A stretch of DNA of 37,475 nucleotides, from positions 84,653 through 122,127 of the IMG/VR virus record IMGVR_UViG_3300026512_000004. The stretch is one strand, 5' to 3'. This DNA is from a virus. A program made the translations under genes and the position numbers. Below, one piece after another: positions 1 to 37,475 of this stretch. The notes under the pieces are model-generated. The model saw only the letters and a list, made by a program, of their open reading frames with translations. It searched no databases and was not told the origin of the DNA. The number at the start of each line of letters is the position of its first letter. Position 1 is the first letter of the stretch.

Positions 1-337
1 TAACTATCTTCCTGAGACTGTCAACGGTCAAATTATTCGTCCTATATACCAACTGCGTCTCTATATATAAAGCTTCTTTAGGCAAATCAGTAGGATCCTC
101 ATCTAACTCATTGTAAACATCTTCCAATTTACTTCCAATTATATCTCCTGTTATTATATTGTCATCACTAAACCCCATCAGAGGTTGCAGATTGTCCCTG
201 AAATAGTCAACAGCTTCCTGTTCAGATTGCCAAGGTTGACCTGTAGTAGGATTCGTCGGTAAAAGTAGAAGTGTGTTACCATTTTCATCTGTAACAATTA
301 GTTCCTTCTCTTCTGTGAAAACTATATTATGAGTCAT
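1..337 (-). CDS. Unknown protein, N-terminal part (runs off the left edge)
   Basis: The frame opens at the ATG at 337 and stays open to base 1, giving about 112 residues beginning MTHNIVFTEEKELIV. The ATG lies inside the last codons of the upstream coiled-coil gene (11-nt overlap), typical of translational coupling here. The visible part is acidic and mostly soluble, with the phrase TGQPWQSEQEAVDYF. No family is recognised. Its place after the endolysin and long coiled-coil genes suggests a virion, perhaps fibre-associated, protein, but that is inference only. Confidence 0.6.
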   Translation of the reverse strand, partial: MTHNIVFTEEKELIVTDENGNTLLLLPTNPTTGQPWQSEQEAVDYFRDNLQPLMGFSDDNIITGDIIGSKLEDVYNELDEDPTDLPKEALYIETQLVYRTNNLTVDSLRKIV

Positions 338-2036
338 GTTTACCCCCACGTAACCAATTTATAAAACGTCTCCATATAGATGGTCTCGTTACATGTTCTG
401 TTATAACATTAAGTTGTTCTTGCAATTTGGATAGTGTCTGACCAAACTCATTAGCCTGTTCAGGCAAATGAGACAATTGTTCAGCCATATGTAGCTGTCT
501 ATTCTGGAGTTCAGTCATCTGCTCGTTACGGTATTCGATATATCTTTCTAAACATTCTAAACGACTATTAAATTCCCGCTTTAACTCATTCTGCTGTTCA
601 CAAAGTCTTGTTAACATTTTGCTTATTTGGTCCAATTGTTCCGTAACGTCAATTTGTGTTAGACTATCCGACAAATCATCCAATTGACTTTCAAAAACAG
701 CTTGTGTCGCATTTATCTCATCTACTTGGTTTAGTATGATATCAACAACTTGACTAATCTCAGAAAAGTTATTCTGTAAAGACTGGATGTTGTTATTGAT
801 AGTCTCAATTTGTTGTGAGAGGATGTTCAAACTGTCCTGTATGGGTGTAAGGTCAAGTGACACATGAGCAGGGATCTTCTTTATCGTACTAGAAAGTGTT
901 GTCAGACGACCATCCAATTGACGTTTTAAATCATCAATTGAGGATAGAATAGGTTGAATTTCTGGTATCTGATTTAGTTCTTTCCTTAGGTTCTTTATGG
1001 TTTGATTATAAGCATCCTTCAAATCATGTATTGACTGTGTGATAGAACTTTTGATCTCATTTAGACAACTGACTAACTGTTCTATCTGTTTCTTGTATTC
1101 GTCCTCTAATGTGCTATGAACAGACTTTAAGTCGACAACTGATTGTTCTATTGTGGACTTAAGGGTATTTTCTGTAGTCGTCAATTTGTCTAATAAAGTA
1201 TCAATAGTGGTGGTCATCTGAACTATATTAGAATTAACAGATTCAATCTGGGTAGAGAAAGAAGTCTTGTTATTCTCAATTCTCTCTACCAAATTAGATT
1301 CGACAGCTTTGAGGTGTTGATACAAATTAGCTAAACTGTCACCTACACGTGAAACATTAGAACTGATCGTATTAACAACTTCGCCTGTAGACTGAAATTC
1401 TTCCAAAGTAGTCTGAACATCGTTAATAGCATCTTCCAGCTTAACTAACTTATCCCGTAAATAGTGGACAACAATGTCTTCGACAACACTAGCAACTTTA
1501 TCAGTAAATTGAGTAACTTCTGTTTTTACGCTATCAATTTGCTTCTTAAGACTGGTCAATTGACAACTAGTTGTGTTGTCGTATTTTGACAATTTAGAGC
1601 ACAACTTATCCAGCTTATCAGTTAACGAGGAAAACTGTGTATGCAGTATATCTTGTAAATCCTGAAGTTCTTTCTGAACAGATGTAGAAATCTGTGTTAC
1701 ACTACTTAGAATACCGTCGAATTCTTGTTTCTGTACAAGTGTACCTAATTGTTTTTGTATGTGGTTCAGTCTATCTATTAGGCTAACAACATTCGTCTGT
1801 ATATTCTTAAGTGTACCTAGAACTTCAAGAACACTGCTAATCTGAACACCTAAATTACTGATATCTTGACCAATACTCTCAACGTCTCTTTTGACATCTA
1901 TATTGACGAATCGGTTACCCAATTCGTCTAATTTGTCTTTAATACTTTGTAAACACTTCCGTATATCGCTTAATTGAACATTTGGTGTAGACTGTCGTGT
2001 CCACTCTACTTGAAAGTCAAAATCCTGTGTTTGCAT
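327..2036 (-). CDS. Long coiled-coil protein, probable virion fibre or whisker component
   Basis: This 569-residue protein is almost entirely heptad-like coiled coil. Short segments of leucine, isoleucine and valine alternate with polar residues from about residue 20 to 545 (for example LTDKLDKLCSKLSK and LTTLSSTIKK). It is rich in Gln, Ser, Thr and Asn and has few aromatics, which suits a fibrous trimer. The C-terminus ends in a short basic aromatic segment (SIWRRFINWLRGGK) that may be amphipathic. The ATG follows the endolysin stop by one base. T4 fibritin and other whisker or fibre proteins look similar in composition, but no sequence family is recognised, so the structural role is inferred from composition and neighbours. 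Confidence 0.6.
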   Translation of the reverse strand: MQTQDFDFQVEWTRQSTPNVQLSDIRKCLQSIKDKLDELGNRFVNIDVKRDVESIGQDISNLGVQISSVLEVLGTLKNIQTNVVSLIDRLNHIQKQLGTLVQKQEFDGILSSVTQISTSVQKELQDLQDILHTQFSSLTDKLDKLCSKLSKYDNTTSCQLTSLKKQIDSVKTEVTQFTDKVASVVEDIVVHYLRDKLVKLEDAINDVQTTLEEFQSTGEVVNTISSNVSRVGDSLANLYQHLKAVESNLVERIENNKTSFSTQIESVNSNIVQMTTTIDTLLDKLTTTENTLKSTIEQSVVDLKSVHSTLEDEYKKQIEQLVSCLNEIKSSITQSIHDLKDAYNQTIKNLRKELNQIPEIQPILSSIDDLKRQLDGRLTTLSSTIKKIPAHVSLDLTPIQDSLNILSQQIETINNNIQSLQNNFSEISQVVDIILNQVDEINATQAVFESQLDDLSDSLTQIDVTEQLDQISKMLTRLCEQQNELKREFNSRLECLERYIEYRNEQMTELQNRQLHMAEQLSHLPEQANEFGQTLSKLQEQLNVITEHVTRPSIWRRFINWLRGGKHDS

Positions 2037-2037
2037 A

Positions 2038-2556
2038 TTAGCTGCGCACCATACTACCCGCTTTAGTTACTACATCTACTACACGTCTAATCCAACCTTT
2101 TAGGAACTTCTTCATACCTCTATTATACGCTAAGGCTATATAGTACTTGGCACGATGTTGCGCATAAAAAGAAAGCACCTCACAAGCATTACAGTCAAAT
2201 ATAGCTGACAGCGTTTTTGGACCTATTACACCGTCTACTTTGATAAGTTTACCACAATCTCTAACAGCCCTTTGGAGGAAGGCGGATGCCCTTCGTATAC
2301 CTATATTGACACAACTATCAAAATGAAAGATATCAATACCAGAAGGAAGCTTGTCACATTTAGCTTTCAACCAATAGTCTTTGTAGTAAATCTCTTTGGC
2401 TTGGTCTATAGTCAAATTCTTAATATCGAGATTAGGGTAAGCACGTGCACATATACCCCATTTAGTGGCTCCACCGGGATCATCTGGGTCGTTTACATAT
2501 CCGCCTTCCCATCTTACGATTGATACTTCAAATGCGTAGTCAAAATTGCTATTCAT
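2038..2556 (-). CDS. GH108-type endolysin (N-acetylmuramidase)
   Basis: A 172-residue soluble lysozyme of the glycoside hydrolase 108 family, which cleaves the MurNAc-GlcNAc bond of peptidoglycan. The family signature is clear near the N-terminus: W16-E17-G-G-Y, then NDPDDPGGATKWGI, with E17 the expected catalytic acid. A middle segment YYKDYWLKAKCDKLP and a C-terminal peptidoglycan-binding-like part (VDGVIGPKTLSA, then GMKKFLKGWIRRV) follow in the usual order. Length is normal for the family. There is no signal peptide, so release probably depends on the holin at 23710. The start is supported by AGGAGA upstream. A second copy of this fold is embedded in the large protein at 15772-19710. Confidence 0.9.
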   Translation of the reverse strand: MNSNFDYAFEVSIVRWEGGYVNDPDDPGGATKWGICARAYPNLDIKNLTIDQAKEIYYKDYWLKAKCDKLPSGIDIFHFDSCVNIGIRRASAFLQRAVRDCGKLIKVDGVIGPKTLSAIFDCNACEVLSFYAQHRAKYYIALAYNRGMKKFLKGWIRRVVDVVTKAGSMVRS

Positions 2557-2568
2557 GAGCCTTGTCTC

Positions 2569-3849
2569 CTAGAACGTATAACCCAATTTCTTAGCTTTGC
2601 TTAACACATCATTCAAATAGACTTCAAACTCCTTACCTTGACAATAGATGTTAGACGTTTCAACAGCACTAGCACGTTCTATTGCTTGTTTCATAGCAGT
2701 TTTTAGATCATCCGCTGCACTAATTCCAACTGCTACTACATAGTCTCCTGGAACAAACCAAATATCGTCATCCCGTTTGATAACACGACGATAAGCTATC
2801 CATTCTGTATCATCGCGGTTGTAATGTATAACACGCCAAGTATTTGGGTCATCTGTATAAACACCTATTTGAACACTATACTTACCAAGTGGTTCAGGTG
2901 TAATATCCGAACCCTTTGCAACACCTATCATGAATTCAGTGTAATTCTTGATAACTTTAGGATATGCGTAACTGCAGATATAACTAAATCTGGGAGTAAT
3001 ATCGGTGACATATATTGTTTTACCATCGTAAAATCCCTCTAAACAGAACATACCTACATAACCATTTTTCGCTAACCACGGTTCTAGTCTCTTCAACACA
3101 TCGTACCAAATACTATCCTGTAACTTAACAAACTTAGTCGTATTACCACACCCTTGGTATTCTATCGTTTCTGCTACAATTGGTATGAACTGTCGTCCAT
3201 TAAACCATGCATCAACACCTATTTCGACACCTTTTAACTCGTTTTCTACCACAAATGTAACATTATCACCTAATATCTTAAAGGCACCACGAGAAAGAAT
3301 GGCCTCCGCTTCAGCAGGGTCATCAGTACCAAAAGTTTCAACTGTACCACGGTACCTATTTATCTTCACAAACACCTTCCCTCTAGCATTCCTGACAGCT
3401 TCAACAACTTGTTTAACACCTCTCACCACTTTACCAGGAGGAACATCTATGCCAAGCTGTTGCAAAACCTTTCTAACATAAACTCTATCTAACTCTAACC
3501 TCTCAGACTTGCCATCTGCACCTATGACGTAATATCCCTCTTTTCTAAGCCAACTAGCCAAATGACCAAACCCGGAATCCGTGAAAACTATGATATTAGC
3601 GCCTTTTTCAAGACCTTCACCCCAGTCCCAAATCTTCCTTACGTCTGAAAATCCGTAACCACAAATTTCATCCTGCATTTTGGGATAGGGCTGTCCGTGA
3701 ACAACTGCGTAGTATGTAGTATAACCGTCTTGACCAAAACGTCTAGCATGTTCAAGTCCCAAATTAGTATCAACCACAAGGATAATGTCTTCGTTCTTAC
3801 TTGATTGCTCTGTAATTCCGGAGATTAGAAACTTATAGAGTTTAAGCAT
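2569..3849 (-). CDS. ATP-grasp enzyme resembling PurD-type ligases; possible internal capsid protein
   Basis: A 426-residue protein whose layout resembles phosphoribosylamine-glycine ligase and related ATP-grasp ligases. An N-terminal nucleotide-fold region (DIILVVDTNLGLEHARRFGQ, then SGFGHLASWLRKEGYYVIGAD) is followed by an ATP-grasp linker (LQQLGIDVPPGKVV), a nucleotide-binding strand (GKVFVKINRYRGTVETF) and acidic metal-ligand segments (MFCLEGFYDGK, YVTDITPRFSY). ATP-grasp enzymes join a carboxylate to an amine or thiol through an acyl-phosphate. The substrate cannot be read from sequence, and a purine-synthesis role is not implied. The N-terminus (MLKLYKFLISGITEQS) looks added before the enzyme core and resembles a T4 capsid-targeting tag (see findings). 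It lies between small head or virion genes and the endolysin rather than among metabolic genes. Confidence 0.75.
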   Translation of the reverse strand: MLKLYKFLISGITEQSSKNEDIILVVDTNLGLEHARRFGQDGYTTYYAVVHGQPYPKMQDEICGYGFSDVRKIWDWGEGLEKGANIIVFTDSGFGHLASWLRKEGYYVIGADGKSERLELDRVYVRKVLQQLGIDVPPGKVVRGVKQVVEAVRNARGKVFVKINRYRGTVETFGTDDPAEAEAILSRGAFKILGDNVTFVVENELKGVEIGVDAWFNGRQFIPIVAETIEYQGCGNTTKFVKLQDSIWYDVLKRLEPWLAKNGYVGMFCLEGFYDGKTIYVTDITPRFSYICSYAYPKVIKNYTEFMIGVAKGSDITPEPLGKYSVQIGVYTDDPNTWRVIHYNRDDTEWIAYRRVIKRDDDIWFVPGDYVVAVGISAADDLKTAMKQAIERASAVETSNIYCQGKEFEVYLNDVLSKAKKLGYTF

Positions 3850-3890
3850 AGAACATAATCCAGCTTAATTTTACTTTTATCCGAAATACA

Positions 3891-4283
3891 CTACTTATTC
3901 TTCTTCCTCTCTCCAAGCTTTAAGCCAAGGCGTTTAGCAATTGTACTCCCCAAGTATGCTGACCCAGCAGTTAAAGCTCCACCAGCTAATCCACCAGTCA
4001 GTCCGCCAAGCATTTCCTCAACGTCACCGCCGTGAGCCATTGCTGTACCGGCTGCTATACCATGTGCAGCACCTAGACCTATTGCTCCTCCAACATGACC
4101 TAAACGCGCTTCATCTGCTTTCTTTAAATACTTCTGCCTCTCTTTTTGACTTTTTGCCTCGCCTGCTTTCTTTGCATAATATCCAGTCGCCCAAGGACCA
4201 AAAAGGAGTCCCATTACTTTCTCTTTCGTTCCCTCTTGTAATACTTTACTCTCTACCAAAATAATACGTCTTACCTGATACAT
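3891..4283 (-). CDS. Small glycine/alanine-rich protein with hydrophobic stretch
   Basis: A 130-residue protein with a tag-like N-terminus (MYQVRRIILVESK), a charged helix (KAGEAKSQKERQKYLKKADEA), then a Gly/Ala-rich hydrophobic region from about residue 70 to 115 (GGAIGLGAAHGIAAG and GGLTGGLAGGALTAG) that reads like a glycine-zipper membrane segment, and a basic tail. SD GGAGGG lies 5 nt before the ATG. The protein at 21768-22079 has the same ingredients in a different order and a similar first ten residues, so the two may be diverged relatives. Possible roles are an internal head protein or a membrane-active protein delivered with DNA; neither is proven. Confidence 0.65.
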   Translation of the reverse strand: MYQVRRIILVESKVLQEGTKEKVMGLLFGPWATGYYAKKAGEAKSQKERQKYLKKADEARLGHVGGAIGLGAAHGIAAGTAMAHGGDVEEMLGGLTGGLAGGALTAGSAYLGSTIAKRLGLKLGERKKNK

Positions 4284-4295
4284 ATTGTCCCTCCG

Positions 4296-4733
4296 TTACA
4301 TCCTACTGGTCATAGGACGTTTAATCAAGATCACTCTACAAAACCCTGCATCACTAGGTTTAATTATCAAACGTTCAATAGCTTGTGGATTACGCAACGT
4401 TATCACATCGCCTGGTGATAATGGTAAACCTGGTGTATTGTCTTCGGAGTTAAAAAAGACTTCTATATCAACAGAAACGTCTGATATACGAATAACGTGT
4501 GTAGAAAATGGGTCGGGTATTTCTATTGTTTTAGTATCACCTGCACCTGCAAAGGACAAATCATAAACGCTATCAACTGGGTTATAATAAGGCTCATCAG
4601 AAACACGTGTTAATCCTTTTATATTATCAAGTAGATAGACAGTTTCAATGGTTTCACCAGGTTTCAAAGCACGGTCATAAAGACCAAGCGATACATGTAG
4701 GATATCATCAGTATCATTTCTGTAAGTCGGCAC
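4296..4733 (-). CDS. Unknown beta-rich protein, GTG start
   Basis: A 145-residue protein with no family recognised. Alternating hydrophobic and polar residues, prolines and glycines (GDVITLRNPQAIERLIIKP, ILHVSLGLYDRALKPGETI) suggest a beta-sandwich, such as a head decoration or small virion protein. It starts with GTG at 4733, supported by GGAG six bases upstream. It sits 13 nt after the stop of the gp26 extension frame and is followed after 12 nt by the Gly-rich protein gene. Position downstream of the major capsid gene is compatible with a head or tail accessory role, by inference only. Confidence 0.6.
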   Translation of the reverse strand: MPTYRNDTDDILHVSLGLYDRALKPGETIETVYLLDNIKGLTRVSDEPYYNPVDSVYDLSFAGAGDTKTIEIPDPFSTHVIRISDVSVDIEVFFNSEDNTPGLPLSPGDVITLRNPQAIERLIIKPSDAGFCRVILIKRPMTSRM

Positions 4734-4746
4734 AATTCACTCCGAA

Positions 4747-4968
4747 CTACTTTGAAACGCGCAAACTCTTCTCACGTTCTTTATTAAACATTTCACGTAG
4801 TTTATTCTCAGTCCTTACAAACTCATCTATCAAATCAAAGGCAAAGTGAACAGGCATGTTCATCAAATCGGAAAACGTAACTTTCCCATCAAATAAATAC
4901 AAACTAGAAACAATCAAACGTAAATATTCCTTATAGGCCCTCTCTCGATTATCACTGAACGAGGCGCA
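4747..4968 (-). CDS. C-terminal extension frame of the gp26-like protein (probable +1 frameshift product)
   Basis: In the +1 frame relative to the gp26-like gene, an ORF is open from a stop at 4983-4981 to TAG at 4749-4747. From 4968 it encodes 73 residues of convincing helical protein (RERAYKEYLRLIVSSLYLF, FSDLMNMPVHFAFDLIDEF, TENKLREMFNKERE). It has no ATG near its beginning. The only plausible independent start is TTG at 4917, with AAGGAA upstream. The two frames overlap at TTG TTT TTT CTG (4978-4967), where a tRNA-Phe could slip forward from UUU to UUC. A helical segment of this kind following a zinc-ribbon domain ending in FF is what I recall for uninterrupted gp26-like proteins of other phages. 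Coordinates give the coding region after the slip. Confidence 0.6.
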   Translation of the reverse strand, partial: CASFSDNRERAYKEYLRLIVSSLYLFDGKVTFSDLMNMPVHFAFDLIDEFVRTENKLREMFNKEREKSLRVSK

Positions 4969-5803
4969 GAAAAAACAACGTCATTATAGATGGTACTTCA
5001 GTCTTAAACTGTTTACCACATTTAGAACACGTTTGAACAACATAAAACTTTGGGGTGTATTCCGCAAATACTTTATTGTACTCGTCAAGGATTTTGTCCT
5101 TGACGTCGGCGTCTATATGAGTATTGAGGAGTATTTGAATTTCTTGTAAATTGTCAACGGACGCAATAAACTCACCGTTCTCCTTCAATGACAACTCTTT
5201 CAGACACATAAGCAAGAATTCATATTCAGTCATAGAAATGCCTAGGTTTTCGAGATACCGAGCCGCACGTTCCTCTGGAATCATATCTAAGACGCGTATG
5301 ATACGACGCATAGATGGAAGTTGTATACCTGCTACTAACGTCAAATTAGATGTCAAAGGTATTTCTACACGGTGAACAAATTCGGTAAACGGGACCTCTC
5401 TATCCCACGCCTTAAAACTATCCTCATGAAGTAATTCATCTGGGTCGACATCTCTTGTCATAATGTTATCACAATGTTCACAAACAAGATTGAAATCGCG
5501 GAACTTACGATAAGTCGCTTTATAAAGTCCCCAAGTGAGTACCTCAGTATCAAAAGATGTAATACTGCTCACGAAATCGTTGAAATTTTGGTATGGAGGG
5601 TCAAAAACTGAACGTTCAAAAATGATTGCTAAGAGTGCTTTGAATTGTTCTTGAAGACGTGTTAAACGTGTACGAAGATTAACATCATCAAGAACTGTCA
5701 TTGGTGATATCGTAACACGCTGTTTAGCTATCGGTAAGTATACTTCTACTTTACGTGTAGAAAGTGCTTCAGAAAGTTTAGTAGTAAATGTCTGAAGTGA
5801 CAT
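4952..5803 (-). CDS. gp26-like baseplate/tail assembly protein with zinc ribbon
   Basis: A 283-residue protein if started at the ATG at 5803, which has AGGAGG ten bases upstream; an upstream TTG at 5812 is too close to that SD. Two Cys pairs, CEHC (about residue 109) and CSKC (about residue 263), probably form one zinc ribbon. A long helical segment with SMRRIIRVLDMIPEERAARYL lies between them. The C-terminal CSKCGKQFKTEVPSIMTLFF resembles T4-type gp26-family proteins (T4_baseplate family), which are baseplate-hub or tail-assembly factors. The frame ends at 4952, and a coherent extension lies in the +1 frame (4747-4968). It is the first gene after the capsid terminator, so it needs its own promoter or readthrough; none was identified. 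Confidence 0.6.
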   Translation of the reverse strand: MSLQTFTTKLSEALSTRKVEVYLPIAKQRVTISPMTVLDDVNLRTRLTRLQEQFKALLAIIFERSVFDPPYQNFNDFVSSITSFDTEVLTWGLYKATYRKFRDFNLVCEHCDNIMTRDVDPDELLHEDSFKAWDREVPFTEFVHRVEIPLTSNLTLVAGIQLPSMRRIIRVLDMIPEERAARYLENLGISMTEYEFLLMCLKELSLKENGEFIASVDNLQEIQILLNTHIDADVKDKILDEYNKVFAEYTPKFYVVQTCSKCGKQFKTEVPSIMTLFFLRLVQ

Positions 5804-5836
5804 AAGTCGCAAACCTCCTTTTCAAAATTTAAGCCT

Positions 5837-5883
5837 AAAAACGTACCCGACCAGGCAGTCACGAAGACCACCTAGTCGGGTAC
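5837..5883 (-). terminator. Intrinsic terminator after the major capsid gene
   Basis: Read on the minus strand, GTACCCGACTAGG (5883-5871) pairs with CCTGGTCGGGTAC (5855-5843), 13 pairs with one G-U wobble, around a 15-nt loop with a small inner GTC/GAC stem, followed at once by five T (5841-5837). It begins 10 nt after the capsid stop codon. This would end the head operon and isolate high capsid expression from the next genes. Confidence 0.9.
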
Positions 5884-5893
5884 TAAAACTAGA

Positions 5894-7447
5894 TTAGATT
5901 AAACCGTCATAGTTCTGGAGGACCACATATCCACAAGCATCAGGCCTGGGCATTTCCACAGCAGTCCTGGATCTTACAAATGTACGACGAACACTGTCAG
6001 TGGTTTCCTCAATGATGTAAAGCGGTTTATAAATTACGTGAAGTAATGCAGTTCTGCTCATCTGACCTACAGGTGCTTTATAGACCACATAAATCTTGTT
6101 ATCAGGACATGCAGCAGAAGCAAGTATAGTAAACTTCTTAAACTCTTGACCCTTACCAAGAGAACCCATAGCACCCTGATTATCATTTAACATGGTGTAG
6201 AATTCCTGAAGTGACTCAAGAAGAGGAGCAGTATTCTGAGATGCAAGGATGTACTGCGGCATAGCATTGTATTTGCTTCTCACCTGTCTAGCTGCAGAAA
6301 GAACCTTAGGAACAATAGCAAACATAAGATCTCTTACGGAAGCAGGTGCATATCCACCAGACTTGAAGAGGTCATAATCAAGTGTCACAGAAGCTGCCAT
6401 GTCACCTTCATTGCCCTGAAGGAGAGAAACCACTTCGTAATCAATGTTGAGAAGTATCTGTGCCTTCACGGCTTGAGAAATATTCCTAATAGCATCTACA
6501 TTGTAGATATCTCTGAAGTTCTGAACATCTTCTTCGGTAAGATCAATCTCAAAGTCGTTATTGATATCTACATCTATATCCCATGCTTCATTAATCATTT
6601 TGACAATTACACGACCATTGTCAGTTTTGATAGGATTAAATCTTACTTCACAGACAAGATAATCTACATTATAGGTGTGTCCACTGGTTCCATTGATAAA
6701 ATCAGCAGTAAACTGTACAATACCTCTATTATAATCTACAGTTCCAGAGAGGAATATGTTAACTTCGTTACCTGCACTATCAGTAAAGCTAGTCTCGATT
6801 CTAAAAGCACCTCTAATATCAGGACGTACAAAAATACCAGAGATGTCAATGGTGTGGTCAGAAGAACCGTCGTTATCAATAACTCTAATGCCCTTAAAGA
6901 TTATAAATCTCCTGTTCACTTTGTAGGCACCAGAGTTAATACCAGCCTTTACAAAAAGATCATTCTGTGCACCAGGTACAAGCTGCAAAGAAACAGCAGG
7001 TGCAGCAATTAACTGTGTAGCAGTAGGTATAATCACTTCAGAACTTGACCCGTCATATCCCTTTATAATGGCTTTATACCTAATCCTAGGTACGGTGATT
7101 TTACCAGAATTTACGGTATGAACAGTACAGACTTTAGAAACTATAGGTTCTGCAAATATGTCGGCAAGAATAGGGAAGTAGTTTACAGCATAAGCAATAG
7201 CAGAGCCATCAGCCGCAACGTTTGCTTCCTCTAAAAGACATTCTCTCTGTCTCTGGCAAACAAGAGCAACGGCAGTCTTGGTCTCAGGATCAAGACTCTC
7301 GGTAAGCTGATCCACATAAGCGCGGAAATTATGCTCATTAGTAAGAAGAGAAAGAGTAGCTTTTACAGGAGACTCCTTGAACTCAGAATAGTGTTCTTTA
7401 AGATAGTTCTCGTGAGCTTCGAAAATGAGATCACCTGTGTTTATCAT
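5894..7447 (-). CDS. Major capsid protein (T4 gp23-like)
   Basis: A 517-residue protein at the position expected for the major capsid: just after the prohead protease, with the strongest SD of the head block (AGGAGG, nine bases before ATG) and a strong terminator after it. The middle and C-terminal parts read like HK97-fold gp23-type capsid proteins, with a helical N-terminal arm, a long beta-rich insertion (FRIETSFTDSAGNEVNIFL), then KVLSAARQVRSKYNAMPQY, an ILASAACPDNKIYVVYK segment and a C-terminal DACGYVVLQNYDGLI. The N-terminal arm contains LIFEA near residue 10, which fits the hydrophobic-x-Glu cleavage preference of T4-type prohead proteases. T4 gp23 loses its N-terminal 65 residues in that way; the site here is unproven. 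Confidence 0.85.
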   Translation of the reverse strand: MINTGDLIFEAHENYLKEHYSEFKESPVKATLSLLTNEHNFRAYVDQLTESLDPETKTAVALVCQRQRECLLEEANVAADGSAIAYAVNYFPILADIFAEPIVSKVCTVHTVNSGKITVPRIRYKAIIKGYDGSSSEVIIPTATQLIAAPAVSLQLVPGAQNDLFVKAGINSGAYKVNRRFIIFKGIRVIDNDGSSDHTIDISGIFVRPDIRGAFRIETSFTDSAGNEVNIFLSGTVDYNRGIVQFTADFINGTSGHTYNVDYLVCEVRFNPIKTDNGRVIVKMINEAWDIDVDINNDFEIDLTEEDVQNFRDIYNVDAIRNISQAVKAQILLNIDYEVVSLLQGNEGDMAASVTLDYDLFKSGGYAPASVRDLMFAIVPKVLSAARQVRSKYNAMPQYILASQNTAPLLESLQEFYTMLNDNQGAMGSLGKGQEFKKFTILASAACPDNKIYVVYKAPVGQMSRTALLHVIYKPLYIIEETTDSVRRTFVRSRTAVEMPRPDACGYVVLQNYDGLI

Positions 7448-7499
7448 ATCTACACCCTCCTATTGATTGTTGTAGTTTTCTGATCAAATTAAGTGTCAA
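7448..7499 (-). promoter_or_regulatory. Capsid gene leader: strong SD and possible promoter
   Basis: The 76-nt gap before the capsid gene holds a perfect TTGACA at 7499-7494 on the minus strand. The hexamer 17 bases later (ACTACA, 7476-7471) matches a bacterial -10 poorly. AGGAGGG follows, nine bases before the ATG. The SD is convincing; the promoter is weak and may instead rely on a phage-modified polymerase. Confidence 0.3.
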
Positions 7500-7523
7500 A
7501 AGCAAACGTTCATTCGTTCTCGT

Positions 7524-8276
7524 TTACAATATCTTCAATCCAGGAACTACTATCCTTAGTATTTCCTCCAATATTTCCTCTTTAAACACTTGAAAACACT
7601 TATTCTCAGTACAAATCGTTATTTTCTCATCATCTAACACTGCTTCATAATCTTCAGTTATCAACCGTGTATTGCCGTCATCGTCTATAAGATGAATTGC
7701 TTCCTCTGTAGTGACCTCCAATACTTTCGCCTTAGAATGTGACGGATTAATCACCACATCATAGGTTACAGGAACAAAGGGAGGCACTACTTTTAAATAA
7801 CCTTCAGGTGTGGGCTGTAACCCTCCTATTGCTCTCAACGAGTGACCAATATCAACTCTATCGATCATTATTGCCTTATATAAGTCCGGTCCTTTGGAAA
7901 AGGTAAGTGTTTCTGCTTCCCCAAGTATCAGATTACCATCACGCCAAATCTTAGTATACAAATTACAAGCAGACTTCAACTCATAACGAAGCATCCTGCG
8001 CTTTACAGATTGCATAGTTTTAGGATCAGAAGATTCGGGAACAAAAGGGTGGTCAAATTCACCTATCAACCCACGTGATTCAGCCATAGGAGCTAACTTT
8101 TGAACAATCTGATCACCTATACTGTCATCGTAAAATCTGGCATTATTATTCTTCTCGTTTAACGTCTGAAGAATTGTTCTGTATTTTATCTTGGGGAAAG
8201 AAAGAGACGTATTCTCCTCCAAAATCGTAACTGGCGATACGTGTGCGGATTCAACAAATACATAGAGAGGTTTCAT
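7524..8276 (-). CDS. Prohead maturation protease (T4 gp21-like)
   Basis: A 250-residue protease lying directly before the capsid gene. It shows the features of the T4-type prohead serine protease family: an early NARFYDDSI segment, the GEFDHP block around residue 94-99 with the catalytic His, and GHSLRAIGG around residue 163-171 with the catalytic Ser. Such enzymes digest the core and trim the capsid and internal proteins after Hydrophobic-x-Glu during head maturation. The C-terminal 70 residues are acidic, as if part of a core or self-cleaved region. Its N-terminus MKPLYVFVES is related to tags on three other proteins here. The start overlaps the preceding gene by four bases. Confidence 0.85.
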   Translation of the reverse strand: MKPLYVFVESAHVSPVTILEENTSLSFPKIKYRTILQTLNEKNNNARFYDDSIGDQIVQKLAPMAESRGLIGEFDHPFVPESSDPKTMQSVKRRMLRYELKSACNLYTKIWRDGNLILGEAETLTFSKGPDLYKAIMIDRVDIGHSLRAIGGLQPTPEGYLKVVPPFVPVTYDVVINPSHSKAKVLEVTTEEAIHLIDDDGNTRLITEDYEAVLDDEKITICTENKCFQVFKEEILEEILRIVVPGLKIL

Positions 8277-8584
8277 TGTTTTTGCTCAGTTTGTAACTTG
8301 GCAACTAGATTCTGTAACAACTGTCCAACAACATCGTAAAAATCCTTACCCTGGAACAACGTATGCAACTTGATAAACATCTCTAGCATATCTGTGTTAT
8401 CGTCTTCAACACCACTACCCTTTAGCTGGTACAAAATGTCAATTAATTTGTTCAAAACGAAAAATCTGTTAAGTGTATCAAGAGGAGTTTCCTGTGGCGC
8501 AGTTTGTTGCCCTTCACCAGGTAAACTCTGTTCAAAAATGACGAGCATGTTATCAATATCGTAATCAAAGTAATCAACCGACAT
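8273..8584 (-). CDS. Small acidic protein between portal and protease, possible core protein
   Basis: A 103-residue acidic, helical protein (YFDYDIDNMLVIFEQSLPG, then RFFVLNKLIDILYQLKG and VVGQLLQNLVAKLQTEQ). It lies exactly between portal and protease, the slot occupied in T4 by the small prohead core proteins gp67 and gp68. I see no direct sequence match, so core function is inferred from position, size and charge. A GGGGG SD precedes the ATG by about six bases. The stop overlaps the protease start, implying coupled expression. Confidence 0.6.
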   Translation of the reverse strand: MSVDYFDYDIDNMLVIFEQSLPGEGQQTAPQETPLDTLNRFFVLNKLIDILYQLKGSGVEDDNTDMLEMFIKLHTLFQGKDFYDVVGQLLQNLVAKLQTEQKQ

Positions 8585-8613
8585 TTATACCCCCGATGTA
8601 GAACTTAAAAAGT

Positions 8614-10512
8614 TTAATATCCAGCTCCTCCAGTACTACCAGTACCAGTTATATCGGTTTCAACTTGTGCCTTCATAGCATTCTTCTCAAACTCATCCCA
8701 ATCAACATAAGGCATGTATGTACGCATAAGATACATAGGATCAACAGATACACCAAGTCCACGAAACATCTGAACAAGGTTGCTAAGAGATCCCATCGTC
8801 TGTTCAAGAAACTGCAGCATTAAAACAACTGGTGGTATTAATCGTATCTCTATTAACTCGTCCAATCGTTGTGCTACTTCATCATCAGGCATGATGTATC
8901 TTGCAATTGTAGACACTAAATCCGTCAAGTAGTCGTTCACATGTTCCTGATAGTCAGAAATAGTGTTGGCGAATGTAACATTAGCATGTACCAACTGTTC
9001 ACGCAGTTCTACAACATCTACAAACCCAAGAAAAGGAGCTGGTACACCGGACGCTGCTATTAATTCACGTCGTAATTCCTCTAGATCAGCCGTTTTTATA
9101 TTAGGGTCGCCCATAGATTGAATTTCGACATCTATAAAACGCTGACCACCTTTACTCATCAAAATCATGTCTTTAAACTCAGTTAGAATACGTGGTAACG
9201 ACTTCAATGTAGCTATCTCATCTATAGTTAATTTGTTACGGGTCTCACGAACAACCTGTTGAACAATGTTCATGTGCTGTAGTTTAGCACCTACTTCGAC
9301 AATCCACTTACGTATAACAGCAGCTCTTGATGTCTTAATGACTAAATTGGCCAATAAAGTGAGAATGTACATACGACCAGGCAATACCATAGGATCCAAA
9401 ACAGATGCGCCAAAAGGCCAAAAATCATCCGAAACTAAACGACCCCACACCATGCGTTTAACCGGTATAAACCGGATTTTCCCTTGGGAAAGGCGCTGAT
9501 GTGATTGTAGGTCAAAATACATATTCTTGATAAAATCGGCAACTTGTACGGAAAACTCCCGCTGCAATATATCATCTAGAGATGTAACAGAAAAATCATA
9601 CTTCTGCGCAAGTGTGTTTAACAACCTTTGGGACAACCGCTTGGCAAGGTCTTCAAACGTATCCCTTACAATGCCTTTATCAACACTAACCCCGGCTAGA
9701 TTTAACAAAGTGGAAGCCATCCTTTGACCAACAGTACGAGACACCGACATAGACATAGGCATAACTTCTATGTAACCATAGACACTACCATACTTAGATA
9801 CCAAAGGAACAACACGTTCAGGTGGTATAGAGCGTAAAACCACATGGTGTTTAGAAGTTTCCTTTTGTTGAACTTCCTCTTCTTCAACAATGGTGAACAG
9901 TGTACGTAGTAACTCAGACTCAGCCTGTTGTCTAGAATGCTTGGACAAATTGGCCAACTGAGTTACTTCGGCTTCCGTCAAAACAACAGAATGATCAGAC
10001 TTCATCTTCAACTTGTAAACTGGAACAATCTCGGTAAAACAATCACCACGTTTCAAGAGAGTAGGCAAATCACGATTACGTAAACGGCGAAATATACGAT
10101 AACTCTCTATGATATTGCGCGCTATTGTTTCAGCGCGTCCTAAAACTTCCTTCTTCTCATCCTTGGCAAGTGGTGAAGTACGTATAATATAACGTGCACC
10201 AGTAATAGGATCACGTAATAACATCTGAGATCTGTAAACACGGAGAACTCGTTTACACAAAGGAACAAGAGAATACACATGGTCATACATTCTGTAACGA
10301 TCTAAACGAGATTGTTCGACCTGAAGACCAGAGAAGAGGTCCTGAATTAACTGCTCAAACTTATCTGTAGAACCAGAGGACAACCAGTTTAGCAACTCAG
10401 AAAAAGCCTCTTGTTCCTCCTTGGAGAACTGAACATCGAGTTCCCTTTTGGACAATCCACGTAGATACGTTGTTATACTGTCTGTTAACTTTAGGATGTC
10501 GTCTTTAGTCAT
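8614..10512 (-). CDS. Portal protein (T4 gp20-like)
   Basis: A 632-residue protein in the normal portal position upstream of the protease and capsid genes. Features typical of T4-type portals include an N-terminal helical clip and wing region with YSLVPLCKRVLRVYRSQ, DDFWPFGASVLDPMV where a T4-like 'yg.SilepA' segment is expected, then a long helical stem (YILTLLANLVIKTSRAA), GVPAPFLGFVDVVELREQL near residue 490, and a Gly/Thr-rich tail after the helical crown. The dodecameric portal forms the head vertex through which the terminase pumps DNA. There is no clear SD; translation may be coupled to the 121-aa gene 41 nt upstream. Confidence 0.85.
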   Translation of the reverse strand: MTKDDILKLTDSITTYLRGLSKRELDVQFSKEEQEAFSELLNWLSSGSTDKFEQLIQDLFSGLQVEQSRLDRYRMYDHVYSLVPLCKRVLRVYRSQMLLRDPITGARYIIRTSPLAKDEKKEVLGRAETIARNIIESYRIFRRLRNRDLPTLLKRGDCFTEIVPVYKLKMKSDHSVVLTEAEVTQLANLSKHSRQQAESELLRTLFTIVEEEEVQQKETSKHHVVLRSIPPERVVPLVSKYGSVYGYIEVMPMSMSVSRTVGQRMASTLLNLAGVSVDKGIVRDTFEDLAKRLSQRLLNTLAQKYDFSVTSLDDILQREFSVQVADFIKNMYFDLQSHQRLSQGKIRFIPVKRMVWGRLVSDDFWPFGASVLDPMVLPGRMYILTLLANLVIKTSRAAVIRKWIVEVGAKLQHMNIVQQVVRETRNKLTIDEIATLKSLPRILTEFKDMILMSKGGQRFIDVEIQSMGDPNIKTADLEELRRELIAASGVPAPFLGFVDVVELREQLVHANVTFANTISDYQEHVNDYLTDLVSTIARYIMPDDEVAQRLDELIEIRLIPPVVLMLQFLEQTMGSLSNLVQMFRGLGVSVDPMYLMRTYMPYVDWDEFEKNAMKAQVETDITGTGSTGGAGY

Positions 10513-10553
10513 AAGCAGCCATATTGAAACTTATTTTGTGTGAGAGTTCGCTA

Positions 10554-10919
10554 TCACAATAACTCAGTAGGGTTGTACTCGTTAAGCGTTTTAACCGTTT
10601 CGTGGTAAAAATAGTGAAATATAGATGTGGTCAAATGGTACTTGCCATAAATACTTAATAGATACAACCGTAGTGGCAGATAGAGAGAATTGTAGAACTC
10701 AGAAGTACACCCTGTTAACGTCTTGTAAATGTCATCACGAAGCTTCTGTGTGGTACGCTTACCACGCAACTCGACAATCTTCAGAATACGTGGTCTAACA
10801 GTAATATCGTAGTACTCAGCTAGAATACGTTGATAAATTTGATGTACCCTTGAGTACCAAACATAGTGGGCAGTAATAAGTATCAACCATAGTAATATTA
10901 CGACAAAAACATAAAGCAT
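10554..10919 (-). CDS. Small membrane-anchored protein of the head block
   Basis: A 121-residue protein with a hydrophobic N-terminal helix at residues 2-21 (LYVFVVILLWLILITAHYVW), followed by a basic, aromatic helical region (RILAEYYDITVRPRILKIV). It starts inside the stop codon of the acidic core candidate (TAATG), so the two are translationally coupled. No family is recognised. T4 uses a membrane protein (gp40) to start heads on the inner membrane, so a membrane anchor for prohead assembly is possible, but this is inference from topology and context. Confidence 0.6.
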   Translation of the reverse strand: MLYVFVVILLWLILITAHYVWYSRVHQIYQRILAEYYDITVRPRILKIVELRGKRTTQKLRDDIYKTLTGCTSEFYNSLYLPLRLYLLSIYGKYHLTTSIFHYFYHETVKTLNEYNPTELL

Positions 10920-11200
10920 TAGACGTCAGAGTCCTCTACGGATTCAACGTCATCCTCAAGTTCAGCCTCAAGTTCATCGAGGAGCTGATCAATAGCCTCC
11001 TCAGGAACATCTGCAAGATCAGACGCTTCAGCAGATTCAACTAAGGCCTCAAGATACTTATCGAGTCCACCCTGTTCCTGTATAGATTCAGAAATAGCAG
11101 AGGCAGCTTCTACACCACGATAAAATCCACGAATACCGTCTTCTACAGCGGACTCGAAAATAGAATCAACAAGCTGTTCAACAAAATTCTTTTCACTCAT
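10919..11200 (-). CDS. Highly acidic small protein, candidate prohead core/scaffold
   Basis: A 93-residue, very acidic, alanine-rich helical protein: SEKNFVEQLVDSIFESAVED at the start, then an acidic run LLDELEAELEDDVESVEDSD. A strong SD (AGGAGG) lies eight bases before the ATG, after a long structured leader with a promoter candidate, so it heads the portal-protease-capsid operon and is probably made in quantity. Composition and length recall T4 gp67, an acidic prohead core protein. No larger gp22-like scaffold lies between protease and capsid, so this protein may take on more of that role. Confidence 0.6.
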   Translation of the reverse strand: MSEKNFVEQLVDSIFESAVEDGIRGFYRGVEAASAISESIQEQGGLDKYLEALVESAEASDLADVPEEAIDQLLDELEAELEDDVESVEDSDV

Positions 11201-11256
11201 ACTGAAACCTCCTTTGTGTGTTTATTAGTTTGATAATAGTGTTCAGAAACGTTCAA

Positions 11257-11304
11257 ATTGGTAACCGATACCTGGTCATTAGACCGTTGGTACATCTGAC
11301 CAAT
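11257..11304 (-). promoter_or_regulatory. Nested hairpin in the 5' leader of the head operon
   Basis: On the minus strand three nested stems are visible: ATTGGT (11304-11299) with ACCAAT (11262-11257), an inner GTACC with GGTAT, and GGTC with GACC around a TAAT loop. The element lies between the promoter candidate and the SD of the acidic core gene. It has no T-run, so it is not an intrinsic terminator. Protein binding, mRNA stability or translational control are possible. Confidence 0.45.
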
Positions 11305-11331
11305 AATAGTTAAACTTGACGAAATAAAGTG

Positions 11332-11359
11332 ATAATAAAAGACTATGTACATGTATCAA
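11332..11359 (-). promoter_or_regulatory. Sigma70-like promoter candidate for the head operon
   Basis: TTGATA (11359-11354) and TATTAT (11337-11332) are 16 bases apart on the minus strand, each one base from consensus. Transcription would start near 11325, just after the helicase stop codon, giving a leader of about 125 nt to the acidic core gene. It lies in the longest gap that has no other coding explanation in the head region. Confidence 0.4.
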
Positions 11360-11375
11360 CGTAGAGTCTCTGTAT

Positions 11376-12998
11376 TTAGATGATTAAGGATGTATCATGA
11401 GTAACAAGCAGATTCTCAGTAAGTGGATTAGAAGCTTCCTGAAGTATTGTCGTGTCCAAATCCTTGGTACGACGTAAATCAACAGTTAGTTCTGTCAAAT
11501 CGTTGTAAAAACGAAGATTCTCTTGATTGAAAAGTAAGTAGGAAGATATATTACGGGGAGCATCTTTTGCTTTGGTAATAGCTATTTCTACGGGTATAAT
11601 CGTACCGTGTAAATCTTGTACATCTGGAAGAGGATTGGTCTGGTCCTTATAAACATGTTCTAGAACACGTGGGTCTGTGAGTGGGAGCTGTTCGTTTTGA
11701 CGAATCATATAGACATAATCAGAATAACGTATTTTCTTATAGGAATCGCCGACAATACGATTAGAAAGAACAATGTTAGGGTCTTCTGCCAAACGTTGGT
11801 TCTGAGTAGCGGTTATAATAGGTACACCATTTTGTGCTGCAATTGCACGTAGTTCCTGAACCACGTAACCCTGTAAATTGTACTCTTTATCTTGTTGTTG
11901 ATGCTTAGATGGAAGAATTAGGTCTAAATAGTCTAAGAAAACAGCAACTGGTGTAAAACCCTGGGCACGAAGGAACTCTATAAAACGACGAATATCGTTA
12001 GTAGTCAGTGAATATTCGTCTGAATGTTTGAGTACAATACGAGGTATATATGCTGGGTCGTGATTTCCGATGATGTATGTGTAAAGTGTATTCGATAAAA
12101 TTGACTTAGCAGTATCAGGATTGATAGCACGCTGATGGATTAAATGTGCAAGTTGTTGGTAGAAATGACGGACTGATTTGGAACGTATATTTCCAAAAAT
12201 AGAAATAAGACGACGAATAAGTCGGTAAATAGAATCTTCGAGAGTTATCCAAACAAACACGTGTTTAGAAGTATAATTGTTATTGGTGATCATTTGACGC
12301 ATCATGTTTAACATAAAGAGAGACTTACCGTGGTTCGAAGCACCAGCAATGATGTGAAGAGTAGACGCTTCAATACCACCTGTAGTGTTGTCGAGAAAAG
12401 TAATGCCAGATTTGTAAAAACCAAAGTGTTGCGATAAATATTTGAGAAGTTGTGATGCAGTTTCTTCTAGTTCTTCTTGGTTAGGACCAATAATCAGATA
12501 ATCGGAAAGTTTGTCTAAATCAAGAGATTGTGTTGTAGATAATTCGTTGTAGATGTCAACGATGGTTTCACGGAAGTCTCGTAAAACACGAATAGCAGAA
12601 GTCGGTGTTAAGTTTTCTGCCTTGGAAAGAATATCTTGATAACGTTTCAAAGCAGTGTAATAGTGTTTTATATTGGTTAGACAATCAAATGCGAAGTTAA
12701 ATTTATCAACTAATTCACGTGTATCTTTTGATTTGACTGGTATTACGTACCGATAAATGTTGTGTAATTTTGCTATTTCAATTTTAGATGTCTGTGGTTT
12801 GTACCAATTGTCTAAAAGTAGTTCAATGGCTTCTAGTTCTTGTTGACGAATACGTGGTAGTGGTAATTGTTTTAGCTGATTAATGTACTCTTTGAGATTC
12901 TCTTTTAACCCTGGAACACTGCGTAACGTAAGTTCGATTATAACGCCAAGTATCTCGTCTGTAACAAATGACTGTATTAAAAGTCGCGACAAGCCCAT
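11376..12998 (-). CDS. Replicative DnaB/gp41-type DNA helicase
   Basis: A 540-residue hexameric-helicase protein. The C-terminal RecA-like motor is clear: Walker A GASNHGKS at residues 219-226, WITLEDS near 250-256, Walker B VAVFLDYLDL at 351-360, and sensor ATQNQR at 397-402, followed by YKKIRYSDYVYMIR. The N-terminal 200 residues are helical, as expected for the primase-interacting collar. The protein would unwind the lagging-strand template during phage replication and partner a primase outside this window. It is the last gene before the head-operon promoter, and lies downstream of tail genes rather than in a replication cluster. Confidence 0.9.
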   Translation of the reverse strand: MGLSRLLIQSFVTDEILGVIIELTLRSVPGLKENLKEYINQLKQLPLPRIRQQELEAIELLLDNWYKPQTSKIEIAKLHNIYRYVIPVKSKDTRELVDKFNFAFDCLTNIKHYYTALKRYQDILSKAENLTPTSAIRVLRDFRETIVDIYNELSTTQSLDLDKLSDYLIIGPNQEELEETASQLLKYLSQHFGFYKSGITFLDNTTGGIEASTLHIIAGASNHGKSLFMLNMMRQMITNNNYTSKHVFVWITLEDSIYRLIRRLISIFGNIRSKSVRHFYQQLAHLIHQRAINPDTAKSILSNTLYTYIIGNHDPAYIPRIVLKHSDEYSLTTNDIRRFIEFLRAQGFTPVAVFLDYLDLILPSKHQQQDKEYNLQGYVVQELRAIAAQNGVPIITATQNQRLAEDPNIVLSNRIVGDSYKKIRYSDYVYMIRQNEQLPLTDPRVLEHVYKDQTNPLPDVQDLHGTIIPVEIAITKAKDAPRNISSYLLFNQENLRFYNDLTELTVDLRRTKDLDTTILQEASNPLTENLLVTHDTSLII

Positions 12999-13006
12999 AG
13001 TTGGAT

Positions 13007-14509
13007 TTATCTATTGTTCGTCTGAACTGTAAAAGTAGATGCAGCATCAATGAAAATCTGACGATGAAGACAAGCCTTAAGTAGATAATTCACAAGAGAA
13101 TTAACAATATGAAGAGCAGATGGCGAATAGAAAAGACGAATAATAGTGCTTCGAACAGCAGACTCATTTAGTTCGGAAAAAGAATAAGAACGAATACAAG
13201 ATGTAACAGAAGATATGACAGGTTCAAAATCTGGTACGTAAGATGCGATAAGTAGTGGTAAAAGGTATCGTTTTACAGCAAGATAAGTAGAAATCTCTAG
13301 GATTTGCTGTGGTGGTACTTGTAACGAATGAGCTACAAGTACAGAAGAAACATTGTCAGTAATAGTAGGTAATTTAGTGGAGATAACCATTGTTAAATAA
13401 TTGTTAAGAGCTTCGGTACAAATAGACGTAATGTGTTCATATGGCGACGATGCAAGATAACCATACTTGATCAATTGTATAAAATATTGTGTGTATTTCG
13501 GTATTTCTTCTATATTTGAAACATCAATGTCTGGGGCGGGTAATTCCAGATTGTTCACCGCTTCCAAAAGTAGATTAATAAAAAAAGCAGGATCTTTTGT
13601 ATAAACACTGGTCGCTTGTACTACATCGTACACTAAAGGAAAACACGAATCGCGTAGGTTATTAAACGCAGATAACTCAATATCAAAAGGAGGTAACGGT
13701 TGATTCAGCAAAACTTCCTTAACGGCAAGTTTTGGACAAAGATTTAATAAGGTACGTTTTACATAAGGTTGATAATCTACTGAATATTCAAGTAATGGTG
13801 TAAAACAGGAAGATAAATCTGAAATTATAGCTTCGTACTTTTGAGAACTGATATCAGGTACAGCAAGATTGTCTTCATCATAATGCCAATAATAAACACA
13901 ATAAGGTGTAATACAACTGAAAAAGTATTTGGCAATTTCCAACCCGTTGAACAAGGAAGATACACGTGTTGAAAGATCAGTCTTCGAAAATAAAGTACCA
14001 ATATTAGATGTGAAAACACTACTAATACGACCTTGTATACGACAGGCAGAAAGAGATATAAAAATTAGAAGCGCGGTTAAAATACAGCTTTGGTCTATGT
14101 TAGACGGACCGAGTGACAAATACGTCGGTAGAAGAGTTAAATCAAGAAGTGAAATAGATAATCGTGATAAAGTGTTACAAGATGCTAAAATTAAAGTGAA
14201 GGGTATATAAGACCGTTCATCTATATGACGTATTGTCACCAACGTGTTCAAACTGTTAGATAAAAGTGTCAACTGCTGATATCCCAAATCAGAAAGATTA
14301 ACCGTTAAATTGCGTATAAAAGATGGATCAAAAGTAGTAGAATCTAACGATGTGAAAAACCGGGGTTCCGCCAAGATATTTGCTTTAATACTGGTAATGT
14401 GCGTTAGTTTATCCGAAAGGACATATAAACACTTTTGAGCAAGTTTAAATTGTGTCTCTAAATCATACGATTTCACTAAATTAGAAAAATAACTGTCAAC
14501 ACCATACAT
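13007..14509 (-). CDS. Unknown 500-residue helical protein
   Basis: No family is recognised. The protein is mostly alternating amphipathic and hydrophobic helices rich in Leu, Ser, Thr and Tyr (ILASCNTLSRLSISLLDLTL, FINLLLEAVNNLELP, KYTQYFIQLIKYGYL), without clear long membrane spans or catalytic motifs. It starts within the stop of the hub-like gene (TAATG) and ends eight bases before the helicase, so it is cotranscribed with the tail genes. A structural or assembly role in the tail is suggested by the operon only. Confidence 0.6.
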   Translation of the reverse strand: MYGVDSYFSNLVKSYDLETQFKLAQKCLYVLSDKLTHITSIKANILAEPRFFTSLDSTTFDPSFIRNLTVNLSDLGYQQLTLLSNSLNTLVTIRHIDERSYIPFTLILASCNTLSRLSISLLDLTLLPTYLSLGPSNIDQSCILTALLIFISLSACRIQGRISSVFTSNIGTLFSKTDLSTRVSSLFNGLEIAKYFFSCITPYCVYYWHYDEDNLAVPDISSQKYEAIISDLSSCFTPLLEYSVDYQPYVKRTLLNLCPKLAVKEVLLNQPLPPFDIELSAFNNLRDSCFPLVYDVVQATSVYTKDPAFFINLLLEAVNNLELPAPDIDVSNIEEIPKYTQYFIQLIKYGYLASSPYEHITSICTEALNNYLTMVISTKLPTITDNVSSVLVAHSLQVPPQQILEISTYLAVKRYLLPLLIASYVPDFEPVISSVTSCIRSYSFSELNESAVRSTIIRLFYSPSALHIVNSLVNYLLKACLHRQIFIDAASTFTVQTNNR

Positions 14510-15768
14510 TATGCAAGACCTGTGAATGTATCGTTGCGGTTAGATTGTCTAGTTGGTTGAGCGCTTGCTACTTGAGGTGTAGGTCGACGCTGTGGTTCAG
14601 CTAAAGGTGTAGAACGACGACCAGTAGGTGCGATTCGTCTTACACCACCGACAATAGAAGACGGAGCTGGACGAAAAGAATCAATAACAGCAGACACAGT
14701 TGGCATTAAAACGTTAAATTGCTCATCATATTTGTCCAAAAGTTCCAACTCTGTATCTTCTATATTAGCATAGTCATATGTACTTGTGTGTGAAGATGGC
14801 TTGACAACAGCAAATCCTGGCATTAATGGACGTATTGTAATGTTCAGGTAAACAGAAAGAGGTTGTTTGTAGAAATTGAAAACAGTATCTTGACCACCAC
14901 GATTAATAGAAATAGATTCTATACAACCAAGACGAATGTCTGTAATACCATAAGCACGAACACGCACCGGAATTACTTCACCATAAGTAACACCAGACGT
15001 GGTACTAGGACTACCGAGTAAAAGTAAATAGAGGAGAGGTTTAACTACAAACTCTTTAATTGCTTTAGGACATCCATAAGGAGAAACTAAACGAACAGTT
15101 AAATTAAAAGTGGACGAATAATCAGAATCCATCCATATACGAGGAAATGAAATACGGTATCCCTTGCCTAACCACTCAATCAAGGTACTTGCAATTGACT
15201 TTAATTGGTTACGCGTCTGATCGCTAAGAATAAGACTACCGAGTTTATCAATTACATTGCTAACAACATCTTCAGCCATTGCTTGAGCTTTATTTTCATA
15301 AACAGGACTACCGGAACGTAAAGTACGCATACCCGAAAGTACGGCTTGAATAGCACGTGTATTTGCTGCCATTGAATTCAACATACTGGCAATCTTATTT
15401 TCTTGCCAACTAATTGTTATATTTTCATTGGCAGTCATTTCGTCAGTAACGAAAAGGCGAACACCTAAAACAGGATCAAGCCCATAAATAGAACAACGAT
15501 CTTGATACTCCTTTGACGCGTCTTTGTAATCCAGAGTGTATTTGATAGGAAATGTTTCACCTGTATTATCGTAACTTACCTTATAGTAAACAGGAATAAG
15601 GTCAACAACATGCATTCTGGCACGGAAAATAGTGTTAATGATGCCAGTTGTATCTACAGAAGTAGGTAGTTTAATAGGACGACCAATTTCTACAAAAGAA
15701 GTCGAACTTGCTGGTGTTTGATGTGATTGTGGTTGTGTTGAAGATCGCATTGTTTGTGGTAAAGGCAT
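14509..15768 (-). CDS. Tail/baseplate hub-like structural protein
   Basis: A 419-residue protein with a low-complexity Ser/Gln/Thr N-terminus (about 25 residues) and a Pro/Arg/Thr-rich C-terminus (after about residue 365) flanking a beta-rich core. The core contains SFPRIWMDSDYSSTFNLTVR, then SPYG with KPLLYLLLLGSP, and IRLGCIESISINRGGQD followed by PLSVYLNITIRPLMPGF. This style (a W-x-x-S-x-Y-S-S block, a Pro-Leu-hydrophobic block, and a final tube-like strand set) is one I associate with proteins encoded beside tape measures in large myoviruses, probably at the baseplate hub or tube initiation. It lies three bases after the tape-measure-like gene. The exact T4 equivalent is uncertain. Confidence 0.5.
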   Translation of the reverse strand: MPLPQTMRSSTQPQSHQTPASSTSFVEIGRPIKLPTSVDTTGIINTIFRARMHVVDLIPVYYKVSYDNTGETFPIKYTLDYKDASKEYQDRCSIYGLDPVLGVRLFVTDEMTANENITISWQENKIASMLNSMAANTRAIQAVLSGMRTLRSGSPVYENKAQAMAEDVVSNVIDKLGSLILSDQTRNQLKSIASTLIEWLGKGYRISFPRIWMDSDYSSTFNLTVRLVSPYGCPKAIKEFVVKPLLYLLLLGSPSTTSGVTYGEVIPVRVRAYGITDIRLGCIESISINRGGQDTVFNFYKQPLSVYLNITIRPLMPGFAVVKPSSHTSTYDYANIEDTELELLDKYDEQFNVLMPTVSAVIDSFRPAPSSIVGGVRRIAPTGRRSTPLAEPQRRPTPQVASAQPTRQSNRNDTFTGLA

Positions 15769-15771
15769 AGT

Positions 15772-18700
15772 CTAAGAAACAATATATGTCAAACTGCGTT
15801 GTACAAAGAGATTAGGATAAGTCTCAAGAAGTTCTCGGTCAAATTCGCTTAATTGTTCTTGTTCTGGTGCAATAGAGCTTGTGAGCGTGTTAGCTGTTGG
15901 TGGTAAAGGTGGTAAGATTTGTTCATTACGACGAACATCTTGTTCAAAACGACGATGTACAACACGTTCAACACGTGTAGCAGTAGTATCTAGTTCAACA
16001 GGTCTACGAACTGTTACTCTATATTCTTGTACAGGTACATCTGGCAACACTTTTTCCCAATTATGGACACGATCATAACGCTTACGAAGACGTATTGCAG
16101 CTTGAATAACACCAAAAGGAACACCTCTTAGACCACCGTATTGTTCATAGGCTGATTGAAGAATCTTTTGTGCCTCTTTAGACTTAGTGAGATAGATTTT
16201 TAAAACATCTTCGGGAATACCATAACGTTCTGCAATAGGAGATGCATGACGTAAGGCAATTGCAAGTATGTTCTCTGCACGCTGTTGTTCTCTGTGATGT
16301 GCAATTACACGTGCGTGCCATGCGTCAAGTGGTTCTTCAGGTTTACGTTTAAATACGCTGTTGTCTATGCTATGATAAGCTTGTTCTGCGCGTGTTAGCC
16401 ACCCATGTAAGTACTTTTTGGCACCGCGACGTACTTTAGCAATATACTCATAACGAGAAACACGGAGGTTGTGCAGATGCGTTAGAAATTTGCCCTCAAG
16501 ACCACGTTCACGTACTACTTGAAGACCTTCTTTTATATTCTCCTTTTTGACACCTAAAACGCCTAACGCTTTAGCAACTAAACGTTTAGCAGTAGGTATA
16601 CCCATATTGACAGCGGTGTCAAAGATATAAAGTCTGATACGAGAATTCGGTACTTTATCTAAGGATAGAGGCTTCCAAAACTTTTCATAGTAAAAACGTG
16701 GAACTAAAGAAGCGGCAGTTTTGAAATCATGTTTGTCAACAAACCGCCACCCTTCCCAATCAGGGTAACTACGACGTGAAATTCCCATAAAAGTCATACC
16801 ACCTGGATCATCAGAATCTGCAGATAGAAGTCCCTCTTTACTTATGACAAAAGAAAACGCTTTAGCAAAATCGGAACCATAATTGGACGCATTGTTCTGA
16901 GCAACTTCAACAATACCACTGACATCCTGACGTTTCAAATCGTGTGCAATAAGTGCTGCGTCTAAACCAATAGACGCAACAGTACCATAACCGGGAACTG
17001 TAGAAGCTAATCCAGAACCAAACTCCAATGCAGCACCCGAAAAATCACCGCTCAATAGCCGTTTTGCCGCAAAAATAGTGCCTGCTATGGCACTTAAAAT
17101 AGGTATTTTCTTAGCTAAAGACTTTAATCCTACTTTCGGTAAGTATTTGGCACCTTTCTCTAAAAGTTCGTCCAGACCAATTTTTGATAGAAGTTTGCGT
17201 CCTTTCTGTAACGCAGACTTAGCAAAATCGATAACACCACTGGGTTTGACAGATACTTTCGGTTTCTTTAAGAAATCTGGGACTTTAAATATTTTACCAA
17301 TAAATCCACCTAACTTACTAAAAACTTTGCCCAAAAGACCAGCAATCTGACTTGCAACTGCACCAGCAAAGAAAGAAAAAGCACCTTTAAACATGCCACC
17401 AAACTTGTCAGCTATAGAGGTAATTAAGTTTTTAACTTCTTTAGGTTTCTGACGTGCTTGTCTTTTCACTAAGGAGTTAAGTTTATCGAGTTCATCAACA
17501 ACACGTTCTAAAAGAGATAACTGTCTTTCACGATATTCTTCTGTCTTCTTTTCACGCTCCTCTTTTCGTTCTTCCTCAAGACGTGATAATAACGCTTGTT
17601 TGGCGCGACTAGTAACACGCTGTACAGTTAAAAGTGGTGCACGAGTATGTTGGAAAAGAGATAACGGGATTTCTTGTTGATGTGAAAGAGTGGAGTAAGC
17701 GAGTTGACTGATAAAAGTTTCGTTTATTTTAGGCCGACCACTAAAGAAACTGGTTAATTGACCTAACGGAGATGACCGAAATGCTTTCTGAAGTATGTTG
17801 TATAAACGTTCTTTCCTTTGCTGATAAACTTGTTGTACTTCTTTTTGTGTCAAGTAACGACCTGTCAGAGGATCCCAAACTAAGGATTTCTTCTCAACGA
17901 CACGTTCGTATCTTTCGCGTATACGTTCTCTTCTTTCGCGTAATCCTCTGTTTTTTAGCAAAAAATCAGCGACTTCTCCTGTTGACTCCGCTATCTCCTC
18001 AAGAAGTCCTACTTTACGATACTCTAACTGAACGATTTCCTGCATTATTTGAGGATAATACTTACCAAGAAAAGTAAACGCAGATTCGCGTACTTTTTCT
18101 TGTGTTAGCGCTAACCCTGCTTTCTCAAGAAGTAACTTCCGATCCTTAACAAGTACGGAAAACTCACCAAAAAGTTTATCGCGTAACTTGACCAGTCCCT
18201 CTCTAAGTATGTCACCTGTTCTGGGAATAGCTTGGATAGCTCTATGGATAGTTCTGACACCTTTTACCGCAACAGTAGCAACGTTAACTAAGGCAGACAA
18301 ACCAGGAATACTATCTATGATACTCTGAATACCACTTAACAGTCTGCCTAAAATAGATTTGCGTTCTTCAGGCTGATAAGCAATAGTGGAACGAAGACCA
18401 AACCCATAACGGCGTATAGATGTTAATTCTGCTAAAATAAAGCGCTGTAAATCGTAAGAAGCTGTGAGTAAAGTCAGCTGTTTTGCTGCATCAGGTACAG
18501 ATGCAACCAACTGAGGTCCAGACGTAGACATTAATCTAAATTGACTATAGGAAACACCTAGAGCAAGACGACGTTTTTCAAGTTCTTTCCTATCTTCACC
18601 ACGTATCTGACGGAGAATTTCTAAAGTTCTACGAGGTGTTCTACCAGTGAGAAGAAACGTCATTAATTGAGAAAAAGGATCAAATTTATTGATTAGTTCA

Positions 18701-19710
18701 GATAACTTAAACTGAATATTGTCAAAAACATCGTGTATCTTCTCATAAGTATCTTCAGATTTGTAGAAACCTTGTTTGTAATCGTAAGTAGTAGCCTTGT
18801 ATTTGTGATGCCACTCTTGATACCAGGCGGGAATAATACACGTATGACGCTCTATAGCCTTGAGCAATTCTAGTTGTATCTGGTCACCAATAGAAAGTTG
18901 ACCCTGTGAAGTTGCTTGTTGTATATACGGATCTAATTTGTTAGCTATAGAATAACGTGACACATCTACAGAATCTTGACCACGTAGTTTGGCAATCCTA
19001 CGTGCTTTCCAGATAGAAAGACCCATCTGCATAGCCATTATAGGTAACATAAAACCTAAGCTACTAGACATAAACGGACCAACATGAGGAATACGTGCAA
19101 TACCGCCTAAAAGACCCTTCCAGGCGCCACCAAGACCAACCATATTTAGAGCGTTGTTGAACAAAGACATCATAGGATTACCAATCCCAGCCATCCAAAT
19201 ACTGTGAGGACGATGAACACCAAACGTAGTTAAAAGATTGCCAATTGTGTGATGTCCTGTCGCCCTAAGTAAACCACCTAAGACCTGAGCTTGAAAAAAC
19301 GGTCCGCGCACCAAATAATCAAGTAAACTCACAGTATTCATGTATTTCTCAATAACACCTGGAGCACCCATCTGAGCCAATTCCTGACGCTGATAGATAG
19401 GCTTAAAAGTGCGGCGAACATTAGAGAACCCTTTAAGCACAAGATAAGGAGCAACAATAGAAGCGCCTAAAGCAGCCTCTTTGGTAGCATCTTGTGCAGA
19501 TTTAAGCATCGCCTCACCAAACCCACGCATATAACGAGCACCCATAGTTACCCAAGTGAATCCAGGAATACGGCGAGCAACAGCTGCATAACGACGCATA
19601 TATGTTTCATAAGCTTGTCTGGCTTCTTGTTGAGCAGCTACTCGTTCACCAGGAGTTAACGATTGTAAATATGTCATATTGCGGAGTTGTTGATATTGCT
19701 GAGGAAGCAT
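15772..19710 (-). CDS. Tape-measure-like tail protein with embedded GH108 muramidase domain
   Basis: The largest gene here, 1312 residues. The N-terminal 250 residues hold several hydrophobic Gly/Ala segments (LGGAWKGLLGGIARIPHVG). The middle is charged coiled coil (RREREREREER-like stretches at about 590-630 and 710-750), then hydrophobic Gly-rich repeats (GAFSFFAGAVASQIAGLLG). Residues about 948-1130 form a GH108 lysozyme domain: SKEGLLSADSDDPGGMTFMG with E959 in the catalytic position, YYEKFWKPLSLDKVP, IFDTAVNMGI, and RGAKKYLHGWLTRAEQ, matching the endolysin at 2038-2556 block by block. A tape measure with a lytic domain would both set tail length and open peptidoglycan during infection. 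An ejected internal protein is the alternative. Confidence 0.75.
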   Translation of the reverse strand: MLPQQYQQLRNMTYLQSLTPGERVAAQQEARQAYETYMRRYAAVARRIPGFTWVTMGARYMRGFGEAMLKSAQDATKEAALGASIVAPYLVLKGFSNVRRTFKPIYQRQELAQMGAPGVIEKYMNTVSLLDYLVRGPFFQAQVLGGLLRATGHHTIGNLLTTFGVHRPHSIWMAGIGNPMMSLFNNALNMVGLGGAWKGLLGGIARIPHVGPFMSSSLGFMLPIMAMQMGLSIWKARRIAKLRGQDSVDVSRYSIANKLDPYIQQATSQGQLSIGDQIQLELLKAIERHTCIIPAWYQEWHHKYKATTYDYKQGFYKSEDTYEKIHDVFDNIQFKLSELINKFDPFSQLMTFLLTGRTPRRTLEILRQIRGEDRKELEKRRLALGVSYSQFRLMSTSGPQLVASVPDAAKQLTLLTASYDLQRFILAELTSIRRYGFGLRSTIAYQPEERKSILGRLLSGIQSIIDSIPGLSALVNVATVAVKGVRTIHRAIQAIPRTGDILREGLVKLRDKLFGEFSVLVKDRKLLLEKAGLALTQEKVRESAFTFLGKYYPQIMQEIVQLEYRKVGLLEEIAESTGEVADFLLKNRGLRERRERIRERYERVVEKKSLVWDPLTGRYLTQKEVQQVYQQRKERLYNILQKAFRSSPLGQLTSFFSGRPKINETFISQLAYSTLSHQQEIPLSLFQHTRAPLLTVQRVTSRAKQALLSRLEEERKEEREKKTEEYRERQLSLLERVVDELDKLNSLVKRQARQKPKEVKNLITSIADKFGGMFKGAFSFFAGAVASQIAGLLGKVFSKLGGFIGKIFKVPDFLKKPKVSVKPSGVIDFAKSALQKGRKLLSKIGLDELLEKGAKYLPKVGLKSLAKKIPILSAIAGTIFAAKRLLSGDFSGAALEFGSGLASTVPGYGTVASIGLDAALIAHDLKRQDVSGIVEVAQNNASNYGSDFAKAFSFVISKEGLLSADSDDPGGMTFMGISRRSYPDWEGWRFVDKHDFKTAASLVPRFYYEKFWKPLSLDKVPNSRIRLYIFDTAVNMGIPTAKRLVAKALGVLGVKKENIKEGLQVVRERGLEGKFLTHLHNLRVSRYEYIAKVRRGAKKYLHGWLTRAEQAYHSIDNSVFKRKPEEPLDAWHARVIAHHREQQRAENILAIALRHASPIAERYGIPEDVLKIYLTKSKEAQKILQSAYEQYGGLRGVPFGVIQAAIRLRKRYDRVHNWEKVLPDVPVQEYRVTVRRPVELDTTATRVERVVHRRFEQDVRRNEQILPPLPPTANTLTSSIAPEQEQLSEFDRELLETYPNLFVQRSLTYIVS

Positions 19711-19713
19711 TGG

Positions 19714-20451
19714 TTACGTTACAATTATATAGCGCAAGTCTTGTTCATCATCAACATCATAAATAATCTCAGGTAAATCATGTAAATGTTGTTCACCAGT
19801 TTTTGGCTTATCTTTTACAACAACAGGTGTTCTAGATAACGTTTCAGCTAACTGGTTGGAAACGGTTACATCTACTACACTTATTAACTTACTATACCAC
19901 ATCTTACGAGCATATGCACAAAAACACGCTGCCATAAACAAGTCGGATTTATATCCTTTTGGTATTTCAATATTGCCCTGATTATTACGACGAGCATTAA
20001 GCAACTGATTTTTCAAGTCTTGAGAACGTATAATAGACGGGTTGTCACAAACGTGTTGGTAAAAGAGACTAGTCATAATGCCCTTTGTTTGACCGGTAGT
20101 TTGAACTCCATAGATACGTTCACCACGTTTCTCTTCGTAGTAAAGAAGAGGTTCAAATTCGGGGTCATCTTGAAACGACTCTACGACAGCTTGACCTATA
20201 GAATTACGCTCTATAGCTATTACAATATTGTCTCCAACTTGACTTCTTAGCCAAGAAACAGCATTCTTAGCAAGTTCTGCAAACTTGTGTAAAGATCCAA
20301 TACGTCCAAAAGCTTCTGCTACTTGTTTAAATTCACGGAAAGTAAACACTTCTATGGCACAAAGCGCACCGTTGACAGAAGCAGCTGTGTCAATACCGAC
20401 GATATAATAGTCAGTAGGATCAAAACTATCCTCAAAAACAGCTAAGCGCAT
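19714..20451 (-). CDS. Terminase large subunit, nuclease half
   Basis: A 245-residue protein that is the C-terminal RNase H-like nuclease domain of a terminase large subunit. Expected acidic residues are present: D21 in YYIVGIDTAAS, E81 in NIVIAIERNSIGQ, and D170 in GYKSDLFMAACF. It opens with RLAVFEDSFDPTDYYIVGID, which is the usual linker-to-nuclease transition rather than a natural protein start. The ATG at 20451 has no SD within 15 bases. It is in the same reading frame as the ATPase half upstream, 264 nt past that stop codon, and would cut concatemeric DNA during packaging if it associates with, or is spliced to, the ATPase half. Confidence 0.88.
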   Translation of the reverse strand: MRLAVFEDSFDPTDYYIVGIDTAASVNGALCAIEVFTFREFKQVAEAFGRIGSLHKFAELAKNAVSWLRSQVGDNIVIAIERNSIGQAVVESFQDDPEFEPLLYYEEKRGERIYGVQTTGQTKGIMTSLFYQHVCDNPSIIRSQDLKNQLLNARRNNQGNIEIPKGYKSDLFMAACFCAYARKMWYSKLISVVDVTVSNQLAETLSRTPVVVKDKPKTGEQHLHDLPEIIYDVDDEQDLRYIIVT

Positions 20452-20477
20452 ACTATAGATATTTGTATCTAAATAAC

Positions 20478-20638
20478 ATCCCTGCGGCCCTCAAGACTGG
20501 TGGCCCGGCACCGGTCTGACCTGGAAAACCGGGATTCCAGGTCAAGAGGGTTACCCGTTACCACACCAACTATCTAAACACGTAGGGCGGTTGTAAAAAT
20601 CGTGTGGTAACGGGGGACGCAGGGATCTTTTTGTTTTT
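20478..20638. ncRNA. Structured RNA-like element between the two terminase halves
   Basis: This GC-rich stretch (85 of 149 bases G or C by hand count over 20478-20626) lies in AT-rich surroundings. Stems in plus coordinates are: P1 20478-20486 with 20618-20626 (9 bp, closing everything), P2 20554-20566 with 20602-20614 (13 bp perfect), P3 20488-20492 with 20546-20550, P4 20517-20526 with 20535-20544 (10 bp), P5 20495-20502 with 20509-20516. The loops of P4 (CCGGG 20529-20533) and P5 (CCCGG 20504-20508) can kiss. Read as plus-strand RNA, P5 has a G-U pair that is a C-A mismatch on the minus strand, and TTTTTGTTTTT follows P1 at 20628-20638 like a terminator; both favour a plus-strand transcript. 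As minus-strand RNA it would be part of the terminase mRNA. The rest of the gap (20639-20715) is AT-rich with seven in-frame stops across the whole interval. Confidence 0.65.
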
Positions 20639-20715
20639 ATAATCTGATGCTACTATAATTTCTTTTCGAAAAATATCGGTACAGAAATCGACCCAAACTA
20701 GTTAACTCTTTTTCG

Positions 20716-21702
20716 CTACGTTTCAACTTCACTCAAATTCACATAAAACTTCGGACTTTCGGGTTTTATTGCTTTCAAAACATCATCAGGAAATACACAC
20801 TCAGTAGACGCTCTAAACTCTAAATCTAACTCCTGAGCAATAGCACGCTCGTCCCAGTTTAACTCACGACACTGTTCTAAATACCACTGTTCGTCTTTCT
20901 CAGGATCTTCAGACCAATGATATTTAATGCGGATAAAACCATTCTTCAACTCAGAAGAAACAGCCTCCTGATACGCTTGCATGTAGTCAGGGCGTAATAA
21001 ATCACTATCACCTGCAAATACGTAAGAATCGTCAATTGCATTTTCCCACATCTGATAAAACCACTTACCAGTACCTTCTACACCATTAGGCGTTGAAGAC
21101 AAGAGAATAAAATAAGGATAGTTGTAATGTTTAGCTTGTTCTCTGGCACGAGAAAGTGCAGGTTGCGCCGCAGTATAAGCTTCATGAATTCCACGAATAA
21201 AAGCAGCCTCATCTATATAAAGAACAGTACCAGTTAAACCACGTGCTAATTGTTCAGGCGGTGTATTAGAAGAAGGGTAAAAAATGGAGAGACGTGATCC
21301 ATGAGCAAAATCAATATAGTGTTTGATGTTAGGGTCGGATTTTAGAGGTATCTTTAACCACGGCGGTAAGTGATTATAGGCAAATTTAACCTTCTCTATG
21401 TTGTCGTATGCAGTTGACTTACGGTAATTAATAATAACAGCAAGAGTACCAGGATAGAAAAGACATGCCCATAAGAGTAAACCCGCCGCTATAGTAGATT
21501 TGCCCAATTGACGTGAAGCCATTAGAATAACACGGTGAAAAATAAGACATGCTCGTACTGTTCGTCTAAGCTTAGTATGCATTAGAGACAAATCATAACG
21601 TCGTGGATGATAAAGTTCACTAAAGTGAAAGTAGTTGTTTATAAAGTAGAAAGGCGATTTGCGACACTTATACCACTCAAGAAGAATTTGCTTTTTGTCC
21701 AT
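20716..21702 (-). CDS. Terminase large subunit, ATPase half
   Basis: A 328-residue packaging ATPase. Walker A SRQLGKST is at residues 63-70 (T4 gp17 has a nearly identical SRQLGKTT), Walker B VLYIDEAAF at 160-168 with D164 and E165, and coupling motif SSTPNG at 202-207. The end of the domain (FRASTECVFPDDVLKAI) is typical of the point where the motor passes to the linker, and the ORF stops 18 residues later at TAG (20718-20716). It lacks any nuclease domain, which is encoded separately by 19714-20451. It would hydrolyse ATP to drive DNA through the portal. No small terminase was identified in this window. Confidence 0.92.
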   Translation of the reverse strand: MDKKQILLEWYKCRKSPFYFINNYFHFSELYHPRRYDLSLMHTKLRRTVRACLIFHRVILMASRQLGKSTIAAGLLLWACLFYPGTLAVIINYRKSTAYDNIEKVKFAYNHLPPWLKIPLKSDPNIKHYIDFAHGSRLSIFYPSSNTPPEQLARGLTGTVLYIDEAAFIRGIHEAYTAAQPALSRAREQAKHYNYPYFILLSSTPNGVEGTGKWFYQMWENAIDDSYVFAGDSDLLRPDYMQAYQEAVSSELKNGFIRIKYHWSEDPEKDEQWYLEQCRELNWDERAIAQELDLEFRASTECVFPDDVLKAIKPESPKFYVNLSEVET

Positions 21703-21767
21703 AAGTCTTAACCGTGTGACTTTTGTTCCACGGATATTTCTTCCTCATACAAGAATAGAAGTAGCAA

Positions 21768-22079
21768 CTAATCGTTAAACTCTTTCTCAAGGTCCTCAAG
21801 TTTGCGAATATTTTCAGCATACTTAGTCAATTCATCAGGATTAACGCCTTTTCTTTCCAACTCCTGATGTAGTTTACCAACTTCTTGTCTCAATTTTTCA
21901 TACTCACGAAACTTCTCTTTCATCTCCGCTTTACCAGCTCTATGACCAAAATAAGATCCGCCTAAGAATCCTGCAACACCGCCTAAAGTCATACCTGTTT
22001 TTAATGTAGAACCTTGTGGAGCATAAGTTATTGTTTGACCCGATGTCTGTTCAATAAGTAGCTTATAAACCTGAAACAT
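21768..22079 (-). CDS. Small glycine-rich hydrophobic protein with coiled-coil tail
   Basis: A 103-residue protein with a tag-like N-terminus (MFQVYKLLIEQTSGQT), a Gly-rich hydrophobic hairpin at about residues 27-48 (TGMTLGGVAGFLGGSYFGHR), and a charged coiled coil to the end (KLRQEVGKLHQELERKG). The Gly-rich part resembles glycine-zipper membrane segments. It shares its style of N-terminus and Gly region with the protein at 3891-4283. AAAGGA precedes the ATG by nine bases within a palindrome shared with the divergent transglycosylase gene. Possible internal virion protein, membrane-active protein or terminase-linked factor; the function is unknown. Confidence 0.65.
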   Translation of the reverse strand: MFQVYKLLIEQTSGQTITYAPQGSTLKTGMTLGGVAGFLGGSYFGHRAGKAEMKEKFREYEKLRQEVGKLHQELERKGVNPDELTKYAENIRKLEDLEKEFND

Positions 22080-22089
22080 ACAGATATTT

Positions 22090-22099
22090 CCTTTAAAGG
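22090..22099. promoter_or_regulatory. Palindrome supplying ribosome-binding sites in both directions
   Basis: CCTTTAAAGG is a perfect 10-bp palindrome in the 24-bp gap between two divergent start codons. It provides AAAGG as an SD four bases before the plus-strand ATG and AAAGGA nine bases before the minus-strand ATG. The gap is too short for two promoters, so at least one gene must be transcribed from inside or beyond its neighbour. Confidence 0.6.
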
Positions 22100-22103
22100 T
22101 CCT

Positions 22104-22688
22104 ATGTTTAGAAAAATTGTTCTTATTACACTTATAACGATAACAACTTTTCTATTAGGTGTTGGTACAGGCATTTTATACTACGTACATACATATAAGC
22201 CTAAAATTATCAGAACAGTATGTGCGACAAACAAAAAATCCAAAAAGGATGTGGAGGAAAAACTATACAAAACAGCACTAAAATACGCACATATATCAGT
22301 CACAGAAGACATGGTTAAACAAATAGTTCACGAATGTTTAAAATACCGAGAAGGTAAACTCTTGCTAGCAATGGCTATTGTGGAAACAAATCTACGACCT
22401 TGGATGATTAACGGTGCAAGAAAATACGAAAATCAAGCGTGGGGACTATTACAAATCAAACCGTATTTATGGAAAGACAAATTGATTAAACAAGGGATAA
22501 TTAGTAAACCAAGAGATTTATTCGACTTCAAAAAGAATATTGCTGCTGCTCATTATATATTAAAAGAAATGTACAATCGTGCTGGTAACTGGTACGACGC
22601 ATTGTACCTATACTGTGGAAAATCTAGAAAATATGCTAACAAAGTTTTACGTATCTATGGAGAATTAACCATAACACTGGACAATTAG
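22104..22688 (+). CDS. Membrane-anchored lytic transglycosylase (SLT fold)
   Basis: The only convincing plus-strand gene, 194 residues. A single N-terminal membrane helix (residues 5-28, IVLITLITITTFLLGVG) is followed by a soluble linker and an SLT-type domain: MAIVETNLRPWMING with catalytic E94, NQAWGLLQIKP at 110-120, and KKNIAAAHYILKEMY at 143-157, as in soluble lytic transglycosylases. It would cleave peptidoglycan from the periplasmic face, at exit or as a virion-associated enzyme. Its ATG uses the shared palindromic SD, and its own intrinsic terminator begins eight bases after the stop. Being antisense to the surrounding operon, it is probably controlled separately. Confidence 0.85.
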   Translation: MFRKIVLITLITITTFLLGVGTGILYYVHTYKPKIIRTVCATNKKSKKDVEEKLYKTALKYAHISVTEDMVKQIVHECLKYREGKLLLAMAIVETNLRPWMINGARKYENQAWGLLQIKPYLWKDKLIKQGIISKPRDLFDFKKNIAAAHYILKEMYNRAGNWYDALYLYCGKSRKYANKVLRIYGELTITLDN

Positions 22689-22696
22689 ACAGAAGA

Positions 22697-22726
22697 TGCG
22701 GGACCAAAACGTCCCGCACTCTTTTT
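22697..22726 (+). terminator. Intrinsic terminator of the transglycosylase gene
   Basis: TGCGGGAC (22697-22704) pairs with GTCCCGCA (22711-22718) around CAAAAC, followed by CTC and five T. It starts just after the plus-strand stop codon. On the minus strand no T-run follows the hairpin, so it acts mainly in the plus direction. Confidence 0.9.
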
Positions 22727-22729
22727 GGC

Positions 22730-22936
22730 TTATTGTTTACAACATTCCTCAAGTTGTAGTATATAATGTAACAGTTCAGCTGTATCTTCTTTATCCAAAC
22801 AAATACCGCCCTTATCGTTCTGCCAAGGGTGCAGAATAGGTTTAGCTGGAAGTACCGGTGTTGGTCTCGGTCTTGCGCAACTCACTACCAAAATACTCAG
22901 CAAACTCATGAGCAGGATCTTCACGTATCTGCTCAT
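22730..22936 (-). CDS. Outer-membrane spanin-like lipoprotein (Rz1-like)
   Basis: A 68-residue lipoprotein starting at the ATG at 22936, which has GGAGGA seven bases upstream; the longer upstream reading is an overlap artefact. Residues 1-20 are a lipoprotein signal peptide (YVKILLMSLLSILVVSC), with the lipobox ending VVSC, so Cys20 would be acylated. A proline-rich segment (PRPTPVLPAKPILHP) follows, as in Rz1 proteins. Its start lies inside the preceding gene (23039-22842) in another frame, the classic Rz/Rz1 nesting. It would span the periplasm from the outer membrane and fuse membranes in the last step of lysis. It also indicates a host with an outer membrane. Confidence 0.75.
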   Translation of the reverse strand: MSRYVKILLMSLLSILVVSCARPRPTPVLPAKPILHPWQNDKGGICLDKEDTAELLHYILQLEECCKQ

Positions 22937-23039
22937 ATCGCTCCTCCAACTTGTGTTCCCTGTACCACTGGTACGCCTTCCCGAGAATATCACTTAATCT
23001 GATCAAAAGTGTCGCTATAGCAGAGATGTTGCTAAACAT
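22842..23039 (-). CDS. Small helical protein overlapping the lipoprotein gene, candidate Rz-like partner
   Basis: A 65-residue protein beginning MFSNISAIATLLIRLSDILG. It carries one amphipathic or weakly membrane-seeking N-terminal helix, then a charged helix (WYREHKLEERYEQIREDPAHE) and a short FAEYFG motif with a polar tail. The 'DP..EF...FG' style is one I associate with small proteins in phage lysis cassettes. The 95-nt overlap with the lipoprotein gene mirrors Rz/Rz1 pairs, which makes it the inner-membrane spanin candidate, but the membrane segment is less hydrophobic than in typical Rz. It starts four bases after the stop of the 57-aa gene. A TTG-started longer form (to 23066) is unlikely. 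Confidence 0.6.
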   Translation of the reverse strand: MFSNISAIATLLIRLSDILGKAYQWYREHKLEERYEQIREDPAHEFAEYFGSELRKTETNTGTSS

Positions 23040-23043
23040 CGCC

Positions 23044-23217
23044 TTACTTCTTAGAAAGGTCAACAACTACTTTATTCTCTATACCAAGTGACTTCACTAC
23101 TTCTTCGACGATTTCAAGTATTTCCTTAACTGTAATCTTTTTATCCTCCGTTACCATGCCCAACTTAGTAACTACCGCAGTTATAATAGCCATAATTGCA
23201 GTGATGTCATACCTCAT
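23044..23217 (-). CDS. 57-residue hydrophobic peptide of the lysis block
   Basis: A short gene with a strong SD (AAAGGAGG, eight bases before ATG). The product starts with a hydrophobic helix (ITAIMAIITAVVTKLG, residues 6-21) and continues as a charged helix (ITVKEILEIVEEVVKSLG) ending VVVDLSKK. The layout of one membrane helix plus a cytoplasmic or periplasmic helix suggests a holin accessory or antiholin, but no family is recognised. It is followed by the spanin candidates and preceded by the zinc-ribbon gene. Confidence 0.7.
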   Translation of the reverse strand: MRYDITAIMAIITAVVTKLGMVTEDKKITVKEILEIVEEVVKSLGIENKVVVDLSKK

Positions 23218-23226
23218 CGTCTACAC

Positions 23227-23246
23227 CTCCTTTAAACTAGTTGTTC
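23227..23246 (-). repeat. Duplicated leader motif, copy 1 (before the 57-aa gene)
   Basis: On the minus strand this reads GAACAAYTAGTTTAAAGGAG (Y is C here) and includes the SD. A copy differing at one base is found at 23706-23687. Outside the core, both are preceded by a TAAGTAA-like sequence. The pair suggests a duplicated gene start or a shared translational or regulatory leader. Confidence 0.6.
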
Positions 23247-23340
23247 TCGTATTATTACTTACTATTCTTTAAGTAGAGATTGTGGAAGAAAGGTTACGAA
23301 AGCGAACCCTAAATATCAAATACGAACTACTTTTAACAGA

Positions 23341-23679
23341 TTACTCACTAAGTACGTCGCCTTCTGGAACTGATTCAGCTACCAAATTTTCAGCATCTTC
23401 AGGTACAGGTTCAACAACAGGTTCTACCTGCTCCTCAACATGTTCAGCAGTCAAATCTTCGGCTTTCTCAGGTACTGGTTCTGTCGTCAAATCTACTACT
23501 TTTTCTTTACGTTTTTTGTGATGCTTTCTACTATGATGTTTTTTATGATGATGTTTTTTCTTTTTAGATGTTTCAGATAACAACTGTTTCTCAGTAAAAT
23601 ACAGTACTCGATTACATGCTGTACAAATATACCTACCGTCTAACTGCTTTAATGGTCCAAAACAGAAAGGACACTTCAT
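23341..23679 (-). CDS. Zinc-ribbon protein with His/Lys-rich linker and acidic repeats
   Basis: A 112-residue protein in three parts. Residues 3-22 form a compact zinc ribbon (CPFCFGPLKQLDGRYICTAC, two CxxC pairs). Residues about 39-59 are nearly all His, Lys and Arg (KKKKHHHKKHHSRKHHKKRK). The rest is an acidic degenerate repeat (VDLTTEPVPEKA, EDLTAEHVEEQ, ENLVAESVPEG). No matching family is known to me. It lies between the holin and the 57-aa gene with AAAGGAG upstream, in a copy of the duplicated leader. Metal sensing, nucleic-acid binding or timing of lysis are possible, none demonstrated. Confidence 0.7.
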   Translation of the reverse strand: MKCPFCFGPLKQLDGRYICTACNRVLYFTEKQLLSETSKKKKHHHKKHHSRKHHKKRKEKVVDLTTEPVPEKAEDLTAEHVEEQVEPVVEPVPEDAENLVAESVPEGDVLSE

Positions 23680-23686
23680 ATAACCA

Positions 23687-23706
23687 CTCCTTTAAACTAA
23701 TTGTTC
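23687..23706 (-). repeat. Duplicated leader motif, copy 2 (before the zinc-ribbon gene)
   Basis: This matches the motif at 23227-23246 at 19 of 20 positions (T at the variable site on the minus strand) and again contains the SD. It fills almost the whole gap between the holin stop and the zinc-ribbon ATG. Confidence 0.6.
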
Positions 23707-23709
23707 TTC

Positions 23710-23928
23710 TTACTTAATTATTTTGTCCGCTTTCAATCTACCATAAATAGCAGTTATGGCACCAACTATAGCCACTACTGCTGACACTATGTTTTGCACA
23801 TTATTGACTACTACTTGCTGTGTCTCTGTAGAAACAGTATGGCCACTTATAATACTATAAAGAGTCGCAAGAATAGATATGATAGCACCCCAAATCGTCT
23901 TACTCTGATACCACTTTTTAGCATCCAT
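23710..23928 (-). CDS. Holin
   Basis: A 72-residue protein with two membrane helices, about residues 12-28 (IWGAIISILATLYSIIS) and 45-62 (NIVSAVVAIVGAITAIYG), joined by a polar loop and ending in a short basic tail (GRLKADKIIK). The start KKWYQSKTIWGA and the end AIYGRLKAD are typical of a widespread phage holin type. It would permeabilise the inner membrane at the programmed time to free the cytoplasmic endolysin (2038-2556). AGGAGG lies eight bases before the ATG, indicating strong translation. It heads the lysis block right after the gp6-like gene. Confidence 0.85.
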   Translation of the reverse strand: MDAKKWYQSKTIWGAIISILATLYSIISGHTVSTETQQVVVNNVQNIVSAVVAIVGAITAIYGRLKADKIIK

Positions 23929-23945
23929 ATTATCACCTCCTTTTA

Positions 23946-26531
23946 CTACATAATATTCAACTGCAAATTATTAATATCCCAATACAATACAACTGGTATA
24001 TACCGTAAAACCTTCAGTTTATCTGACGTATTCGACCAAATACAGCGTAAAATGTCATCAACATTGTGAAGTTCAAATCCGTGTTTATATTCAGTACCAG
24101 CACTATCAGTAACAGATACACATACATCTTTAATCCATGCGTACTTGTCCTTAAAATAGTGGATAATATGTGAATCGTAATAGGTAACGGAAGTACCGGT
24201 ATAACGACTAACAAGCAACTTAGACAACTCAATAAGCAATTGTTCCGACATCTGTCTTAAGTCAATACCCTCCTGCACAACACGTTCACGATCAGCAACA
24301 ATATTAACTGTCATTTTTAACGGCAATACTAGGTCTGTAGTGTATTTTTGAATAAAAATACATGGCACATATTCAGAAGTAACTGAAACACTATTCAAAA
24401 ATGCAACTTTGACATTATCCGTAATCATTTGATTTACATCAACAGACATTTCAGTTAACTTCAATAACTGTTTACGAATATAATCTTTATTGACCAACCA
24501 AACACTTTTTTCTACAAATGGTACATCAACAACGTACGTAACATTATTTTGTGTGTATTTAGGTATAGAAACAAGAGTTGACATATCCAAACATTGTGTA
24601 ACCGTACTAACAATGCATGATATTTCATGACTCACATGTTGTATATAAGCTGGAGAAGAGGCATTTAAACTACCTGTGTATGCTTCTTGCAAAACTAACG
24701 TAACATCATCAATAATAGAATCCACCTTGACACGCTTAGTAATACCATCTACTTCAAGCCAAAACCAATCACCCGGTTGTACTTCACTTGTAAAAGATGT
24801 CCCATTGCCTATAACTTTAGTCGGATCCGAAGAATCAATAGTACATGTACCTGACAACTGTTTGTGCGGAGCATGGAATATGTGAAGTGTTACAGGAAAA
24901 TTTTGGTCAAGAATAAATGACTTGGTATCTGGATTCTCATAAGCCCAAACAAAACGATAATCAGAAATAGGTGACATCTGATAATTATTATTTTGAAAAT
25001 CTATTGTAAAATCATAATCGAGTAATTCTTCCTGAGACTCAACGTAGAAATAAGATTTATCAGTATACGTCAAAGTCCACTTAATGCTCGGTTGCCTGAC
25101 AGATTCATCGTAAATTCTAATTGTGTTCAGCGGTATTTCTATGTTGTCAAAAACAAGGTAACCTATGTATCTATCAAATGCTTCATCATATTTGTAGAGA
25201 AAAGGACTGACCATTTGGACACCAGAAGAAATAGTTCTTTCAGGCAGATAAATAAGCGTTTCATCATCTGGATTAAAATCTGTTTCAAGATATGTTTCAC
25301 TTGTCGTACGTACAATCGTCTGATACTTGTCATAAAGTGGTATTAGAAGAGTAATTGTATTATCGAAGACATGAATTTTACGAAAGATTAACTCAAAAGT
25401 AGTATAATACTTGGAGAAAACATTTCGGAAATCAGTACGTGAAACGAGATTATTACGTGTTACAATATAGTCTAACACTTGTTTACGTAAATCATCAGGC
25501 GAAAACGCAGCTTTGCCACCAATTGCCTCGACATCTAACTTTATAATATCGGTGTAAGTACGTGTTAAAGATGTAGTTTTGGCATTACCAGTATAAATAA
25601 CCGTTGCAGAAGTATTGTAAGCAACAGTAGTCGGTGAAATACGACCATTTTCACCATGTGTCACTTTGAGACAAATTACAACATCGCGATTTTGCACATG
25701 ACGACCACGTAAACCAGATCCAAATCGAATACGTACACCATTAGGTATTACGTGAAAGAAAACAACTGGAGCATTCGCATCAGCTGTAAACTCACTAAAT
25801 AAAACGTCATACTTTACCCAATTACCATCTTCGTTGACAAAAACTAAGATATCATAAATTTGGTCATAAGAAACCGTCGTGATATCATAGTCATAATAAG
25901 TGCCATAAGGATATACAGGTATTCTTGTTTTTTCTATGTGAAGGTCATATTGGTAAACACCTTTCAAAGGAATAATCCATTCAGAACCAGAAAGAGGAAG
26001 AACAGTAGTTTGACCCTGATTATCAATAATACGACAAAAATTATTGTTATGTGCAAAATTTGCTTCAATGTAGTAATCTGCTTCACTCGTAAACGTAATA
26101 TCATTAATTTTAATTTGATACGGTGATATGTCTTTATCAACAAGATCTGGAATCAGGCTGTCACGTAGACCACGTATTAAGTAAATCTGTCCCCTCTCAG
26201 AATTGTTAGGTATAGGCGTAAAAAGTACATTCGGACATGTAATACGAAGAACACCTGTCAAAGATGACGGTTCTGCAAATGAAATCGGTACTTTATAACG
26301 CGACGCATGAAAAAGTAGACTATTTAGATCTAAAGCAGTTTCCGGGAATACCTCCCGAAAAAGCTGATTATAGTAGTTAAAAACGTCGTATTGAGACCAA
26401 CCTATGAGATTAACAAGAAATCCAAAAAATCCTACTCTACTAACTCGAATACCAATATGTTCTAAATCCTGCTTTAAACGTCGATAAAGATTTTCGATAA
26501 TTTCAGCTGGAGTTTTACCTTGAAGATTCAT
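23946..26531 (-). CDS. Baseplate wedge protein, T4 gp6/J-like
   Basis: An 861-residue baseplate protein. The N-terminal part has the gp6/J-type layout: helices (VNLIGWSQYDVFNYYNQLFR), then the SLLFHASRYKVPISFAEPSS block where conserved 'l...A...gy....a.pA' wording is expected, followed by beta-rich domains (SLTGVLRITCPNV). A middle LRKQVLDYIVTRNNLVSRTDF segment matches the 'a...R.a.TreDy' element that precedes the C-terminal part of gp6-like proteins. The C-terminus (VYVSVTDSAGTEYKHGFEL-like region) is beta-rich. Gp6 dimers form the inner ring of the wedge. It is larger than T4 gp6, so it carries added domains. Its start lies six bases after the upstream gene's stop. Confidence 0.75.
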   Translation of the reverse strand: MNLQGKTPAEIIENLYRRLKQDLEHIGIRVSRVGFFGFLVNLIGWSQYDVFNYYNQLFREVFPETALDLNSLLFHASRYKVPISFAEPSSLTGVLRITCPNVLFTPIPNNSERGQIYLIRGLRDSLIPDLVDKDISPYQIKINDITFTSEADYYIEANFAHNNNFCRIIDNQGQTTVLPLSGSEWIIPLKGVYQYDLHIEKTRIPVYPYGTYYDYDITTVSYDQIYDILVFVNEDGNWVKYDVLFSEFTADANAPVVFFHVIPNGVRIRFGSGLRGRHVQNRDVVICLKVTHGENGRISPTTVAYNTSATVIYTGNAKTTSLTRTYTDIIKLDVEAIGGKAAFSPDDLRKQVLDYIVTRNNLVSRTDFRNVFSKYYTTFELIFRKIHVFDNTITLLIPLYDKYQTIVRTTSETYLETDFNPDDETLIYLPERTISSGVQMVSPFLYKYDEAFDRYIGYLVFDNIEIPLNTIRIYDESVRQPSIKWTLTYTDKSYFYVESQEELLDYDFTIDFQNNNYQMSPISDYRFVWAYENPDTKSFILDQNFPVTLHIFHAPHKQLSGTCTIDSSDPTKVIGNGTSFTSEVQPGDWFWLEVDGITKRVKVDSIIDDVTLVLQEAYTGSLNASSPAYIQHVSHEISCIVSTVTQCLDMSTLVSIPKYTQNNVTYVVDVPFVEKSVWLVNKDYIRKQLLKLTEMSVDVNQMITDNVKVAFLNSVSVTSEYVPCIFIQKYTTDLVLPLKMTVNIVADRERVVQEGIDLRQMSEQLLIELSKLLVSRYTGTSVTYYDSHIIHYFKDKYAWIKDVCVSVTDSAGTEYKHGFELHNVDDILRCIWSNTSDKLKVLRYIPVVLYWDINNLQLNIM

Positions 26532-26537
26532 AACGCC

Positions 26538-27278
26538 TTAAGAACCTAGACTTTGCATTAAGTGCAGCACTTCATCTACCACTTGTTTGTGCTCAGGAAA
26601 AATAGCAGAAGATTCCGGTGTTGCTTCAGTAAAATCAACAACCGAATAATTCACTGTAACTGTAGTTAACTGCGGCTGAGCTTTTCTACCAATAATATCT
26701 GATGACGGACGATTTAACGGGAAAACACCAGCAGCTCGTGCCGCATAAGTTAAATGGCCATTTGGTTGGAACTTAACTATGTAAAAAGCACCCATGTAGT
26801 CAATGGCACCGTAGTTATCACTGGAGGGATCTAAATATTCAGACGAAGGTTCAATAGTGCCCATAAGAACTTGATAAATATACTCAGTCCAAATAACGTG
26901 AAAATCGTAAATAGCTATATTGTATCCTTCTGTGTATATCACGGATAACTGATTTGAAGTAGTGACTTGAGTTGCAAAAGGGATGGCACCAGAAGTAGTC
27001 GCAACCTGGTCAGTATCAATCTGTTTTTCGGGTGGGTTAATCTCAGTAGCTAATAGAGGTACAATGCCCCGTATATTTGTTCGACTTAAAACTTCAGAAT
27101 ACCCGGGTAGACCAGAAAGAGTAGGTGGAACAAAAAGAACTATATAGTATCCAGAAAGATCTAGTTCTATATCATCAAATAAACGACCATAAATTGCTTG
27201 CAATGCAACTTTTAGGTTATCGTCAATTACATGCTTATCGATAGTATCCTTAACAAATTCTTTTAACGTGGGCACCAT
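26538..27278 (-). CDS. Tail-tube-fold baseplate protein (tube or tube-cap candidate)
   Basis: Using the ATG at 27278 rather than an upstream TTG gives 246 residues, two bases after the previous stop. After a helical start the protein is beta-rich: YNIAIYDFHVIWTEYIYQVL, then YMGAFYIVKFQPNGHLTYA, and RAAGVFPLNRPSSDIIG, followed by a strand (LTTVTVNYSVVDF). The late 'G.fP...p' turn between strands is characteristic of tail-tube-fold proteins such as gp19, gp48 and gp54 types. Its place between the gp6-like gene and another baseplate candidate favours a tube initiator or cap over the main tube, which would normally sit beside the sheath gene. Confidence 0.5.
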   Translation of the reverse strand: MVPTLKEFVKDTIDKHVIDDNLKVALQAIYGRLFDDIELDLSGYYIVLFVPPTLSGLPGYSEVLSRTNIRGIVPLLATEINPPEKQIDTDQVATTSGAIPFATQVTTSNQLSVIYTEGYNIAIYDFHVIWTEYIYQVLMGTIEPSSEYLDPSSDNYGAIDYMGAFYIVKFQPNGHLTYAARAAGVFPLNRPSSDIIGRKAQPQLTTVTVNYSVVDFTEATPESSAIFPEHKQVVDEVLHLMQSLGS

Positions 27279-27280
27279 AA

Positions 27281-28471
27281 TTAGTAGCAATAATGTTTTC
27301 TGGCATGATACATAATAAAGTAGAAAATGGCTACTCTAACTTGTGACTTTAGGTTAGCCGGCAGGTTAACTATGTCAGTACCGTGAAACAACATATTCAT
27401 CTTTTCATCAATTAAACGTTGTAAATCGAGAGCGGTTTTAGAACGAGACCTAGTTAATACATACTTACCTTTATCGTATACATCTTTGGTACAAAGATCC
27501 AGTTTATCCTCAATTTCCAAAGCACGAAATAGAGCTGCAGTAATTTCTTTCACAATATCGGTATATTGCGGATCATGTAATCTTTCAGCAATTTGTTTCA
27601 ACACAGACGGTTTAATAAGAGTTTCCTGACTGACAGTATTGTAAAAATGATCAGGATAATTCGGATAGTTGAAAACGAGAACATTAACAACTTCGTCTGC
27701 CATGCCACGAACTTTATCAGCAGTAAACGTCTGTTCAACAGTATCACCTGAAACTGCTTTAATAGATTTGCCTTCTTCATGGGCCTTATAATAAAGCGGA
27801 GCTAATCCACTTATATAACCCTTAGAACCACTTGACAGAGAAATAGAAGGCCTGCTGTAAAATACCTGACGCAACCTTGCCCAAGATTGGGCGAAAAGCC
27901 GTTTCAACCCGTGGTTGACGTCTTTAAGTATGTAAGACTTATACTTCTGGTAAATCGTTGGTACAAAATGATCTAAAAGAAGTGCTAACGGTGACTCATA
28001 TTTATAAACAAGTGACTGCTTACCTACCATATACTGTACAACATAAGCCATAATATCAGGATTACAATAGCGGATATAGGTGGTTAAACGACCATTCCAA
28101 AGTATAGCCAACAATAAGAAAAGACATTTCTGTACAAAACTATCATCATGTTCAAAAACACCATAAGCAATTAAAAGAAGCAATATCTGATAGGGTGGGT
28201 ATTGGGCCATAACAGTCTCTTTTGGAAACCCCCATGCTCCCTTGAAAAAGCTGTTTACATACTCAAAACGCCAATCTAACATCGTATAAATACTGGATAT
28301 CCGGTTAGCTGAAACCTTGAAACGTGTACAATAACCATCTGTAGAATGTGAAGCCTGCATTATTGTTTCGTTATAGACGTCATCAATTAAGTTGTAGATA
28401 TCACGCTTTATAGAAGGATGTTGACGAAGCTTCGATTGCAATTCTTTCAAAAGGTCAGCGATATTTGCCAT
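27281..28471 (-). CDS. Unknown virion-block protein
   Basis: A 396-residue protein, taking the ATG at 28471 (AAGGA ten bases upstream) over a TTG six bases earlier. No family is recognised. It is helical with hydrophobic patches (CLFLLLAILWNGRLTTYI, PYQILLLLIAYGVF), probably buried packing helices, and has a Ser/Gly-rich linker near residue 215 (PSISLSSGSKGYISG). It lies in the baseplate block between a coiled-coil protein and the tube-like protein, so a structural or neck/baseplate role is likely by context. Confidence 0.55.
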   Translation of the reverse strand: MANIADLLKELQSKLRQHPSIKRDIYNLIDDVYNETIMQASHSTDGYCTRFKVSANRISSIYTMLDWRFEYVNSFFKGAWGFPKETVMAQYPPYQILLLLIAYGVFEHDDSFVQKCLFLLLAILWNGRLTTYIRYCNPDIMAYVVQYMVGKQSLVYKYESPLALLLDHFVPTIYQKYKSYILKDVNHGLKRLFAQSWARLRQVFYSRPSISLSSGSKGYISGLAPLYYKAHEEGKSIKAVSGDTVEQTFTADKVRGMADEVVNVLVFNYPNYPDHFYNTVSQETLIKPSVLKQIAERLHDPQYTDIVKEITAALFRALEIEDKLDLCTKDVYDKGKYVLTRSRSKTALDLQRLIDEKMNMLFHGTDIVNLPANLKSQVRVAIFYFIMYHARKHYCY

Positions 28472-28489
28472 CTGCAATTATCCTTGACA

Positions 28490-29203
28490 TTACTTGTTAA
28501 GTGCGAGCAAAGTATTAGCAATACGTTCCAAAGTTGTATGTATCTTCTCGTAAGCCTCCTGAATTCTCTCTGTATCGAAGATGCTGTTACACACCTCGTC
28601 CTCTATGATGTAATCTATAGTGCTTTTAACAAAAGGTGGAAACACTACCTGTTCAAGAACTCTAGTCAATATAATGCCCCTGATAATCTGCTTAGTATCT
28701 TCATTAATATTCTTAGAAACTTCTGGAAGCTTTTCTTTGACTTCCTCTTTTAACTCCTGGATACGTTGGTCAACAGTTTTATCGTAATAAAGTGCATCCA
28801 AAACGTGTGTCAACCAATCCTTAATTGACTCCTCTTGTTCAAACAACGGTTTAGTCAATAAGTCTTTAGGAACTATAGTTCTAGGTTCAAGATTGACAGA
28901 CTCATAAAATACACGAATTGTTTTGTAGAGATTATCCCACACTTCCTCAAGTTTGTCCAAAATGTCATCCGTAGGTTTCTCAACGACTTCCTTGACAATC
29001 TGCTGAAAAACACGTTTATCAACTATCGCTTTCTTATCGAACTCTTCAGGGTCATAAGTACCACTCATCTCAAGAAGATGCTTAGTCTTATAAATTCTCT
29101 CCTGTTCTTCCTGAAGCGTTTTTACATTGTGTTTTCTGGAATCTAAATCAAATTTAGCTTTAGCGATTTCTTCAAGCAACTCAAACCTATCCAACATATA
29201 CAC
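28490..29203 (-). CDS. Acidic coiled-coil protein with strong translation signal
   Basis: A 237-residue, highly charged helical protein. Residues 8-45 form a clear coiled coil (FELLEEIAKAKFDLDSRKHN, then TLQEEQERIYKTKHLLEM), followed by helices rich in Glu and Lys and a final helical segment (IQEAYEKIHTTLERIANTLL). AGGAGG eight bases before ATG is among the best SDs here, and a 120-nt non-coding leader precedes it, so it may start a transcript. A chaperone or scaffold role in tail assembly would fit such composition and expression, but no family is recognised. Confidence 0.6.
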   Translation of the reverse strand: MYMLDRFELLEEIAKAKFDLDSRKHNVKTLQEEQERIYKTKHLLEMSGTYDPEEFDKKAIVDKRVFQQIVKEVVEKPTDDILDKLEEVWDNLYKTIRVFYESVNLEPRTIVPKDLLTKPLFEQEESIKDWLTHVLDALYYDKTVDQRIQELKEEVKEKLPEVSKNINEDTKQIIRGIILTRVLEQVVFPPFVKSTIDYIIEDEVCNSIFDTERIQEAYEKIHTTLERIANTLLALNK

Positions 29204-29323
29204 TACCTCCTTTACTGTGTTGGTTTGTTATTTGTTAAAATCTTTTGGGCAGTGACTGTGTGACGTATTCCCCCTCTAAAAAGGAAAACATTAGTGCATA
29301 AATTTATTCCTAAAGAGCAGTTA

Positions 29324-31099
29324 TCAACACGTATGCTGTACAAATGTCATTATTTGACTTTCCTTAGTTCTCAAATGTCTCGTCATAGTTACAAATCTAT
29401 AGTACCACTGATCACCATCAACAGCTATTAAATTGACGAACGGCGTAGCCGCATGAGTACACATTGTGTTGTAAACGTATGTAAATGCCTTATCTGGACT
29501 AAGGTGAACATCTACGTTCTTCAAGTCCTCTTGAAAATTCTTGAATGTAGTTCGTATACCATGTGCCAAAAACATAACACTATTCATAGGAAGACCTAAA
29601 GTATAATTTGGGAACGAAAACGCCTGACTTTGCGACAAATCATAATGTTTCTTCACGAAGTTTAAATCAACACAAATAGTTCTTACAAAATTAGCTAAAA
29701 AGATAAAACAAAGTATCTGATATAAAACATCAGTTACACCGTGAAGAAACTTATCAGGCCTTACAACTACACCTTGATAATTAACAGGTTGGTTCGGTAA
29801 ACTTAACCGCCTAATAGTTGCTAAAACTGACTTAATAATGGGTATAAAAACGTCTATATAAACTACTTTCTCAAAATCTGGATACAAACTACTAATAATT
29901 CTAACAATACCTGAATTTGTACTGCCCAAATCACCTGTCATTTTATTTAACGCACTCAAAGTATCCGTAATTTGACTACCCATAGGAACATCAACAATTT
30001 CGTTTATCGTATCCCAAATACCATGTATACGTGAACACAGATTTTCACGTTTTTGCAATGCATTAGGTGTATTAAGAGTAAATGGTGCAAATAAGAAATC
30101 CTCAAGTGATGTCAAAACATTTTCACTAAATCCATTTTGACACTCATCAACAGCATCTTGTAATATCCGGTCTATTGGTATATGACCGACATAAGGAGCA
30201 AAAATATTGTAGATAAAAGATAAGTAATTGGAAACGACAGTACGTACAGCAGTAGTTACACGGTCAACAAATCTTGCTACTACATCATCGAGATTACCCT
30301 GAAATCGCATAATCGTAAAATTAGTATCAACAGGATTAAAACCAACATGTTTAGCATATTCTTCTGGAGAAAGAAAAACACGTAATGTCAAATAAGCTTG
30401 CTTTAGTTCATTGTCAACGACATCTACAACTTCTTTCACAGGTAATTCTTTACCACGTTCTAAACGTTGAATTAGCTTACTACCTCCAGGTAAATTAGAT
30501 AACCAACGACGTATCCACGTTGGATTACTTTGGGTACCTAAATATCGTTCAATCTTACCCTGTCTCCTCACTTCATTCACAGTATGAGCAATAACACGTT
30601 CTAAACGGTGTTGAACAGCCACACGATATACATAATCAAGATTTTCGACATTATAAAGAGGACGACTTGTTAAAATAGATACTAATAAGAGATGAGTAAG
30701 TCCAGTAGGTGGAAGTTCCCGGTAAAAAGTACCAACTACAACAGGTACATTAACAAGTGTCTCCGGAACCGTTATTACAGAAATCTTAGGTTGAAACTTG
30801 CGCAACACAGGATCGTTCTCAAGTATTTGACGAAGACGTTCAGCCTTCTCTTGTATTCTTTCCTGTACGTGATAATGTTCGAAGAATTTAGGCGTCTCTC
30901 CCAAACCAAGCCGTATTGTCCTTATAATATCCGAGGCTAAAATCTCCTTAAGAAAATAAGCGGAGACGAAATCACGTATTATAGGTTTACCAATAGTTGA
31001 TAAAACAGGGTAAATCAGAATTAACTGTGTAGTATCAGTACGATGACTTATCCGAGTGTGACTTGTTAACTTTCCGTAAACCAAACTTGATAATCGCAT
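29324..31099 (-). CDS. Unknown large virion-block protein
   Basis: A 591-residue protein with no recognised family. Segments such as ISVITVPETLVNVPVVVGTFY and LTHLLLVSILTSRPLYNV suggest an alpha/beta N-terminal part. The middle and C-terminal parts are helical (VLYQILCFIFLANFVRTICV may be a buried or membrane helix). It starts three bases after the gp25-like gene and is followed by 120 nt without a gene, in which I see the SD of the next gene, a poor TTGATA-type promoter hint at the stop codon and an imperfect CTCT/AGAG hairpin. A wedge or tail role is inferred from position. Confidence 0.55.
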   Translation of the reverse strand: MRLSSLVYGKLTSHTRISHRTDTTQLILIYPVLSTIGKPIIRDFVSAYFLKEILASDIIRTIRLGLGETPKFFEHYHVQERIQEKAERLRQILENDPVLRKFQPKISVITVPETLVNVPVVVGTFYRELPPTGLTHLLLVSILTSRPLYNVENLDYVYRVAVQHRLERVIAHTVNEVRRQGKIERYLGTQSNPTWIRRWLSNLPGGSKLIQRLERGKELPVKEVVDVVDNELKQAYLTLRVFLSPEEYAKHVGFNPVDTNFTIMRFQGNLDDVVARFVDRVTTAVRTVVSNYLSFIYNIFAPYVGHIPIDRILQDAVDECQNGFSENVLTSLEDFLFAPFTLNTPNALQKRENLCSRIHGIWDTINEIVDVPMGSQITDTLSALNKMTGDLGSTNSGIVRIISSLYPDFEKVVYIDVFIPIIKSVLATIRRLSLPNQPVNYQGVVVRPDKFLHGVTDVLYQILCFIFLANFVRTICVDLNFVKKHYDLSQSQAFSFPNYTLGLPMNSVMFLAHGIRTTFKNFQEDLKNVDVHLSPDKAFTYVYNTMCTHAATPFVNLIAVDGDQWYYRFVTMTRHLRTKESQIMTFVQHTC

Positions 31100-31101
31100 T
31101 G

Positions 31102-31617
31102 TTAACTCGCAACGGTCAAACTTATTTCTTCACCTTGAACCATAAGGGTGATAGTAATGTACAATTCACTACCAATACTACTAGCTCGCAAGTCCTTTAT
31201 AGTGACTTGTGTACCCAATTGTCTAGAAACATAATTTACTGCGTCATGTACCTCTTTAGATATTAATTCACGCTTATGCACTTCGTCTTTTATTTGTAAA
31301 TATTTTCGCAAATCTGACCCAAAGGTTACGTCACCAGGATAACTACCTTTCGGTGTTAGAAGGTATGTTTTAACGTAATACGCAGCAAGCTCTTTTAGAC
31401 TGCGTATCTGATACACAGAAACACCAGAAACTTTAGGCATGACATCATAAAATGTAGGAGTTAATTCACTAGAACTAACTTGTTCCAACCAAGCTTTGAT
31501 TAAAGTTTGCACTTCTAAAGGCAACTCACTTAACTCGTATGTGTCTTTCTGAATACGGATTGAAAGCGGTATCTTTTTTTGGATATCGTATGGTAACGTA
31601 GAAATTTTAACTTGCAT
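31102..31617 (-). CDS. Baseplate wedge protein, gp25/W-like
   Basis: A 171-residue protein. Residues about 85-170 match the gp25/gpW lysozyme-like wedge family in order: LLTPKGSYPGDVTFGSDL (the 'l.T.kGe.....p.fGs.l' start), KYLQIKDEVHKRELISKEVHDA as the helical middle, and beta strands TIKDLRASSIGSELYITITL with GEEISLTV at the end. Gp25 binds the sheath and helps trigger contraction. The N-terminal 80 residues (helical, beginning KISTLPYDIQKKIPLSIRIQ) are an extension relative to T4 gp25. The start overlaps the M48-like gene by 11 bases. Confidence 0.75.
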   Translation of the reverse strand: MQVKISTLPYDIQKKIPLSIRIQKDTYELSELPLEVQTLIKAWLEQVSSSELTPTFYDVMPKVSGVSVYQIRSLKELAAYYVKTYLLTPKGSYPGDVTFGSDLRKYLQIKDEVHKRELISKEVHDAVNYVSRQLGTQVTIKDLRASSIGSELYITITLMVQGEEISLTVAS

Positions 31618-32449
31618 TTTTACAATACTTCTCGTATAATGTCTTTAATTCACCTTTTAACTGCTCTGGATACTCATCTATAACAGTTTTAAGAACGTGA
31701 CAAATACGTTCTGTATTATTAGGGTGTGTATCAAATATTTGTTTAATCTTGTCCCAAACTTTACTGAAAAATCCTGTCTTTTTACCCTCTTGAAATTTAG
31801 CATAAACGGATAACTTCTGTAACGCAGTTGCTAATTCAGGTCCATATCCAAGTTCTACTACAAACTTATCCGCGTCCTTCTCAGATAAACGTGACAAAAG
31901 TCCAACACCTACTTCTAATTGCAGTGAAAGAGTTAATGTAGACAATAGAAGTGCAAAAATAGGTAAATGTGTTACAACTACTGTAATCATTGTACCTAAA
32001 TAAAGTAACCGTCGTATTGTACTTAACAACTGCTGAAACAAAGGTTTGCCTGAATAGAAAGTATGACCAACTTCATGTAACAAAACGGCAACTACCTCAC
32101 GCGTCGTCAACAAATCTAACAAACCTTTTGTAACATAAAATTGCACCGACATAGCAATATGTGGTCTCTTATCCTCTATCTTAGACCGAAAGGGGTTCGG
32201 TACATATAGTACAAAAGCATTGGGCGTGTGTTCATTATATAAAACACGAAATTTAACATCTAAATAACCAAACATAAGCTTAAGCGTCTTAGCTATCTCA
32301 CGGCAAACTTGTGTATCATGTGGGTTATCCTTAAGTTTACGTATTAGTCGCTCAAGACGGTTCAACTGATCAATACGATATTTAGCCTCGTCCAATACAG
32401 AGATCACGATAGGGACAAAATCCACATTGTTTGCGATCCACGAATTCAT
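31607..32449 (-). CDS. M48-type zinc metalloprotease with membrane helices
   Basis: A metalloprotease-like protein, 280 residues from the ATG at 32449. HEVGH is at residues 125-129 (VVAVLLHEVGHTFYSG) and a later third-ligand segment SEKDADKFVVELGYG supplies the expected Glu, as in HtpX/M48 proteases. Between them lie two hydrophobic segments (YLGTMITVVVTHLPIFALLL). The frame is open further to an ATG at 32515, also possible because AGGAAG lies upstream, but that adds only residues read out of frame from the Cas4-like gene; a GTG at 32425 is a third option. A membrane protease is unusual in a phage structural block; processing of a host or phage membrane protein is possible. Confidence 0.7.
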   Translation of the reverse strand: MNSWIANNVDFVPIVISVLDEAKYRIDQLNRLERLIRKLKDNPHDTQVCREIAKTLKLMFGYLDVKFRVLYNEHTPNAFVLYVPNPFRSKIEDKRPHIAMSVQFYVTKGLLDLLTTREVVAVLLHEVGHTFYSGKPLFQQLLSTIRRLLYLGTMITVVVTHLPIFALLLSTLTLSLQLEVGVGLLSRLSEKDADKFVVELGYGPELATALQKLSVYAKFQEGKKTGFFSKVWDKIKQIFDTHPNNTERICHVLKTVIDEYPEQLKGELKTLYEKYCKNAS

Positions 32450-33281
32450 CTGACAGATCTGGTAAAACTCGTTTCCTGTGGTATTCGTTGATACGTGATA
32501 GTTTCTTAACGACATAGTTCATTTCTTCCTGAACATTATTTCCATCCACCGTAACAACAAAAATAAAATCAAGACCTTTAGATCGTAGAAATCTACGAAC
32601 ACGTTTGGTTTCTTGTAATGCTTCACTAAGAGTAAGATCGGAAGCGACAATATCGTGTGCAACGTAAATGAATTGTATATATTCTATACAATAACGAGAT
32701 TGTTTCGGTATGCGACGATCAGTTGCTTTCTTAATTTCATCTAAATGGCTTTCTAATAAGTGCTTATAGAGAACAGTTTGTAGGAGATCGTGTTTTCTCG
32801 GCGTGTTACTGCGAACTATAGTCTCTAAATCTTTAAACGGTAAACTTTTAATCTCAACCAATACATTACTACCAATTAAAGCATCAAGTCTTACAGACAC
32901 GTTTAAAGAAGGAACGAAAAGTTCTACTTCAGTCTCAGTAAACGAATAGTGGCTCTGAATGAACTCGTGTATTGCGGAACCAATAGTACCACGTAATTGA
33001 AGACCTGGCCATAGATATCGAAAATCCGGCAAAGGATAACCTAATAAACGGTAAAGTGTTTTACGAATACAATCATGTGAAATGTCGTACGCAGAAATAT
33101 AACTACTATAACCAAAACGGACTAACTCACATTCATTAATACGTTTAACACACTCTTCCAGAAAACTTTCTATTGAAAATAGATGAGGTCGGTCGGTAAC
33201 TTGTTCATGTGTACTTTGTATACTAAACTGATTATCTGACTCACTGTCTTTACCAGGTATCTTGAGATCGAAGAAATCCAT
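32382..33281 (-). CDS. Cas4-like PD-(D/E)XK nuclease with Fe-S cluster cysteines
   Basis: A 299-residue RecB/Cas4-family nuclease. Cys71 (SHDCIRKTLY) and the C-terminal C286-x2-C289-x5-C295 (CGFCPYRDLC) form the four-Cys 4Fe-4S pattern of Cas4 and AddB nucleases. The nuclease core shows GSAIHEF with H105, RLDAL with D133, and VEIKS with E143 and K145. Such enzymes degrade or trim DNA ends, often 5' to 3', and in phages act in recombination or host DNA breakdown. The UvsX gene lies three genes upstream, which fits recombination. There is no CRISPR array or cas gene nearby. The end overlaps the M48-like frame by 68 nt or more. Confidence 0.82.
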   Translation of the reverse strand: MDFFDLKIPGKDSESDNQFSIQSTHEQVTDRPHLFSIESFLEECVKRINECELVRFGYSSYISAYDISHDCIRKTLYRLLGYPLPDFRYLWPGLQLRGTIGSAIHEFIQSHYSFTETEVELFVPSLNVSVRLDALIGSNVLVEIKSLPFKDLETIVRSNTPRKHDLLQTVLYKHLLESHLDEIKKATDRRIPKQSRYCIEYIQFIYVAHDIVASDLTLSEALQETKRVRRFLRSKGLDFIFVVTVDGNNVQEEMNYVVKKLSRINEYHRKRVLPDLSDEFVDRKQCGFCPYRDLCIGRG

Positions 33282-33311
33282 GTTATCAAAACCACTGGAT
33301 AATTATTAGTG

Positions 33312-33360
33312 AAAACGGCGCGGAACTAACAATATTACAAAACTTATATAGCCCGCGCCG
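33312..33360 (-). terminator. Terminator-like hairpin after the small basic gene
   Basis: On the minus strand CGGCGCGG (33360-33353) pairs with CCGCGCCG (33323-33316) around a 29-nt AT-rich loop, followed by four T (33315-33312). The long loop weakens it, but the GC-only stem in AT-rich sequence and its place 21 nt after the stop codon support termination. The next gene (Cas4-like) starts 31 nt later. Confidence 0.65.
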
Positions 33361-33381
33361 ACAAAAAACTATAACAATTAA

Positions 33382-33609
33382 TTACTTTTTCCTACCAGAC
33401 ATAAGTGCTTCTCTGGCCATTTTAGTGGCTTTTGCCCTGTACTTCTTAATTATCTGTTCCTGAAGCCTCTTCCAAAGACTCCTCGCTCTAACAAACCTAG
33501 CATAGAGGGGATCATTGGCCTCTTTAGCCAGTTTGATGGCCATAGTACCAATAAGAGCGTTGAGTTTAGCCTGTTTAGTACGTCTTACCACAGAAGTTGT
33601 TGCAGGCAT
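33382..33609 (-). CDS. Small basic protein with strong SD
   Basis: A 75-residue, very basic, helical protein (PATTSVVRRTKQAKLNALIG, then RSLWKRLQEQIIKKYRAKAT and REALMSGRKK). The ATG at 33609 has AGGAGG eight bases upstream. The frame is open to an ATG at 33693, but those 28 residues contain the SD and are probably leader. High charge and strong translation suggest an abundant nucleic-acid-binding or packaged protein; no family is recognised. A hairpin terminator follows. Confidence 0.7.
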   Translation of the reverse strand: MPATTSVVRRTKQAKLNALIGTMAIKLAKEANDPLYARFVRARSLWKRLQEQIIKKYRAKATKMAREALMSGRKK

Positions 33610-33714
33610 GTTTACACCTCCTTTTATGATTTTTGAGATCTCCTGGTCTTGGAGCGTACGAAGTTGGTCCACATATGACTGTACTTGCAGCATACTGACA
33701 TCTCAAGATATACA

Positions 33715-34626
33715 CTAAGATTGAACACTATGTACGTTCTTTAGCCTCATCTCGGCTTCTTGCTTACTTCTGGGAGGATTCACGCGAGACAATGCATCGT
33801 ACAATTCTTTATGCCATTTGGCTTGCTCATCTACCTTCTTCAAACACGCTGAAACAACTTGTTCATACGTATCTATTAAATCGTTTAACATTGTCATATA
33901 AGGACGACACATCTGACCTAACTCAGACTCAGGTATCTTGAAATCAGAAGATCTACGTATTCTCTCAATCAAATCTATCTTATCTGTTACAGTCAGACAA
34001 TCGTATAAAGCACGTAATGTCTCAACTGCCAAATCTTTGTGGTAATTAAGATAACAATATGTCAAACACTTTTCCTGCTCTGGTGTTATGCCAGAAAAAT
34101 CAGTACAAGTAGGATCAATACCACATTGCTGATAACATTTAGTTACATTATGCTTAATGACCTCGTAGCGATATGCATAATAAGCATGTTTACGTAATGT
34201 TCTACTTACCTTGTTGAAAACTTTGGCAATACCTACTACCAAACGATGAGCCGCTGTTCTTAACAAATGGTGCAACGTATAACGTAGTGAGACAGCACCT
34301 GTTATCATTAGTAATAAAACAGGCAAAGACAATTCAACTTCTTGGAGCATCAACTCATTCTGGTCATCTGGTTCCAATTCAAATCGATAACATACAATGT
34401 CACCTTGGTCATTCATTTTACAAACATCTAAATAACCAGAAAGTACTTGATATTTAACTGTAGTAGGAAGTTGGTCAAATTGGTCATAATCACCTGTGGT
34501 ACGGAGGATAAACAACAAATCATTTAAACGTGACATAAGGTCTGCAACAATACGTTGATAATCTAATTCATTGTCGATATAATAGCGAGTATTGATGTAA
34601 CCATCAACTAGATTCCTCAGATCCAT
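33715..34626 (-). CDS. Membrane protein with twin CX3C motif
   Basis: A 303-residue protein of unknown family. One hydrophobic helix lies near residues 99-116 (LPVLLLMITGAVSLRYTL), followed by helices. Around residues 168-200 is a twin Cys motif: CYQQC, 18 residues, then CLTYC, with an extra Cys between (DPTCTDF), a spacing that in other proteins gives a disulfide-linked helical hairpin. Later helices contain RIRRSSDFKIPESELG. The start overlaps the UvsX gene by 23 nt, so expression is coupled. The Cys motif implies folding in an oxidising place such as the periplasm or virion; function unknown. Confidence 0.55.
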   Translation of the reverse strand: MDLRNLVDGYINTRYYIDNELDYQRIVADLMSRLNDLLFILRTTGDYDQFDQLPTTVKYQVLSGYLDVCKMNDQGDIVCYRFELEPDDQNELMLQEVELSLPVLLLMITGAVSLRYTLHHLLRTAAHRLVVGIAKVFNKVSRTLRKHAYYAYRYEVIKHNVTKCYQQCGIDPTCTDFSGITPEQEKCLTYCYLNYHKDLAVETLRALYDCLTVTDKIDLIERIRRSSDFKIPESELGQMCRPYMTMLNDLIDTYEQVVSACLKKVDEQAKWHKELYDALSRVNPPRSKQEAEMRLKNVHSVQS

Positions 34627-35842
34627 TAGTGTCCTCAGTTTTATTGGTGTCGTTCAAACTATCAGCAATAGCAAACAGCGCATTACGTATGCGCATTTCT
34701 ATAGAAGCCTGAAGTGCAATATCAAACGCTTCTTTAAACTTGGAGTCAGTCTGGTAAAGATTGTATGCGTCGGCTTCACGAAAAGTAATTTCATCAAGAA
34801 CTGTTCCGTCCTTATCCAAAGCAACTAACTTTTTGTAGGCTCCGGCCTTGCGAATACAAAGGTCAAAATGCGGATTAGAATCGCCGTAGTATTTCTTCTC
34901 AGTAGTCGTCCATTCTTTTAGGAAGTGGTACTCAGACCAAAACGGATGTATGCCATAGCGCTTATCAAATATGTACTCCAAAGTTACACCAGAAGGAGCA
35001 TGCTTATTCTTTTCGGTTCTGATATGAAGTACCCACCCGTCAACCCCAGGGTATTTTATTTTCGAAGCAGGATTAATCTCTACTCCTTTACTGAAATGCA
35101 ACCAATGGGAAACAGCATGTTCTAAATAGGCGACTTTGGTGGCTGCACGAAACCCCTTGAATTCACCCACTGATTTTTCTGGTGTTGCTTGAAAACGTGA
35201 CTGCATTTGTATTTGTTGACGTACTTGGTCAATAGTGAACAGAACTAACTGTTCCATCTTGATGGTGCAAGAGTACTGACGAAAGAAATGAGTAATTTCA
35301 CGTGCACGACGTCCTATAACTTGATCAGGAGATTCGGCGTCCTGATCTTGAAGACCCGGTACAGAAGCAATAGAATCAATACAAACCGCAACACGTATAT
35401 CCTTTTCCTCCCCGGATTCTTGTGCCCTCTCCTGTACAGTACGTTTAATCTGACAAACCGTATTTATCATCGAAAAGAGTTCACGAATATTAGCAGCAAC
35501 AGATTTGTGAATAAAACGATTAGGATCTAGGACGAAAGAACGCCAACGTCCAGTCTGTTCATCATAACCACCAACAGTCTCGACATCTAAATAGAGAAAG
35601 ATAGAATCCGGAAAAAGACTGAGAAATCGTTGCGCCATCTGCATTACAAAGGTAGACTTACCTGTCTCAGGAGTGGCAGTTATGTGTGTCAAATGAGAGG
35701 AGTAAATACCACCCCCAAGTTGAGCATCTAGGGTACGAATACCAGTACTAAAATAATAAGCCGGCGGTGCTATAATGTTACCATACTGTGTGTCTAGAAT
35801 TTCTTTAACTGCTGCTGCAAACTGTTGTCCAAATTCACTCAT
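34604..35842 (-). CDS. UvsX/RecA-type recombinase
   Basis: A 412-residue RecA-fold protein. The core starts with FSTGIRTLDAQLGGGIYSS, then Walker A ATPETGKST at residues 56-64, FLYLDVE with the catalytic Glu at 88, and Walker B VAVCIDSIAS at 151-160. A long segment (KGVEINPASKIKYPGVDGWV) and a C-terminal acidic tail (NKTEDTNGSEESS) follow, similar to T4 UvsX. It would coat single-stranded DNA and drive strand invasion for recombination-dependent replication and repair. GGGGG upstream of the ATG is a plausible SD. Its partners UvsY and UvsW are not recognised in this window. Confidence 0.85.
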   Translation of the reverse strand: MSEFGQQFAAAVKEILDTQYGNIIAPPAYYFSTGIRTLDAQLGGGIYSSHLTHITATPETGKSTFVMQMAQRFLSLFPDSIFLYLDVETVGGYDEQTGRWRSFVLDPNRFIHKSVAANIRELFSMINTVCQIKRTVQERAQESGEEKDIRVAVCIDSIASVPGLQDQDAESPDQVIGRRAREITHFFRQYSCTIKMEQLVLFTIDQVRQQIQMQSRFQATPEKSVGEFKGFRAATKVAYLEHAVSHWLHFSKGVEINPASKIKYPGVDGWVLHIRTEKNKHAPSGVTLEYIFDKRYGIHPFWSEYHFLKEWTTTEKKYYGDSNPHFDLCIRKAGAYKKLVALDKDGTVLDEITFREADAYNLYQTDSKFKEAFDIALQASIEMRIRNALFAIADSLNDTNKTEDTNGSEESS

Positions 35843-35847
35843 AAGTA

Positions 35848-36033
35848 CTAACCCCCTAAACCGGGTAACACATATTCGTAACCAAGTTTATGCCCTTTCT
35901 TTGCGAGTTGATAAGCACGTCTTAAAGGATCAGCTATGATGGTTCCGGTTGAAAGTGTAGTGTACTTTCTGTTCTTAAAATTACGTGTAGTGTAAATGTG
36001 TTTACGAATACGTTTCACCTGTTTACCACGCAT
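35848..36033 (-). CDS. Small basic protein of unknown function
   Basis: A 61-residue, strongly basic protein (RGKQVKRIRKHIYTTRNFKN) with a Gly-rich end (YEYVLPGLGG). It fits exactly between the 219-aa gene (one-base gap) and UvsX (five-base gap), which supports it being a real gene despite its length. Its charge suggests nucleic-acid binding. No family is recognised. Confidence 0.55.
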   Translation of the reverse strand: MRGKQVKRIRKHIYTTRNFKNRKYTTLSTGTIIADPLRRAYQLAKKGHKLGYEYVLPGLGG

Positions 36034-36034
36034 A

Positions 36035-36694
36035 TTACGCTTCCCTTGTTGCTGCTTCAGATACTAAGTCGTTTATTACCTCTCTCCACTTTGGTACAAA
36101 CTCTGTGTCATGTACAACAAGTAATCTTGTTCGTGACTTAGAATTTACATACTGTAAACATTTGGCAAAAATAGAGTAACTGTAAAGGATGACCTTTTTA
36201 CAAGCACCCTTGAAAGTAGAATACCCTTTCTTTTCAACTAACGCAAATACCTGTTTCGGTTCTTTCACCTTGAAACAATCAGGTATTTGGGAAATGTTAG
36301 TAACCTTAGACATCTTATCTAAATCAATTACTTTGGAAATATAAGTGACATCCTTAGCGGCTAAAATATGACCACGATAACCACGTGATACTTTGTGGCC
36401 ACCAAAACAGAAAGAAGGACGGCCTTTACGTATTTTCTGGAAAATCATACCTGATTCACGTGTTATCGGAACCATATCATAAGCATGGAAAATAGCAGTT
36501 TCAAGTACAATTGCAGAATAGAAATCATAGTACCCTACTGGATCGCCTCCAGTATTATCAACTAACACATATACTCCAACAAGATAATCTGAACATTGTC
36601 TGTAAACATTGAATGCCTGTTTCCTAAGTTTTAACAACTCTTGCTCGATTCTACTTGTAGAAGCGGCTTCCTCAAATATCTGCTTAAGATTCAT
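36035..36694 (-). CDS. Unknown 219-residue protein
   Basis: No family is recognised. The protein has a helical start (NLKQIFEEAASTSRIEQELL), a mixed alpha/beta middle (YLVGVYVLVDNTGGDPVGYY, FCFGGHKVSRGYRGHIL) and a helical end. The beginning MNLKQIFEEA faintly resembles a T4-type capsid-targeting tag. It overlaps the preceding coiled-coil gene by 11 bases. The VGVYVLVDN strand followed by a Gly-Asp turn might be an active or binding site, but this cannot be assigned. Confidence 0.55.
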   Translation of the reverse strand: MNLKQIFEEAASTSRIEQELLKLRKQAFNVYRQCSDYLVGVYVLVDNTGGDPVGYYDFYSAIVLETAIFHAYDMVPITRESGMIFQKIRKGRPSFCFGGHKVSRGYRGHILAAKDVTYISKVIDLDKMSKVTNISQIPDCFKVKEPKQVFALVEKKGYSTFKGACKKVILYSYSIFAKCLQYVNSKSRTRLLVVHDTEFVPKWREVINDLVSEAATREA

Positions 36695-37133
36695 TTGCTA
36701 CTGCCTCTGGGTTTAAACTACTATCGTCAAATTTTACATCTTCCAAAGCGAAATCTGCTTGTTGTAGGAGATTAGTAATAATCGGTTCATCTGTACCTTT
36801 TTCTAGTCTTCTGTACTGGATAATGTAATGGTGTTTATCCGTAATCAAATTAGTAATCATCTTCTCGTACTCAACACGTGTAGCTTCAATCTCATTATAT
36901 AAACGAAGCAATGATGCATAAGAACGTGCTAACCCATTTAATCTGTCAATTAGTTTACTTCTCTGTTCCTTGTCCTTGGTCACTTGAAGTTGAGCTCTTA
37001 TGTCCGCCATGTGAGCGTCTATCTCTGCGAGAGACCTGTCTAGCTCTGCCTGTTTGGCGGATAGGCGATCTACATTGTGTTGAATGTCTTGTATTCTTTC
37101 TTGTATGTCCTGTTCCAAGGTTGAGTACTGCAT
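36684..37133 (-). CDS. Coiled-coil protein overlapping the upstream gene
   Basis: A 149-residue coiled coil from the ATG at 37133 (QYSTLEQDIQERIQDIQHNV, then SAKQAELDRSLAEIDAHMAD), with an acidic C-terminus (LEDVKFDDSSLNPEAVANES). There is no SD before the ATG. Its first 179 nt overlap another ORF in a different frame whose C-terminus reads like noise, so this frame is the likelier coding frame in the overlap. It may be reached by a +1 shift from the upstream gene or by reinitiation. Confidence 0.55.
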   Translation of the reverse strand: MQYSTLEQDIQERIQDIQHNVDRLSAKQAELDRSLAEIDAHMADIRAQLQVTKDKEQRSKLIDRLNGLARSYASLLRLYNEIEATRVEYEKMITNLITDKHHYIIQYRRLEKGTDEPIITNLLQQADFALEDVKFDDSSLNPEAVANES

Positions 37134-37475
37134 CGTCAAGAAAGTGTAAGAGTTGGTTTGTGAAAAGTGGGTTGGTGATGTAGACTGTATCAAGTGTTAC
37201 TAAATCAATATATTCACCAGTACAAAATTGTTCGGCAAAACGATGTGAAAGTTTAGACGCTAAGTCATTTAAATTAACGGGATTAACATAGTGAAGGAAA
37301 CGTGTTTTAATCCAACGTTCAACTGCTTTTTGTATCTCTACTTCACTAATCTGAATTGATTTGACTTTACTGTATACTTGTACAGCACGAAGAATGCGGT
37401 AAATATCTGGGTATTTACGTTTCAAAGTGACAATAGTGTCTTTGTTGATAAAAACAGCCCAAAGAAACGTTAAAA
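36955..37475 (-). CDS. Unknown protein, N-terminus beyond the right edge; C-terminus uncertain
   Basis: The frame is open from the right edge (a TTG at 37425 is not needed as a start) through TIVTLKRKYPDIYRILRAVQ and NPVNLNDLASKLSHRFAEQF to LLHFLDDAVLNLG. After that, about 50 residues rich in Arg, Ser, Thr and Gly (RQTGRARQVSRRDRRSHGGH) correspond to the coiled-coil gene read in the wrong frame. The true product may therefore end early, shift into the coiled-coil frame (+1 near AAC CTT GGA), or really contain this tail. No family is recognised. Confidence 0.5.
   Translation of the reverse strand, partial: LTFLWAVFINKDTIVTLKRKYPDIYRILRAVQVYSKVKSIQISEVEIQKAVERWIKTRFLHYVNPVNLNDLASKLSHRFAEQFCTGEYIDLVTLDTVYITNPLFTNQLLHFLDDAVLNLGTGHTRKNTRHSTQCRSPIRQTGRARQVSRRDRRSHGGHKSSTSSDQGQGTEK

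Follow-up and report, generated by a model that had tools for sequence, protein, structure and literature searches.

Activity is documented for two split phage enzymes, those of nrdA in Aeh1 and of gene 43A/43B in phage 25, and the 43A and 43B halves of phage 25 co-purify and have activity (PMC2988022). In the 44RR record, the gap within gene 43 is 49 nt long and contains one hairpin and a GAGGA sequence before the second ATG. A six-copy intergenic repeat is also annotated in this record (L133:8053-8164). Introns are known in phage terL, namely in ICP1 and in SIOphi and phiAGATE (PMC10448857, PMC11878797). The ATPase and nuclease domains of T4 gp17 keep their own activities when they are separated, but lose DNA translocation (PMC9958956).

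The window analysed here is the whole stretch of 37,475 nucleotides that corresponds to positions 84653-122127 of a virus record of 122,127 bp, which is a single metagenome-derived record. In this window, terL is in two pieces at the DNA level, an ATPase ORF and a nuclease ORF. The spacing from TAG to ATG is 267 nt (20452-20718), the two ORFs are in one frame, and the gap contains seven in-frame stops. The preliminary description had given the coordinates, strand, stop and start codons, gap length, common frame and number of stops, all of which are borne out, and the split of terL is confirmed as real. A frame common to both halves arises by chance in one case out of three and has little weight by itself. 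A second terL is absent elsewhere in the whole record. The features of the locus are listed in Table 1.

Table 1. Features of the split terL locus. Positions are those of the window.
Feature	Position	Strand	Remarks
terL ATPase ORF	20716-21702	minus	328 aa; stop codon TAG
terL nuclease ORF	19714-20451	minus	245 aa; ATG start, no Shine-Dalgarno sequence
Inferred inserted segment	20449-20721	none	about 273 nt, as compared with the family linker of 46 residues
TATAGATATTT promoter-like motif	20454-20464	+	13 nt before the fold
Predicted structured RNA	20478-20626	+	149 nt, 55 bp
P1 closing stem	20478-20486/20618-20626	+	9 bp
P2	20487-20492/20546-20551	+	predicted fold
Hairpin P2a	loop GCCCGG 20503-20508	+	predicted fold, 9 bp
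Hairpin P2b	loop AACCGGGA 20527-20534	+	predicted fold, 9 bp
P3	20554-20566/20602-20614	+	13-bp hairpin arm
U-tract TTTTTGTTTTT	20628-20638	+	terminator-like, directly after P1

The ATPase half matches Terminase_6N of Pfam (E 6.5e-14) and terL of PHROG (PHROG_2, 1e-29), and contains a Walker A motif (SRQLGKST), a Walker B motif (VLYIDEAAF) and a coupling motif (SSTPNG). Judged by its sequence, this half is a T4-type large terminase. The nuclease half gives a weak terminase match against PHROG (2.3e-4), and its catalytic D/E/D residues are found in VGIDTA, AIERN and DLFMA of an RNase H-like domain. When the two halves are aligned with the relatives, none of their catalytic residues varies. The AlphaFold2 model of the nuclease, for which seven aligned relatives were used as input, has a mean pLDDT of 76, with values of about 89-93 for the first 20 residues and a C-terminal tail that is disordered from about residue 190. 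Foldseek matches this model to the nuclease structures of T4 gp17 and RB49 gp17 (3cpe, 3c6h) with E values of 4e-8 to 1e-6. The nuclease ORF is thus predicted to encode a complete T4 gp17-like domain. Directly downstream of this ORF, the window encodes a 1312-aa protein (15772-19710, minus strand), whose matches are tape-measure-like and endolysin-like (PHROG 315). A very strong terminator-like hairpin, GTACCCGACTAGGTGGTC...GACTGCCTGGTCGGGTACGTTTTT, is located directly after the major capsid gene (5830-5890, minus strand).

The comparison set consists of viral contigs with the same TerL type as the window. In ten of them (L011, L012, L014-L019, L023 and L024) terL is continuous, and the junction between the domains is also unbroken in L020/L021 and L001. 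Measured between the F.D..L motif and the DT/SA motif of the nuclease, the linker is 46 residues long in L001, L011, L012, L020 and L023 and 45 residues long in L024. Because the junction is uninterrupted and nearly constant at 45-46 residues in the relatives for which it is complete, the break is derived in the window virus. The window halves, when joined, give a linker of 48 residues, indicating, by comparison with 45-46 residues in the relatives, that about 273 nt are extra in the window. The overall identity of these relatives to the window TerL is about 42% at most, and L020/L021 reach 55% identity over part of the ATPase. No nearer viruses were found when they were searched for with the capsid protein. 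The best placement of the insert runs from ACG, the codon before TAG, through ATG, so that SEVE is followed by RLAVF. With this placement, a single codon precedes TAG at one end of the insert, and ATG forms the final codon at the other. The TAGC direct repeats at the insert ends were rejected, because the frame would stay broken. In another contig (L008, phage LR756508), the second ORF after terL looks intein-bearing (CVSGDTRVLT ... VIVHNC).

Nowhere else in the 122-kb record is there a 150-nt fold as stable as that in the insert, or a 144-nt stretch as rich in GC. Most of the insert looks like a transcription unit on the strand opposite to terL, with a putative promoter, an RNA and a terminator. 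In the predicted fold of the RNA, P1 closes a three-way junction from which two arms extend; one is a 13-bp hairpin, and the other branches at its end into two neighbouring hairpins. Each of the 55 pairs is a standard one; four of them are G.U on the + strand, and the rest are Watson-Crick. The free energy is -83.0 kcal/mol on the + strand, where the MFE structure represents 28% of the ensemble, as compared with -74.6 kcal/mol and 1% (a fraction of 0.011) on the sense strand. Both the strand and the three-part reading were chosen with the data already in view, and the individual chance figures are descriptive: the z score of the + strand fold is -6.9, computed over a slightly larger interval; the P2a and P2b loops are complementary over five bases, with a chance of about 0.8% for such loops; six exact copies of TATAGATATTT occur in the genome, where 0.3 would be expected; and 13-mers with at least 10 T begin at about 0.06% of positions, the 13-mer after P1 having 11. 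The copies of TATAGATATTT are found only on the + strand, four of them between ORFs, and it is likely a promoter-type motif. The preliminary description had correctly seen a 267-nt gap with stops, but the RNA-gene-like content of its antisense strand was not visible there. A T4-late-promoter-like octamer before the RNA, TCTAAATA, was dropped, because it occurs everywhere in this AT-rich genome, and a retron-like reading was dropped, because the record contains no reverse transcriptase. Two structured leaders, 81% identical to each other, are located upstream of + strand genes elsewhere (L005:11371-11592 and L006:1791-2001). Both end in ACTAGTTYAAAGGAGGT, and the second, at 61.8 kb, is preceded by TATAGATATTT.

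Relatives of the RNA were searched for in several ways. The insert has no blastn match among phages and plasmids, and its hairpin pattern is not found in bacterial genomes. In viral contigs, this pattern matches L091 and L092, which were judged to be chance hairpins, and a 15-base piece of the insert matches 38 loci, which are coincidental. In 48 sources and 14 records, a covariance model based on this RNA alone detects no relative. Because no RNA homologue was found in these searches, no covariation backs the predicted fold.

The following sequence of events may account for this locus. A segment of about 273 bp would have been inserted into the sequence for the hinge that joins the TerL domains, breaking terL exactly there. 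Most of this segment would be a small unit on the opposite strand, in which a promoter-like motif is followed by a highly structured RNA, about 150-165 nt in length, and then by a terminator in the form of a U-tract. The minus-strand message is most likely left unspliced, so that translation of the ATPase domain would stop at TAG after a single codon of the insert, that of the nuclease would begin at ATG at the other end, and the two polypeptides would cooperate non-covalently. That the motor works as two polypeptides is the most likely explanation, and the full model, in which this two-polypeptide TerL is combined with the antisense RNA gene, has about the same chance of being right as of being wrong. 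We infer that the RNA is transcribed and has a role, that the nuclease is translated separately and that the halves re-associate. Two polypeptides are supported by the positions of the stop and start codons, each within one codon of the inferred insert boundaries, and by the nuclease model, which has a good fold right from the N-terminus. The catalytic residues that both halves retain, the absence of another terL, the empty site in six relatives, the lack of an Rfam intron match and the precedent of active split enzymes in phages also speak for it. In this genome some genes have a Shine-Dalgarno sequence and many, like the nuclease ORF, do not; these statistics leave undecided how the nuclease ORF starts. 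The requirement of T4 TerL for its hinge (PMC9958956) and the lack of a Shine-Dalgarno sequence before the nuclease ORF count against a two-polypeptide motor.

A second enzyme is also split in this genome. The family B DNA polymerase is encoded by two genes, of which the one for the C-terminal half (43560-44429; L005:3560-4429), containing YGDTDS, is located upstream of the one for the N-terminal half (44416-46359; L005:4416-6359) and overlaps its start. Because the order of the halves is permuted in this way, cis splicing cannot join them. In the relatives G002 and G011, the two halves are about 14 and 10 kb apart, respectively. We infer from gene order that one essential enzyme of this virus group is already produced as two parts, each encoded separately. 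A structured sequence, CTAGAAACTCC...GGAGTAGTTCAC, follows a GTP cyclohydrolase I gene (L005, about 8300-8350), and we take it to resemble an IS605-type right end. A search of the record for a TnpB domain found nothing.

A stop and a start in one frame do not make the insert an intron by default. The insert may nevertheless be a self-splicing intron that has degenerated or belongs to an unrecognised type, which leaves the minus-strand mRNA to give a one-piece TerL, and we consider this rather unlikely. Group I introns at other sites in sister terL genes give this explanation a real prior. One is present in L001 terL just before the Walker B region (L001:5411-5656, 111.8 bits), and another in L020/L021 terL after STPNG, with an HNH-like ORF inside (L020:4606-4908, 68.3 bits). 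These scores indicate that the Rfam search works on terL. The insert, which is compatible in size with a small group I intron, however gives no match to RF00028, the conserved P3-P9 group I core, or to group II models, even at E 10 with permissive filters, and the GUGYG...AY ends of group II introns are absent by inspection. The Rfam searches of the insert, at gathering thresholds and at E 10, and of the rest of the record, at gathering thresholds, give nothing usable. The Rfam search had been suggested by the preliminary description. A home-made P3/P7 descriptor finds no conserved P7-type pair in the insert, but it fails to pick out the control introns as well and is given no weight. The splice pair proposed earlier (after ACGT and after TTATTTAG) does not restore the family junction, because it leaves YTNIYS and a linker of 54 residues as compared with 45-46. 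A different group-I-like pair, GTT/GAA...ATG/CGC, keeps the frame, gives a 45-residue linker as in L024 and has a predicted U.G-closed P1 (GAAGUU.../GAUUUC). The need of T4 TerL for a covalent hinge (PMC9958956) also favours splicing, whereas the fold of the sense strand, weaker and less well defined than that of the antisense strand, argues against it.

It is unlikely that the GC-rich palindromic core of the insert is a small MITE-like mobile DNA element, whose resemblance to an RNA gene is incidental. Such an element is suggested by the perfect 9-bp terminal inverted repeat ATCCCTGCG/CGCAGGGAT, by a GC content far above that of the genome and by its presence in a single lineage. However, no further copy is found in the genome, in phages and plasmids or in the hairpin scans of viral and bacterial contigs, and no target-site duplication is seen. 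The placement of G.U on the + strand in every non-Watson-Crick pair also argues against it, and the U-tract and the promoter-like motif suit an RNA gene. Even if the insert is such an element, the two terL ORFs may still be made separately.

The insertion is quite unlikely to represent a defective genome or an assembly error, in which case it would be a minority or dead variant. The locus is known from one metagenome-derived record only, but the motifs are intact in both terL halves, neither of which shows additional lesions, and the insert bears TATAGATATTT, which is found elsewhere in the same genome and indicates that the insert belongs to the phage. Ribosome bypass over the 267 nt is very improbable: the stop that immediately follows a candidate take-off codon (ACG TAG), as in T4 gene 60, and the strong structure within the gap speak for it, but the gene 60 gap is much shorter (about 50 nt), and the second ORF has no ACG landing codon near it, only an ACA whose use would make the linker longer than is conserved. 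Among the three options of the preliminary description, two polypeptides are therefore favoured over an intron, which is unsupported, and over bypass, which lacks a matching landing codon.

A natural TerL that is cut at the hinge would reveal either coupling of the ATPase and the nuclease without a covalent link or a new route by which they are rejoined. What makes the split especially interesting is that it affects the gene of the packaging motor and is located in the hinge, and the locus is also an unusual case of an RNA gene apparently lodged antisense within an essential gene.

The window RNA resembles the pRNA of phi29, also a phage RNA, in its size, in its branching and in having hairpin loops that are complementary, but gives no meaningful Rfam match at E 10, and its binding to the motor is purely hypothetical. 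The packaging ATPase of phi29 is not T4-like. It is extremely improbable that the antisense RNA is a pRNA-like scaffold in the packaging machine, replacing the lost hinge and holding together a two-protein T4-type motor; with such a scaffold, the complementary hairpin loops would be able to kiss within or between molecules. The introns in terL of the same TerL clade (L001 and L020/L021) are likewise intervening sequences inside terL, but they match the group I model and are located in ATPase motifs, whereas the window insert gives no such match and is located in the linker. The nrdA gene of Aeh1, interrupted by insertion of mobE, is likewise an essential gene that is broken to give two polypeptides and an active enzyme (PMC2988022), but the Aeh1 insert is a homing endonuclease gene, whereas the window insert contains no substantial ORF. 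In Aeromonas phages 44RR and 25, gene 43A/43B likewise consists of two ORFs of an essential enzyme parted by an insert, which is an untranslated sequence (IC-UTS) in 44RR and another insertion in phage 25. The window differs from 44RR in that terL is the gene that is split, the gap, 267 nt in length, resembles an antisense RNA gene, and the second ORF has no Shine-Dalgarno sequence. It shares with genes of the 43A/43B type one ancestral gene, two ORFs, an untranslated insert and an empty site in relatives. The closest known kind is thus that of phage genes interrupted by an untranslated sequence, as represented by gene 43A/43B of 44RR.
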